Source: Glacieibacterium frigidum
GTDB lineage: Bacteria > Pseudomonadota > Alphaproteobacteria > Sphingomonadales > Sphingomonadaceae
Length of the DNA stretch: 64,000 nucleotides
Assembly (NCBI RefSeq): GCF_007097155.1
Contig: NZ_VJWA01000001.1
Span: 901,501-965,500 of the forward strand
Direction: 5' to 3'
This document shows positions 1 through 64,000 of this stretch, piece after piece. The number at the start of each line of letters is the position of its first letter. The first letter of the stretch is position 1. Under the pieces are notes generated by a model. It ran no database searches and was not told where the DNA came from. It was given only the letters and a program-made list of their open reading frames with translations. The translations under genes were made by a program, and so were the position numbers.

Positions 1-41
1 TCAAGGTCGTCGAGACGCAGCAGGCGCGGGTCGCGGCCTGA
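1..41 (+). CDS. C-terminal end of an unidentified protein (partial)
   Basis: The window opens inside a reading frame that ends at a TGA at 39-41; the last residues read KVVETQQARVAA. This is too little to name the protein. A strong hairpin follows at 60-82, which supports a real gene end here. It does not look like the usual lysine-rich C-terminus of ribosomal protein L7/L12, which precedes rpoB in many bacteria. Confidence 0.5.
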   Translation, partial: KVVETQQARVAA

Positions 42-59
42 CGCATCGTTCTGATCATT

Positions 60-82
60 CCGGCGGGGCCTCGCCCCGCCGG
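60..82 (+). terminator. hairpin after the partial gene
   Basis: A perfect 10-bp stem (CCGGCGGGGC at 60-69 with GCCCCGCCGG at 73-82) closes a 3-nt loop. It lies 18 bp after the stop of the upstream partial gene and 17 bp before the next start. There is no T-run, so it may terminate weakly or act only as a transcript 3'-end stabiliser. Confidence 0.5.
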
Positions 83-99
83 TCATAAGGTCCTTTGCG

Positions 100-513
100 A
101 TGCCCCATCAGTTCAATCAGATCATCTTCGACGTGTTTCTCGCGGTGACCTGCGGGACCGCGCTGTGGTTCGGCCGCGACAGCGAACGCTGGACGGCGGT
201 CGTGCTCATCTCGGCGGCGGTCGCGTCGCTGCTGGCGCAGACCAGCCGGTTCTTCCAACCCGAATCGGGTATCCTGCTGATCGACCTGGCGCTGCTCGGC
301 TACCTGATCTGGCTTGCCCTGCGCAGTGACCGGTTCTGGCCGCTCTACGCCGCCGGGTTCCAGATCATCGGAACGCTGATCCATGTCGCGCGGATCACCG
401 ACGATTCGATCTTCCAGACCGCCTATGCCACGGGCCAGGTCCTTTGGGCTTATCCGGTGCTGGCGACGCTGGCGATCGGCACCTGGTTCGAGGCGCGCCG
501 CCGCGAGTGGTAA
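100..513 (+). CDS. small integral membrane protein of unknown function
   Basis: This 137-residue protein has about four hydrophobic stretches (roughly residues 8-25, 34-47, 57-73 and 80-96, with another near 113-128) joined by short charged loops and a basic, arginine-rich C-terminus (FEARRREW). I do not recognise a named family or catalytic motif; it is probably a polytopic inner-membrane protein. The ATG at 100 follows the hairpin at 60-82 with only a weak ribosome site. It sits directly upstream of the rpoB promoter on the same strand. An antisense frame over the same bases is richer in Arg, Gln and Asp and looks like a shadow. Confidence 0.6.
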   Translation: MPHQFNQIIFDVFLAVTCGTALWFGRDSERWTAVVLISAAVASLLAQTSRFFQPESGILLIDLALLGYLIWLALRSDRFWPLYAAGFQIIGTLIHVARITDDSIFQTAYATGQVLWAYPVLATLAIGTWFEARRREW

Positions 514-531
514 AAGGTTCCACAAAGGCCT

Positions 532-559
532 TTGCCAAATCGCGTCCGGCGCCTATATA
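532..559 (+). promoter_or_regulatory. candidate sigma-70 promoter of rpoBC
   Basis: TTGCCA at 532-537 and TATATA at 554-559 are separated by 16 bp. This is the best -35/-10 pair between the membrane-protein gene and rpoB and would start a transcript near 566, leaving a leader of about 195 nt. Inferred from sequence only. Confidence 0.45.
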
Positions 560-578
560 GCCGGTCACACGACATTCC

Positions 579-641
579 GGCCCGCGTTCGCGCGGGCCAC
601 CTTTCCCGGCCTCGGGACACGGCGCGCGTCGCGAGCGCGCC
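579..641 (+). promoter_or_regulatory. two hairpins in the rpoB leader
   Basis: The first hairpin has a perfect 8-bp stem, GGCCCGCG (579-586) with CGCGGGCC (591-598), closed by a TTCG tetraloop. The second has a perfect 7-bp stem, GGCGCGC (621-627) with GCGCGCC (635-641). Both lie downstream of the predicted start site and upstream of the rpoB ribosome site (GGGAGCAGGGA before the ATG at 761). They could be leader RNA control elements or the remains of a terminator. Confidence 0.4.
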
Positions 642-760
642 GCGACGAATTGGGGCAGGGCGCTAGGGTTTCATCACGCTGACGCTGCGGTCCGGTCGCC
701 CGGATACGCGGCTTTTCGCGTTTCGGGGCTGTCCCGGACGCGTCGGGAGCAGGGACTTAA

Positions 761-4909
<4,149 letters not shown>

Positions 4910-4920
4910 CGGAAAGCGAG

Positions 4921-4956
4921 GGAGGGGCGCGGTTCAGGCCGCTGCCCCTCCGTTTT
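4921..4956 (+). terminator. terminator-like hairpin between rpoB and rpoC
   Basis: GGAGGGGC (4921-4928) pairs with GCCCCTCC (4944-4951), and the stem continues inward as GCGG (4929-4932) with CCGC (4939-4942) across a one-base bulge and a 6-nt loop. GTTTTCC follows immediately. This has the form of an intrinsic terminator, yet it lies in the 85-bp gap of a pair of genes that must be made together, so partial termination or RNA processing is more likely than full termination. Confidence 0.5.
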
Positions 4957-4994
4957 CCCGCCGCCGCGCGGCCTCGAATTAAAAGGATTGGTTT

Positions 4995-9182
<4,188 letters not shown>

Positions 9183-9210
9183 CGCAAGCCGCTGCATAAA
9201 CTGACGAAGG

Positions 9211-9244
9211 GCCCCGCTGGAGCGATCCGGCGGGGCTTTTTGTT
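9211..9244 (+). terminator. rho-independent terminator of rpoBC
   Basis: A 10-bp stem with one G-T pair (GCCCCGCTGG at 9211-9220 with CCGGCGGGGC at 9227-9236), a 6-nt loop and a T-rich tail (TTTTTGTT) begin 28 bp after the rpoC stop. This is a classic intrinsic terminator. Confidence 0.9.
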
Positions 9245-9256
9245 GGGGGCAGCAAA

Positions 9257-10000
9257 ATGGGTTTCGTCGTTCTGTCGGTCCTCGCGCAGGTGCTGACCGT
9301 CGTTCACATCATTCGCACGGGCCGCAACCAGCTGTGGATCATGGCGGCGGTGTTCCTGTCGATCCCGGGCTGCATCGCCTATTTCATCGTCGAGGTCGGC
9401 CCCGAGATCTGGGGCGGCCGCGCAGCGCAGGGGGCGCGGACCAAGGCGATCAAGGCGATCGACCCGGAGCGCGAACTGCGCGCCGCGCGCGATGCGCTCG
9501 ACCTGACCGACACCCCTGCCACTCACCGGCGCGTCGGCGACGCGCTGTGTGAGCTCGGCCGCCCGGCCGAGGCGGTGCCGCATCTCGAGGCGGCACTGAC
9601 CGGCGTCCAGGCCGGCGACCCGCGCACCATCTACCGGCTCGCGAACGCGCTGCTCGCTGCGGGCAATGCGGCGCGCGCGCTGGCGGCGATCGAGCCGCTG
9701 CCGGTCGACGGATCGAGCGACGGCGACCGCGCCGGGGTGCTCCGCGCGCGCATCCTCGAAGCACTGGGCCGCGCGCCGGAGGCGATGACCCTGTATGCCG
9801 ACCTCGTCAGCCGCGTCCCCGGCGAGGAAGTCCGCTGCCGCTACGCCAATCTGCTGATCGAGGCGGGCCGCGCCGACGAGGCACGCGTCCTGCTGACCGA
9901 GGTCGCCGCGCGGGCGCGCCGCCTGACGCGCCAGCAGCGCGCCGCCGACAAGCCCATGTACGACTGGGCCGCCGACCAGCTCCGCCAGCTCCAGGCTTGA
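9257..10000 (+). CDS. membrane-anchored TPR-repeat protein
   Basis: The 247-residue protein starts with two hydrophobic segments (about residues 3-20 and 27-47), suggesting an N-terminal membrane hairpin. The rest is helical and alanine-rich with tetratricopeptide-like repeats, for example around residues 91-114 (RVGDALCELGRPAEAVPHLE) and 120-145, then again near 165-220. TPR domains hold protein complexes together; the partner is not evident. The gene begins 12 bp after the rpoBC terminator, so its own promoter would have to overlap the terminator or transcription reads through. The orthologous family in alphaproteobacteria is generally annotated only as a TPR protein. Confidence 0.7.
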   Translation: MGFVVLSVLAQVLTVVHIIRTGRNQLWIMAAVFLSIPGCIAYFIVEVGPEIWGGRAAQGARTKAIKAIDPERELRAARDALDLTDTPATHRRVGDALCELGRPAEAVPHLEAALTGVQAGDPRTIYRLANALLAAGNAARALAAIEPLPVDGSSDGDRAGVLRARILEALGRAPEAMTLYADLVSRVPGEEVRCRYANLLIEAGRADEARVLLTEVAARARRLTRQQRAADKPMYDWAADQLRQLQA

Positions 10001-10025
10001 CATTACGAACCGTATCGGTTAGTAA
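9997..10025 (+). promoter_or_regulatory. operator-like palindrome overlapping a TTGACA box
   Basis: TTGACA at 9997-10002 is a perfect -35 box and overlaps the stop codon of the TPR gene. Directly after it lies a 23-bp interrupted palindrome (10003-10025): outer arms TTAC and GTAA, inner arms AACCG and CGGTT around a central TAT. The right arm ends where a -10 box would sit (TAGTAA at 10020-10025), so a bound repressor would cover the promoter. TetR/AcrR-type operators often look like this, but the regulator is unknown. Confidence 0.5.
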
Positions 10026-10384
10026 CTCATCATGCGCTGCGTGAGAGGCGGCGCTGTCCGGCCTGCAGGCGCGCTACCTGTAACCGGACTGGCGATCGAT
10101 GCAGGGGCTTCACGGGATACGCGCCGCCGACCGGCACCAACCAGCTTCCGCGCCCGCCCTGGCAAGGCAGGCGCATCCGACGACCCGCCGCGAAGGCGTC
10201 CCGCCCCTGCATCATCGCCGCCGCATCGACTGTTTCGAGGCTCCCCATCCGAGTTAGCGCCGGACGGGAGATGGCCCTCGCAGGCGACGGACCGGACAGG
10301 TACTCCCGATGGCGCAGGATCGCCGGCGGGGGTTTCGGCGTACGCCCGAATGACAGCGGGGAAGGTGCCTGCTAAGCGACACGC
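10026..10384. other. gene-free stretch of about 360 bp
   Basis: No convincing gene is seen. A plus-strand frame from 10032 to 10388 and a minus-strand frame from 10248 to 10030 are open, but both proteins are runs of Arg, Pro and Ala without motif or ribosome site. Near 10338-10354 there is a short palindromic core (GGCGTACGCC) followed by CGAATGAC, resembling extragenic palindromic repeats of this group. The stretch may be a decayed gene behind the palindromic promoter at 9997-10025. Confidence 0.4.
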
Positions 10385-11533
10385 GTGAACCCGCCTGAAC
10401 TCCGCGTCGCGCTCTTCTCGGGCAACTACAACTATGTCCGCGACGGGGCGAACCAGGCGCTGAACAAGCTCGTCGACTATCTCGAGCGCCAGGGCGTCGC
10501 GGTACGCGTCTATTCGCCGACCAGCGAGCGGCCGGCGTTCGAGCCGTCGGGGACGTTAATCTCGGTGCCGTCGTTCCGCATTCCCGGCCGCTCCGAGTAT
10601 CGCTTCGCAATGCCGCTGAACCCCGACACGCGGCGCGATCTGGAGGCGTTCGCGCCGAACCTCGTCCACCTGTCGGCACCCGATGCGCTGGGCAACAGCG
10701 TCAAGAAGTGGGCGAAGGAGGCGGGCGTGCCCGTCGTCGCATCGGTGCATACACGCTTCGAGACCTATTTCGCCTTCTACGGCCTCGGCTGGGTGCGGCG
10801 CTGGGCAGAGCGGCACCTGCGGCGCTTCTACGGCGACTTGGCCGAGATCTATGCGACGTCCGAAGGCTTCGCCGACGTGCTGCGCTCGCAGGGCATGTCG
10901 GACCGCATCCGCGTGTGGAGCCGCGGCATCGACCGTACGCGCTTCTTCCCCGGCCGCCGCGACCTGGCGTGGCGCAAGACGATGGGCATCGGCCGCAGCG
11001 AGATCGCGATCGCCTTCGTCGGGCGGCTGGTGCTGGAGAAGGGGCTCGACGTCGTCGCCGCGACGATGGCCGAACTCACCCGCCGCGACATACCGCACCG
11101 GCTGCTCGTCGTCGGCGATGGTCCCGCGCGGGCGAAGTTCGCGGCGCAGGTGCCCGAGGCGGTGTTCACCGGCTTCCTGGGCGGCGACGCGCTGCCGCGG
11201 GCCTATGCGAGCGCCGACATGATGATCAACCCGTCGACCACCGAGACCTTCGGCAACGTCACGCTGGAGGCGATGGCGAGCGGCCTGCCGGTGGTCGCGG
11301 CGCGCGCCACGGGCAACGACTGTCTGGTCGACGATGGGGTCACCGGGGCGCTGGTGCCGCCCGGCAATGCCAAGGCGTTCGCCGACGCGATCGCCACGCT
11401 GATTGCCGATCCGGTGGCGCGCGCGGCGGCGGGGCAGGCGGGTGTCGAGCGCGCCAGCACCTACGACTGGGACGCGATCAACGGCGCGCTGCTGGGCCAT
11501 TACCGCGCCGTGGTTGCAAATTTCGCCAGTTAG
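10385..11533 (+). CDS. GT4-family glycosyltransferase
   Basis: The 382-residue protein has the GT-B fold of family 4 glycosyltransferases: an N-terminal acceptor domain beginning RVALFSGNYNYVRDGANQALNKL and a C-terminal nucleotide-sugar domain with FVGRLVLEKGLDVV (around residue 216) and the E-X7-E motif at Glu287 and Glu295 (ETFGNVTLEAMASGLPVVA). Among known members it most resembles the MgtA-like / SqdX-like alpha-glycosyltransferases that build glycolipids; the actual donor and acceptor cannot be read from sequence. The start is a GTG at 10385 with only a weak upstream ribosome site. The ssrA promoter overlaps the 3' end of this gene. Confidence 0.8.
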   Translation: MNPPELRVALFSGNYNYVRDGANQALNKLVDYLERQGVAVRVYSPTSERPAFEPSGTLISVPSFRIPGRSEYRFAMPLNPDTRRDLEAFAPNLVHLSAPDALGNSVKKWAKEAGVPVVASVHTRFETYFAFYGLGWVRRWAERHLRRFYGDLAEIYATSEGFADVLRSQGMSDRIRVWSRGIDRTRFFPGRRDLAWRKTMGIGRSEIAIAFVGRLVLEKGLDVVAATMAELTRRDIPHRLLVVGDGPARAKFAAQVPEAVFTGFLGGDALPRAYASADMMINPSTTETFGNVTLEAMASGLPVVAARATGNDCLVDDGVTGALVPPGNAKAFADAIATLIADPVARAAAGQAGVERASTYDWDAINGALLGHYRAVVANFAS

Positions 11534-11541
11534 CCTATCTT
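11514..11541 (+). promoter_or_regulatory. candidate promoter of ssrA
   Basis: TTGCAA (11514-11519) and TATCTT (11536-11541) are separated by 16 bp inside the end of the glycosyltransferase gene. The predicted start, near 11548, coincides with the expected 5' end of the tmRNA acceptor piece. Confidence 0.45.
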
Positions 11542-11544
11542 GTC

Positions 11545-11920
11545 GGGGCGGGCTTAGCGGCCCGATATGGCGATAAAGAGTGTCGTGAAATAGACGTTCG
11601 GACCCGGGGGCGGTACCCGGCGGCTCCACCAAATCTCTCCGTTGTCGGGGGAAGCGAGGGGCCGAAACAGGATCGACGTGCGTTCAAAGACGAAGACTTT
11701 TGCCCGGCCTGAATGAGCCGTAAAACCGTTCATAACTCTAAATGCCAACGACAACGAGGCATTCGCAATCGCAGCGTAACCCGGTCCTAACGGACTAAGT
11801 TACACTGGCCGAAAGCGCGGTAGGGACTGCACCGGGCAACAGAAGCAGAAACCGGCGGTACGGGGAGCACCGAGCAACAGAAGCTCCCCACTGGCTTCCC
11901 GTCCGTGGCGCCTTCAAGTA
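11545..11920 (+). ncRNA. ssrA: tmRNA, circularly permuted two-piece form
   Basis: tmRNA with SmpB rescues stalled ribosomes and tags the unfinished protein. The gene has the permuted order of alphaproteobacteria. The acceptor piece comes first: T-arm CCGGG/CCCGG, acceptor strand CGGCTCC (11621-11627) and an encoded CCA at 11629-11631. A spacer of about 26 nt, removed on processing, precedes the coding piece, which starts GGGGCCG (11658-11664), complementary to the acceptor strand with one G-T pair, then the GGATCGACG D-arm analogue. The tag frame at 11744-11779 reads ANDNEAFAIAA and then TAA. Repeated CAACAGAAGC hairpins near 11830-11915 fit the pseudoknot region. The 5' and 3' ends are approximate. 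Confidence 0.93.
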
Positions 11921-11949
11921 AGCAAGCCGCCAGTACCGGAGCCTGAGTC

Positions 11950-12420
11950 GTGAACGACACCACTGCCGACAGCCTGATCCCCTATGACGAGATCGTGCAG
12001 GACGCGCTGCGTTCGGTCGTCCGGCGCGTACTCGACCGCATCGATGCGGAGGGCGGGCTGCCCGGCGGCCACCACTTCTACATCGCCTTCCGCACGCGCT
12101 TTCCGGGTGTCGAGATGCCGCGCCACCTGCTCGAGCGCTATCCCGACGAGATGACCATCGTCATCCAGCACCGCTACTGGGACCTGCTGATCGACGACGT
12201 GCATTTCGAGATCGGGCTGAGCTTCAACCAGGTGCCCGCCAAGCTGAGCATCCCGTTCGACGCGGTGATCGGCTTCGTCGACCCGGCGGTCAATTTCGCG
12301 CTACAGTTCCAGCCCAAGGAGGGCGAGGCGGTGATCGTCCCCGAACCCGCCCCCGCGCCGCACGTGCCGATCGAGGACGGGTCGAACGTCGTCACGCTCG
12401 ACCGCTTCCGAAAGAAGTAG
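11950..12420 (+). CDS. sspB: SspB-like adaptor for ClpXP (alpha type)
   Basis: The protein of 156 residues matches alphaproteobacterial SspB (formerly DUF1321-like): an N-terminal helix with YDEIVQDALRSVVRRVL, then HHFYIAFRTRFPGVEMP, and LSFNQVPAKLSIPFDAVIGFVDPAVNFALQF. SspB delivers ssrA-tagged proteins to the ClpXP protease; here it lies just downstream of the ssrA gene itself. The linker (residues about 123-142) is proline-rich, and the basic end VVTLDRFRKK is where the ClpX-binding tail sits in this family. The start is a GTG at 11950. It could be made from its own promoter or from ssrA read-through. Confidence 0.9.
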   Translation: MNDTTADSLIPYDEIVQDALRSVVRRVLDRIDAEGGLPGGHHFYIAFRTRFPGVEMPRHLLERYPDEMTIVIQHRYWDLLIDDVHFEIGLSFNQVPAKLSIPFDAVIGFVDPAVNFALQFQPKEGEAVIVPEPAPAPHVPIEDGSNVVTLDRFRKK

Positions 12421-12456
12421 CGAAACCGTTAACGCGAAACTGTCGGCAGGGTTTAC

Positions 12457-12515
12457 AACCTCTGAGGTTTCGGCACCGTAACTCCACGGTACGCCCGCAT
12501 GGCACGGCAATTGCA
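12457..12515 (+). promoter_or_regulatory. sigma-54 promoter with upstream palindrome
   Basis: TGGCACG (12500-12506), four bases, then TTGCA (12511-12515) is a perfect match to the -24/-12 consensus of RpoN promoters. It predicts a start near 12526, about 27 nt before the GTG of the PEPxxWA-CTERM gene. About 30 bp upstream is a perfect palindrome, AACCTC-T-GAGGTT (12457-12469), placed where an activator of sigma-54 could bind. PEP-CTERM genes elsewhere are known to be controlled by RpoN with the PrsK/PrsR pair; the link here is inference. Confidence 0.75.
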
Positions 12516-12552
12516 TGACTTTCCATGTGTTTTGCTTCGTGGAGGGTGTAGC

Positions 12553-13197
12553 GTGAAATTCATTCAGATCTTGTCGGCTGTCGCATTGACGGCTTCGACT
12601 GCGGCCAGCGCAACGACGCTGATCGACGGCAGCTTCGAGACCAAGGGCGCCAGCACCCCGGTCACCGATTATTGCTACGACACCTTCCCGGCTGCCGGTA
12701 ACCCGCAGTGCGCCCCCAGCGCCTGGACCGGCACCAGCGGCGTGATTATCTCGAACAGCGGCCCGTGGGGCAACACGGCCGCCGCCGACGGCAACTACTA
12801 CGCCTTCGTCCAGGGCCTGAGCACGCTGTCGCAGTCGTTCACCGCGACGGCGACTTCGAGCCTGACCCTGTCGTGGCTCGACGCCAACCGCACGAACAAC
12901 GGCGGGCAGCAGAGCTACACCGTGTCGATCAGCGGCGGCGCGTCGACCATCGACCTGGGCACCTACACCAGCGGCTTCGGCAGCTTCGTGGCGCGCACCT
13001 CGTCGCCGTTCCTGGCGGTGTCGGGCACGACCTACACGCTGACCTTCACGGGCCTCAGCGCCGAGGACCGCACGTCGTTCATCGACGGCGTCGCGCTCGC
13101 CGCCGTCCCCGAGCCGGCGACCTGGGGCCTGATGATCGTCGGCTTCGGCATGGTCGGCTTCGCCGCCCGCCGCCGCCGGACCAGCGTCGCCGCCTGA
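12553..13197 (+). CDS. PEPxxWA-CTERM sorting-domain protein
   Basis: The 214-residue exported protein has a signal peptide ([15 protein letters not shown]...ASA), a beta-rich body that starts [12 protein letters not shown] and contains Asn/Thr/Ser-rich strands, and a C-terminal sorting tag: PEPATWGLM, a glycine-containing membrane segment and RRRR near the end. In this family the tag is thought to be cut by an exosortase (EpsH/Xrt type), releasing the protein to the envelope or matrix. The body resembles the DUF642/choice-of-anchor type seen in other PEP-CTERM proteins. I chose the GTG at 12553 because it follows GGAGGG at 12541-12546 and begins the signal peptide; an upstream ATG at 12499 would precede the predicted transcript start. 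A good terminator follows. Confidence 0.88.
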
Positions 13198-13220
13198 ACG
13201 TCGACGACGGACTGAGACAA

Positions 13221-13249
13221 GGGCGCGCCTTCACCGGCGCGCCCTTTTT
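13221..13249 (+). terminator. rho-independent terminator after the PEPxxWA-CTERM gene
   Basis: Perfect 9-bp stem GGGCGCGCC (13221-13229) with GGCGCGCCC (13236-13244), a 6-nt loop and TTTTT (13245-13249), 23 bp after the stop codon. Confidence 0.92.
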
Positions 13250-13312
13250 CGTTTCGCGGCGACCCCGCCTCCGGTAGACGCGCGGGCAACAGCGCACCGG
13301 AGACAGCTACCC

Positions 13313-14694
<1,382 letters not shown>

Positions 14695-14698
<4 letters not shown>

Positions 14699-15729
14699 GC
14701 TAGGTACGACACCAGCGGCCCGCGCCGCCGGGTCCATTCGCTCTCGACGAGGTTCCACAGCTGGATGACCGCGCACACCGCGCACCATCCAGCCATGACC
14801 AGGTACGACTCCGCCGCGACGTCGGTGACGGCGCCCGCGGTCAGGATGATCAGGTTCGGGTTGCGCCGCGCCAGCACGAGGCGGAAGCGGGCGTCGCGCG
14901 GGCGCCAGACGAACGGCACGAAGCGGTGGCGGAGCTCGAACACGCCCTCGCACAGGCGGCCGACCAGATAGGTCGCGATCACCACCCAGAAGGCGATGGT
15001 CAGCTCGTCCGCCAGTTCGGGCGCCGCGTCCCGCAGGCCGATCATCGCTGCCCACCACCAGAGCGGCGGGAAGACGAGATCGGGGATGTGGTCGAAATAG
15101 CTGCCGAACTTCGAATAGCTGACGGTGACGCGCGCCAGCTTGCCGTCGACGGTGTCGAGGAAGGTCATCCCCCACGCGCACGCCAGCCCCCAGCCGAACC
15201 AGCCGCCCGCGAACAGCGGCAGCGCGGCGATCGACAACAGGATCGAGACGAGCGTCACCATGTTCGGCGAGATGCGCAGCGCCACGCAAGCGCGCACCAC
15301 CGCCAGCGCCGGCACCGGCCAGGCGTATTTGGTGACGATGTCGGTCACGCCCTTGTAGCTGGCGTAGTAGAATGCATCCTCGATCTCGCGCACCGGCGTC
15401 TTGTCGAGGGCGAAGGCGAGGAAGGTCTCGCGCTTCTTCAGGCTGGTGTTGAAGAATCCGGCGGTGCCCGCGACCACGGCCGTGCCGCCGCCATCCCATT
15501 CGATCAGCGTCGCGCCGCTTGCGTCGACCACCGTCGCGGGCGGCCCGGCAATGAGGTGCGCGAGTGCGGGCGTGTCGACGACGACCCCGTCCGCGACGCG
15601 CAGCCGTTCGGGCGCGGCGAGACGCAGGCGCGCCAGCTGGCGTGCCAGCCTCTCCGGCGCGCTCAGCCCAAACACTTGCGTTGCGCTCAAGCGGCGGCTC
15701 GGGCAGCGTGTCGGCCATGCACGCGACAC
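14695..15729 (-). CDS. CDP-alcohol phosphatidyltransferase family protein
   Basis: The enzyme family moves a phospho-alcohol from a CDP-linked donor to another alcohol in the membrane. The full catalytic signature is present at residues 192-217: D-x2-D-G-x2-A-R, eight residues, G-x3-D-x3-D. Several membrane segments surround it. The first 110 residues are a soluble domain of unknown role (starting [13 protein letters not shown]). No ATG is available at the 5' end: the GTG at 15729 overlaps the divergent HIT gene by 13 bp, while a GTG at 15675 would avoid it. The neighbouring nucleotidyltransferase at 16109-16891 is a plausible maker of the CDP donor, which would fit a phospholipid or glycolipid headgroup pathway (inference). 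Confidence 0.82.
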
Positions 15730-16154
15730 TCGAGAAATTCGGCTACGGCCCCGGCACGGTGTTTGAGGACGAGCACTGGGCCGTCGTCGTGCGCCCCGCG
15801 CAGCCGACGTTGGGCAGCATGGTGCTGATCGCCAAGCGCGATATCGAGAGTTTCGGCGCGCTGACCGCGGAGGAGGGCGCGGCGCTGCCCGCCATGGTCG
15901 CGCGCATCGAGGCGGCGCTGGCGCGCGTCGTCACGCCCGAACGGGTCAACTACCTGATGCTGATGATGGTCGACCGCCACGTGCATTATCATGTCGTGCC
16001 GCGCTACGCCGAGCCACGCAACTGGGGAAACCATGAATTTATCGATACAGGCTGGCCAAGCGTGCCGGCGCTGAGCCCGGCAGTGGCGCTCGACCCTGCG
16101 GAGATCGCTCAGCTGCGCGCCGACCTGGCGAACGGCACGACGCGCGGGGGCTGA
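15717..16154 (+). CDS. HIT family protein
   Basis: The 145-residue protein has the histidine-triad motif His88-Val-His90-Tyr-His92 followed by VVPRY, the nucleotide hydrolase/transferase active site of the HIT family. The protein begins [33 protein letters not shown], typical of stand-alone HIT proteins of Sphingomonads. The substrate is unknown; members hydrolyse dinucleotide polyphosphates or AMP-linked compounds. The ATG at 15717 lies inside the start region of the divergent CDP-alcohol transferase gene, and the 3' end overlaps the convergent nucleotidyltransferase by 46 bp. A longer frame upstream of 15717 is not supported. Confidence 0.85.
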   Translation: MHATLEKFGYGPGTVFEDEHWAVVVRPAQPTLGSMVLIAKRDIESFGALTAEEGAALPAMVARIEAALARVVTPERVNYLMLMMVDRHVHYHVVPRYAEPRNWGNHEFIDTGWPSVPALSPAVALDPAEIAQLRADLANGTTRGG

Positions 16155-16891
16155 GCCCAGGGGGCGCTGCGCCAGCGTGCGGTGAGCGCCCGGGCGCGCG
16201 GCAGGTCGGCGGGAAAATCGACCTCGGCCGACGCATGGCCGGTCACGTCGGCCGCCCCGACCAGCCCCGACTGCGCGAGTTCGGACACCGCGCTGAGGTA
16301 ATAATTGCCCGTGCCGCCGTCGCGCGCGATTGCGCTGTCGACCGCACCGGCGAAGCGTGCGCCGCCGTCGCGGCGGAACACCAGCATGCCGATCGACTCG
16401 GCATCGGTCTCGCCGGGGGGCAATTGCTTCGACACCGCGGTGACGCGGTCGCCGGCCAGCGTGACCTTCATGTCGTCGGCGTCATACTCGGCCTTGGTCG
16501 CGGTGGTAACATTGACCGGCGCGACCGCGTGGCGCAGCGCCGCCGCGATCAGCGCCGGGCCGACGAGCGTATCGCCGTTGAGGATCAGCGCGTCGCCGCC
16601 GAGCAGCGCGTCGCGCGCCAGCCAGACCGACGAGATATTGTCGGCGATGCGGAAGAACGGATTGTGCAGCGTCGCGACGTGCGGCCAGTGCCCGCGCTCC
16701 AGCCGATCGCGCACCTGCGCCGCCTCGAACCCCGTGACCACGGTGACCTGCGCGACGCCGGCATCGGCGAGTGCGGCAAGCTGCCATTCGAGCAGGGTGC
16801 GGCCCGAAAATTCGATCAGGCACTTGGGGACGCTGGCGGTCAGCGGTGCGAGACGCGAGCCCTGGCCGGCGGAGAGGATGACTGCGTGCAA
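16109..16891 (-). CDS. NTP transferase (sugar/alcohol-phosphate nucleotidyltransferase)
   Basis: The 260-residue protein starts MHAVILSAGQGSRLAPLTASVPKCLIEF, the nucleotide-binding glycine loop and conserved Lys of NTP_transferase enzymes, and has LILNGDTLVGP, the metal-binding Asp, near residue 100. These enzymes activate a phosphorylated sugar or alcohol with NTP. Similarity to the phosphocholine/inositol-phosphate cytidylyltransferase group and the CDP-alcohol transferase next door suggest a CDP-linked product (inference). The end of the gene overlaps the HIT gene by 46 bp on the other strand. The last 20 residues are Pro/Arg/Ser-rich and probably not part of the fold. Confidence 0.8.
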   Translation of the reverse strand: MHAVILSAGQGSRLAPLTASVPKCLIEFSGRTLLEWQLAALADAGVAQVTVVTGFEAAQVRDRLERGHWPHVATLHNPFFRIADNISSVWLARDALLGGDALILNGDTLVGPALIAAALRHAVAPVNVTTATKAEYDADDMKVTLAGDRVTAVSKQLPPGETDAESIGMLVFRRDGGARFAGAVDSAIARDGGTGNYYLSAVSELAQSGLVGAADVTGHASAEVDFPADLPRARALTARWRSAPWAQPPRVVPFARSARS

Positions 16892-16932
16892 GGGCTACTT
16901 TCGGAGACAAGGCGATGACGATTACGTGTCTG

Positions 16933-16961
16933 TAGCATGACAACGTAATAAAATCGCCAAT
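16933..16961 (-). promoter_or_regulatory. candidate promoter of the nucleotidyltransferase gene
   Basis: On the minus strand TTGGCG (16961-16956) and TGCTAC (16938-16933) are 17 bp apart in a notably AT-rich pocket. An imperfect inverted repeat, ATTACGT (16922-16928) and ACGTAAT (16944-16950), straddles the -10 box and might bind a regulator. Weak evidence. Confidence 0.3.
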
Positions 16962-16976
16962 CACTCGTCGTTTTTA

Positions 16977-17666
16977 TCAGCCCGGGTCGCGCATCTTGCA
17001 GGCGCGGATCGCCGACGGCCGCGGCCGTTGCCCGACGGGCTCGAAAACCGCGAGGTAACCCCCCGCAGCGCCGAGATCGAGGTCGCCGATGCGGCGGTAG
17101 CCGACTGCCGCCAGCTCGCACGCCAGCAGCGCGCGCGGCGTGCCGTGCTGCGCGGTGGGGCGGTCGATGTCGACGATCGCCACCTTGCCGCCGGGCTTGA
17201 GCGCGGCGCGCAGATGCCAGAGCAGCGCAAACGGCTGGCTGATCTCGTGGTACATGTGGACCATCAGCGCGGTATCGACCGACCGCGCGCGCAGGCGCGG
17301 ATCGTCGGCGCGGCCCAGCACGACCTCGACATTGGTCAGCCCCGCCTTACGGACGCGGGCGCGCAGCTGGCGCACCGTGGCGGGCACGATGTCCTCGGCG
17401 ATGACCTTGCCGGTCGGCATCAGGCGGGGGGCGAGGCGGACAGTGTAATAGCCGCTGCCCGCACCGATGTCGGCGATCGTCATGCCGGGCCGCGCGCCGA
17501 CGAAGACCATCACCTGCTCGGCCTCGCGGGCGTTGTCGCGGCTCTTCTCGTCCGACCATTCGGCCGACACGATGCTGGCGACGGGGCGATCGGGACGCGG
17601 AAAACCGGGCGCCGCGCTCAGCAGCGGCAGCAGGGCGAGGGCGGAGACGACGCGAACACGGGACAT
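16977..17666 (-). CDS. exported class I SAM-dependent methyltransferase
   Basis: The 229-residue protein has a signal-peptide-like start (MSRVRVVSALALLPLLSAAPG) followed by a Rossmann methyltransferase domain with the SAM-binding loop ADIGAGSGYYTVRLAP, an acidic second strand (VIAEDI), and LKPGGKVAIVDID before the C-terminal strands. The residues after the signal peptide, ASIVSAEWSDEKSRDN, are typical of the COG4798 group of predicted methyltransferases. Substrate unknown; how it would obtain SAM outside the cytoplasm is unclear, so the leader may instead be a membrane anchor. I chose the inner ATG at 17666; a start at 17702 would add basic residues before the signal peptide. Confidence 0.8.
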   Translation of the reverse strand: MSRVRVVSALALLPLLSAAPGFPRPDRPVASIVSAEWSDEKSRDNAREAEQVMVFVGARPGMTIADIGAGSGYYTVRLAPRLMPTGKVIAEDIVPATVRQLRARVRKAGLTNVEVVLGRADDPRLRARSVDTALMVHMYHEISQPFALLWHLRAALKPGGKVAIVDIDRPTAQHGTPRALLACELAAVGYRRIGDLDLGAAGGYLAVFEPVGQRPRPSAIRACKMRDPG

Positions 17667-17705
17667 GCGCGCAGTCCTAGCGGGAAAGGCCCCGCGCCTC
17701 AAACC

Positions 17706-19148
17706 TCAACCGCGCAGGCGTGCCATCTGGGCCTTGAAGCGCGCGAGCTCGCTGCCGCCGAGCTGCGTGCCGCCGAGGAACTTGATCGTCATCGGGTTGA
17801 CCGGGCGCTTGTTGAGCCAGACCTCGTAATGGAGGTGCGGCCCCGTCGACAGGCCGGTCGACCCGACATAGCCGATCACCTGGCCCTGGCTGACCGTCTG
17901 GCCGTTGCGCACCGCGAAGCGCGACATGTGGCCGTACGCGGTCGACAGCCCCTTGTTGTGCGCGATGCGGACATAGTTGCCGTGGCCGCCGTGATAGCCG
18001 GCGAAGTCGATCCGCCCCGACGCCGCCGCGACGATCGGCGCCCCCGACGGCGCGCCGAAGTCGACGCCCTGGTGCAGGCGCGAATAGTTGAGCAGCGGGT
18101 GGAAACGCATGCCGAAGCCGCTGGTCAGGCGCGCGCCGTCGACCGGCGTGCGCATCAGCCCCTTGCGCGCCGACTCGCCGTTGGCGCGGAAGAACTGCGG
18201 CCTGCCGGCATAATCCCAGCGCATCAGCTCGACCTTGCCGAGCGAGGCGTAGAGCAGCGCGCCGGTCTCGGTCTCGCCGGTCGCGGCGCGGCGGTGCTCG
18301 GCGACCAGCTCGAAGCGGTCGCTGCGGCGGACGCCGTGCTGGAAATCAACCGCATAGCCAAGCTGGCGGATCGCCTCGGCGACCAGCGGAGTGGGCAGGC
18401 CGGCGGCCTTTGCAGCGCGCGCCAGGCTGCCGCCGACGGTGCCCGATACGCGTAGCGGCGTCTCGTCGACCGCGATCGGCACGCGCTTCAAACGCAGCTC
18501 GCCGTCGACGCGCGCGAGTTCGAGGCGCAGGTCGAAGGCGGCGCGGAAGCCCAGCGCCTCGAGCGGGCGGGGCACGCGCTTGCTCTCGCGGCGGCCCATG
18601 ACGAGGTCGAGGTCGGTGGCCTTGCGGATCTCGTCGAGGCGGATTTCGGAGCCGACGAGGCGCGCGGCGGCATTCGCATCGGTCGGGCCGACCCCGGCGC
18701 GGCGCAGCGCGCCCTCGAAGCTGTCGGTGGTGCGGTAGCGCGCAGTGAGTTCGACGCGCGGGCGCTCGGGAGCCTCGGCGAGCGGACGGGCGAAGCGGGT
18801 TGGGGCGGTGTCGCGGCCGCTCGTCGCGCCGAGCGCCAGCGGGGCGATGGCGTCGGGGGCGGCATCCTCGGCCTGCGCGGTGGTCAGCGGCGCGGCGACG
18901 GGTGCGACCAGGCGCGTGGGCGCGCTGCCGAGCAGCATGGCACCGCACAGGCAGACCAAAGTCGCGGCACCGCGCCACCAGGTCCGCGAACCGATACGGT
19001 CGCCCAGGTCGACCGCAAAGTCGCCGCTACCGAGGCGATCGAGCGCGCGTTCGACATGCGGTGCAAAGCGTGGTGCGGGTACGATCCAGCCGGGCGCAAA
19101 CGCGCTTTCCAGTGCCAGATCGCCGCCACGTCCCCCCGACTGAAACAA
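17706..19148 (-). CDS. M23 family metallopeptidase (LytM-like)
   Basis: A 480-residue membrane-anchored peptidoglycan hydrolase. A cytoplasmic N-terminus of about 60 residues leads to a membrane segment (about 61-77) and then a large periplasmic region. The C-terminal peptidase domain has the LytM zinc ligands His359 and Asp363 (HQGVDFG) and the HLH at 438-440, with YGHMSRF between, so it should be an active enzyme that cuts peptide cross-links or has turnover roles at division. The middle region (about 135-310) resembles the N-terminal domains of Mep/ShyA-like endopeptidases. The gene is divergent from the helicase leader ORF across about 190 bp. Confidence 0.88.
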   Translation of the reverse strand: MFQSGGRGGDLALESAFAPGWIVPAPRFAPHVERALDRLGSGDFAVDLGDRIGSRTWWRGAATLVCLCGAMLLGSAPTRLVAPVAAPLTTAQAEDAAPDAIAPLALGATSGRDTAPTRFARPLAEAPERPRVELTARYRTTDSFEGALRRAGVGPTDANAAARLVGSEIRLDEIRKATDLDLVMGRRESKRVPRPLEALGFRAAFDLRLELARVDGELRLKRVPIAVDETPLRVSGTVGGSLARAAKAAGLPTPLVAEAIRQLGYAVDFQHGVRRSDRFELVAEHRRAATGETETGALLYASLGKVELMRWDYAGRPQFFRANGESARKGLMRTPVDGARLTSGFGMRFHPLLNYSRLHQGVDFGAPSGAPIVAAASGRIDFAGYHGGHGNYVRIAHNKGLSTAYGHMSRFAVRNGQTVSQGQVIGYVGSTGLSTGPHLHYEVWLNKRPVNPMTIKFLGGTQLGGSELARFKAQMARLRG

Positions 19149-19336
19149 GCTCGCACCCCCCGCACGCTTCGTCGTTTAGCTGAGGTTCAGCCTTCACCTC
19201 GGGTGTCCGGACAAGTCAATCGCGCCCTCAACGTGGTATCAAGCGCTTGCGACGAATTGCCGTCTTTGAACGGTCACTTGAATCCCGATTTGCTTTATGC
19301 GACCAATACAGGGTCCGCAGCGTTTAAAAGGACAGG

Positions 19337-19408
19337 ATGAGCAGGCAGAGTTTTCGCCGCTTGCCGGAGCCATTTCCGGCCCTTGCGCTCCCGCCCCGGG
19401 CCGCATGA
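19337..19408 (+). CDS. possible 23-residue leader peptide coupled to the helicase gene
   Basis: An ATG at 19337 opens a 23-codon frame (beginning MSRQSFRRLPEPF) whose TGA stop at 19406-19408 overlaps the helicase ATG at 19405 as ATGA. An AAGGA ribosome site lies at 19328-19332, whereas no such site precedes the helicase start, so the leader may deliver ribosomes to it. The peptide is Arg/Pro-rich with no motif. It could also be chance. Confidence 0.4.
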   Translation: MSRQSFRRLPEPFPALALPPRAA

Positions 19409-21921
19409 GCGGACTTTCTGTCGCCAACCTGACCGCAGTCCTCGGACCCACCAATACGGGCAAGACGCACCTCGCTGTCGAGCGGATGTGCGGCCACCAG
19501 TCGGGCATGATCGGCTTTCCGCTGCGCCTGCTGGCGCGCGAGGTCTATGACCGCGTCGTCGCGATCAAGGGCGCGGCGCAGGTGGCGCTGATCACCGGCG
19601 AGGAGAAGATCCTGCCCGCCACCGCGCGCTATTTCCTGTGCACCGCCGAATCGATGCCCGCCGACCGCGAGGTGGCATTCGTCGCGCTGGACGAAGGGCA
19701 GGTCGGTGCCGACCCCGAGCGCGGGCACGTCTTCACCGACCGGATGCTGCACCGGCGCGGCTATGCCGAGACGATGATCCTGGGGTCGGAGACGCTGCGC
19801 CCGCTGCTGCGCCGCCTGCTGCCCGAATGCGAGATCGTCACCCGGCCACGCTTCTCGACCCTGAGTTATGCGCCGCCGAAGAAGCTGAGCCGGCTGCCGA
19901 AGCGCACCGCCATCGTCGCGTTCACCGCCGCCGAAGTCTATGCGCTTGCCGAGATGCTGCGGCGGCACAAGGGCGGTGCGGCGGTGGTCATGGGCAGCCT
20001 GAGCCCCCGCACGCGCAACGCGCAGGTCGCGATGTATCAGTCGGGCGAGGTCGATTATCTCGTCGCCACCGACGCGATCGGCATGGGCCTCAACATGGAC
20101 ATCGCCCATGTCGCGTTCGCGAGCCTGCACAAGTTCGACGGGCGGCGGCACCGGCGGCTGACGGTCCCCGAGATGGCGCAGATCGCCGGCCGGGCAGGGC
20201 GGCACCAGCGCGACGGGACCTTCGGCGTCGTCCAGATGGGTCACGACAGCGCCCAGACCTTCGAGCCCGAGGAGATCGAGGCGATCGAGGCGCACCGCTT
20301 CGCGCCGCTGACCCAGCTGACGTGGCGCAACCCGCGGATCGAGTTCAACACGCTGCCGCGCCTGATCGCGTCGCTCGACGAAATCTCGCCGTTGCGCGAG
20401 CTGGTCCGCGCCGACGATGCGATCGACTTCGCGGTGCTCAAGAAATTGAGCGGCGAGCCCTGGGTGATGGAGCGCGCGCACGGTCCGGGCCGCCTCAAGC
20501 GGCTATGGGCGGCGTGCCAGCTGCCCGATTACCGCAAGACCGGTGCCGAGCAGCACGCGCGGCTTGTCGGGCGCGTTTTCCGCCACCTAAGTGAGGGCGA
20601 CGGCACGCTGCCCCCGGCGTGGCTGGCGAGTGAGGTCGCAAGCCTCGACAATGTCGCGGGCGATATCGCGACGCTGTCGGGGCGGATCGCCGCGGCGCGG
20701 ACATGGACCTATGTCGCGCACCGGCCGGGCTGGCTGACCGACGCCGCCGAATGGGCCGAGCGGACTCGGGCGGTCGAGGACCGGCTGTCCGACGCGCTGC
20801 ACCAGCGGCTGACGCAGCGCTTCGTCGACCGGCGCACCGCGGTGCTGCTGCAGGGCCTGAAGCTCAAGGGCGAGCAGCGCGTCGCGGTCGCCGACGATGG
20901 TGCGCTGGCGGTCGAGGGCGAGGTCATCGGCCATCTCGACGGCTTCCGCTTCACCCCCGACCCCTCGGCGCGCGCCGGCGAGCGCAAGCTGCTGCTCGCC
21001 GCCGCCGAGCGCCACCTGCCGCGCGAGCTGTCGCGCCGTGCGGTGCGGCTCGCCGACAGTCCCGACGCGGCGTTCACGCTCGCTTTCGACGGCGGCATGC
21101 CGCCGCGCATCCTGTGGAACGGGGCGAAGATCGCCAAGCTGCGCGCCGGGCGCGACGCGCTGCACCCGCGCATCGACCTCGACCGCGCGCTCGAGGCGGT
21201 GCCGACGCCCGAACGCGCGCGCGTCGTCGGGCGGCTCGCCGCATGGTTCGAGGTGGCGCGCGACGCGCATCTTGCGGCGCTGACCCGCGTCGTCCGCCTG
21301 ACCCCGACCGTCTCGCCCGCGGCGCGCGGGCTGATCGTGCGGCTGGTCGAGACGATGGGGGTGATCCAGCGTGAGGCGGTCGCGGCCCAGGTCGAGGCGC
21401 TGACGCGCGCCGACCGCAAGCTGCTACTCGCCGCCGGTGTCCGCTTGGGCGTCGTCCATATCTACGTCGCCGACCTGCTGCGCCCCGAGCCGACGCGCTG
21501 GCGCCTCGCGCTGTGGAGCGTCGCGGCGCTCGCCGACGACCTGCCGCCGCCGCCGCTCGCGGGGCGCGTCACCATCGACGTCGCGCCGAACGTGCCGCCG
21601 GCCTTCTACGGCGTCGCGGGCTTCTGGGCGGTCGGCGCGCAGGCGGTGCGGGTCGACATGGTCGACCGGCTGGCGCGCGCCATGCACGGGGTGCGCGAGG
21701 GTCGGACGCCCTTCGTCCCCGACGCCAACTGGGTCGCGAGCGTCGGCATGAGCCACGACGGCTTTGCGCGGCTGATGCGCGCGCTCGGCTATCGCCCGCG
21801 CCTCGTCGACGGCTCGGCGGCATTCGCGTGGGGCGGCATCAAGCCCGACCGCGCTCCCAAGGTTTCCACCGTGTCTCCCTCCAACCCCTTTGCGGCGCTC
21901 GCGGAAATGAAAGGCAGGTAG
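19405..21921 (+). CDS. Suv3-like ATP-dependent RNA helicase
   Basis: The 838-residue protein opens with the helicase motifs of the Suv3/mitochondrial-degradosome type: Walker A GPTNTGKTHLA at about residues 14-24, then GFPLRLLAREVYDRV, a DEGQ box (ALDEGQVGADPERGHVF) and, in the second domain, AVVMGSLSPRTRNAQV, LVATDAIGMGLNMDI and AGRAGRHQRDGTFGV. The C-terminal 450 residues are helical and contain a basic, arginine-rich region. Such proteins are common in alphaproteobacteria and are thought to act on RNA; the substrate here is inferred. I chose the ATG at 19405 because residues before it (to 19297) are unlike the family. The S4 protein follows after 3 bp. Confidence 0.9.
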   Translation: MSGLSVANLTAVLGPTNTGKTHLAVERMCGHQSGMIGFPLRLLAREVYDRVVAIKGAAQVALITGEEKILPATARYFLCTAESMPADREVAFVALDEGQVGADPERGHVFTDRMLHRRGYAETMILGSETLRPLLRRLLPECEIVTRPRFSTLSYAPPKKLSRLPKRTAIVAFTAAEVYALAEMLRRHKGGAAVVMGSLSPRTRNAQVAMYQSGEVDYLVATDAIGMGLNMDIAHVAFASLHKFDGRRHRRLTVPEMAQIAGRAGRHQRDGTFGVVQMGHDSAQTFEPEEIEAIEAHRFAPLTQLTWRNPRIEFNTLPRLIASLDEISPLRELVRADDAIDFAVLKKLSGEPWVMERAHGPGRLKRLWAACQLPDYRKTGAEQHARLVGRVFRHLSEGDGTLPPAWLASEVASLDNVAGDIATLSGRIAAARTWTYVAHRPGWLTDAAEWAERTRAVEDRLSDALHQRLTQRFVDRRTAVLLQGLKLKGEQRVAVADDGALAVEGEVIGHLDGFRFTPDPSARAGERKLLLAAAERHLPRELSRRAVRLADSPDAAFTLAFDGGMPPRILWNGAKIAKLRAGRDALHPRIDLDRALEAVPTPERARVVGRLAAWFEVARDAHLAALTRVVRLTPTVSPAARGLIVRLVETMGVIQREAVAAQVEALTRADRKLLLAAGVRLGVVHIYVADLLRPEPTRWRLALWSVAALADDLPPPPLAGRVTIDVAPNVPPAFYGVAGFWAVGAQAVRVDMVDRLARAMHGVREGRTPFVPDANWVASVGMSHDGFARLMRALGYRPRLVDGSAAFAWGGIKPDRAPKVSTVSPSNPFAALAEMKGR

Positions 21922-21924
21922 GTC

Positions 21925-22230
21925 TTGGTCTACGGTCAGGGATTGCGGCTCGACAAATGGTTGTGGTTCGCACGTCTGTCCAAATCGCGCACTGATGCGC
22001 AGCGACTGTGCGAGAGCCGCCATCTCAGGCTCGACGGCCGCGTCATCGACCGGGCCTCGGCGCTGGTGCGCGCCGGATCGGTGGTCAGTTTCGCCCGCGC
22101 CGACGAGGTGATCGTCGTCCGCGTCGAGGGGCTTAGCGACCGCCGGGGGCCCTTCGTCGAGGCGCGCGAACTCTATACCGACCTGACGCAGCGTCGCGCC
22201 CCATTGACGGACGCGCTCGCCGCCGTTTAG
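21925..22230 (+). CDS. S4-domain RNA-binding protein (Hsp15-like)
   Basis: The 101-residue protein starts LRLDKWLWFARLSKSRTDAQRLCESRHLRLDG, the S4 RNA-binding fold of Hsp15 and ribosomal small-subunit pseudouridine synthases. In E. coli Hsp15 binds the large ribosomal subunit carrying a stalled nascent chain; the same role is plausible here. The start is a TTG at 21925, three bases after the helicase stop, so the two genes are probably cotranscribed and translationally coupled. Confidence 0.85.
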   Translation: MVYGQGLRLDKWLWFARLSKSRTDAQRLCESRHLRLDGRVIDRASALVRAGSVVSFARADEVIVVRVEGLSDRRGPFVEARELYTDLTQRRAPLTDALAAV

Positions 22231-22260
22231 CAGGGCCCCAAGTTTCAGGGGACGTGCGCG

Positions 22261-22596
22261 ATGACCTATGTGGTGACCGAGGCTTGCATCAAGTGCAAGT
22301 ACATGGACTGTGTCGAGGTGTGCCCCGTCGACTGTTTCTACGAGGGCGACAACATGGTCGTCATCAATCCGAACGAGTGCATCGACTGCGGCGTCTGCGA
22401 GCCCGAGTGCCCGGCCGAGGCGATCCTGCCCGACACCGAGAGCGGCCTTGAAAAGTGGCTGGAGCTCAACGCCTCGCTGTCCGCGACCTGGCCCAACATC
22501 ACCGTCAAGGGCGCAACCCCGCCCGACGCCGACGAGCATAAGGGCGAAGAGGGCAAGTTCGACAAGTATTTCACCGATCAGCCCGGCAACAGCTGA
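22261..22596 (+). CDS. fdxA: 7Fe-8S ferredoxin FdxA
   Basis: A 111-residue ferredoxin with seven iron-sulfur ligands arranged as in Azotobacter FdI: Cys9, Cys17 and Cys50 for a [3Fe-4S] cluster, and Cys21, Cys40, Cys43 and Cys46 for a [4Fe-4S] cluster. The C-terminal tail is acidic and alphaproteobacterial in type ([14 protein letters not shown]...). Likely electron carrier; its partner is not clear. The gene is about 30 bp after the S4 gene and ahead of carD, an order I would expect to be conserved in the group. Confidence 0.93.
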
Positions 22597-22644
22597 CCCT
22601 ACTTGCCGCGCGCGTAAGGCGGCAGTGGAACTTGCGTGATTTTT

Positions 22645-22731
22645 CTGTTATAGGCTGTTTTGCGTAAGCATTCGCAGACACGTCAACCGGCCGCCATGCC
22701 CACTGCCGGGCACGGCAACGGCCTATAACAG
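22645..22731 (+). other. candidate structured RNA or divergent -10 boxes upstream of carD
   Basis: CTGTTATAGGC (22645-22655) and GCCTATAACAG (22721-22731) form a perfect 11-bp inverted repeat around 65 nt that can itself fold: TGCG/CGCA at about 22661 and 22673, and TGCCC/GGGCA at 22698-22712. The whole could be a three-way junction in the 5' leader of carD or a small RNA. Alternatively each arm is a -10 box (TATAGG) on its own strand, as in two facing promoters. No known family is recognised. Confidence 0.4.
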
Positions 22732-22834
22732 TCGCCCAGGCAGGCAACGCTCAGGTTCGGCCTCCCATGTTCGCTTGTCAGCGGCGGGTGGCTTGCCTGT
22801 CCCGCCGGGCGGCGAGCGAGAGGATTACTTCCCG

Positions 22835-23344
22835 ATGGTGGCAACCGCAGCAAAGACTCTGAATTTCGTTGCCGGCGACTATGTCGTCTATCCCAAGCAC
22901 GGCGTCGGCAAGGTCGTCGAGGTTCAGTCGAGCGAGATCGCGGGCACTGCCCTCGAACTCTATGTGCTGCGATTCGAGAAGGAGCGCATGACGCTGCGCG
23001 TCCCCACCAACAAGGCCGAAGGCGTCGGCATGCGCAAGCTGTCGAGCCAGGCGACCCTGCTCGAGGCGATGACCACGCTGAAGGGCAAGGCCAAGATCAA
23101 GCGCACGATGTGGAGCCGCCGCGCGCAGGAGTATGAGGCGAAGATCAACTCTGGCGACCTGGTGTCGATCGCCGAGGTGGTCCGCGATCTCCACCGCGCC
23201 GAGGACCAGCCCGAGCAGAGCTATTCGGAGCGCCAGATCTACGAAGCCGCTATCGGCCGCCTGGCCCGCGAGCTCGCCGCGATGGAGAACATCGACGAGC
23301 CGGCAGCGGTGGTGAAGATCGAGTTGGTCCTGAAGGCGGCCTGA
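22835..23344 (+). CDS. carD: CarD/CdnL-family transcription regulator
   Basis: The 169-residue protein starts MVATAAKTLNFVAGDYVVYPKHGVGKVVEVQS, the RNA polymerase-interacting domain of CarD/CdnL, and has a helical C-terminal half with conserved basic and tryptophan-containing segments (TMWSRRAQEYEAKINSGDLVSIAEVVRDL). CdnL binds the beta subunit and stabilises open complexes at rRNA and other promoters in alphaproteobacteria such as Caulobacter. I chose the ATG at 22835 because of GAGAGGA 9 bases upstream; an earlier in-frame ATG at 22775 adds non-conserved residues. The structured element at 22645-22731 lies in its likely leader. Confidence 0.92.
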   Translation: MVATAAKTLNFVAGDYVVYPKHGVGKVVEVQSSEIAGTALELYVLRFEKERMTLRVPTNKAEGVGMRKLSSQATLLEAMTTLKGKAKIKRTMWSRRAQEYEAKINSGDLVSIAEVVRDLHRAEDQPEQSYSERQIYEAAIGRLARELAAMENIDEPAAVVKIELVLKAA

Positions 23345-23351
23345 GCCAAGG

Positions 23352-23376
23352 CGAAATTCGCCCTTCGCGAATTTCG
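23352..23376. repeat. perfect palindromic hairpin after carD
   Basis: CGAAATTCGC (23352-23361) pairs perfectly with GCGAATTTCG (23367-23376) around a 5-nt loop, 8 bp after the carD stop. There is no T-run. It may end the carD transcript or be an extragenic palindromic repeat. Confidence 0.6.
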
Positions 23377-23479
23377 ACCTGGATCTGGACTCGCCGAAGG
23401 GTGGCCGGCGGCCCGGGCGTCCATCGCCCGGTGCCGTCCGACGCCGCGGCTTCGCCGCGACTCCCCTTGCACCCTCCAC

Positions 23480-23513
23480 CCCGTTGTGTATTATCCAGCC
23501 AATACACAACGGG
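23480..23513. promoter_or_regulatory. 13-bp inverted repeat, operator-like
   Basis: CCCGTTGTGTATT (23480-23492) and AATACACAACGGG (23501-23513) match perfectly across an 8-nt gap, directly before the ribosome site of the GIN-domain gene at 23524. The TGTATT...AATACA core has the look of a dimer-binding operator (for instance GntR/YtrA-like). The same arms would make a very stable RNA hairpin that could hide the ribosome site. No regulator gene is adjacent. Confidence 0.55.
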
Positions 23514-23523
23514 AGCCCCGCCG

Positions 23524-24207
23524 ATGATCCGCTTCGCCGCCCTCGCCCTGCTGACCGCCACCCCCGCGCTCGCCGCCGAGATGAACGTGCCCGTCGGCAG
23601 CTTCGACCGTCTGTCGCTCTCCGGGTCGCCCGAGGTGCTGGTGACGACCGGCAAGGCCGTCACCGTGCGCGCGTCGGGCGAGCAGAAGGCGCTCGACCGG
23701 CTCGATATCCGTGTCGAGAACGGCGTGCTGAAGATCGGCACCAAGAAGGGCAACTGGGACGTTACTTGGGGCAAATACGGCAAGGTGCGCGTTGCGGTCA
23801 CCGTTCCGATGCTGCGCGGCGTCGATCTCGGCGGGTCGGGGACGATCAGCGTCGACCGCATCAAGGTGCCGAGCTTCGGCGCAGCGGTCGGCGGGTCGGG
23901 GTCGATCCGCGTCGCCAGCCTCGATGCCGAGCGCGCGTCGTTCGAGGTCGGCGGATCGGGCAGCATCGACGCCGCGGGCCGCTGCGGCGACACCCAGGCG
24001 AGCATCGGTGGGTCGGGCTCGCTGCGCCTCGGCGCGCTCAAGTGCGCGACCCTGACCGCCAGTATCGGCGGATCGGGTGACATCGACGCCTTCGCCAGCC
24101 GCGCCGCCAAGGTCTCGGTCGCGGGGTCGGGCGACGCGCGAATCGCCGGTGGCGCCAAGTGCAGCGTCTCGAAGGTCGGCAGCGGCTCGGTGACCTGCCC
24201 CGCCTAG
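23524..24207 (+). CDS. GIN/DUF2807-type exported adhesin-like protein
   Basis: A 227-residue exported protein: signal peptide MIRFAALALLTATPALAAEM, then a DUF2807 (putative auto-transporter adhesin head, GIN) domain seen as repeated beta units with the GGSGS-type turns (LGGSGTISV, VGGSGSIRV, EVGGSGSI, IGGSGSL, IGGSGDI) at roughly 20-residue spacing. The fold is a right-handed beta helix; the role in these bacteria is unknown. It ends with a cysteine-containing CPA motif (SGSVTCPA). The inverted repeat at 23480-23513 precedes the start. Its 3' end overlaps the convergent DUF1489 gene by 4 bp. Confidence 0.82.
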   Translation: MIRFAALALLTATPALAAEMNVPVGSFDRLSLSGSPEVLVTTGKAVTVRASGEQKALDRLDIRVENGVLKIGTKKGNWDVTWGKYGKVRVAVTVPMLRGVDLGGSGTISVDRIKVPSFGAAVGGSGSIRVASLDAERASFEVGGSGSIDAAGRCGDTQASIGGSGSLRLGALKCATLTASIGGSGDIDAFASRAAKVSVAGSGDARIAGGAKCSVSKVGSGSVTCPA

Positions 24208-24614
24208 ACCAGCCACAACGACTGAAGTTCGCGCAGCATCGTCGCGGGCACGGCCTCCAGGTCGGCGTCGCCGGCGTGCAGGTCGCGTGGCGCGTCGGCG
24301 GGGTCGAGATAGCGCCAGCCCTGATGCCCGCGGCGCGGCTGGCCCAGCACCGCCACGGGGCCCGGTACCAGAGCGATCGCGCATTTCACGCCCCACGGCG
24401 TCTCGACCATGTCGAGCCCCAAGATCGTCTGGCGCGCCACCAGCCGGTGCTTGATGATCCAGAAGAGCGACCCGCCGACCAGCTCGGCCGCGCGCTTGGG
24501 CATGAAGCGCGTCAGGCAGCGCGCGGTGCCCGCCACCGGCGCGTTCTCGGCCTGGCGCGCCGCCAGTACGTCGATGTCCGCGCAGCCCACCGCGACCTTG
24601 GTCAGGTGAACCAC
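24204..24614 (-). CDS. DUF1489 family protein
   Basis: The 136-residue protein reads [21 protein letters not shown] at its start, then RFMPKRAAELVGGSLFWIIKHRLVARQTIL and GWRYLDPADAPRDL, which match the alphaproteobacterial family DUF1489. Function is unknown. The start is a GTG at 24614 that shares one base with the stop of mgtE (TAGTG), so its translation is coupled to mgtE. The reading frame itself extends upstream into mgtE, where it is a shadow. Confidence 0.8.
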   Translation of the reverse strand: MVHLTKVAVGCADIDVLAARQAENAPVAGTARCLTRFMPKRAAELVGGSLFWIIKHRLVARQTILGLDMVETPWGVKCAIALVPGPVAVLGQPRRGHQGWRYLDPADAPRDLHAGDADLEAVPATMLRELQSLWLV

Positions 24615-26005
24615 TAACCCGTCAGCCCCGCGCGTGTCGCCAGCCACAGGAAACCCAGGAACCCCATCGTGTCGGTCGTCATGGTGACGAAGACCGACGA
24701 CGACACCGCGGGGTCGAAGTTGAAGCGGTCGAGCAGCACGGGCACAATCACCCCCGCCATGCCCGCGACGAGAATGTTGAACAGCATGGCGGCGGCGATC
24801 ACGCCGCCGAGCATCGGGTTCTGGAAGACCAGCGCGGTGCCGATGCCCATCAGCGTCGCGACCGTCAGCCCGTTGGCGGCGGCGACGCGCAGCTCGCGCC
24901 AGATCGTGCGGCGGGTGTTGGCCTCGGTCAGCTGGTTGGTCGCCAGCGCGCGCACCGCGACCGCCATGGTCTGCGTGCCGGCATTGCCGCCGACCGACGC
25001 GACGATCGGGGTCAGCGCGGCGAGCACGACGAACTTCTCGATCGTCGGCGCGAACGCCGCAATCACCGAGCTGCTGACCATCGCGGTACCCAGGTTGACG
25101 ATCAGCCAGCGGCTGCGCGTCTTGTAGGTGTCGAATACCGGCTCGTTGATGTCGCCGTCGCCGGCGCCCGACAGCTTCAGGATGTCCTCGCCCGCTTCTT
25201 CCTGAATGATGTGCACGATGTCGTCGACGGTGATCACGCCGACCAGCCGCCCCTTCAGGTCGACCACCGCGGCCGAGATCAGCGCGTATTTCTGGAAGCG
25301 CAGCGCCACTTCCTCCTGGTCCATGTCGACCGGGATCAGCGTCTGGTCGCGCTGCATCAGGTCGGCGACCGCGATGTCGGGCGGCGTTGTCAGCAACCAC
25401 GACAGGCGCATCGTGCCGACCGGCAGCATCCCCTCGTCGACGACGAAGATCTCCCAGAAGTCGGTCTGCAGGTCGGGGCGCTCGTGCAGGAAGGCGGTGA
25501 CCTGCGCCACCGTCCAGTCCTCCGGCACCGCGACGAGGTCGCGCTGCATCAAGCGGCCTGCGGACTCCTCGGGGTAAGACAGCGCCTCCTCGATCGCCGC
25601 GCGGTCCTCGGGCGTCATCGCGCGTAGCACGTCCTGCGCGTCGCCCGCGTCCATGTCCTCGAGGATCGCGACGGCGTCGTCGGTATCCAGCGCCTGGGCG
25701 ATTTCGGCGACCTGGCCGGCGTCGAGCAGGTCGAGCAGCTCGCTCTTCACCCATTCGTTCATCTCGGCGAAGACTTCGGCGTCGAGCTTGTCGCCCAGCG
25801 CCGCTGCCAGCCCGGCGCGGTCGTGCGCCGGCACCTGCTCGAAAAGGTCGGCGATGTCGGCGGGGTGCAGCGGCTCGGCCAGCGCGCGCGCCGCCTCGTT
25901 GTCGCCGTCGTCGAGCGCGGCGATGACCTGCGCGACGAACGCGCCGGTCAGCCGGTCGTCGGCATCGAGCGCCGAGGCCGCTTCTTGAAGGTCGGGATCG
26001 GCCAT
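24614..26005 (-). CDS. mgtE: MgtE-type magnesium transporter
   Basis: MgtE is a magnesium-gated channel for Mg2+ uptake. The 463-residue protein has the three expected parts: an acidic N-terminal superhelical domain (about residues 30-150), a pair of CBS domains (about 155-275) with magnesium-sensing acidic residues, and a C-terminal pore domain of five membrane segments containing [13 protein letters not shown] and [14 protein letters not shown]. Length and layout are normal. The start region has no extension. DUF1489 follows with a one-base overlap. An extragenic palindrome lies just upstream at 26034-26059. Confidence 0.95.
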
Positions 26006-26033
26006 GGCGGGGTTATAACGCGCTCCTGCCGCA

Positions 26034-26059
26034 CGTCACCCCGCGAAAGCGGGATGACG
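26034..26059. repeat. extragenic palindromic element
   Basis: CGTCACCCCGC (26034-26044), loop GAAA, GCGGGATGACG (26049-26059): 11-bp arms with one mismatch. This is the common intergenic palindrome of Sphingomonads and relatives. It lies between divergent mgtE and the serine dehydratase gene, and only 11 bp from the GTG at 26071. Confidence 0.8.
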
Positions 26060-26088
26060 AAGCACGGACCGTGCCCTACACCCCGCGC

Positions 26089-27456
26089 ATGGTCGCCAGC
26101 GTCTTCGAACTCTTCAAGATCGGCGTCGGGCCGTCGTCGTCGCATACGATGGGGCCGATGACCGCGGCGTGCGATTTTGCGGCGACACTACCCGCGGGCG
26201 TCGCGCGCGTCCGGGCGGAGCTGTTCGGCAGCCTCGCGCTGACCGGCAAGGGCCACGCCACCGACCATGCCGTGCTGCTCGGCCTGAGCGGCGAGCGGCC
26301 CGAGAACCTGTGCCCCGACGCCAGCGCCACGACGGTCGCCGCAATCCGGGCTACCGGGCGGCTGCGTCTGGGCGGCACGGCCGACATTGCCTTCGACGAA
26401 GCCCGCGACGTGCTGTGGCACCAGCGCGAGCGACTGCCCTTCCATTCCAACGGCATGCGCTTCACCGCCTTCGCCGCCGACGGCGCCGAGCTGTGCACGA
26501 GCGTCGCCTATTCGATCGGCGGCGGCGCGGTGGTGGGGGAGGCCGAGATCGCGCGCAACGCCCCGCCCGAGGGGCTGGCGGACGCGCCGCACAATTTCCA
26601 TTCGGGCGACGAGTTGCTCCGCATGGCGGCGGCGACGGGCCTCGACATCGGCGGGCTGGCGCTCGCCAACGAACTCGCCGCGCACAGCGAGGCCGAGGTG
26701 CGGACGCGCCTCGCCGCGATCCGCGCCGCGATGTCGGACTGTATCGACCGCGGCTGCCGCAGCCTCGAAGCCGAATTGCCGGGCGGTCTCAGGGTCCGCC
26801 GCCGCGCCCCCGCGGTGCTGGCGCTGCTCCGCGACCGGCAGGAACGCGCGCTCGCCGATCCGCTGGCAGTGCTCGACTGGGTCAACCTCTGGGCGCTCGC
26901 GGTCAACGAGGAGAATGCCGCCGGGGGCAGGGTGGTCACTGCGCCAACCAACGGCGCTGCCGGCATCATCCCGTCGGTCCTGCGCTACTACGAACGCTTC
27001 GCCCCCGGCGCGACGGTCGAGGGCGCCGATCGCTTTCTGCTAGTCGCAGCGGCGATCGGCAGCCTGTTCAAGGAGAACGCCTCGATCTCGGGCGCCGAGG
27101 TCGGCTGCCAGGGCGAGGTCGGGGTCGCTTGCTCGATGGCCGCGGCGGGGCTGACCGCGGCGCTCGGCGGTACCGACATGCAGATCGAGAACGCCGCCGA
27201 GATCGGCATGGAGCACAACCTTGGCCTGACGTGCGACCCAGTCGGAGGCTTGGTCCAGGTGCCGTGCATCGAGCGCAACGCGGTCGGCGCGGTCAAGGCG
27301 ATCGAGGCCGCGCGCCTGTCGCTGCTCGGCGACGGGACGCACCGCGTCAGCCTCGATCAGGTCATTGAAACCATGCGCCGCACCGGCGCCGACATGGGCG
27401 AGAAGTACAAGGAAACGTCGCTCGGCGGGCTGGCGGTCAACGTCGTCGCCTGCTGA
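26089..27456 (+). CDS. sdaA: L-serine ammonia-lyase (iron-sulfur)
   Basis: SdaA converts L-serine to pyruvate and ammonia with a [4Fe-4S] cluster. Family landmarks are [19 protein letters not shown] at the start, [50 protein letters not shown] and [25 protein letters not shown], with conserved cysteines in the last two that bind the cluster. The protein is 455 residues from the ATG at 26089, of normal length. A GTG at 26071 is the other possible start; neither has a good ribosome site. It ends in a hairpin shared with the opposite gene. Confidence 0.94.
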
Positions 27457-27460
27457 CCTC

Positions 27461-27479
27461 TCTCCCGCTTGCGGGGAGA
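27461..27479. terminator. bidirectional hairpin between convergent genes
   Basis: TCTCCCGC (27461-27468) pairs with GCGGGGAGA (27471-27479) with one extra G. It lies between sdaA and the convergent small gene ending at 27496 and resembles a widespread intergenic repeat; no T-run. Confidence 0.5.
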
Positions 27480-27495
27480 AAGCGACCCGCAGTCT

Positions 27496-27717
27496 TCAGC
27501 CCGGCGGCAGCATCGTCAGCGAATTCTGGACGACCGTGTCCTCGCGCTCCTCGAGATCCGCCGTGCCGTCCGGATCGTCGTGGGTCCGCTCCTCGTCGTC
27601 GCCCAATGGCGCATCGAGCGGATCGGTCGTCTGGCCCGACGCCGCACGGTCGCCCGCCAGTTCCTCGACGCTAAGCGGGGCATCGGCATTTTCGGTGAAT
27701 TTGGGCGGGCTGGCCAT
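27496..27717 (-). CDS. acidic small protein of unknown function
   Basis: A 73-residue, strongly acidic protein with many Asp and Glu residues (for example DEERTHDDPDG and DLEEREDTVV), no hydrophobic segment and no recognised motif. The ATG at 27717 is preceded by a good GGAGAG ribosome site. Being so acidic it may be intrinsically disordered. An upstream ATG at 27777 would add a basic extension and is unlikely. Confidence 0.55.
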   Translation of the reverse strand: MASPPKFTENADAPLSVEELAGDRAASGQTTDPLDAPLGDDEERTHDDPDGTADLEEREDTVVQNSLTMLPPG

Positions 27718-27914
27718 GGTCGCTCTCCAACGGGTTCGCCCAGACAACGAACATCGCGGTGCGGCGCTCCGTCGCAACTCCGTGAAATCTGTGTGTCACT
27801 GCGTCCGCGTGCGCGGTCGTTCCGTAATCAAATATTAAGGGGGCATTGTTGGTCGGGGACGGGCGGGGGCCTGCCGGGTTGCGTCGTTGCGTTGCGTTTA
27901 AGGGGTCTTCTGCC

Positions 27915-28550
27915 ATGAAATCGATATTTGCCGCCGTCGCGTTGCTCGCGGCCGGTCCAGCCGCCGCGGGCGTGCTCTACCAGTCGCTGCCCGACCTGAC
28001 CGTCGATCCGGTCGTCGCGGGCTATTGCAGCAGCTGCAACAGCTTTCTGCAGTTCCGCATCTACGACACCTTCACCCTGGCGCAGGACTCGACGATCGAC
28101 AGCGTGACCTTCGCGCTCGACACCAGCTTCTATGCCGGCAATGCCGTCAACATCGGCTTCTTCAACCTCGCCGGCGCCCTGCCTGGAACGAGTATCGCCA
28201 GCTACACCTTCACGCCCGCCGAGTTCACCAGCAGTGTCGCCGTGCCGACCGCCAGCGAGCGCACGCGGTCGCTGGTCACCGTCGCGATCCCCGGCCTCGC
28301 ACTGGCGGCGGGCAGCTATGACATCAGCTTCTTCAACGCGAACGGCCTGTCGATCCCCGGCTATGCCAAGGCGGGTGGCACGCTGTACCAGTCGGGCAAT
28401 TTCTTCGATCCGGCCGGCTTCAAGCCGAACCAGTCGGCAGCCTTCTCGGTGTCGGGCGCCGTACCCGAGCCGGCATCCTGGGCGCTGCTGATCACCGGCT
28501 TCGGCCTTGTCGGCCTTGGCATGCGCCGCCGGGTCGCACTCGCCGCCTGA
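27915..28550 (+). CDS. PEPxxWA-CTERM sorting-domain protein
   Basis: A 211-residue exported protein: signal peptide ([19 protein letters not shown]), a beta-rich body with a CSSC pair near residue 38 and many Ser/Thr residues, and a C-terminal PEPASWALL tag followed by a membrane segment ending [11 protein letters not shown] see no catalytic motif. The ATG at 27915 begins the signal peptide. No sigma-54 box is seen in front, unlike the gene at 12553. The gene ends 19 bp before leuC, and read-through is possible. Confidence 0.85.
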
Positions 28551-28569
28551 CTTTGCTACGGGGGGCGGC

Positions 28570-29982
28570 ATGTCCGCTCCCCGCACGCTCTACGCCAAGA
28601 TCTGGGACGATCACGTCGTCCGCACCGGTGACGACGGCACTGACCTTATCTGGATCGACCGGCACCTGATCCACGAGGTCACGACGCCCCAGGCGTTCGA
28701 AGGGCTGCGGCTGGCCGGGCGGCGCGTCCATCGCCCCGACCTGACGCTCGGCGTGCCCGATCACAACGTGCCGACGACTGATCGCTATCTGCCCAATCCC
28801 GATCCCGCGAGCACGCTGCAGCTGGCGACGCTGGAGGCGAACTGCGCCGAGTTCGGCGTCGAGCTGATCGGCATCCATGCCGCCGCACAGGGCATCGTCC
28901 ATGTCATCGGGCCCGAGCAGGGCTTCACGCTGCCGGGCCTGACTTTGGTTTGCGGCGACAGCCATACTGCGACGCACGGCGCCTTCGGCGCGCTGGCGTT
29001 CGGCATCGGCACGTCCGAGGTCGAGCATGTCTTCGCGACGCAGACTTTGCACCTCGCACGCGCCAAGGCGATGCGCGTCACGGTGACGGGGACGCTCGGC
29101 TTTTCGATCAGCGCGAAGGACGTCGCGCTCGCGGTCATCGGCCAGCTCGGCACTGGCGGCGGCACGGGGCATGTCATCGAATTTGCCGGGCCGGTGATCG
29201 AGACGCTTTCGATGGAAGGGCGGATGACGCTCTGCAACATGGCGATCGAGGCGGGCGCGCGGGCTGGCCTCGTCGCCCCTGACGCCAAGACCTTCGCCTA
29301 TGTCGAAGGCCGCCCGCGCGCGCCGCAGGGTGCCGACTGGGACGCGGCGGTCGCGTATTGGCGGACACTGCCGAGCGACCCGGGCGCGGTGTTCGATACC
29401 GAGATCGTCGTCGACGGCAGCGCAATCGCGCCGCTGGTGACCTGGGGCACCAGTCCCGAGGACGTCGTGCCGATCACCGGCACGGTGCCCGATCCCGCCG
29501 GCTTCGCCGACGCAGGCAAGCAGGTCGCGGCTGCCAAGTCGCTGGCGTACATGGGCCTCGCGCCGGGCACGCGCCTCGCCGATGTCGCGGTCGAGAACAT
29601 TTTTATCGGCAGCTGCACCAACAGCCGCATCGAGGACCTGCGCGCCGCCGCCGCCGTGGCGCAGGGCCGTCGCGTCGCGCCCAACATTCGCCAGGCGCTC
29701 GTCGTGCCGGGGTCAGGGCTGGTCAAGCGCCAGGCCGAATCTGAAGGGCTCGACCGCGTGTTCATCGAGGCCGGCTTCGACTGGCGCGAACCCGGCTGCT
29801 CGATGTGCCTCGGCATGAACCCCGACAAGGTGCCGCCGGGCGAACGCTGCGCGTCGACCAGCAATCGCAATTTCGTGGGGCGGCAGGGTCCGGGCGCCCG
29901 CACCCATCTGCTCAGCCCCGCGATGGCGGCGGCAGCGGCGGTGACGGGGCGCCTGACCGACGTGCGGGAGTTGATGGCCTGA
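28570..29982 (+). CDS. leuC: 3-isopropylmalate dehydratase large subunit
   Basis: LeuC with LeuD isomerises 2-isopropylmalate to 3-isopropylmalate in leucine synthesis. The 470-residue protein has the three [4Fe-4S] ligands in the expected motifs, [11 protein letters not shown] and [12 protein letters not shown], along with [29 protein letters not shown]. Length is normal. The start follows GGGGGGCGGC. The last codons overlap leuD (TGATG), a sign of translational coupling. Confidence 0.97.
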
Positions 29983-30587
29983 TGCAGCCTTTCCACACCC
30001 TCACCGGCACCGCCGTCCCGTTCGGGGCGGAGAATGTCGACACCGATGCGATCATCCCGGCGCGCTTCCTGAAGACTGTGACCCGGGCGGGGCTGGGCGC
30101 GCACGCCTTTGCGACGCTGCGCGAGGATCCGGCGAACATCTTCGATGCGCCGCAGAACAGGGGCGCGCCGATCCTGATCGCGGGCGACAACTTCGGCTGC
30201 GGGTCGAGCCGCGAGCACGCGCCCTGGGCGCTGGCCGACATGGGGTTCCGCGTGGTCATCGCGCCCTCGTTCGCCGACATCTTCGCGGGCAACGCCTTCA
30301 AGAACGGCATCCTGCTCGTCGCGCTGCCGCAGGAACAGATCGACCGGCTGATGGAGGTCGCGGCCGACCAGCCGCTGACCGTCGACCTCGAGAACCAGGT
30401 CGTGACGACGCCATATCAGGACCGCTTCGCCTTCGCGGTCGACCCGTTTCGGAAGGACTGCCTGCTCAACGGCAGCGACGAGATCGCGCTGACCGAGGCG
30501 CTGGGGCAAGACATCGCGGCGTTCGAGACGCGGCTGGCGAGCGCCCGGCCGTGGGTCGGCGGCGCTGCGGCACGGGTGGCGGCATGA
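29982..30587 (+). CDS. leuD: 3-isopropylmalate dehydratase small subunit
   Basis: The 201-residue partner of LeuC, with the landmarks [32 protein letters not shown] and [17 protein letters not shown]. It carries part of the substrate pocket. It overlaps leuC by one base at its start and the next small gene by 4 bp (ATGA) at its end, indicating one operon. Confidence 0.97.
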
Positions 30588-30907
30588 TCCTCGCCGTGAC
30601 GCTCGCGATGGCCGCGGCGGCGAGCGGCTTCGATGCTACCGCCGATGCCTTCACCGGCTGCCTCGCAAGCAGCGTCCGCATGGGCATGACGATGCGCATG
30701 AAGCCCGACGACTTCGCCGTCGGCTTCGCCAAGTCGTGCCTTTCTGAACAGGCGGCGTTCCGCGCCGAGAGCATCAAGCGCGGCGTCGAGCTGGGCCGCA
30801 CCGAGGCGGAAGCGACTGCCGAGACCGATGGCAACATCGCCAACGGCCGCCGCATCTACGCCGCCGATCAGGCAAAGTTCTACGCGACCGGCGAGGTGCC
30901 GCGCTGA
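30584..30907 (+). CDS. small exported protein in the leu operon
   Basis: A 107-residue protein with a short hydrophobic start ([15 protein letters not shown]) that looks like a signal peptide, two cysteines (residues about 25 and 51), a methionine-rich stretch ([12 protein letters not shown]), and a charged helical C-terminal half. The start ATG overlaps the leuD stop by 4 bp, so it is cotranscribed with leuCD. It has no known place in leucine synthesis and I do not recognise the family. Confidence 0.65.
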
Positions 30908-30927
30908 GGCACCTCGCGCGGGACCGC

Positions 30928-31713
30928 CTATTGCTTGCGCGCGACCTCGACCGATTTGCGTCCGTTCAGGAAGTTCTCGGTCTCGCCGGTGAGCGTCTTG
31001 CCATCGGCCGAAACGGTCATGCGGTATGTGGCGATCTTCTTGCCGTCCCGGTAGTCGGTTTCGACCAGCGTCATCGGCCCCTCGCGCTTGATCGCCACCG
31101 ATGTCCAGCCCGGATCGCCGGTCACCGGGGCCTCGGGCCCGTCGACCTTGGCGGTGTAGGTGACGCCCGTCGGGGTCGAGAATTTCAGCGTGTCACCGTC
31201 GAGCGCGAGGGTGAAGTTCAGTCCGCTCTCCGAAGCCTCGTTCCCCTTCAGGCCGCGCCACGACCCCGAAATCGCGTGTGCGCCCGCCACGGCAGTGCCG
31301 ACGCGTTCGAACCTGTTGGTCCCCGTGACCGGTACCCCGTTCGTCGCGGACATGTCGGTATAGGCATTGGCCATCATCTTGCCGTCGGGTGAAACCGTCG
31401 CGGTCGATTCGCCCGCCGGCTTGCCCGCCTTGGTCGACATGCGCTTGATCGTGTTCGGATCGACCACGGTCACCGACATCATGTCGTAATAGGGATTGCC
31501 CTTCACCGCGTGGAACTTGCCATCGGCGGGGATTTTCACCGGGGGCGTGCAGGTCGAGCACGAATAGGTGCCGCCCGCGAGGCTGTAGACGATAGGCTTT
31601 TCCGACATCTGCGATGCGGCGGTGTCGGCCTTCCACGTCCCGTCGAATGGGCTGGCGGCGGTGGCGGGCGCGGCCGCGACTAGGGCGGCGACGGCGAACA
31701 GGTAGGATTTCAT
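30928..31713 (-). CDS. exported protein of unknown function
   Basis: A 261-residue exported protein with signal peptide MKSYLFAVAALVAAAPATAA, then beta-strand-rich repeats of about 40 residues with lipocalin-like turns (for instance SPFDGTWKAD, ISGSWRGLKG, KTLTGETENF). A CSTC pair lies near residue 55. It resembles the small-molecule-binding or DUF-type domains often found alone in Sphingomonads, but no confident family can be named. It separates leuCD from leuB on the opposite strand; a divergent promoter region of about 118 bp lies before leuB. Confidence 0.65.
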   Translation of the reverse strand: MKSYLFAVAALVAAAPATAASPFDGTWKADTAASQMSEKPIVYSLAGGTYSCSTCTPPVKIPADGKFHAVKGNPYYDMMSVTVVDPNTIKRMSTKAGKPAGESTATVSPDGKMMANAYTDMSATNGVPVTGTNRFERVGTAVAGAHAISGSWRGLKGNEASESGLNFTLALDGDTLKFSTPTGVTYTAKVDGPEAPVTGDPGWTSVAIKREGPMTLVETDYRDGKKIATYRMTVSADGKTLTGETENFLNGRKSVEVARKQ

Positions 31714-31831
31714 GGTCGGTTCCTCGGCTGGTGGCGCGGCCCTGCCTGACCCTGCGCCGAATCGTTGCGTGTCCGCAAGTAAATCCTCACGCGGCTTGGC
31801 GGCGACGGTCGAACCCCGCTAGGGGGGTGGC

Positions 31832-32887
31832 ATGACCAAGACCCTCCTCCTCCTTTCCGGCGACGGCATCGGCCCCGAAGTCACTGCACAGAGCGAGCGA
31901 ATCGTTGCCGCGCTCGACGCAGGCATCGTCACCTCGACCGCGCGCTTCGGCGGCGCGGGCATCGACGCCGACGGGGTGCCGCTGACCGACGCGGTGCTGG
32001 CTGAGGCCAAGGCCGCCGACGCGGTGCTGATGGGGGCGGTCGGCGGGCCGCAGTGGAGCGGACAGCCCTACGACAAGCGGCCCGAGGCAGGGCTGCTGGC
32101 GCTGCGTGCGGGGATGAACGTCTACGCCAATCTGCGCCCGGCGCGCTGCTTCGCGAGCCTTGCCGACGCGTCGAGCCTGAAGCGCGAACTGGTCGAAGGC
32201 CTCGACATATTGTTCGTCCGCGAGCTGACCGGCGGCGTCTATTTTGGCAATCCGCGCGGCATCGAGGATCTGGGCGGCGGCGAGCGGCGCGGGGTCAACA
32301 CCCACAGCTATACCAGCGGCGAGATCCGCCGCGTCGCGCGCGTCGCGTTCGAGCTGGCGGCGGGCCGGTCGGGGCGCGTCTGCTCGGCGGAGAAGTCGAA
32401 CGTCATGGAGGCCGGGCTGCTCTGGCGTGAGGAGGTGCAGGCGCTGCGCGACGCCGAATACCCACACGTCGAATTGAGCCACATGCTCGCCGACAATACC
32501 GCGATGCAGCTGGTGAAATACCCCAAGCAGTTCGACATCATCCTGACCGACAATCTGTTCGGCGATATCTTGAGCGACGAGGCGGCGATGCTGACCGGTT
32601 CGCTCGGCCTGCTGCCCTCGGCGGCGATCGGCGAGGCGGGGACCCCCGGGCTGTACGAGCCGATCCACGGCTCGGCGCCCGACATCGCTGGGCAGGGTGT
32701 GGCGAACCCCTGCGCGTCGATCCTCAGCCTGGCGATGGCGCTGCGCTATTCGCTCGGGCGGCCCGACCTGGCGACGCGCGTCGAGGCGGCGGTCGAGGCG
32801 GCGCTCGACGCAGGCGCGCGGACGCGCGATCTGGGCGGCACACTCGGCACCGCGGACATGGGCGACGCGATCCTCGCGCGGTTATAG
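31832..32887 (+). CDS. leuB: 3-isopropylmalate dehydrogenase
   Basis: LeuB oxidises 3-isopropylmalate in leucine synthesis with NAD. The 351-residue protein shows [20 protein letters not shown] at the start, [67 protein letters not shown] and [23 protein letters not shown], all hallmarks of the family. Length is normal. Its stop overlaps the convergent PLP decarboxylase by 6 bp. It is separated from leuCD by an opposite-strand gene. Confidence 0.97.
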
Positions 32888-34264
32888 CGCTGCGGCGACC
32901 GCTGCGACGGCGCGCGCCACGTCGGCGTCGGAAGTCCGCCAGTTGCACACGCTGATCCGCATCGCGCGGCGGCCGCGGTACAGCGTGCCGCTGAAGAACG
33001 CCTCGCCCCCGGCGTTGACGCGCGCGATCACCGCGTCGGTGCAGTCGGCTCCGTCCGCGCCGGTGAAGCGGACCAGCGCCTGGTTGAGCCCGGGGCCGCC
33101 GACCAGCGCCGCGCCGGGCAGTGCCGCGACGCCGTGCGCGAGCGCCGCGGCATGGTCGCAGCAGCGGTCGAACAGCGCCGCCAGCCCGTCGCGGCCCAGC
33201 TCGCGCAGCGCTGCATAGACGATATAGCCGCGCCCGCGCCGCGAGAATTCGGGCGTCCAGTCGATCGCGTCGCGCGCGCCGCCGTCGACGACCAGATAGC
33301 TCGCGCTGACCGTCATCGCGGCGCGGTGCGCGGCGGCGTCGCGGACAACCGCGATGCCGCAGTCGTAGGGCGTGTTGAGCCATTTGTGCGCGTCTGTCGC
33401 CCAGCTGTCGGCGAGCTCGACCCCGGCGACATGCGCACGCAGGCGCGGGCTGGCGGCCGCCCATAGCCCGAAGGCGCCGTCGACATGCACCCACGCCCCT
33501 GCGGCGCGCGCGATCGGGATCAGCGTCGCGAAATCGTCGCACGCGCCAATGTTCAGGTCGGCGGCGTTCAGCGCGACGATCGTCGGCAGGCCGCCCCGCT
33601 CGGCGAGCGCGGCGGCCAGCGTTTCGGGGCGCACCCGATCGTCGTCGCCGGTCGCCAGCGGCACCACGGCGCGCGAGCCGATGCCGAGCAGGCGCAGCGC
33701 GCGGTCGAGCGAATGGTGGCGCTGGGCGTTGGCCAGCACCGCGATCGGCGGCGCACCGTTGAGCCCGTCCGCCTCGACGTCCCAGCCGCGCGCCGCCAGC
33801 AGCGCGTGGCGCGCCGCGGCGAGCGCGGTGACGTGCGCCATCTGGCAGCCGGTGGTCAGCGCGAACGAGGCGCTGGCGGGCAAGCCGAGCACGTCTTTCA
33901 GCCACGCCCCCGCGACCTCCTCCGCCACCGACGCGGCAGGCGCGCAGCTGTACATCCCGGCATTCTCGTCCCAGGCGGCGGTCAGCCAGTCTGCGGCAAG
34001 CGCGGCGGGGAGCGCCCCGCCGATCACCCAGGCGAAGAAGCGCCCGCCGGTGCTGGCGTTGTGGCCGCCCTCGGTCGCGGCGACGAGCTCGTCGATGACG
34101 CGGTCGGGCGCTACGCCGGTCGCGGGCAGGCCGGTGTCGAGCCGGGCGCGCAGCGTCGCCAGGTCGACCGTCGCGCCGACCGGCGCGCTGTCGAGCCCGT
34201 CGATATAGACGCGCGCGGCTGCCACGGCCCGCTCCATCGCCCGCCAGCTGCTGTCGTCCGTCAT
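32882..34264 (-). CDS. PLP-dependent decarboxylase (group II, aromatic amino acid type)
   Basis: The 460-residue protein belongs to the group II PLP decarboxylases (aromatic-L-amino-acid / glutamate decarboxylase family). Key residues: the Schiff-base Lys294 in [14 protein letters not shown], Asp262 in WVHVDGAFG, and the phosphate-binding TTGCQMAHV. The substrate cannot be read from the sequence; its length fits AADC-like enzymes or their aldehyde-synthase relatives. I chose the ATG at 34264, which follows GGGGAGG. Convergent with leuB. Confidence 0.85.
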
Positions 34265-34395
34265 GCCGATCCTCCCCTGCGGCGGCGTTCTAGCGCCGGT
34301 CCGGAGGTGCCGTCGCGCGGATTCCGGACGCCGCACGGGCAGCGCGCAAGAATAAGTTGGTTGCCATTATCCCGACGCCCGCGTTCATTCACCCA

Positions 34396-35649
34396 ATGTC
34401 TCTCACCGTCCGTATCTTTGTCGCCCTCGTCCTGGGTCTGGGCGTCGGCATCGCGCTCGCGGCATTCGCGACGCCCGATGTGACAGCGCGCGTCGCGAGC
34501 ATCGCCGAGCCGATCGGCAACATCTGGCTCGACGCGCTGCAGATGACGATCATCCCGCTGGTCTTCGCGCTGCTGTTCACCGGCATCGCGAGTGCAGCGG
34601 GCACCGCCAGCGCCAGTGCGCGCGCGGCGAAGGCGCTGCTGTGGTTCGCGGCCATCGTCATCGCGGGCGGCACGATGAGCGTCATCGTCACGCCGCTGCT
34701 GCTCCACCTGTGGCCGGTCCCGGCGGAGGCGGCGGCGCGACTGCTCGCCAGTGCCGGTGCGGCGCCGGCCGCCGAGCCGCTGTCGGCGGCGCAGTGGGTG
34801 CGCAGCTTCGTGCCGTCGAATGCCGTGGCAGCGGCCGCGTCGGGAAGCATGCTGCCCGTCGTCGTCTTCGCGATGGCCTTCGCACTCGCCGCGACGCGCA
34901 TTCCGGAGGGGCCGCGCGCCTCGCTCGGCGGCTTCTTCGACGGCGTCGTGCAGACCATGCTGGTGCTCGTCGACTGGGTGCTGCGGGCGGCGCCGATCGG
35001 CGTGTTCGCGCTGGCGCTGCTCGTCGGCACGCGCGCCGGCATCGCCGCGATCGGCGTGCTCGCGCATTATGTGGCGATCGTCATCATCGTCCAGATCGTG
35101 CTGATCGCCGGGCTGTACCTGCTCATCGCGGTGGTGCGCCCGGTGCCGCTGCTGCGCTTCGCGCGCGCCATCCTGCCCGCGCAGATCGTCGCGCTCAGCA
35201 CCCAGTCGTCGATCGCGACGCTGCCCGCGATGGTCGAGGTCGCGACGCAGGAGCTTCGCCTGCCGCAGCCGATCGCGCGCCTCGTTCTGCCGCTCGCGGT
35301 GTCGGTGTTCCGCGCCACCAGTGCGCCCGCCAACCTCGCGGTGGTGGTGTACGTTTCCTATCTCCACGGCGTCGCGCTCGACCCGTGGGCGCTCGCGGCG
35401 GGCGTCGCGGTGGCGTTCGCGGTCAGCATCGCCGCGGTCGGCCTGCCGGGGCAGGTGTCGTTCATCACGAGCGTCGCACCGATCGCGCTGGCGATGGGGG
35501 TGCCGATCGTCGTGCTGCCGCTGCTGATCGCGGTCGAACTTCTTCCCGACCTGTTCCGCACCATCGGCAATGTGACCGCAGACCTCGCGGTGACCACGGT
35601 GCTGGCGAAGGGCGAGGACGAGACCGAGCCTACTGCTGCGACAACTTGA
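34396..35649 (+). CDS. dicarboxylate/amino acid:cation symporter (DAACS)
   Basis: The 417-residue integral membrane protein has about eight membrane segments and the family landmarks DALQMTIIPLVFALLFTGI, LSTQSSIATLPAM (the first re-entrant loop), RATSAPANLAVVVYVSYL and the later AVSIAAVGLPGQVSFITSV (second re-entrant loop). It belongs with GltP/SstT-type transporters, taking up dicarboxylates or amino acids with Na+ or H+. The ATG at 34396 starts the protein; a non-ATG start at 34357 is possible. A small-ORF gene follows. Confidence 0.9.
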   Translation: MSLTVRIFVALVLGLGVGIALAAFATPDVTARVASIAEPIGNIWLDALQMTIIPLVFALLFTGIASAAGTASASARAAKALLWFAAIVIAGGTMSVIVTPLLLHLWPVPAEAAARLLASAGAAPAAEPLSAAQWVRSFVPSNAVAAAASGSMLPVVVFAMAFALAATRIPEGPRASLGGFFDGVVQTMLVLVDWVLRAAPIGVFALALLVGTRAGIAAIGVLAHYVAIVIIVQIVLIAGLYLLIAVVRPVPLLRFARAILPAQIVALSTQSSIATLPAMVEVATQELRLPQPIARLVLPLAVSVFRATSAPANLAVVVYVSYLHGVALDPWALAAGVAVAFAVSIAAVGLPGQVSFITSVAPIALAMGVPIVVLPLLIAVELLPDLFRTIGNVTADLAVTTVLAKGEDETEPTAATT

Positions 35650-35753
35650 CGCGCCGGACGAACCGCCTAGTCTCCGCATGCGGTCTTGTCACGCCGTAAC
35701 CGAGTGGGGCACCTGCTCAACGCCGGGTCCCACCCAACTTGGGGAGAGCGACC

Positions 35754-35831
35754 ATGGAAATTCAGACGATCTGGATGTGGATTCTCATCGCGCCGGCCAT
35801 CGGCGTCATCGGCCTGGGCATGATGCGCTAG
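35754..35831 (+). CDS. 25-residue single-pass membrane peptide
   Basis: An ATG at 35754 follows GGGGAGAG at 35741-35748 and opens 25 codons: a short start (MEIQTIWMW), then ILIAPAIGVIGLGMMR, hydrophobic throughout with a terminal Arg. It is a likely small membrane protein, followed by a terminator-like hairpin at 35839-35862, which supports transcription of this short unit. No homologue is recalled. Confidence 0.5.
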   Translation: MEIQTIWMWILIAPAIGVIGLGMMR

Positions 35832-35838
35832 CGCCGCC

Positions 35839-35862
35839 GCGGGCCGGCATCGTCCGGCCCGC
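35839..35862 (+). terminator. terminator-like hairpin after the 25-residue ORF
   Basis: Perfect 9-bp stem GCGGGCCGG (35839-35847) with CCGGCCCGC (35854-35862), followed by TTGT. It lies 8 bp after the stop of the small ORF. Confidence 0.6.
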
Positions 35863-35920
35863 TTGTCATCACCCTGCAATCCCGCGCGGCCTGACGCTCC
35901 GGTAACAACTGGAGGCGGGC

Positions 35921-36433
35921 ATGAAACTGGCATTTGCGGTCGCGGCATTGTTGCTCGGCGCGAGCAGCGCGCAGGCAGCGACCTTCGCGTTCACCTATGT
36001 CTCGACCGGCGGCACGCTGACCGGCCGGCTGACGGGCACCTTGCTCGGCGACGGCAACACCGTGGCGATCGACGGGGTCGCGGGGCCGATCCGCTTCGAC
36101 GGCGTTGCCGGGCCGGCGACGCCGGTGGTGATCACCGCGAGCACGCTGTACGGCGTCGAGCGCGCCCCGACGGTGACATTCGACGGCGCGATCCTCGACT
36201 TCTTCGCGATCACCGACCCCGACAATTTCGAGATCGGCGTGCTGTTCGACCCCGACATCGTCGACTTCCAGCCGCTGGTGTCGACCAGCCCCGAGTTCGG
36301 CAACATCCGCGAGCCCTATGAAGCCGGGCGCTGGTCGCTCGCCGCGGTGCCCGAGCCCGCGACCTGGGGCCTGATGATCGCCGGCTTCGGCCTCGTCGGT
36401 GCGGCGCAGCGGCGGCGGCGCCTCGCTATCTGA
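35921..36433 (+). CDS. PEPxxWA-CTERM sorting-domain protein
   Basis: A 170-residue exported protein with signal peptide MKLAFAVAALLLGASSAQA, a beta-rich body and a C-terminal PEPATWGLM tag with a membrane segment and QRRRRLAI. It has no other motif. The ATG follows GGAGGCGGGC. It ends in an 8-bp overlap with the convergent TonB-like gene. Confidence 0.87.
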   Translation: MKLAFAVAALLLGASSAQAATFAFTYVSTGGTLTGRLTGTLLGDGNTVAIDGVAGPIRFDGVAGPATPVVITASTLYGVERAPTVTFDGAILDFFAITDPDNFEIGVLFDPDIVDFQPLVSTSPEFGNIREPYEAGRWSLAAVPEPATWGLMIAGFGLVGAAQRRRRLAI

Positions 36434-37187
36434 CGCTGCCGTCGCGCGTCCAGGTGATGCGGATGCTGACCCACGCGCCGATCATCGGGCGGCCGCCCTC
36501 GCGCGGCGGGCGGACGCGGAACTGCCACGCCGCCTTGCGCAGCGTGCCCGCCAGCCGCGTGCCCGGCGTGTCCTCCAGCTCGAAACAATCCTCGACGCGG
36601 TAGTTCGCGACGGTGCGGCAGGCGATCATGCCATAGCTGTCGTTCGGCGCGCCGCCCTCGGGCAGGTAATAGGCGAGCTGCGCCGACGTCGGCTCGACCT
36701 GCCACTCGGCCGCGTACAGCGGCTCGCCGCCGGGGCCGGTGCGCTTGCCCAGTGTCGGGCCATAGGTCGGGCCGATCGCCCTGCTCGACGCGGTGCCGTC
36801 GGCGACCGCGGTGCCCGTGTCCTTGGTCGGCGCGGGCGGGGCCTTGGCGAGATCGAAGTCGATGTCGAGGATGGCCGTCGGTTCGGCTTTGGGCGCCGGC
36901 ACCTTGGGCGGCGGCGCAACAGTGCGCGTCGCGCGCAGTGGGGAGGGGGCAGCGTCGACCTGCTCGGCCGGGGTCGGGGTGACACGTGTCGGCGGCGGCG
37001 GCCGCTCCTCCGTGACGTTCACGACCATCATGGCCGCGCGCTCGATGATCGGCGGCACCTTGACCTGCCCGAGCACGATCAGCGCGGTGATCAGCAGCGC
37101 ATGGACGATCAGCACGATCAGCAGCGCGATGATACGCCGCCGGGCGCGCGGATCGTCCGACAGGGGCTGGGACGACGCCGCACGCAT
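36426..37187 (-). CDS. TonB-like energy transducer
   Basis: A 253-residue protein with the TonB layout: a short cytoplasmic start, one membrane segment (about 18-40, RIIALLIVLIVHALLITALIVLG), a long proline-rich region (about 55-100, rich in PPP and PTP), and a C-terminal domain with cysteines (CRTV...DCFELED) and AWQFRVRPP, WVSIRITW. TonB passes energy of the proton gradient to outer-membrane receptors; the C-terminal domain here is short and unusual in carrying cysteines, so it may be a TonB paralogue. The ATG at 37187 was chosen as the first sensible start; earlier codons are Arg/Ala-rich. Confidence 0.75.
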   Translation of the reverse strand: MRAASSQPLSDDPRARRRIIALLIVLIVHALLITALIVLGQVKVPPIIERAAMMVVNVTEERPPPPTRVTPTPAEQVDAAPSPLRATRTVAPPPKVPAPKAEPTAILDIDFDLAKAPPAPTKDTGTAVADGTASSRAIGPTYGPTLGKRTGPGGEPLYAAEWQVEPTSAQLAYYLPEGGAPNDSYGMIACRTVANYRVEDCFELEDTPGTRLAGTLRKAAWQFRVRPPREGGRPMIGAWVSIRITWTRDGSVR

Positions 37188-37282
37188 GGCCGCAGCGCCT
37201 AGAGCGCCCCGCCGCGCGCCGCAACCTGCCTTGCCGGTTCGAACAGCGCGGCCTAAGAGCGCGCCGCACAGGAGACCTTCCA

Positions 37283-38311
37283 ATGGCCTATAAAGTCGTC
37301 GTCGTCGGCGCGACCGGCAGCGTCGGGCGCGAGATGCTCAACATCCTCGCCGAGCGGCAGTTTCCGATTGCGGAAATCGCCGCAGTCGCCAGCGGCCGCA
37401 GCCAGGGCGACATGATCGACTTCGGCGAGGCGGGCCAAGAGCTCAAGGTGCAGAATATCGAGCACTTCGATTTCACCGGCTACGACATCGCGCTGTTCGC
37501 CGCGGGCTCGGGCCCGGCGAAGATCTACGCGCCCAAGGCGGCCGCAGCGGGCTGCACGGTGATCGACAACAGCTCGCTGTTCCGCATGGATCACGACGTG
37601 CCGCTGATCGTGCCGGAGGTGAACCCGCAGGCGATCGACGGGTACAAGCGCCGCAACATCATCGCCAACCCGAACTGCTCGACCGCGCAGATGGTCGTCG
37701 CGCTGAAGCCGCTGCACGATGCCGCGACGATCAAGCGCGTCGTCGTCTCGACCTATCAGTCGGTCAGCGGCGCCGGCAAGGCGGGCATGGACGAGCTGTT
37801 CGAGCAGACCCGCGCGGTGTTCGTCGGCGACCCCAAGACCAGCTCCAAGTTCACCAAGCAGATCGCCTTCAACGTCATCCCGCACATCGACAGCTTCATG
37901 GACGACGGCTCCACCAAGGAAGAGTGGAAGATGGTCGTCGAGACGCGCAAGATCATGGCGGCCGAAATCGAGGTCACCGCGACCTGCGTCCGCGTGCCGG
38001 TGTTCGTCGGGCACAGCGAGGCGATCAACATCGAGTTCGAGCGTCCGCTGTCGGTCGCCGAGGCGCAGCGCATCCTGCGAGAGGCGCCGGGCATCATGCT
38101 GATCGATAAGCGCGAGGACGGCGGCTACATCACGCCGATCGAGTGCGTCGGCGAATACGCCACCTACATCAGCCGCGTCCGCAAGGACCCGACCGTCCCG
38201 CACGGCCTCAACCTGTGGTGCGTCAGCGACAACCTCCGCAAGGGCGCCGCGCTGAACGCGGTGCAGATCGCCGAACTGCTCGGGCGGCGGCATCTGCAGA
38301 AGGCGGCTTGA
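37283..38311 (+). CDS. asd: aspartate-semialdehyde dehydrogenase
   Basis: Asd makes aspartate semialdehyde for lysine, threonine and methionine synthesis. The 342-residue protein starts MAYKVVVVGATGSVGREML with the NADP-binding glycine loop (residues 9-15), has the catalytic Cys132 in NPNCSTAQM and the conserved STYQSVSGAGKAGMDEL. Length is normal. The start follows a purine-rich GGAGACC. The GNAT gene that follows overlaps its stop by 4 bp with a TTG start. Confidence 0.97.
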   Translation: MAYKVVVVGATGSVGREMLNILAERQFPIAEIAAVASGRSQGDMIDFGEAGQELKVQNIEHFDFTGYDIALFAAGSGPAKIYAPKAAAAGCTVIDNSSLFRMDHDVPLIVPEVNPQAIDGYKRRNIIANPNCSTAQMVVALKPLHDAATIKRVVVSTYQSVSGAGKAGMDELFEQTRAVFVGDPKTSSKFTKQIAFNVIPHIDSFMDDGSTKEEWKMVVETRKIMAAEIEVTATCVRVPVFVGHSEAINIEFERPLSVAEAQRILREAPGIMLIDKREDGGYITPIECVGEYATYISRVRKDPTVPHGLNLWCVSDNLRKGAALNAVQIAELLGRRHLQKAA

Positions 38312-38754
38312 TCGTCCTCGAGCCACTGCCCGCCGACCTCGACCTCGATCAGGCGGCGGACAATTGGGGTTCGGCCTATGGCGACCGCGACGGGCTTCGG
38401 GCGATAATCGGCGAACTGTTCCGCACCCAGCGGCCGCAGCCCTGGGGCAATTATCTCGCGCGGCGCGACGGCGAGGCGGTCGGCCTGTGTGCGTTCAAGG
38501 CGCCGCCCGCCGATGGTGCGGTGGAGATCGCCTACGGCACTTTCCCGCCTGTCCAGCGCCAAGGGGTCGCGCAGGCCATGGCGGCGGGCCTGATCGAGAT
38601 CGCGCGGGGTCGGGGCGTCGTGCTGGTCGTCGCGCACACGCTTCCCGAACCCAATACGTCGAACCGCATCCTCGCCCGTCTCGGTTTCAGCTTTGCCGGC
38701 GACGCAGAGGACCCCGACGACGGCCACGTCTGGCTCTGGCAACGCCCCGCCTGA
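38308..38754 (+). CDS. GNAT family N-acetyltransferase
   Basis: The 148-residue protein has the GNAT fold: IAYGTFPPVQRQGVAQAMAAGLIEIARGRG is the acetyl-CoA-binding region (a Q/RxxGxG/A-type loop), and SNRILARLGFSFAG is the usual C-terminal beta-bulge strand. The substrate is unknown. The start is a TTG at 38308 that overlaps the asd stop (TTGA), so translation is probably coupled to asd. Confidence 0.78.
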   Translation: MIVLEPLPADLDLDQAADNWGSAYGDRDGLRAIIGELFRTQRPQPWGNYLARRDGEAVGLCAFKAPPADGAVEIAYGTFPPVQRQGVAQAMAAGLIEIARGRGVVLVVAHTLPEPNTSNRILARLGFSFAGDAEDPDDGHVWLWQRPA

Positions 38755-38801
38755 CCAGCAAGGTCTTGGCGTGCTTCGTTTCGGCTGCTCTACAAGAGTG
38801 C

Positions 38802-39809
38802 ATGGACCAGCCGGCGCCCGTCATCCCGACCATGCACCTGACCACCGCGGACCTGCCCGAGGACCGGCAGTTCGCGGCCTGGGCGTCGTTCACGACCCAG
38901 TCGCGGGTGACGCGGCCGGGGACGGGGCCGTTCTTCGCCGAGGCCGACTTCTGGAACCTCGACCGCATGCTCGTCTCAGTCCAGACCACCGATGCGTTCA
39001 CGATGGACCGTGACGCGCAGTATCTGCAGTCGACCGCCGCGAACCACTTCCTGATCGTCGTGCCCTACACGGGCGAATATCGCTTCACCGCGCCGGGGAT
39101 CGACGAAGCGCTGGGGCCGGGCGACGTCGTCGTCGCCAATCTCAATCGCCTCGGCCGCTGCGACATCGCCGGCCGCGCCCACAGCATCGGCATCACCATG
39201 TCGCGCGCCTTCCTCGAGGAAGCGGGCGGCATGGTCGACGTCCACGGCGTGCTGCCGCGCACCCCCGAGACGCGGCTGTTCGTCGCCTTCCTGCGCTCGC
39301 TGGTCGAGCAGCTGCCGTCGACCGCGCCGGCCAGCGTCGCGCCGCTGTCGCGCATCGTCCGCGACCTGTTCGCCAATGCCGTCGCCGGCATCGCGCGGCC
39401 CGAGGGCAGGGCGCTGGCAACGACGCTCCGGGCGCGGGCGCATGCCTATATCCGGGCCCAGCCGCCGGGCAGCCTCGACGTCGAGCGGATGATCGCCGAC
39501 CTCGCGACGACGCGGTCGAGCCTGTTCCGCCTGTTTCGCGACGAGGGCGGGGTGCTGACCTTCGACCGGCGGCGGCGGCTCCGCCTCGTCCACCGCGCCG
39601 TCGCCGATCCCCTCGACCACCGCACGCTTGGGGAGATCGGCTTCGACTGCGGCTTCGAGGACGCCGCGCATCTGGCGAACCAGTTCAAGGCGAGCTTCGG
39701 CTATTCGATGAGCGACCTGCGCGGCCACATCAACGACCATCCCGTCGCCGAACCCGCCGGCGCGACCCCCGCCGAGCTCTACCGCCGGGCCGTCGCCGCG
39801 CTCGTCTGA
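38802..39809 (+). CDS. AraC family transcriptional regulator
   Basis: The 335-residue protein has an N-terminal ligand/dimerisation region (MDQPAPVIPTMHLTTADLPEDRQ and FLIVVPYTGEYRFTAPGID) and a C-terminal AraC-type double helix-turn-helix: TTRSSLFRLFRDEGGV...RRRRLRLVHRAVADP, then EIGFDCGFEDAAHLANQFKASFGYSMSDLR. The N-terminal half resembles the AraC_binding_2 type. It lies just upstream of two PEPxxWA-CTERM genes on the same strand, so it may regulate them (inference only). The ATG at 38802 is the first in the right place; upstream in-frame sequence is Arg-rich. Confidence 0.85.
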   Translation: MDQPAPVIPTMHLTTADLPEDRQFAAWASFTTQSRVTRPGTGPFFAEADFWNLDRMLVSVQTTDAFTMDRDAQYLQSTAANHFLIVVPYTGEYRFTAPGIDEALGPGDVVVANLNRLGRCDIAGRAHSIGITMSRAFLEEAGGMVDVHGVLPRTPETRLFVAFLRSLVEQLPSTAPASVAPLSRIVRDLFANAVAGIARPEGRALATTLRARAHAYIRAQPPGSLDVERMIADLATTRSSLFRLFRDEGGVLTFDRRRRLRLVHRAVADPLDHRTLGEIGFDCGFEDAAHLANQFKASFGYSMSDLRGHINDHPVAEPAGATPAELYRRAVAALV

Positions 39810-39904
39810 GGCTGGCACGCAGGTCCAAGCGAATGGTCCGCCGGCTCAAACGCCCGGCGTGACGAAGCAGCTAGACGGCTCCCACACCAAAGGGGAGCCC
39901 GAAC

Positions 39905-40636
39905 ATGTTGAAAACCATCGCCATCGCCGCGGCACTCGCCGCCGTGCCATCGACGGCGCTTGCGGCCGCATCGACCAACAGCTTCGTCGCGTTGAACGGC
40001 TTCGGGCCCAACGGGATCGATGTCGACATCACGCGGTCGGGAATATTCGGCGGCAACAACGAGCTCTTCGCGCAGGCCCTGAACGTGACCGGCAGCTCGG
40101 TCATCGCAACCTATTCGGGCTTCGACAGCGCCCACCACGCCTATGCCTCGACGCGTTACCAGTACGACGCGCCAAGCGCGCAGCGCGTCACCCTCGATGC
40201 GCAGGGCTATATCGACAGCTTCGGCCTGGGGCACGGCATGGCCATCGCGGCAGCGTGGCACATGAGCGGCGCGGGCGACCTGTTGTGGGTCGATATCCAG
40301 CAGCTCGACAGCTGCAGCAGCGGCTGCGACGTGACCGGCTACTCGACCTTCGCCCGGTCGTGGACCCGCGTCGCCCAGGCCGGCGACAGCCTCTTCCTGA
40401 CCATCACCGCGAAAAGCTTCGGCGACATGCCCGCAAACCCCGTGCCGTCGATCGGCGCGTTCACAGCCGGTCTCGCCAGCGACGGCTTTCGCTCGGCGCA
40501 AAGCATGATGACGCGCAGCATATCGATCAGCGCGGTCCCCGAACCGGCCAGCTGGGCCCTGCTGATCGCCGGCTTCGGTGCGGTCGGGTCGGCAGCCCGC
40601 CGCCGCCGCGCGACCCGCGCGACGGTCGCCGGCTGA
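39905..40636 (+). CDS. PEPxxWA-CTERM sorting-domain protein
   Basis: A 243-residue exported protein with signal peptide (MLKTIAIAAALAAVPSTALAA), beta-rich body with a CSSGC pair near residue 138, and a PEPASWALL tag followed by a membrane segment and an RRRR run. The ATG follows GGGGAGCCCG. It is the first of two adjacent genes of this class. Confidence 0.86.
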   Translation: MLKTIAIAAALAAVPSTALAAASTNSFVALNGFGPNGIDVDITRSGIFGGNNELFAQALNVTGSSVIATYSGFDSAHHAYASTRYQYDAPSAQRVTLDAQGYIDSFGLGHGMAIAAAWHMSGAGDLLWVDIQQLDSCSSGCDVTGYSTFARSWTRVAQAGDSLFLTITAKSFGDMPANPVPSIGAFTAGLASDGFRSAQSMMTRSISISAVPEPASWALLIAGFGAVGSAARRRRATRATVAG

Positions 40637-40701
40637 GCGGCGGCGAAACCTCGAATTTCGATCGCAGGCCGGGCGCCCCGGCACGAACAAGGAAACAGAC
40701 G

Positions 40702-41397
40702 ATGAAGATGCCCATCCTCACGCTGCTGAGCTTCGCCCTGGCGGCGCCCGCGACCGCCACGGTCACGACCGCCGAAACTTTGGTGTACGTCCAGACCGCG
40801 ATCGAATCGGAATTTCTGCCGGGGTACGGTGTCGACAGCGCGCGGACCCTGGTCAACGGCGACACCGCCGTCCGCGCCGAGAGCAGCGCCGACATCAACA
40901 GCGGCCTCTATGCGGGGTACTATGGCGACGGCTTTGGCTATGCGCTGGCCAACAGCTTCTTTAAGGTCCTCGTCGACGGTGCGCCGGGCAGCCTGTGGCA
41001 CGTCGCTGTCGGCTTCGCCGCGCAATCGAGCCGTGACCGCAATGCCACCAGCTCGCTGTTCTATCAGCTCGAACACTTCAACGCTGCCGACGAGCTGCTG
41101 TCGCGACGCAGCTTCTACACCGCGCTGTGCAGCGGCTGCGCCAACGAGGAGTATTTCGAGACCAGCGACCTCTGGCAGCTCGACGCGACAGCGGGCGACC
41201 AGCTGGTGCTGCAATACCAGGCGGTCGTCGGGCAGGCGACCAGCGGAGGCGGCTTCGGCTATGCCAATAACTACATCTCCTCGAGCCTGAGCGTCACTGC
41301 GGCATCGGTCCCCGAGCCTGCAACCTGGGCGATGCTCATCGCCGGCTTCGGGATGGCGGGCGCGGCGATGCGCCGCCGGCGCAACGTCCCGGCCTAG
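40702..41397 (+). CDS. PEPxxWA-CTERM sorting-domain protein
   Basis: A 231-residue exported protein with signal peptide (MKMPILTLLSFALAAPATA), a Tyr/Ser-rich beta body with a CSGC pair near residue 149, and a PEPATWAML tag, membrane segment and RRRR. It begins 65 bp after the previous gene of the class. Body sequences of the two are not obviously alike, so this is not a recent tandem copy. It ends convergent with the NERD gene (4 bp overlap). Confidence 0.86.
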   Translation: MKMPILTLLSFALAAPATATVTTAETLVYVQTAIESEFLPGYGVDSARTLVNGDTAVRAESSADINSGLYAGYYGDGFGYALANSFFKVLVDGAPGSLWHVAVGFAAQSSRDRNATSSLFYQLEHFNAADELLSRRSFYTALCSGCANEEYFETSDLWQLDATAGDQLVLQYQAVVGQATSGGGFGYANNYISSSLSVTAASVPEPATWAMLIAGFGMAGAAMRRRRNVPA

Positions 41398-42362
41398 GGC
41401 CGCGCCGCCTCCAGCTTCGCCTGCCGCAGCGCGTTGGACTGGCACGACATGCAGAAGATTGCGCCGCCGAAAAGCGGCTGGGTGGTGCAGTAGCGCGCGA
41501 CACCCTGCGATACCGGAACCGCGCAATTCGTGCAGTGGCGCTCAGGCGCTGCTTGCGAGGCGGCGGCGGGGCCGATGCGGCGTCGTGCCAGCGTCGAATT
41601 CGCCGCGGCCTCCTGCGGTTCGGCTGCCGGAATCGGTGTATCGGACAGCCGGAACTGCGCCGCCCAGCGCCGCGTGATCGGACGATGCAGTGCGAGCATC
41701 TGGTGGCCGACCCCTTCGAGCGTCGCCTGCCCGACCAGACTGGTCAGCGCGAGGACGCCGACCTTGTCCAGTGCGCGATTGACCGTCGTCGACAGCTGGT
41801 CGTTCTTGATAACCGTCTCGATGCCGGGAACATGCGTGCGGGGGCGGTTGATTGCGCCTTGCGAGATCAGAACGAGGCTCTTCAGCTTGGGTTGCACGGT
41901 GAAGCCGATCCGGCTCGGCAGCCGGATCATGCCATCGGCGATGACGGTCTCCAGCACCTTGATGTGGCGCCTGTTCTGCTCGATCGGCGACGCTGCACCG
42001 CGCGGCACCCTATCATAAAAGGTCGTGAACTCGCCGTGCTCGTTAATTTTGACGCCATTGGCGAAACGCTTGCTTTCGAGCACCCAGAATTCGAGCAGGC
42101 GATTGATCATCAGGTGGTCGATTTGCGCGACGAAGCCGCGATGCTCGATCCTAAGGTCGTGAATGATCATCCAGTTCGGGCTTCGGCCGAAATGCAGGTC
42201 GATCTCGTAAGCCGCCTCGGCCTCGCCGCGGTCGCCCGAGCGAAGGTTGCGAATCTGGTCGCTGATCTGCTGGCGCTGCACGTCGGTCGCCTGCGGATGG
42301 CGCGCCAGCTGTTCGAGCGTCGCGATATCGTCGCGGCTGTTTTCCTGTGCCTTCAGGATCAT
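41394..42362 (-). CDS. NERD nuclease-like domain protein with C-terminal zinc ribbon
   Basis: The 322-residue protein has an N-terminal NERD (nuclease-related) domain with PD-(D/E)xK-type residues: Glu47/Glu49, Asp82 in QIDHL and Glu96-x-Lys98 in VLESK. The start MILKAQENSRDDI matches the family. A variable middle follows, then a C-terminal four-cysteine zinc-ribbon-like segment (CTNC, YC, FCMSC). NERD proteins are thought to process DNA or nucleotides, but the role is unknown. The ATG at 42362 was chosen over an upstream frame to 42479. Confidence 0.78.
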   Translation of the reverse strand: MILKAQENSRDDIATLEQLARHPQATDVQRQQISDQIRNLRSGDRGEAEAAYEIDLHFGRSPNWMIIHDLRIEHRGFVAQIDHLMINRLLEFWVLESKRFANGVKINEHGEFTTFYDRVPRGAASPIEQNRRHIKVLETVIADGMIRLPSRIGFTVQPKLKSLVLISQGAINRPRTHVPGIETVIKNDQLSTTVNRALDKVGVLALTSLVGQATLEGVGHQMLALHRPITRRWAAQFRLSDTPIPAAEPQEAAANSTLARRRIGPAAASQAAPERHCTNCAVPVSQGVARYCTTQPLFGGAIFCMSCQSNALRQAKLEAARP

Positions 42363-42543
42363 GACCGGCGCCCGGGCGCCGTCGCGGCACGCGACACGAA
42401 GCTCATAAGCAACCCCCGAACCAGCGAGCCCCCTCGCCGGCAACCGTCCGCGACTCCGGACGGCGGGAGTTAAACTCAAATAGATTAAGAAGAAATAAGT
42501 GGTTGTTTCGGCGAGCTGGGGTCTCGGTCGGTGAGGCTCTAGG

Positions 42544-43266
42544 TCAGGCGGTAACGACCCTCTTCCGGCGGCGCGCGGCGAAGCCGACGAGGCCGAAGCC
42601 GACGATGAGCATCGCCCAGACGCCGGGTTCGGGGACGGCGCCGCTGACGGTGTCGATGCGGTAGCCCTGGCCCAGGTCGCCCATGTAGCGGGCGTCGCCG
42701 CCGACGCGGGTGGTGAACAGGTAGCGGGAGAAATAGGCGCTCGGGGTGGTCAGCGTGATCGCCGACGTGCCGCCGTTCGCCGCGGAGTTGACGACCGTGG
42801 CGCCGCCGAGGCTCGACTTGATGGTCCCTGCGAAGTCGAGCGAGGTCAGCGTGTCGTCGGCATTGACGCCGTAGATCTGCAGCGTATCGTTGGCGTCGAT
42901 CTCGGACAGCTTGAGGCCCCGCAGCGAGAAGTTCGGGGCGCTGCTCGCGATCAGGATCGCCTCGCGTCGGCCGGCCTGGTTGGTGTCGATCTGGGGGTTC
43001 GACCCGCCGCCGCCGACGCCGATGCCCGACGTGCTGGCGCTGATCTGGACGCCTGCGCCGGTCGTCTGCGTGAGGCTGGTCAGGGTGTTCGGTGCTGAGG
43101 TGAAGCGGCGCGCCGTTGCGGTCAGGGTGACGCCGTCGACGGTCCGGGCGACCGACGCGGCGTTGCCCGTGCCACCGCCGAAGTTGAAGGTCAGCGTCGT
43201 GACCGCCGCCGCCGGCGCAGCGACCGACGCGACCAAGGCAGCAGTCGACAAAAGCCTGAGCAACAT
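42544..43266 (-). CDS. PEPxxWA-CTERM sorting-domain protein
   Basis: A 240-residue exported protein with signal peptide (MLLRLLSTAALVASVAAPAAAV), a Gly/Thr-rich beta body and a C-terminal PEPGVWAML tag followed by a membrane segment and RRRKR. The ATG at 43266 begins the signal peptide; a GTG at 43275 is possible. It is on the opposite strand to the other members here. Confidence 0.86.
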   Translation of the reverse strand: MLLRLLSTAALVASVAAPAAAVTTLTFNFGGGTGNAASVARTVDGVTLTATARRFTSAPNTLTSLTQTTGAGVQISASTSGIGVGGGGSNPQIDTNQAGRREAILIASSAPNFSLRGLKLSEIDANDTLQIYGVNADDTLTSLDFAGTIKSSLGGATVVNSAANGGTSAITLTTPSAYFSRYLFTTRVGGDARYMGDLGQGYRIDTVSGAVPEPGVWAMLIVGFGLVGFAARRRKRVVTA

Positions 43267-43360
43267 TCGACACACCCCGAACTTCGTGGACAGCAGGTGC
43301 CGTCCATAACGGTCGAGGATCGAAGCGATGTAATCGGATGAGAGTTAACGCCTCCGGCGG

Positions 43361-44821
<1,461 letters not shown>

Positions 44822-44858
44822 GGGGCCGGGATAGCGCGCGCCGCGCGACAGGGAAAGC

Positions 44859-46013
44859 TCAACCGCGCACGTGCGTCCGGCCGGGATCGGCGGCGCGCCG
44901 CGACCAGCGCTGGGCGGGCACCTCGACGAAGCGATAGGTCAGCCACGACACCGCGACGACGACCGCGAGCATCAGGATAGTGAGCAGCACGCCCTGCACC
45001 GGGTCAGCGCCGGCAAGGATTTCCGGCGGGCCGTTATCGACGACCCGCGTGGTCAGCGGCGTACCGGTGAGCCGCTCGACGGCGAGCAGCACGTCGTCGA
45101 AGCGCGACTGGACGAAACTGTGCACCATGTAGATCGAGTAGCTGAGCGTGCCGAGCAGCAGCGGGACAGGCGTCGCAAGTGCGCGCGACACCGCGCCGCC
45201 CTCGCGTGCGAACACCAGCAGCGCCGCCGCGAACAGCGGCGGGCCGAGCAGGTTCCATGCGGTCGGACCAGCGTAGGTGACGAACAGCGCGACCGCGCCG
45301 CCTGCCGCAATCTCGAGCGCGGTCCAGCCGCGTGCGCGTGCCAGCAGCGCGTCGCCCCAGCGGCCCCAGATCGACCAGCACAGCACGCCGAGCGCGAAGC
45401 CGTAGACGCAGCGGATCAGGCCATAGTCGAAGCTGACGTTGATGCTCCCGGCGAGCGCGAACAGCAGCAGCGGCGCGACCACCACAACGACGACGAGTGC
45501 CGCGTCCAGCCCGCGACCGAAGGCGCGCACCGCGAGCGCGAACAGCAGATAGGCCCAGATCTCGACCGCGATGCTCCACGCCGGCTGGTTCCACGTCAGC
45601 CGGTCCTCGAACCCGACGCTCTGGATGAGCAGCAGGTTGCTGAGGATCGCGCGCGCCGAATGGGCCTCGTCGAACAGCGCGCGGCCAGCCGCACCGCCGC
45701 TGCCCAGCGCCAGCGCGGTCAGTTCGGTCGCGACGAAGACCGCGAGCATGAAGGCGTGCAGCGGATAGATGCGCCCCAGCCGGAGCAGCATGAACTGCCC
45801 CGTCGGCATGTGCGCCGCAAGCCGGTCGCGATAATTGGCGGCGATGACGAAGCCCGACAGGACGAAGAAGAAGTCGACGAACTGCCAGCTCTGGCGAATG
45901 AACGCCGCGTCGGCGACGGACGAGTTCGCCCTGAAATGGAACAGGCAGACGAGGCACGCGCACAGCCCGCGAAGCGCATCGAGCGCGGCGAAGCGCCTGA
46001 CGCCTGGAATCAT
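44859..46013 (-). CDS. acyltransferase 3 family membrane protein
   Basis: The 384-residue protein is an integral membrane acyltransferase (OafA-like): the N-terminal [20 protein letters not shown] contains the Arg-plus-His site of the family, and about ten membrane segments follow. These enzymes put acyl groups (often O-acetyl) on polysaccharides, lipopolysaccharide or peptidoglycan; the target here is unknown. The gene sits between gatB and a small gene; a promoter before it is not clear. Confidence 0.85.
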
Positions 46014-46125
46014 TCGGGCTCACCCACAGCGGATCCCCGGACCGGGACCGTCACGGCCCTAGCCGAAGGAGACTAACGCTACGATAATGTTGGGGCTGTG
46101 CGTCAGACGGATCGCACTTAAATCG

Positions 46126-46236
46126 CTACCAGTCGCCAAGCAGCTTCTTCGGCGCGAGTTTCGCCTTGCGGACGCGCGCGGCAATCCAGACGACGAGCAA
46201 TGTCGTCAGCACGCCGATGATGAAACCCGTGATCAT
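46126..46236 (-). CDS. 36-residue single-pass membrane peptide
   Basis: On the minus strand an ATG at 46236 opens 36 codons beginning MITGFIIGVLTTLLVVWIAA, a single hydrophobic segment, followed by a basic tail (RVRKAKLAPKKLLGDW). A purine-rich GGGGGC precedes it. Its composition fits a small membrane protein with a cytoplasmic basic tail. Confidence 0.55.
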   Translation of the reverse strand: MITGFIIGVLTTLLVVWIAARVRKAKLAPKKLLGDW

Positions 46237-46272
46237 GCCAGTGCCCCCGGCCGTCCACCTGCCCTCATTTCA

Positions 46273-46288
46273 GTTTCGTTACCGAAAC
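46273..46288. promoter_or_regulatory. inverted repeat upstream of the 36-residue ORF
   Basis: GTTTCG (46273-46278) and CGAAAC (46283-46288) flank TTAC. It lies about 37 bp before the start of the small membrane ORF on the minus strand and could be an operator. The remaining 200-bp gap to 46437 shows nothing else. Confidence 0.25.
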
Positions 46289-46437
46289 CGATTAAGTCAA
46301 ATCCTTTGGTCCGGTTAACTCAACGATGCTTTGAACGTCGCGAAGAGCAACGCGGGTGCGAAAATTCGCACGTCGTGAAGCGAAAACAGCGGCGGACACG
46401 ACGCGTGATCTCGACGACGGCCCGATCCCGCGTGCTT

Positions 46438-46884
46438 CTAGATGCTCGCGGCGTCGCCATCACGGGCGCGGAAGACGACCAGCACGTTCAGGGTGAAGTT
46501 GAAGACGAAGCCGATAGCGATGGCGATCACCTTGGCGAGGACCGGCGGCACCGGCGTGTGCGCGGCGATCAGCGCGGTCAGCGTGACGTTCAGGATCAGG
46601 CCGAGCGTCGCCACCGCGACGAAGAGAAGATAGCCGCGCAGCGACCGCTTCTGGCGGAACACGAAGCGTGCGCTGAGCCAATAGTTGACGACCGCCCCGA
46701 CCATGAAGCTGAGGGTCGCAGCGGGGACAATGGCGATCCCGGCCTCCAGCGCGAGGGTGAAGCAGCCGATGTCGACGAGCGCAGCGGTGCCACCGGTGAC
46801 GAGATAGCGCGCGGCCTTGCCGGCGAGCGGACGCCAGTCGGTCACGCGGCGTCGCCCCGCAACCGTGCGGTCCGGTCCGGCCAT
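46438..46884 (-). CDS. GtrA family membrane protein
   Basis: A 148-residue protein with four membrane segments, matching the GtrA/DPMS3 family (RYLVTGGTAALVDIGCFTLALE, NYWLSARFVFRQKRSLRGYLLF, FNFTLNVLVVFRAR). GtrA-type proteins are thought to flip or hold lipid-linked sugars for glycosyltransferases. No partner glycosyltransferase lies immediately alongside; the acyltransferase 0.4 kb downstream could be related (inference). Confidence 0.85.
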   Translation of the reverse strand: MAGPDRTVAGRRRVTDWRPLAGKAARYLVTGGTAALVDIGCFTLALEAGIAIVPAATLSFMVGAVVNYWLSARFVFRQKRSLRGYLLFVAVATLGLILNVTLTALIAAHTPVPPVLAKVIAIAIGFVFNFTLNVLVVFRARDGDAASI

Positions 46885-47053
46885 GTCTCACTGATCGTCG
46901 AATGGCCAGTCATCGCCGCTCTTTAACCCTTGCGCCACCCGATCCGCCATCCCTAAGGTCTGGGTGTGTCGCTTGGCGTCTTGTAGTCATCTTTTGGGTA
47001 GACGGGGGCCGACTGTCCCGGTCATTACAGCGCCGTAGGGACGGGACACATAG

Positions 47054-48010
47054 ATGGCATCGAATCCGATCATACGAACTGCGGCCGATTACTTGATCGC
47101 CGGATTCACGACGGCGGCATCGCCGGTGCTGGGGGCGCTTGCGAAACATCGGCGGAGCTTGCCGCTGTCGGTGCGACGGGCCAACGCCGGCGGCTTCGCA
47201 ATCGTGCCGCATCACTATTATTCGCCGATGGTAACCGGTCGTGACCTGCGCCACGAACTGCGCGAGGTGCGACAGCTGCCGGGACTGGTCCTCGATCTCG
47301 ACGAACATCGGGCCTTTTTGGAAGGGCTGTGCTTCGCCGAGGAACTGCGCGCGATCCCGATGGAGCAGGCGTCGGACACCAAGTACGGGTTCAGGAACAA
47401 GTTCTTCTCATCGGGCGATGCCGAGATCCTGTATGGCGTCATCCGCCGCGACCGGCCGAAGCGCATCCTGGAGGTGGGGTCCGGCCGATCGACGCTGGTC
47501 GCGCGGATGGCGATCCTGCGTAACCAGGCGGACGATCCCGACTATACGTGCGAGCAGATCTGCATCGAGCCGTATGAAATGCCGTGGCTCGAGTCTGTCG
47601 GCGTCAAGGTGCAGCGCGAGCGGGTCGAGATGGTCGACCTGACCCTGTTCGATACCCTCGAGGCCGGTGACATCTTGTTCGTCGACAGTTCGCACGTCAT
47701 CCGGCCGCAAGGCGACGTGCTGCGCGAGGTTCTGGAAATCTATCCGCGTCTCAAGCCGGGCGTCCTGATCCAGGTCCACGACATCTTCACGCCGCGCGAC
47801 TACCACCACCGATGGGTCATCGACGACATGCGGATGTGGAACGAGCAGTATCTGCTCGAGGCGTTCCTTGCGTTCAATCCGGCATTCAAGGTGGTCTGCG
47901 CGCTGAACTGGCTGGTGAACGACCATCCCGAGCTGTTGCGCGAAGCCTGCCCCGTCCTGACGGAGCTGCTGCCGAACCAGCCGGGGTCGTTCTGGTTTCA
48001 GCGCGTCTAG
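47054..48010 (+). CDS. class I SAM-dependent methyltransferase
   Basis: The 318-residue protein has a Rossmann fold core seen as ILEVGSGRSTLVARMAIL (SAM-binding loop around residue 140) and later DILFVDSSHVIRPQGDVL and LKPGVLIQVHDIFTPRDYHHRW, characteristic of Methyltransf_24-type enzymes often found in polysaccharide or cell-envelope clusters. Substrate unknown. The ATG at 47054 is preceded by a GGGACGGGA purine run; no signal peptide. Confidence 0.78.
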   Translation: MASNPIIRTAADYLIAGFTTAASPVLGALAKHRRSLPLSVRRANAGGFAIVPHHYYSPMVTGRDLRHELREVRQLPGLVLDLDEHRAFLEGLCFAEELRAIPMEQASDTKYGFRNKFFSSGDAEILYGVIRRDRPKRILEVGSGRSTLVARMAILRNQADDPDYTCEQICIEPYEMPWLESVGVKVQRERVEMVDLTLFDTLEAGDILFVDSSHVIRPQGDVLREVLEIYPRLKPGVLIQVHDIFTPRDYHHRWVIDDMRMWNEQYLLEAFLAFNPAFKVVCALNWLVNDHPELLREACPVLTELLPNQPGSFWFQRV

Positions 48011-48017
48011 CGCGCCA

Positions 48018-49487
48018 TCACCACCAGCGGTCGGGCCGCGCCGCGAAGCCTGCGGCGCGCTCGATCGCATAGCCGGCGTTGAGCACCGCGGCTTCGCCCA
48101 GCGCCGGGCCGATGATCTGCAGGCCGAGCGGCAGGCCGCTGGGCGACAGGCCGGCGGGGACCGACATCGCGGGCAGGCCCGCCATCGACGCGGGCACGGT
48201 GAAGACGTCGTTGAGGTACATCTCCAGCGGATCGGACTTGTCGCCGGCGGCGAACGCCGCGCTGGGGGCGGTCGGGGTCAGCAGCAGGTCGCACGCCTCG
48301 AAGGCGTTTGCGAAGTCGCGCGCGATCAGCGTGCGGACCTTCTGCGCCTGGATATAATAGGCGTCGTAAAAGCCCGCCGACAGCACATAGGTGCCGATCA
48401 TGATGCGGCGCTTGACCTCGGGACCGAAGCCCGCGGCGCGGGTCGCCTCGTACATGTCGGCCAGATTGCCCCCCTCGGGCGTGACGCGCAGCCCGTAGCG
48501 GACACCGTCATAGCGCGCGAGGTTCGACGACGCCTCGGCCGGCGCGACGATGTAATAGGCGGGCAGGGCGTATTTCGTGTGCGGCAGCGACACGTCGACG
48601 ACCGTCGCGCCCGCGTCGCGCAGCCAGGCGAGACCCTGGTCCCACAGCGCCGCGATGTTCGGGTCCATGCCGTCGAGGCGATATTCGCGCGGCACGCCGA
48701 TGCGCAGGCCCTTCAGGTCGCCGGTCAGCGCCGCCTCGAAATCGGGGACCGGCAGGTCGAGCGAGGTCGAATCCTTGGGGTCGTAGCCCGACATGGACTT
48801 GAGCAGGATCGCGCAGTCGCGCACGTCGCGCGCCATCGGTCCGGCCTGGTCGAGCGACGAGGCGAACGCCACGACGCCCCAGCGCGAGCAGCGGCCATAG
48901 GTCGGCTTGATGCCCGCAATGCCGACGAACGCGGCGGGCTGGCGGATCGAGCCGCCGGTGTCGGTCCCCGTCGCCCCCGCGCACAACCGCGCCGCGACGG
49001 CGCTGGCGGAGCCGCCCGATGAGCCGCCGGGCACCAGCGGCCGGTTCGACCCCGCGCTGCGCCACGGCGAGACGACGTTGCCGAACGCGCTCGTCTCGTT
49101 CGACGAGCCCATCGCGAACTGGTCCATGTTGAGCTTGCCGAGCATCCCCGCGCCGTCGGCGAACAGCTTGGCAGTGACGGTCGATTCGTAGGTCGGCACG
49201 AAGCCTTCGAGGATCTTCGACGCCGCTGTGGTCTGCACGCCGGCGGTGCAGAACAGGTCCTTGATGCCCAAGGGAATGCCCGCGAGCGGCCCGGCGCTGC
49301 CGTCCGCCAGCGCGGCGTCGGCCCGCTCGGCGGCGGCGCGGGCGTGGTCGGGGGTCTCGACGATGAAGGCGTTCAGCGGGCGTGCCGCTTCGACCGCAGC
49401 GATGTGCGCGTCGGCGAGTTCGACCGCCGAGAAGTCGCGCGCGCGCAGGCCCTTCTGCATCGCGGCAATGGTCAGGTCGGTCAGCAT
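48018..49487 (-). CDS. gatA: aspartyl/glutamyl-tRNA amidotransferase subunit A
   Basis: GatA is the amidase subunit that frees ammonia from glutamine. The 489-residue protein shows the amidase signature [34 protein letters not shown], which includes the Ser-cis-Ser catalytic pair, and [10 protein letters not shown] with the catalytic Lys near the start. Length is normal. Its start shares one base with the gatC stop (TAATG), so the two are coupled. gatB is not in this operon. Confidence 0.97.
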
Positions 49488-49774
49488 TATTCGATAACCT
49501 TGGGGACGGCGTAGAAGCCGAAATCGGACGCAGGCGCGTTGGCGAGGACGCGGTCGAGCGCGTCGCCGTCGGTCACCACGTCATCACGCCAGGCGCGCGT
49601 GATCGGAATGACGGCGGTCATCGGCGCGACGCCCGTCGTGTCGACCTCGCCGAGCTGCTCGATCCAGCCGAGGATGGCGTTGAGCTCGCCCTGCAGCGGC
49701 GCGGCCTCGGCCTCGCTCAGCTTGATCCGCGCGAGATGCGCGATGCGTTTGACGGTGGCGGCATCGACGGACAT
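49487..49774 (-). CDS. gatC: aspartyl/glutamyl-tRNA amidotransferase subunit C
   Basis: The 95-residue GatC stabilises the GatA-GatB complex. It starts [25 protein letters not shown] and has [21 protein letters not shown] and WRDDVVTDG, as expected. It precedes gatA with a one-base overlap. The ATG at 49774 follows GGAGCAGCC. Confidence 0.95.
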
Positions 49775-49876
49775 GGCTGCTCCAACGGGGTGGCTGCGGC
49801 GGTAGCACGCAGGGCGTCCGCGCTTCAAGGCGAGTGCACCCTTCGCAGGCGCGCGGGCGGACGCTAAACATGGATC

Positions 49877-50956
49877 ATGATCCTCAGCCTCGCCCTGCTC
49901 CTCGCCGCCGCCACCCCCGCACCCGTCGCCGCCCCGCCCGCCGCCGCGGTCAGCGCGTGGCCGACGACCGAGGGCGACGTGACGATCCGCGGCTTCACCT
50001 TCGCCCCGGGCGAGACGCTCGACGTGCGGATGCACTACACGACGCTGGGCACGCCGCGCCGCGATGCGCAGGGGCGGATCGACAATGCGGTGATGGTGCT
50101 CCACGGCACCGGCGGGACGGGCAGGCAGTTCCTGCAGCCGCAGTTCGCCGACCGGCTGTACGGCGCCGGCGCGCCGCTCGACCTGGCGAAGACCTATGTC
50201 ATCCTTCCCGACAGCATTGGGCACGGCAAGTCGTCGAAGCCGAGCGACGGGCTGCGCGCCAAATTCCCGCGCTACAATTATGCCGACATGGTGGCGCTGC
50301 AGCACCGGCTGCTGACCGAGGGGCTGAAGGTCGACCGGCTGCGCCTGCTGATGGGCACGTCGATGGGCTGCATGCACGCCTTCGTCTGGGGCGAGACCTA
50401 TCCGGGCTTCGCGCGCGCGATGATGCCCACGGCGTGCCTGACCGTGGAGATCGCGGGGCGCAACCGCATGTGGCGCAAGCTGTCGATCGACGCGATCCGC
50501 GCCGACCCGGCCTATGCGGGCGGGGAGTACAAGACGCAGCCGGTAGCGGGCCTGCGCACCGCCGTCGCGCTGTCGATGATGGCGGGGTCGGTGCCGCTGC
50601 GCCTCCAGGCCGAGCTGCCGACGCGCGCCGCGGTCGATGCGGCGGTCGAGAAGCGGGTGCCGACCGATCTGGCGGGGCGCGACGCCAACGACCTGATCTG
50701 GCAGCTCGACGCCTCGCGCGATTACAACCCGTCGCCGGACCTCGCGAAGATCACCGTGCCGGTCGTGTGGATCAATTCGGCGGACGATTTCATCAACCCG
50801 CCGAACCTCGGCATCGCCGAGCGCGAGGTCAGGAAGATGCCCCGCGCGACCTTCCGCCTGATCCCCGAAAGCGTCGATGGCCGCGGCCACTCGACCCACA
50901 CCTGGGCGGCCTTCTGGATCGACGACCTCAAGGCGCTGATGAAGGCGACCGACTAG
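49877..50956 (+). CDS. exported alpha/beta hydrolase (MetX-like)
   Basis: The 359-residue protein has a clear signal peptide ([24 protein letters not shown]) and then an alpha/beta-hydrolase fold most like the homoserine O-acyltransferase (MetX) family: the nucleophile Ser162 in [11 protein letters not shown], Asp in [11 protein letters not shown] near residue 303 and His in [10 protein letters not shown] near residue 338. True MetX enzymes are cytoplasmic, so this one is more likely a periplasmic hydrolase. It ends convergent with the isomerase gene (4 bp overlap). Upstream is gatC on the other strand. Confidence 0.82.
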
Positions 50957-51531
50957 GCGACGGCGGCCTCGACCCAGTCGAGCCGGTCCTGGCCGAAATA
51001 CATCGCGCCATCGACGAAGAAGGTCGGCGCGCCGAACACGCCGCGCGCCACCGCAGCCTCGGTTGCGGCCTTGAGCCGGTCCTTCGACGCCTGCGCCTCG
51101 GCGATCGCCCCGAGTTCGGCCGGGTCGAGGCCGGCGGCTGCGAAGGCGGCCGCGGCAGCCGCGGGGTCGCCCATGTTCACCGGCTGCGCCCACATCGCGT
51201 CGAAGGTCGCGTCGACATAGGCCTCGAAGCGCGCATCGTCCTTCAGCCCTGCCGCGATGCGCATCAGCTGCAGCGTGTTGATCGGGAAGTGCGGATTGAA
51301 GTTGAGCACGATCCCCTCGCGCGCCGCGAAACGCCCCATGTCGGCGTTCATGTACGCCCCCTTGGCCGGCACGCTCACGGGCGAGGCATTCCCCGTCGCC
51401 TTGAAGACGCCGCCGAGGAGGACGGGCACATAGTCGACCGTCGCGCCGGTGCGGGCGATAATCGCGGGCAGCCGCTTGTGCGCGAGATAGGTCGTCGGCG
51501 ACCCGAAATCGAAGAGGAACTCGATTACCAT
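50953..51531 (-). CDS. 2-hydroxychromene-2-carboxylate isomerase-like (kappa GST fold)
   Basis: A 192-residue DsbA/kappa-GST-fold protein. It starts [21 protein letters not shown], in which Ser11 fills the glutathione-activating position of NahD, the 2-hydroxychromene-2-carboxylate isomerase of naphthalene degradation; [29 protein letters not shown] is the typical C-terminal signature. The true substrate is unknown. Its start overlaps the SDR gene by 7 bp; it is the last gene of the MarR-led operon. Confidence 0.85.
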
Positions 51532-52244
51532 TTTTCGCTCCAGGGCCTGAGGTCGAGCTCGTGCGTCCAGGCGTCGCGCGGCTGGTCGTGGAGCATGGTG
51601 AAGATGGCGGCGATGCTGTCCGGGTTCAGGATGCCGTCGTCGGCCTTCATCGCATAGCGTTCGGGGAAGGTGTCGCGGATGAAGGCGGTGTCGATCGCGC
51701 CGTCGACGACGACGTGCGCGACATGCACCCCCAGCGGCCCGAGCTCGCGCGCCATCGACTGCGCCAGCGCGCGCAGCGCATGCTTGCCGCCCGCGAACGC
51801 CGCGAAACCGGCGCCGCCGCGCAGGCTGGCGGTCGCGCCGGTGAAAAGGATGCTGCCCCGCCCGCGGGGGACCATGCGCCGCGCCGCCTCGCGCCCGGTC
51901 AGGAAGCCGGCCAGCGCGGTCAGCTCCCAGATCTTGCGGTATTTGCGCGCCGTCTCGTCGCGGATGGGGGAGGGGACGTTGGCGCCGATGTTGAACACCG
52001 CGACCTCGCACGGTCCGATCTCGGCCTCGACGCGGTCGAAGAGCGCGACCATGGCATCCTCGTCGCGCGCGTCGCAGGCAATCGGCACGCAGGCGTTGCC
52101 GTCGGCCTCGATCTGCGCCGCGAGTGGCGCGAGCGCGTCCGCGGTGCGCCGCACCGGCACGGCGACGAGGCCCTTCGCCGCGAATGCGCGCGCGATTGCG
52201 CCGCCTGTCGCGTCGCCGGCACCGATGACTATTGCTGCGGACAT
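51525..52244 (-). CDS. short-chain dehydrogenase/reductase with a Phe in place of the catalytic Tyr
   Basis: The 239-residue SDR starts [25 protein letters not shown] with the nucleotide-binding loop, and has FNIGAN (in place of the usual NNAG). The active-site segment reads [23 protein letters not shown]: the family Y-x3-K motif is F150-x3-K154. This FAAF form belongs to a sub-group that lacks the tyrosine, so the normal proton relay cannot operate as usual. Product unknown. Overlaps the MDR gene by 16 bp and the isomerase by 7 bp. Confidence 0.82.
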
Positions 52245-53239
52245 ATCACGATCTTTCCTTGCGCTGTCCCGGCGCCGATCATCCGGTGGCCGTCGGCGAT
52301 GCGGTCGAGCGGCAGTTCGGCGGCGATTGCCGGCACGATCCTGGCCTCGGCGGCGAGGCGCAACACCTCGGCCAGATCGTCGCGGTAGAAATTCGGGTGT
52401 GCCGTCTGCCACTGGGTGATCAGATAGCCGCGCAGGCCCTTGCCGGTCATGAACTGCGCCTGCGCACTGCGCCGCGGCGAAGTCAGCATCGCCTTCGCCG
52501 CACGCAACGGATTGAGCCGCTCGCTGCCGCCCAGCGCGCCCTGGAAGCCGAACATCACGAGCGCGCCGCCGTCCCGCAGCGCCGCCTCGCTGATCCGTAC
52601 ATTGGGTCCGCCGACGCCGTCGAACACCGCATCGACCCCGCCGCCGCTCGCCGCGCGGACCTGCGCCGCGACATCGCCGCCGCGGTCGATCGGCGTTGCC
52701 CCGTGGTCGCGGACGAAGTCCCGGCGACTGCCGCTCGCGACGCCGTAGGTGTCGATGCCGAAGTGCCTGCCCAGCGCGAGCAGGATCGACCCGACGCCGC
52801 CCGCCGCGCCCCATACCAGCATTTTCTCGACCGACGGCTGCGCGACGCAGCGGGTCAGCATCTGGAAAGCGGTCAGCCCGTTCAGCACCAGCGCCGCCGC
52901 CTGCGCACTGCTGACGCCGCCAGGCACCGCCACGCAGTCGGCGGCACGCACCACGGCGAAGCGCGCGGCGCCGCCGGTCACGGTCAGCGCGGCGATGCGC
53001 GTGCCCTCGGCAAAGCCCTCGCCGCCGATCACCCGCCCGACGACTTCATAGCCCGGGGTGAAGGGCACCGTGACCCCCGGGTACACGCCCATCCGCATCA
53101 CGACGTCGGCAAACGCGATGCCCGTCGCCTCGACCGCGACGAGGACTTCGCCCGGCCCGGGCATCGGCATCGGCACGTCGACGACCTCGATGCGCTCGGG
53201 CCCTCCGGTCTTGCGAACGATCGCGGCGCGGTTCTGCAT
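52229..53239 (-). CDS. MDR-family oxidoreductase (quinone oxidoreductase-like)
   Basis: The 336-residue medium-chain reductase starts MQNRAAIVRKTGGPERIEVVDVPMP and has GIAFADVVMRMGVYPG, the nucleotide-binding VWGAAGGVGSILLALGRHFG and GGGVDAVFDGVGG. The catalytic zinc ligands of alcohol dehydrogenases are missing (Ala-Asp in place of Cys), so it is of the quinone oxidoreductase/enoyl reductase type using NADPH. It is the fourth gene of the MarR-led operon and overlaps the next gene by 16 bp. Confidence 0.88.
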   Translation of the reverse strand: MQNRAAIVRKTGGPERIEVVDVPMPMPGPGEVLVAVEATGIAFADVVMRMGVYPGVTVPFTPGYEVVGRVIGGEGFAEGTRIAALTVTGGAARFAVVRAADCVAVPGGVSSAQAAALVLNGLTAFQMLTRCVAQPSVEKMLVWGAAGGVGSILLALGRHFGIDTYGVASGSRRDFVRDHGATPIDRGGDVAAQVRAASGGGVDAVFDGVGGPNVRISEAALRDGGALVMFGFQGALGGSERLNPLRAAKAMLTSPRRSAQAQFMTGKGLRGYLITQWQTAHPNFYRDDLAEVLRLAAEARIVPAIAAELPLDRIADGHRMIGAGTAQGKIVICPQQ

Positions 53240-53261
53240 GTCGGTCTCCCCGCCCGCGATG

Positions 53262-53726
53262 CTAGGCGCTGTCGCCGAGCGGGAACACCAGGCAACTCGT
53301 CGTCGCGGTGGCGATCAGCTTGCCGCGGGTGTCGGTCAAGGTCGCCCGCGCCGTCGCGACGCGGCGGCCCGAAGTGATGACCTCGCCGCGCGCCGTCACG
53401 CGCCCCGTCGCGGCGTTCATCGGACGCAGGTAGGTGACGTTCATGTCGATCGTCGTGTAGCCGATGCCGGCCTTCAGCGTCGTGTGTACCGCGCAGCCCA
53501 TGCACGAATCGAGCATGGTCGCCGCATAGCCGCCGTGGACCGTGCCGAGCGGGTTGTAATGCTGTTCGCCGGGCACGCCGCTGAACTCCACCCAGCCTTC
53601 GCCGACGGCGCCGCCGTCGAAACCAAGCAGCAGCGCGATCGGCGCGCGCGGCAGGTCGCCCGCGAACATCGCGCGCATCAGGTCGATGCCCGGCATGGCG
53701 CGCACCGCGTCGAGGGGTAGGGTCAC
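53262..53726 (-). CDS. PaaI-type acyl-CoA thioesterase
   Basis: A 154-residue hotdog-fold thioesterase. The motif EQHYNPLGTVHGGYAATMLDSCMGCAVHT contains the HGG and the catalytic Asp of the PaaI family, which hydrolyses phenylacetyl-CoA-like and other acyl-CoAs. The start is a GTG at 53726 that overlaps the stop of the preceding CC_3452-like gene (GTGA). It is the third gene of the MarR-led operon. Upstream in-frame residues to 53876 look like a shadow. Confidence 0.85.
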   Translation of the reverse strand: MTLPLDAVRAMPGIDLMRAMFAGDLPRAPIALLLGFDGGAVGEGWVEFSGVPGEQHYNPLGTVHGGYAATMLDSCMGCAVHTTLKAGIGYTTIDMNVTYLRPMNAATGRVTARGEVITSGRRVATARATLTDTRGKLIATATTSCLVFPLGDSA

Positions 53727-54025
53727 GACTTCACGTGGCGATTGCAGCGCGCCAGCTCGGCGGCGGCGAATTCGGTGCCGCCAGCGCTGAACGCAACGAC
53801 GCGACCGTTGGCATCGGCGACCGCGCTGCATGCGGCGACGGCGAGACGGGCGCGCGTATCGGCGGGACCGGTGCACGTGGTGCCGCTGCAGCGCCAGACG
53901 CCGCCCTCGCCGACGATCTTCGTCTGGGCGGCGGGCGCAGCGAGCGTCGCGGTGCCGGCGACCGTCTCGGCAAGCGCCGGGGATGCTGCAATTGCAGCTA
54001 TAAGGGCGAGAAGGGCAAAGCGCAT
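53723..54025 (-). CDS. CC_3452-type small exported protein
   Basis: A 100-residue exported protein with signal peptide MRFALLALIAAIAASPALAE and the family segment TKIVGEGGVWRCSGTTCTGPADTRARLAVAACSAVA with its conserved cysteines, plus FAAAELARCN near the end. It is a small periplasmic protein of unknown role. The signal-peptide codons carry a perfect palindrome (53985-53998) that also occurs near the marR promoter. It lies 16 bp after marR and overlaps the thioesterase GTG. Confidence 0.78.
   Translation of the reverse strand: MRFALLALIAAIAASPALAETVAGTATLAAPAAQTKIVGEGGVWRCSGTTCTGPADTRARLAVAACSAVADANGRVVAFSAGGTEFAAAELARCNRHVKS
53985..53998. promoter_or_regulatory. palindrome inside the CC_3452-like gene
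   Basis: GCTGCAATTGCAGC is a perfect 14-bp palindrome. Twelve of its bases, GCTGCAATTGCA, recur at 54509-54520 just upstream of marR. In the coding frame it forces codons such as ATA, GCT, GCA and ATT that are unusual for this high-GC genome, which argues for selection on the DNA. Confidence 0.45.
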
Positions 54026-54041
54026 GGCAGGTCTCCTGAGG

Positions 54042-54491
54042 TCAAAGATGGTCGAAGGCGTCGTCGACGATGAAGCGCAGCGCCGACAGTCGTGACTGGC
54101 CGAGCAGGTCGCCGACCTGGGCCTGCGCGGCGGTCCATGCGGGGGCGGCGGCGCGGACGCGCACCGCGCCGGCATCGGTCAGGCGCAGCAGCTTGGCGCG
54201 GCGATCCTCGGGGTCAGGCTCGATCGACAGCAGCCCGGCGCGCTCGAGGGGGCGCACGAGGCGCGACACGGTCGAGGCGTCGGTCGATCGCTGCTCGGCG
54301 AGCGCCGCGATGCCGACCCCGCGCGACCGGCGCAGCCCGGCCAGAATCCCGAGCTGTCCGACGGTCAGCCCGTGCGGCGCGAGGGCGTCGTCGTAGATCT
54401 GCGTAACCTTGCGCGCCAGCCGCCGCACCTTGAGCGCGATGCAGTCGTCGATCGTCGGGGCGTCGGGTCGAGAGGCGAGGGCGGCAGTCAC
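54042..54491 (-). CDS. MarR family transcriptional regulator
   Basis: The 149-residue protein has the winged helix-turn-helix of MarR: LTVGQLGILAGLRRSRGVGIAALAEQRSTDASTVSRLVRPLERAGLLSIEPDPEDRRAKLLRLT. MarR proteins usually repress their own operon until an aromatic or other ligand binds. The start is a GTG at 54491. It heads a minus-strand run of six genes with gaps of 22 bp or less, and a palindrome lies in its promoter. Confidence 0.9.
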   Translation of the reverse strand: MTAALASRPDAPTIDDCIALKVRRLARKVTQIYDDALAPHGLTVGQLGILAGLRRSRGVGIAALAEQRSTDASTVSRLVRPLERAGLLSIEPDPEDRRAKLLRLTDAGAVRVRAAAPAWTAAQAQVGDLLGQSRLSALRFIVDDAFDHL

Positions 54492-54510
54492 CGGGCGACG
54501 CTAAACCAGC

Positions 54511-54520
54511 TGCAATTGCA
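54511..54520 (-). promoter_or_regulatory. candidate MarR operator in the marR promoter
   Basis: TGCAATTGCA is a perfect palindrome 20 bp before the marR start on the minus strand. GATACAT, a possible -10 box, ends just upstream of it, so the palindrome would cover the transcript start. With the copy at 53985-53998 it is a good candidate for the MarR operator. Confidence 0.5.
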
Positions 54521-54563
54521 TGTATCGCACTATTTTCCTGCGGCGCGCGAAAGCCCTTCTATC

Positions 54564-54767
54564 TCACATTGCCAGTGTCGGCCGGTCGCGCGTCCAGCTG
54601 ATTGCGATACCGAGCGCGAGGCCCGCGATCTCCATGCCCAGCTTGACCTGGCTTGGCGACGGATCGAAGCGGTCCTCGAAGGCCAGCGTCAGCTGCGCGC
54701 CGCGCTCGGTCTGCGCCGCGACGACCGTCGCCACTGCCAGCGCCGCCACGATCGCACCCTTACGCAT
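54564..54767 (-). CDS. small exported/membrane protein of unknown function
   Basis: A 67-residue protein that starts MRKGAIVAALAVATVVAAQ, which could be a signal peptide, and has a second hydrophobic stretch (about residues 42-57). No family recognised. The ATG at 54767 follows GGTGGAGGCGGGG, a strong ribosome site. It lies between marR and the GST gene. Confidence 0.5.
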   Translation of the reverse strand: MRKGAIVAALAVATVVAAQTERGAQLTLAFEDRFDPSPSQVKLGMEIAGLALGIAISWTRDRPTLAM

Positions 54768-54829
54768 CCCCGCCTCCACCTCGTTTCGCCTGCGCGGCAT
54801 AGCCGATCGGCGTGCCCGTCACAACGGCC

Positions 54830-55459
54830 TCACATCTTGCCGCGCATTTCCTCGGGCAGCAGGGCGTCGTCGATCTCGCGGGCACGGGCGGCGGCGGGGC
54901 GGGCGTGGAGACGCGCGGCATAGGCCTCGAACGCCGGCGTCTTTGGCAGCGAGCCGAACGCCAGGCCCCAGGTGATCTGCGCCCCGACATAGACGTCGGC
55001 GGCGGTGAACTGCTCGCCCAGCAGCCAAGGTCCCTCGCCGAGCGCCGTTTCGAGGGTCGAGACGGCGGTTTCAAGGTTGCGATAGCCGACCATCTTCTCC
55101 TGCTCTGCGGGCACCTCGACACCGAGCGACTTGTTGACGATCGCCGCCTCGACCGGGCCGGCGGCGAAGAACAGCCAGCGGTAATAGGCGGCGCGGTCGG
55201 CGGGCGCAGGGGCCAGCCCGGCGTCGGGAAAGGCATCGGCGAGATAGGCGCAGATCGCCGCCGCTTCGGTGACGACCGCGCCGCCGTGGGTGATCGTCGG
55301 CACCTTGCCCATCGGGTTGATCGCCAGGAACTCGGGCGACTGCATCGCGCCCTCGTAACCCATGATCTCGGTCCGGTACGGCGCGCCGACCTCCTCCAGC
55401 ATCCAGCGGACGATCCGTCCGCGCGACATCGGGTTGGTGTAGAAAACGAGCTCGGCCAT
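54830..55459 (-). CDS. glutathione S-transferase
   Basis: The 209-residue protein starts MAELVFYTNPMSRGRIVRWMLEE, with the N-terminal thioredoxin-like GST domain and AINPMGKVPTI containing the cis-proline, and a helical C-terminal domain with LLGEQFTAADVYVGAQITWG. It conjugates glutathione to electrophiles; the substrate is unknown. It is close to the MarR-led operon but separated from it by a small gene. The chorismate mutase gene lies 15 bp upstream on the same strand. Confidence 0.9.
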   Translation of the reverse strand: MAELVFYTNPMSRGRIVRWMLEEVGAPYRTEIMGYEGAMQSPEFLAINPMGKVPTITHGGAVVTEAAAICAYLADAFPDAGLAPAPADRAAYYRWLFFAAGPVEAAIVNKSLGVEVPAEQEKMVGYRNLETAVSTLETALGEGPWLLGEQFTAADVYVGAQITWGLAFGSLPKTPAFEAYAARLHARPAAARAREIDDALLPEEMRGKM

Positions 55460-55474
55460 GGGAAACTCTCCGGT

Positions 55475-55753
55475 TCAGGCTTGGGCGGCGGCGTGGTGGC
55501 GAATCACTTCGTCGATGATGAAGCGCAGGAATTTCTCGCTGAATTCGGGATCGAGCTTGGCCGACGCCGCGAGGGCGCGCAGCCGGGCGATCTGCGCCGC
55601 CTCGCGCCCCGGATCGGCGGGCGGCAGGCCGGCGCGCGCCTTGTAGGCCCCGACCGCCTGCGTTGTCTTGAACCGCTCGGCGAGCAGGAAGACCAGCGCC
55701 GCATCGATGTTGTCGATGCTGTCGCGGTAGCCGCGCAAGGTCTCGTCGCTCAT
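55475..55753 (-). CDS. chorismate mutase (AroQ type)
   Basis: The 92-residue helical protein starts MSDETLRGYRDSIDNIDAALVFLLAERFKTTQAVGAYKA, the AroQ fold that converts chorismate to prephenate for Phe and Tyr synthesis. Active-site residues of the family (an Arg early, Lys in AVGAYKA, and RFIIDEVIRHH) are present. The ATG at 55753 follows GGGGAGAG. The stop is 15 bp before the GST gene. Confidence 0.85.
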   Translation of the reverse strand: MSDETLRGYRDSIDNIDAALVFLLAERFKTTQAVGAYKARAGLPPADPGREAAQIARLRALAASAKLDPEFSEKFLRFIIDEVIRHHAAAQA

Positions 55754-55853
55754 CGTCTCTCCCCGCCTTATGCGCACCATCGCGACGGCGTGCCGCAAGC
55801 GCAAGGCCAGAGGGAGGGTTGCGCGACCGCCACCCGCCGTTAAGACAGCGCCC

Positions 55854-56870
55854 ATGTCGGCGTCCGTTCACCCCCTGCGCCCGCGCGATGCGGCGCCGTC
55901 ACTCTCGCCGCTGCTGGCGCTGTGCGCGCCGGGGCTGCACGCGGTGAACACCGTGATCCTGGAGCGCATGCACAGCCCGGTCGCGCTGATCCCCGAGCTG
56001 GCGGGTCATCTGATCGCGGGCGGCGGCAAGCGCCTGCGGCCGCTGCTGACGCTCGGTTGCGCGCAGCTGTTCGATTATGCCGGCACCCGCCACCACAAGC
56101 TGGCGGCGTGCGTCGAGTTCATTCACACCGCGACATTGCTCCACGACGATGTCGTCGACGGGTCGGACCTGCGGCGCGGCAAGGCGACCGCGAACACGAT
56201 CTGGGGCAACCCGGCGAGCGTGCTCGTCGGCGACTTCCTGTTCAGCCGCTCGTTCGAGCTGATGGTCGAGGACGGCAGCCTGCGCGTTCTCAAGATTCTC
56301 AGCCACGCCTCCGCCGTGATCGCGGAAGGCGAGGTCGCGCAGCTGACCGCGCAGCGCGTCGTCGCGACGACCGAGGAGCGCTACCTCGAGATCATCACCG
56401 CCAAGACCGCCGTGCTGTTCGCTGCCGCGTGCCAGATCGCCGCTGTCGTCGCCGAGCGCGGCAATGCGGTGGAGGCCGAGCTCGAAAGCTTCGGGCGCAA
56501 CCTGGGCATCGCCTTCCAGCTCGTCGACGATGCCATCGATTACGTCTCCGACGCCGGCACGATGGGCAAGGATTCGGGCGACGACTTCCGCGACGGCAAA
56601 GTGACCTTGCCCGTCATCCTGGCACACGCGCGCGGGTCCGAGGCCGAGCGGCGCTTCTGGCGCGACGCCATGCTGGGCCGCGCGGCGGGCGAGGAAGAAC
56701 TGCGCCATGCCACAGCGCTGCTCCATTCGTCGGGCGCCATCGACGACACGCTGGCACGCGCCCGGCTGTACGGCGCGCGTGCGATCGATGCGCTGGCGTC
56801 GTTCCAGCACGGCGCGGCGCGCGATGCGCTGATCGAGACGGTCGAGTTCGCCGTGGCGCGCGCCTTCTGA
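55854..56870 (+). CDS. ispB: polyprenyl diphosphate synthase
   Basis: The 338-residue trans-prenyl synthase makes the side chain of ubiquinone (or a related polyprenyl chain). The two Asp-rich motifs are present: LLHDDVVDGSDLRRGKAT and LVDDAIDYVSD, together with GGGKRLRPLLTLGCAQLF. Chain length cannot be fixed from sequence; ubiquinone-10 (decaprenyl) would be expected in Sphingomonads, so the symbol is tentative. The ATG at 55854 was chosen; upstream residues are Arg-rich. Confidence 0.88.
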   Translation: MSASVHPLRPRDAAPSLSPLLALCAPGLHAVNTVILERMHSPVALIPELAGHLIAGGGKRLRPLLTLGCAQLFDYAGTRHHKLAACVEFIHTATLLHDDVVDGSDLRRGKATANTIWGNPASVLVGDFLFSRSFELMVEDGSLRVLKILSHASAVIAEGEVAQLTAQRVVATTEERYLEIITAKTAVLFAAACQIAAVVAERGNAVEAELESFGRNLGIAFQLVDDAIDYVSDAGTMGKDSGDDFRDGKVTLPVILAHARGSEAERRFWRDAMLGRAAGEEELRHATALLHSSGAIDDTLARARLYGARAIDALASFQHGAARDALIETVEFAVARAF

Positions 56871-56889
56871 TCTGCTAGAGGCTGCGGCC

Positions 56890-57168
56890 ATGACCGCGCG
56901 CATCTTCCAACGCCTGAAGTCGACCACCCAGTCGGGCCGTGCCCGTGTCGGGCAATGGGTGCTGGTGCGCGAGCGTGGCGAGGCGCAGCGCCACGACCCG
57001 CTGACCGGCTGGATCGGATCGGGCGACACCGGCACCCAGGTCGAGCTGAGCTTCGCCAGCGAGGCGGCGGCGGTCGCCTATGCCGAGGCGAACGGGCTCG
57101 CCTACCGCGTCGAGCGGCTGCCCGCCAAGCCGCTGCGCCTGCAGGCCTACGCCGACAATTTCAGATGA
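56890..57168 (+). CDS. NDUFS4-like complex I accessory subunit
   Basis: The 92-residue protein starts [28 protein letters not shown] and has [40 protein letters not shown], which match the NDUFS4 family (ETC complex I subunit). In alphaproteobacteria this accessory subunit helps assemble NADH:ubiquinone oxidoreductase. It stands beside the ubiquinone-side prenyl synthase gene. Confidence 0.92.
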
Positions 57169-57181
57169 TTTCCCGGTTTGC

Positions 57182-57258
57182 GCGCCCGTAGCTCAGCTGG
57201 ATAGAGCGCGGGACTTCTAATCCTGAGGCCGCTGGTTCGAGTCCAGCCGGGCGCGCCA
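57182..57258 (+). tRNA. tRNA-Arg (TCT)
   Basis: A 77-nt tRNA gene with 7-bp acceptor stem (GCGCCCG and CGGGCGC), normal D, anticodon and T arms (TTCGAGT), and an encoded CCA at the end. The anticodon loop CTTCTAA gives anticodon TCT, which reads AGA. It follows the NDUFS4-like gene by 13 bp. Confidence 0.97.
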
Positions 57259-57264
57259 CTCCAG

Positions 57265-57999
57265 TCACCCGAACGTCAGTTCGATCACCTTGCTCGGCGT
57301 TGCGCGGCAGTACATCGGCACGTCGCGGACGCCGTCGGGATAGGTCGCGCGTACTGCGGCACGCAGGCGCCAGCCGCCGTTGCCGGGCTCGAGCGACTGG
57401 GCGACGTCGTAGGCCAGCCGGGTCCCGCCGGTCGCACCGATCTGGCGCGCGGCCTCGAACAGGCAGGTCTGCACCGACGAGCGCGCGCCCGACGGGACCG
57501 CGTCGAGGTTGGCGACGAGTGCGGCGGGCGGCTGCGGCGGGTGGATGACCGGCCCGGCGTCCGCAGCGGCAGCGGCAGCCTCGCGCTCCTTCTTCTTCTT
57601 CTTGTTCGCGGCATTGCCGGCGAGCAGCGCGATCAGCCCGCCCGCGACCGCGACGCCGGCGATGACCGCCCCGGTCGACGGGCCCTTGCCGTCATTGTCG
57701 TTGCCGTTGTTGTAGCCGGTCGAGAAGATCGCGCGGCAGCCGTTGTCGACCCAGATCGAGCGGCGGTCATGGCCCCAGTTGCGCGAATTGCAGTCGCCCG
57801 CGATGCGCCGCGAGATCGACACGCCGCCGCGCGTGTCGATCGGACAGCGCTTGTAGCGATAGTTGAACGACTCGCAGCGGACTTGGCTCGCCCCGCCATA
57901 ATTGCCGCCGCCGCCCTGATAGTAGCGGCCGTCCTGCGCCACCGCGCCCTGCGCCGTGACCAGCGCCACGACGACGGCGCCTGCGATCAGTCTCGTCAT
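57265..57999 (-). CDS. exported DUF3011 protein with one repeat
   Basis: A 244-residue exported protein with signal peptide ([22 protein letters not shown]), one DUF3011 unit (residues about 40-95: Cys42, Cys52, Cys70, Cys88, with [11 protein letters not shown] and [11 protein letters not shown]), then a hydrophobic, glycine-rich segment (about 109-128), a KKKKKERE stretch and a C-terminal domain with two cysteines. Role unknown. Upstream on the strand is a second DUF3011 gene, 22 bp away. Confidence 0.8.
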
Positions 58000-58021
58000 G
58001 TCAGTCCCCCGTTTCGAGTTG

Positions 58022-58762
58022 TCAGCCAAAGGTCCGGAAGCGCGCGCGGCAGCCCTTGTCGACCCAGATGCCGCCGCGCCGCGCGATGCCCCAGCCGATG
58101 CCCTGCTGGCACTGGCCGGCGATGACGCTGTCGAGCTCGACCCGCCGCGACGGCGTCGGGCATTCGGCGTATTTGTAGTTCCACGATTCGCACGTGATCA
58201 GCCGCGGCCCGCCGCCACCGCCGGGGAAGCCGCCACCCGGCCCACCGCCGCCGCCGCGCGACGCCGCGAAGATCGCGCGGCAGCCTTTGTCGACCCACAC
58301 CTCGCCGCCACGCCCGCCCCAGCTCTGGCCCTCGACGCACTGGCCCGCGATGACGCGGACGAGGTCGGGGCGTCCGCGACCGGGCAGTTCGCAGGTCTTG
58401 TACTTGTACTTGAACGACTCGCAGGTCACCGTGTCGCGCCCGCCGCCACCGCCGCCCGGGAAGCCGCCGCCGCTACCGCCGCCACTGATCGCGAAGATCG
58501 CGCGGCAGCCGCCGCTGACGCTGATGCCCTGGCGGTCCCAGTTCCACGTCCGTCCCTCGACGCAGCGGCCGCCGAGCACCTGGACGACGTCGACATCGGC
58601 GCGGCGGCGCAGCTCGACCGGGCATTGCGCGGGCTTGTAGTTCCAGCTTTCGCACTTGATCTGGCGCGGGCCCCCGCCGCCGCCGTACTGGGCATTCGCG
58701 GGCGTCGCGATGCTGACGGGAATGGCGGCGAGGCTCAAGGCGATCGTCCAGCGCAACATCAT
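58022..58762 (-). CDS. exported protein with three DUF3011 repeats
   Basis: A 246-residue exported protein: signal peptide (MMLRWTIALSLAAIPVSIATPANA) and three DUF3011 units at about 34-91, 112-166 and 188-243. Each has four cysteines (C37/47/67/86, C114/124/142/161, C191/201/218/238), an IAGQC-type core and a GCRAIF or GCRARF end. Glycine-rich linkers of about 20 residues (GGGSGGGFPGGGGGG) join them. DUF3011 proteins are thought to bind at the cell envelope; the ligand is unknown. The ATG pair at 58762/58759 follows GGGGAGA. Confidence 0.82.
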   Translation of the reverse strand: MMLRWTIALSLAAIPVSIATPANAQYGGGGGPRQIKCESWNYKPAQCPVELRRRADVDVVQVLGGRCVEGRTWNWDRQGISVSGGCRAIFAISGGGSGGGFPGGGGGGRDTVTCESFKYKYKTCELPGRGRPDLVRVIAGQCVEGQSWGGRGGEVWVDKGCRAIFAASRGGGGGPGGGFPGGGGGPRLITCESWNYKYAECPTPSRRVELDSVIAGQCQQGIGWGIARRGGIWVDKGCRARFRTFG

Positions 58763-58813
58763 CGGTCTCCCCTTTTGTTGCACGCGTAACGAACGATGCG
58801 CCGACAAGTGCCG

Positions 58814-59620
58814 TCAGTCCAGACGCCGACCTGCAGAACCAGCGATTTCCTCGATATATTGCCAAGCCACCCGCCCCGAGCGGTTGCCGCGCCCGGTCGC
58901 CCAGGCCAGCGCGGCACTCTCGTCAAAGGCCAGCTCGTGCGCAGCGGCATAGCGCGCGACGATCGCGAGATACGTGTCCTGATCGGCGTTGTGGAAGCCC
59001 AGGCTGAGCCCGAAGCGGTCGGCGAGCGCCAGCCGGTCGTCGAGCACGTCGCGCGGATTGATCGCGTCGCCATCGGCGTGGGCGCGCGGCACCAGATGGC
59101 GGCGGTTCGACGTGACGACCAGCCGCACCCCGTCCGGCCGCGCCGCGATGCCGCCGTCGAGGACCGAGCGCAGCGCCTTGTACTGCGTTTCATCGGCCTC
59201 GAACGACAGGTCGTCGGCGAACACCAGCGCGCGGCGAGGGGGCATGGCATCGAACAGCGTGCCCAGCGTGCCGATGTCGTCGCGGCCGACCTGCACCAGC
59301 ATCAGGTCGTGCCCCGCGGCGCGCACCGCGGCGGCGACCGACTTGACCAGCGACGACTTGCCCATGCCGCGCGCGCCCCACAGCAGCACGTCGTGCGCGG
59401 GCAGGGCGGCGGCGTGGCGGCGCGTATTCTGGAGCAGGGCATCGCGCTGCGCATCGACGCCGGCGAACACGTCGAGCGGCTGAGCACGCGCCGCGGTCAC
59501 CGGCGTCAGGCGGCGGTCAGCCCAGACGAAACTGTTGCCCGATAGGTCGGCGGACGGGGCGGGCGGCGGTGCCAGGCGCTCGAGCGCGGCGGCGATGCGG
59601 GCGAGAAGGTCGTCGGTCAT
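58814..59620 (-). CDS. DUF815 AAA-type ATPase
   Basis: The 268-residue protein has an AAA+ core: Walker A WGARGMGKSS (residues 81-90), Walker B LVFADDLSFEAD, sensor TSNRRHLVPR and a C-terminal lid. This is the DUF815 family of unknown ATPases, usually next to yajC in alphaproteobacteria, as here (divergent, 86 bp apart). Likely a DNA- or protein-handling ATPase; function not known. Confidence 0.85.
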   Translation of the reverse strand: MTDDLLARIAAALERLAPPPAPSADLSGNSFVWADRRLTPVTAARAQPLDVFAGVDAQRDALLQNTRRHAAALPAHDVLLWGARGMGKSSLVKSVAAAVRAAGHDLMLVQVGRDDIGTLGTLFDAMPPRRALVFADDLSFEADETQYKALRSVLDGGIAARPDGVRLVVTSNRRHLVPRAHADGDAINPRDVLDDRLALADRFGLSLGFHNADQDTYLAIVARYAAAHELAFDESAALAWATGRGNRSGRVAWQYIEEIAGSAGRRLD

Positions 59621-59706
59621 TCCGGCCGCTATGCCGTGACGATTGCCTAATTGCCACCTGCGCTCTAAGAGCCGCCGCTTAGCCTCAGGCCATTCGAAAG
59701 ACCTTC

Positions 59707-60051
59707 ATGTTCGCATCCCCGGCCTTTGCCCAGGCCGCCCCCGCGCCGCCGAGCGGGCTCGCAATGTTCGGCCAGTTCGTGCCGCTCATCGCGATCTTCG
59801 TGATCTTCTATTTCCTGATGATCCGGCCGCAGCAGCGTCGCATGAAGGCGCACAAGGCGATGCTCGACGCCGTCAAGCAGGGTGACGAGGTCGTCACCGG
59901 CGGCGGCATCGTCGGCAAGGTGACGCGCATCAAGGACGACGAGCTGGAGGTCGAGGTCGCCCCCACCGTCAAGCTGCGCGTCGTGCGCGGCACGCTCAGC
60001 GAAGTCCGTTCCAAGACGCTGCCCGCGGCGGCGAACGACGGAAAGCGTTGA
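59707..60051 (+). CDS. yajC: preprotein translocase subunit YajC
   Basis: The 114-residue protein has one N-terminal membrane segment and then FVIFYFLMIRPQQRRMKAHKAMLDAVKQGDEVVTGGGIVGKVTRI, the YajC signature. YajC joins SecD and SecF in the holotranslocon. Its stop overlaps the secD ATG by one base. Confidence 0.95.
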   Translation: MFASPAFAQAAPAPPSGLAMFGQFVPLIAIFVIFYFLMIRPQQRRMKAHKAMLDAVKQGDEVVTGGGIVGKVTRIKDDELEVEVAPTVKLRVVRGTLSEVRSKTLPAAANDGKR

Positions 60052-61640
60052 TGCTCGACTTTCCGGCGTGGAAAGTCTGGCTGATCGCGCTCGTCTCGGC
60101 GCTGTGCGTCGGGCTCGCGGTCCCCAATTTCTTCCCCGAAAGCACGGTCAACAACTGGCCGTCGTTCCTGCCGAAGAGCCGCCTGAACCTGGGGCTCGAC
60201 CTGCGCGGCGGGTCGCACCTGATGCTCGAGGCGGAGACGTCCGACGTCCGCAAGGCGAAGCTCGAGGCGCTGGAGGATAGCGTCCGCACCGAGCTGCGCG
60301 ATGCCAAGGCGCCCTTTGCCGACCTGTCGACCGCCAATGAGCGGCTGAGCGTCACTATCACCGACCCGACGACCCTCGACCGCGCCGTCGAAGCGCTGCG
60401 CAAGCTCTCGAGCCCGACCCAGGGCCTGACCGGCGTGCGCGACATCGAGGTCAATGTCGTCGACGGCAACCGCATCGTCATCACCGAAACCGACGCTGGC
60501 ACCGCCGAAGCGATCGACAGCGCGATGGCACAGGCGGTCGAGGTCATCCGCAAGCGCATCGACGAGCTCGGCACGCGCGAGCCGACGATTGTCCGCCAGG
60601 GCACCAACCGCATCGTCGTCCAGGTCCCCGGCCTGCAGGATCCCGAGGCGTTGAAGGCGCTGATCGGCAAGACCGCTAAGCTGGAGTTCAAGCTCGTCGA
60701 CATCGCCGCCGATCCGGCGCTTGCGGCGCAGGGCCGGGCGCCCGCGGGCAGCCAGGTGCTGGGCTTCACCGATCAGCCGGGCGCGATCGTCGTCAAGCGC
60801 CGTGCCATCATCACCGGCGACCAGTTGATCGACGCCGGCCTGACCACCGACCAGAACGGCCAGCCCGCCGCCAGCTTCCGCTTTGACTCCAACGGCGGGC
60901 GCAAGTTCGCCAAGGCGACGCAGGACAATGTCGGCAAGCCCTTCGCGATCATCCTCGACAACAAGGTGATCTCGGCGCCGAACATCAACGAGCCGATCTT
61001 GGGCGGCAGCGGCATCATCTCGGGGTCGTTCACGACCGAGAGCGCGAACAATCTCGCGATCCTGCTGCGCTCGGGCAAGCTGCCCGTCGAGCTGAAGGTC
61101 GTCGAGGAGCGTACCGTCGGTCCCGATCTGGGGGCCGACTCGATCCGCGCCGGCACGATCGCGGGCATCGTCGCGGTGATCGCCGTGTCGCTGCTGATGA
61201 TCCTGACCTACGGCCGCTTCGGCATCTATGCGGTGCTCGCGCTGATCCTCAACGTGTTCATGATCCTCGGGCTGATGTCGGTCGGCGGCTTCACGCTGAC
61301 GCTGCCGGGCATCGCGGGCCTCGTGCTGACCATCGGTGCGGCGGTCGACGCCAACGTGCTGATCAACGAGCGCATCCGCGAGGAGCGGCGCAAGGGCAAG
61401 GGCGTCGTCCAGTCGGTCGAAGTGGGTTTCCGCGACGCGACGCGGACGATCTGGGACGCGAACTCGCTCAACATCATCGTCGCGATCATCATGTTCCTGT
61501 TCGGCTCGGGCCCCATCAAGGGGTTCGCTGTGGTGCTCGCGATCGGCATCGCGACCAGCGTGTTCACCGCGGTGACCGTGGTGCGCCTGATGGCATCGAA
61601 CTGGCTGCGCACGCGGCGACCCGTGGCATTGGCGATCTGA
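60051..61640 (+). CDS. secD: protein translocase subunit SecD
   Basis: The 529-residue SecD has an N-terminal membrane segment, the NLGLDLRGGSHLMLEA start of the periplasmic P1 head, and six C-terminal membrane segments with IAGLVLTIGAAVDANVLINERIREE, the proton-path Asp region. It drives late steps of protein export. The start ATG at 60051 overlaps the yajC stop; a TTG at 60048 is possible but less likely. One base separates it from secF. Confidence 0.97.
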   Translation: MLDFPAWKVWLIALVSALCVGLAVPNFFPESTVNNWPSFLPKSRLNLGLDLRGGSHLMLEAETSDVRKAKLEALEDSVRTELRDAKAPFADLSTANERLSVTITDPTTLDRAVEALRKLSSPTQGLTGVRDIEVNVVDGNRIVITETDAGTAEAIDSAMAQAVEVIRKRIDELGTREPTIVRQGTNRIVVQVPGLQDPEALKALIGKTAKLEFKLVDIAADPALAAQGRAPAGSQVLGFTDQPGAIVVKRRAIITGDQLIDAGLTTDQNGQPAASFRFDSNGGRKFAKATQDNVGKPFAIILDNKVISAPNINEPILGGSGIISGSFTTESANNLAILLRSGKLPVELKVVEERTVGPDLGADSIRAGTIAGIVAVIAVSLLMILTYGRFGIYAVLALILNVFMILGLMSVGGFTLTLPGIAGLVLTIGAAVDANVLINERIREERRKGKGVVQSVEVGFRDATRTIWDANSLNIIVAIIMFLFGSGPIKGFAVVLAIGIATSVFTAVTVVRLMASNWLRTRRPVALAI

Positions 61641-61641
61641 C

Positions 61642-62586
61642 ATGACCCTCAAGCTCGTCCCCGACAACACCAACATCGGCTTCGTCCGGCTGCGCTACAT
61701 CGCGTTCGCGCTGACGCTGGCGCTGACCATCGGCAGCCTGGCGCTGCTCGGCATCCGTGGTCTCAACCTCGGCGTCGATTTCGTCGGTGGTCTGACGATG
61801 GAGGTCGAGTTCAAGGCACCGCCGCCGCTCGACACGCTGCGCGAGCAGGTCGACGGGCTGGGTGTCGGTCAGTCGGCGCTGCAGGAATTCGGCAACGCCC
61901 GCACCATCCTCGTCCGCCTGCCGCTTCCCGAGGGCGACCAGGCCGCAGTGCAGCGTGTCGTCTCGAAGGTCCAGACCGACCTCAAGGCAAAGTATCCGGG
62001 CACCGAGATCCGCCGCACCGAATCGGTCAGCGGCAAGGTGTCGGGCGAGCTGATCCAGGGCGGGCTATGGGCGGTGGGCCTGTCGATGCTCGCGGTCGCA
62101 CTGTTCACCTGGTTCCGCTTCGAATGGCATTTCGGCGTGTCGACCGTCGTCGCGCTGGTCCACGACATCACCGTGACGATGGGCTTCTTCGCGCTGACGC
62201 AGCTGGAGTTCGACCTCAACATCGTCGCAGCGGTGCTGACGATCATCGGCTATTCGCTGAACGACAAGGTCGTCATCGACGACCGCATCCGCGAAAATCT
62301 GCGCAAATACCGCAGCATGGACATCGGCCACATCATCGACCTCAGCGTCAACGAGACGCTGCCGCGCACGGTGATGACCTCGGTGACTTTGATCGCGGCA
62401 CTGCTCGCGCTGCTGTTCCTGGGTCCAGACGTGATCTTCGGCTTCACCGCGGCGATGGTGCTCGGCATCGTCGTCGGGACATATTCGTCAATCTTCGTGT
62501 CGTCGTCGCTGCTCATCTCGCTCGGTGTCAAGTCGCGCGCCGAGGCGCCGATCGAACGCGGCGAGCGCGTGGTGCGCGCGAAGTAG
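61642..62586 (+). CDS. secF: protein translocase subunit SecF
   Basis: The 314-residue SecF partner starts MTLKLVPDNTNIGFVRLRYIAFALTLAL, has the P4 region GLNLGVDFVGGLTMEVEF and the membrane signature IIGYSLNDKVVIDDRIRENLRKYR. Length is normal. Its stop is immediately followed by the GTG of the nucleotidyltransferase gene. Confidence 0.97.
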   Translation: MTLKLVPDNTNIGFVRLRYIAFALTLALTIGSLALLGIRGLNLGVDFVGGLTMEVEFKAPPPLDTLREQVDGLGVGQSALQEFGNARTILVRLPLPEGDQAAVQRVVSKVQTDLKAKYPGTEIRRTESVSGKVSGELIQGGLWAVGLSMLAVALFTWFRFEWHFGVSTVVALVHDITVTMGFFALTQLEFDLNIVAAVLTIIGYSLNDKVVIDDRIRENLRKYRSMDIGHIIDLSVNETLPRTVMTSVTLIAALLALLFLGPDVIFGFTAAMVLGIVVGTYSSIFVSSSLLISLGVKSRAEAPIERGERVVRAK

Positions 62587-63276
62587 GTGCAGGCGGTCAT
62601 CCTGGCGGCGGGGCAGGGCACGCGGCTTCGCGATGCCTCGCCGGTCAAGCCGCTGACACCGGTGGCCGGGCGGCCGCTGATCCTCAACACGCTCGACCGG
62701 CTGCGCGCTGGGGGAGCGACGTCAGCGGTGATCGTGTTGGGCTATGCGGGCGAGCAAGTCCGCGCGGTCCTCGAAGCCGCCGACACGCTGCCGCTGACGC
62801 TCGTCGACAATCCCGGCTGGGCGGCGCCGAACGGCGTGTCGCTCGCTGCCGCCGCGCCGCACCTCGAGGCGCGCGCACTGTTGTGCATGGCCGACCATCT
62901 CGTTGCCCCGGCGCTGTACGCCGCGATGATCGCGCACGACCTGGGGGACGACGCGCTGGCGCTCGGCATCGACCGGCGGCTGGGGCACCCCTGGGTCGAC
63001 GAGGACGACGTGACGCGCGTCGCGACGCGAGCCGCGCGGATCGTCGGCATCGGCAAGCAAATCCCCGTCTACGACGCCTACGATTGCGGGGTCTTCGTCA
63101 TCACCCCGGTGCTTACGGACACGCTGGCCGGCCTCGACAACCCCGGGCTTTCGGACGGCGTCCGGGCGCTGGCGGCGCGCGACCGCGCCGCGACTGTCGA
63201 CATTTCGCAACACGACTGGCTCGACATCGACGACCCGCGTGCGCTGGCGCTGGCGGAGGCGTGGCTGGCGGAGTAG
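62587..63276 (+). CDS. NTP transferase family nucleotidyltransferase
   Basis: A 229-residue enzyme that starts MQAVILAAGQGTRLRDASPVKPLTPVAGRPLI, the nucleotide-binding loop of sugar-phosphate nucleotidyltransferases, with ALLCMADHLVAP carrying the metal-binding Asp and a C-terminal part typical of inositol-1-phosphate cytidylyltransferase-like proteins. Product unknown. The GTG at 62587 begins right after the secF stop with no gap. A Wzi-like capsule gene follows 10 bp downstream, so its product may serve a surface polysaccharide (inference). It is only distantly like the enzyme at 16109-16891. Confidence 0.82.
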   Translation: MQAVILAAGQGTRLRDASPVKPLTPVAGRPLILNTLDRLRAGGATSAVIVLGYAGEQVRAVLEAADTLPLTLVDNPGWAAPNGVSLAAAAPHLEARALLCMADHLVAPALYAAMIAHDLGDDALALGIDRRLGHPWVDEDDVTRVATRAARIVGIGKQIPVYDAYDCGVFVITPVLTDTLAGLDNPGLSDGVRALAARDRAATVDISQHDWLDIDDPRALALAEAWLAE

Positions 63277-63286
63277 GGCGGCGGGC

Positions 63287-64000
63287 ATGAAGCGCCTCCT
63301 CCTCGCCCTGATGCTCGTCGCCGGTGCCGCCCAGGCGTCGCCTTGGGCCGAAGGCAACGACCGCCAGTTCCGGCAGGATATCGAGATGCTGAAGGCCGCG
63401 CGGATCATCCGCGGCCCGATCAATGCCTGGCCGCTGCCCTGGGCGCAGATCGACAATGGCATCGCGTTCAACGAGGGTGTCGCCCTGCCGCCGCACCTTG
63501 CCGCCGCACTCGCGCGCGTCAAGGCGCACAGCGACATGGCGCAGCGCCGCACCGTCTATGAATTCAAGGCCGCGGGCACCACCGACCCGCAGCTGGTCCG
63601 CGATTTCGGCGGCGGCGCGCGCGAGAATGCCGACGTGTCGGTGCGCGCCAGCCACGATGTCGGGCCGCTGTATCTCAGCTACGGCGTCGGCTATCGCAAC
63701 GGCCAGCGCGGCAAGGACTTCCACCTGGAGCCGACCTATGCCGCGGTGCAGATCGGCAACTGGGCGCTGTACGGCGGTTACGTCGAGGAATGGTTCGGCC
63801 CCGGTCATGACGGCGCGCTGCTGTTCTCCAACTCGGCGCGGCCCTTCCCCAAGGTCGGCATCAAGCGCCTGTCACCTGACCCGATCGGCCTGCCGGTGCT
63901 GAAGTGGCTGGGCCCGATCCGCCTCGACGTCTTCGCCGGCGTGCTGACCGAGAAGCGCGACTTCGACAACACCGGCATCATCGGTATCCGCGTCGCCTTC
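63287..64000 (+). CDS. capsule assembly Wzi-like outer-membrane protein (5' part)
   Basis: The frame is open from the ATG at 63287 to the window end (238 codons so far). It has a signal peptide (MKRLLLALMLVAGAAQA) and then SPWAEGNDRQFRQDIEMLKAARIIRGPINAWPLPWAQI, the N-terminal pattern of the Wzi family, followed by beta-barrel strands (SHDVGPLYLSYGVGYRNGQRG, YVEEWFGPGHDGALLFSNSARP). Wzi-like proteins hold capsule or other polysaccharide at the surface. The ATG follows GGGCGGCGGGC. Confidence 0.85.
   Translation, partial: MKRLLLALMLVAGAAQASPWAEGNDRQFRQDIEMLKAARIIRGPINAWPLPWAQIDNGIAFNEGVALPPHLAAALARVKAHSDMAQRRTVYEFKAAGTTDPQLVRDFGGGARENADVSVRASHDVGPLYLSYGVGYRNGQRGKDFHLEPTYAAVQIGNWALYGGYVEEWFGPGHDGALLFSNSARPFPKVGIKRLSPDPIGLPVLKWLGPIRLDVFAGVLTEKRDFDNTGIIGIRVAF

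Follow-up and report, generated by a model that had tools for sequence, protein, structure and literature searches.

Six genes follow one another on the minus strand of the window (the whole 64,000-nucleotide stretch of Glacieibacterium frigidum DNA analyzed here), running from position 54491 down to 50953 (Table 1). A check of the open reading frames (ORFs) confirmed all six, with intergenic gaps of +16, -4, +22, -16, and -7 nt, in agreement with the range of -16 to +22 bp given in the preliminary description of this DNA. The GST gene reported nearby was also found, on the same strand; nothing observed assigns it to the six-gene operon. A sigma-70 scan returned a single site, located on the plus strand within the isomerase gene, and no terminator was found. 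The thioesterase, previously called PaaI-type, belongs to the hotdog family (TIGR00369) and fits that narrower label only loosely, since it reaches 27.7 bits with the PaaI equivalog model TIGR02286, for which the cut-off is 118.9 bits.

Table 1. Genes and candidate operators of the marR-led run and its surroundings.
Feature	Position	Strand	Remarks
Candidate operator O1	54511..54520		Perfect palindrome TGCAATTGCA, 19 nt 5′ of the marR GTG start
marR, MarR-family regulator	54042..54491	-	GTG start; PF01047; single Cys (Cys17)
Candidate operator O2	53987..53996		Second TGCAATTGCA copy, among the opening codons of CC_3452
CC_3452-family small exported protein	53723..54025	-	NF047636, 77.1 bits (cut-off 40)
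Hotdog-fold acyl thioesterase	53262..53726	-	GTG start; TIGR00369, 74.6 bits (cut-off 36.6)
MDR, Zn-free-looking, quinone-reductase-like	52229..53239	-	MDR/quinone-reductase superfamily
SDR-fold protein (core gene 1)	51525..52244	-	adh_short, PF00106, 3.2e-29
DsbA-fold HCCA/kappa isomerase (core gene 2)	50953..51531	-	PF01323, 1.1e-41
GST gene near the operon	54830-55459	-	338 nt from the marR start

An SDR with a replaced tetrad and its isomerase neighbor

In classical SDR oxidoreductases, the catalytic tetrad is Asn-Ser-Tyr-Lys. The SDR indeed lacks the catalytic tyrosine, as noted earlier, but it has lost more than that: Thr109, Ala137, and Phe150 replace Asn, Ser, and Tyr, and only Lys154 is kept. 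This mapping of the tetrad positions was validated on the SDRs of locus L075, which show N/S/Y/K. The Rossmann SDR fold of the classical enzymes is present, and an AlphaFold2 model of the protein (mean pLDDT of 92.8) has 3h7a as its nearest solved fold, followed by other SDRs. Ala137, Phe150, and Lys154 are constant in all 81 SDR sequences compared, and Asn occurs at position 109 in none of them; the named loci are biased in this respect, as one of the six search peptides, FAAFAGGK, contains the Phe, and whole-genome samples agree with them on Phe150 and Ala137 for close copies. Asn85, Lys104, Glu107, Arg142, His177, and Asp181 are also invariant in the 81 sequences. Among 27 more distant copies, position 109 is Ala in 26 and Asn in one, and a related clade has lost the Lys as well (H150/M154 in loci L009-L012 and L014-L018). 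The subfamily is present in 44 of 398 sampled genomes of the phylum, G. frigidum itself included.

The isomerase has the DsbA-like fold and N-terminal catalytic Ser that characterize kappa-GST and HCCA isomerases, and its best solved relative is the 2-hydroxychromene-2-carboxylate isomerase 2imd (3.7e-22). Ser11, the counterpart of Ser11 of 2imd in the alignment, is present in 69 of 73 sequences, and the FGxP segment in all 73. The gene is single in the genome at E ≤ 0.001, and a glutathione synthetase is encoded in the same genome.

Gene order points to the SDR-isomerase pair as the recurrent unit

Adjacency was counted from tblastn matches, with gaps measured between matched ends, because gene calling by codon-position GC missed the SDR in several loci. 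In 63 of the 80 named loci, the isomerase follows directly downstream of the SDR with the same orientation; in 11 others the locus holds no isomerase, and one of these (L041) ends at a contig edge. In the phylum sample, the same arrangement was found for 25 of the 29 best-scoring SDR copies. It was seen for 3 of the 27 lower-scoring copies (46-56% identity); another 3 have an isomerase directly upstream or near on the same strand, and for the remaining 21 no isomerase lies within about 1.5 kb. A general pairing of this SDR with the isomerase was thus rejected, given that the more distant copies mostly lack an isomerase nearby. Neighbor scans covered 56 of 75 upstream neighbors and 46 of 75 downstream ones, plus one upstream hydrolase; the 19 upstream neighbors omitted were either already known as MarR, thioesterase, or MDR or were short or doubtful ORFs. 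The MarR-(thioesterase)-SDR-isomerase order recurs in loci of other genera, with the thioesterase also found between MarR and SDR in L021, L022, L025, L027, L043, and L102, and the flanking enzymes differ between lineages while the pair stays. Next to the pair in L050, and next to the SDR in L073, stand PIG3-type quinone oxidoreductases that score above the cut-off. Outside the Pseudomonadota, the pair is carried by an IS-flanked Trichlorobacter plasmid, and in plasmid records the SDR bears no label beyond “SDR,” while its partner is called “HCCA isomerase” or “DsbA family.” The pair is apparently undescribed, as no paper on it or on this SDR was among the matches listed in searches of open-licence papers.

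This genetic coupling in close relatives, together with the strongly conserved replacement of three of the four tetrad positions and the loss of even the Lys in the related clade, would fit an SDR that serves the glutathione isomerase as a non-catalytic partner, either a nucleotide-sensing or a scaffold subunit. We consider this improbable, however, since the invariance of Lys154 and the six further residues is more like that of a working active site, and copies with the same residues occur without a nearby isomerase, in 24 of 56 cases in the phylum sample and in the 11 named loci mentioned above.

Among the loci searched with the six proteins, the complete set of six genes was seen in the window only. 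Five of the genes are present in the sister genome in the order MarR-CC_3452-Thio-SDR-(GNAT)-HCCA, with a GNAT gene between SDR and isomerase, and no MDR was found there at E ≤ 1e-60. Locus L028 is arranged as DLH-MDR-SDR-HCCA, no MarR match was found in it, and its MDR (79%) is the only orthologue among the searched loci. Across 296 genomes of the order, with seven candidates scored per genome, an MDR at E ≤ 1e-80 was found in a single one, that of G. frigidum; this protein scores 140.2 bits against a PIG3 cut-off of 296.8 bits. The CC_3452 family was found in nine other relatives, and in the four with ORFs listed it is located elsewhere, divergent from an HxlR-like gene. The MDR is a rare accessory gene, and the exported CC_3452 protein is probably an accessory, genus-level addition to the operon. 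The sister genome, the order-wide MDR search, and the CC_3452 synteny led us to reject the six genes as one conserved unit. The preliminary description treated them as such and named their absence as a group from other genomes as a result that would refute it; among the loci searched, this was the result obtained. The description was therefore too narrow: judged from gene order, what recurs is the SDR-isomerase pair and not the six genes. One could go further and regard the run as a chance assembly of unrelated genes with no common function, as the MDR and CC_3452 genes are not conserved members and the GNAT gene splits the pair in the sister genome. This is very improbable in view of the adjacency and gene order that recur in other genera and of two conserved palindromes that mark the unit.

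Candidate operators and a lone cysteine in MarR

The palindrome TGCAATTGCA has exactly two exact copies in the 3.43-Mb genome, one before and one just after marR. At the marR start, O1 or a variant differing by one or two bases is present in all 12 MarR-bearing loci compared (8 exact), and an O2 equivalent starts 2 to 46 nt past the marR stop in 10 of the 12 (9 exact); in the window, O2 begins 46 nt past the stop. In an ungapped comparison, the sequences on either side of the eight exact O1 copies share a mean identity of 34%. As far as sequence can tell, marR thus has at its own promoter the palindromic candidate operator of a regulator that represses its own operon. Since conserved palindromes stand both at the marR start and before the structural genes, MarR probably represses itself and the enzymes. 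The earlier proposal that MarR controls the operon is therefore probable, and the twin palindromes conserved around marR speak against the alternative, also raised in that proposal, of transcription without MarR control.

Cys17 is the lone cysteine of MarR and is invariant in the 12 distinct MarR sequences. The closest solved relative is MosR (4fx0/4fx4), in which the first Cys of a CxC motif aligns with Cys17; the second MosR Cys is absent from MarR, which counts against a role of the operon in detoxification. The regulator family beside the pair varies (MarR, HxlR, TetR), with a near-invariant Cys in each: the N-terminal Cys is kept in 15 of 16 HxlR proteins and a Cys in 11 of 11 TetR proteins. 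Because HxlR and TetR regulators at large often contain cysteines, we take their conservation here as suggestive only. MosR senses oxidation through Cys10/Cys12 (PMC5823404). In OhrR, the single Cys15 is the site of inactivation, and both YodB and NemR detect reactive electrophiles, quinones among them, by a thiol switch (PMC4360819).

A possible role in electrophile detoxification

With a probability of roughly 0.43, judged from sequence, we propose that the operon may be an inducible, Cys-sensing detoxification unit for thiol-reactive electrophiles that depends on glutathione and NADPH. Its targets would resemble quinones or enals and could come from the environment or from metabolism. Modification of Cys17 would release MarR, and the isomerase would act through Ser11, either adding glutathione to the electrophile or isomerizing it. 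The SDR would bind NADPH through Arg32/Arg33, where strand 2 ends. It would then pass a hydride to a substrate that is quinoid or has an activated C=C, relying not on a Ser-Tyr proton relay but on Lys154 along with the other invariant polar residues Lys104, Glu107, Arg142, His177, and Asp181. The thioesterase (hydrolysis of CoA thioesters) and the MDR (enone reduction) would be lineage-specific additions, and the exported CC_3452 protein would have been recruited within the genus. The thioesterase is an unexpected enzyme for such a unit and counts against this reading.

A catabolic module is also conceivable, though we rate it as less likely. The isomerase would then perform a NahD-like, glutathione-dependent cis-trans isomerization of an unsaturated oxo-acid, the SDR, MDR, and thioesterase would process ring-fission or acyl-CoA products, and MarR would sense an aromatic ligand. 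The HCCA isomerase as best solved relative is consistent with this role, as are the scores, below cut-off, of MarR against the HpaR and Saro_0803 models in a profile search. Some pairs elsewhere stand beside CoA-ligase/AMP-binding, enoyl-CoA-hydratase-like, FadB/J-like, or FAA-hydrolase-like genes (L065, L047, L057, L083, and plasmid L114), which fit catabolism better than detoxification. However, a naphthalene-type operon would have an extradiol dioxygenase and an aldolase beside the isomerase, and neither these nor any ring-cleavage dioxygenase were found among the nine local proteins scanned. Genome-wide, the biphenyl-type extradiol dioxygenase model TIGR03213 gave two matches, both outside the window, which score 71.5 and 54.5 bits and so fall far short of the cut-off of 366.45; a plain naphthalene-type operon is less likely accordingly. 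The exchange of flanking enzymes between lineages around a constant pair also argues against a catabolic module, as does an SDR without the Ser and Tyr of classical alcohol dehydrogenases. The earlier suggestion of an operon handling an aromatic or reactive compound thus holds in part: the palindromes, the lone Cys, the GSH-type isomerase, and the glutathione synthetase support a MarR-controlled unit that handles a reactive compound, and the lack of a ring-cleavage gene among the nine local proteins scanned, with both genome-wide matches far below cut-off, speaks against plain aromatic catabolism.

A more specific proposal, which we regard as doubtful, is that the SDR, with a new catalytic center (Lys154, Arg142, His177, and Asp181), might act on a glutathione adduct made by the isomerase and so couple NADPH to GSH, in a system that would have spread through the Pseudomonadota, and by plasmid beyond them, under at least three families of Cys-bearing repressors. 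The rarity of pairing among distant SDR copies lowers our confidence in this proposal, in the detoxification reading, and in a non-catalytic SDR alike.

Comparison with known systems

The closest solved protein to the SDR, 3h7a, is a Rhodopseudomonas palustris short-chain dehydrogenase released in 2009 as a structural-genomics entry. It belongs to the same subfamily (E = 5.4e-69), and in the alignment its Ser and Tyr positions are likewise taken by Ala and Phe, with the Lys retained; the database match states no function, and no paper on it was found among open-licence papers. Classical SDRs (FabG and hydroxysteroid dehydrogenases) share the Rossmann SDR fold and Lys154, whereas their Asn, Ser, and Tyr are replaced here, and Asp181 corresponds to a Pro in the canonical SDRs of L075. 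The conserved active site of this subfamily departs from the textbook SDR mechanism. The candidate operator, the lone candidate sensor Cys, and the solved homologue 3h7a make both sensing and chemistry directly testable.

In the NemR, YodB, OhrR, and MosR thiol-switch operons, as here, a Cys-bearing repressor adjoins reductase-type enzyme genes. The enzymes there are NemA or OhrA, whereas here they are a tetrad-less SDR and a GSH-type isomerase, with sensing inferred from sequence. The isomerase shares its DsbA-like fold, the aligned Ser11, and the FGxP segment with 2imd and the kappa-class GSTs. The partners of the HCCA isomerase 2imd are naphthalene-pathway genes, and an SDR gene takes their place in the pair described here; such isomerase genes in genome surveys should thus be read with caution as proof of PAH degradation.

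Organization of the operon and candidate MarR operators

The six ORFs lie on the minus strand in the order marR, CC_3452, Thio, MDR, SDR, and HCCA, with successive spacings of +16, -4, +22, -16, and -7 nt, and the families are broadly those given in the preliminary description: MarR, CC_3452 (above the cutoff of its family model), hotdog thioesterase, MDR, SDR, and DsbA-fold isomerase. The thioesterase exceeded the cutoff of the hotdog model TIGR00369 but scored well below the PaaI equivalog cutoff, so that the label "PaaI-type" applies in a loose sense at most. The MDR is of the quinone-reductase type and fell below the cutoffs of all 21 NCBIfam models matched. The usual zinc ligands of MDRs are a Cys and a GHE motif; both were judged by eye to be absent, in agreement with a zinc-free enzyme. 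Among solved structures, the isomerase is nearest to 2-hydroxychromene-2-carboxylate isomerase 2imd.

Coordinates of the operon and of features mentioned in the text
Feature	Locus	Position	Strand	Remark
Six-gene operon	window	50953-54491	minus	marR to HCCA
Alpha/beta hydrolase gene	window	49877-50956	plus	convergent, overlaps operon 3′ end
Possible small gene	window	54564-54800	minus	between GST gene and marR; 78 aa (~67 aa from inner ATG)
GNAT acetyltransferase gene	L102 (sister genome)	7741-8217		separates SDR from isomerase
SDR-isomerase pair	L112 (Trichlorobacter lovleyi plasmid pGLOV01)	4899-6874		nicotinamide mononucleotide transporter gene after pair
Third-clade SDR	L062	9354-10037		
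Third-clade SDR	L108	5681-6364		same place as L020

The 10-bp palindrome TGCAATTGCA occurs twice in the window (0.04 copies expected), and these are its only copies in the 3.43-Mb genome. Since a control consisting of the reversed pattern is equally scarce, also with two matches per strand genome-wide, the rarity of TGCAATTGCA alone is not the argument. The first copy is located 19 nt upstream of the marR start, and the second begins 46 nt past the marR stop, within the first codons of CC_3452. We compared 12 MarR-bearing loci (the window, the sister genome L102, L103, L021 to L027, L039, and L043), and all 12 carry an upstream palindrome (8 exact, 3 TGCATATGCA, and 1 TGCATTTGCA) that either precedes the marR match or lies where it starts; in L043, it overlaps the first bases of that match. 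A second palindrome begins 2 to 46 nt past the marR stop in 10 of the 12 loci, 9 exact and 1 with one mismatch (L025), and is absent from L022 and L027. TGCATATGCA aside, no other palindromic 10-mer occurs in more than 2 of the 12 loci in the regions flanking marR, or in more than 3 within marR. An ungapped comparison around the eight exact upstream palindromes gave 25 to 56% identity between their flanks (mean, 34%). At the sequence level, the genes form a tightly packed operon, and conserved palindromes stand on both sides of marR; these are very probably MarR operators for repression of marR itself and of the structural genes.

Conservation of the gene set and of the SDR-isomerase pair

The six genes, presented earlier as a single unit, are not conserved as one set. 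In the sister genome, the one other of the genus compared, the order is MarR-CC_3452-Thio-SDR-(GNAT)-HCCA, without an MDR match at an E value of ≤1e-60. A search of 296 genomes of the order, with 7 candidates scored in each, detected the MDR at ≤1e-80 in one, its own; the only orthologue among the named loci (79%) belongs to L028, arranged DLH-MDR-SDR-HCCA. CC_3452 is present in 11 of 30 relatives, counting own and sister genomes. In the four of the nine further relatives for which surrounding ORFs were listed (L143 to L146), it occupies a different locus, divergent from a regulator gene that is HxlR type in the three scanned. This HxlR-like regulator carries the N-terminal motif CGLPxALEVMGERWS, and the two genes possibly form a separate thiol-stress unit.

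The recurrent part of the operon is the SDR followed by the isomerase. The isomerase is directly downstream of the SDR on the same strand in 63 of 80 named loci (9 to 287 nt between matched ends), arranged otherwise in 6 (L030, L058, L059, L060, L063, and L079), and absent from 11, one of which, L041, stops at a contig edge. At an E value of ≤1e-55, the SDR was found in 44 of 398 sampled genomes of the phylum, own included, as 56 copies plus the window's own; 28 of the 56 have the isomerase downstream. Among the best-scoring 29 (at least 53% identity), it is directly downstream in 25, divergent in 1 (L116), and not within 1.5 kb in 3. Among the remaining 27 (46 to 56% identity), it is downstream in 3, upstream on the same strand in 3, and not within about 1.5 kb in 21; some of these 27 copies come from one family in which several genomes carry two to four each. 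Coupling is thus a property of the closer SDR subfamily. In several genomes of one family (L158, L159, L163, L167, L169, and L171), two divergent SDR copies without isomerase lie at most about 3 kb apart. The pair is present in all seven close relatives of the family sample (L002 to L008; L003 and L005 are also counted in the phylum sample) and, outside the phylum, between IS elements on Trichlorobacter lovleyi plasmid pGLOV01.

A rebuilt SDR active site

Classical SDRs at L075 have Asn109, Ser137, Tyr150, and Lys154 (window SDR numbering). The corresponding residues here are Thr109, Ala137, Phe150, and Lys154, bearing out the reported loss of the catalytic Tyr. Ala137, Phe150, and Lys154 are constant across 81 SDR sequences and kept in L002 to L008 and in the 29 close and 27 distant phylum copies; position 109 varies (Ala, 57; Cys, 16; Thr, 4; Gly, 3; Ser, 1). 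Asn85, Lys104, Trp106, Glu107, Arg127, Arg142, His177, and Asp181 are also invariant. The predicted structure (mean pLDDT, 92.8) has an SDR fold closest to 3h7a, which carries the same Ala/Phe/Lys according to the alignment. A second clade from Sphingomonadales (L009 to L012 and L014 to L018) has His150/Met154, so that the catalytic Lys has gone as well, and a search of about 1.5 kb around these SDR genes found no isomerase; a third clade with Asn137/Phe150/Lys154 (L019, L020, and L062) also adjoins HCCA-type isomerase genes. The operon is built on a recurrent SDR-isomerase core in which the SDR active site has been rebuilt.

Proposed function and relation to known thiol switches

The operon may serve inducible electrophile detoxification, in which MarR would sense its signal via a Cys, the isomerase would use GSH, and the SDR would perform an NADPH-dependent reduction. 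The SDR has two arginines where strand 2 ends, Arg32 and Arg33, which suggests that its cofactor is NADPH; the genome encodes a glutathione synthetase, and the operon's isomerase is the only match in the genome. Upstream of the pair, 56 of 75 neighbors were scanned and matched HxlR (16), TetR_N (11), PadR (3), and MarR (2), with the proviso that a single protein may match two regulator families. Of the 16 HxlR neighbors, 15 have an N-terminal Cys; the ORF of the remaining one (L068) was called from a start farther downstream. A Cys is kept in all 11 TetR neighbors. PIG3 quinone oxidoreductases above cutoff are neighbors of the pair in L050 and of the SDR in L073, and Marinobacter (L056) has a hotdog thioesterase gene downstream of the pair. 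Counted against detoxification are acyl-CoA or catabolic-type genes next to the pair in L065, L047, L057, and L083, and Polymorphobacter plasmid p29334-1 (L114), where the SDR is clustered with isomerase, AMP-binding, thioesterase, flavin reductase, and nitronate monooxygenase genes, a setting in which the same enzymes may act in catabolism. We regard a catabolic role for the operon itself as somewhat less likely than detoxification.

Electrophile detoxification would fit a thiol-based regulator. Cys17 is the sole Cys of MarR and is kept in all 12 distinct sequences. The best solved relative, 4fx0/4fx4, is named as MosR in a report that describes a Cys10-Cys12 switch (PMC5823404), and the first Cys of that switch aligns with Cys17. 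OhrR of B. subtilis is described as inactivated via its lone Cys15, and YodB and NemR as thiol-switch sensors for reactive electrophiles (PMC4360819).
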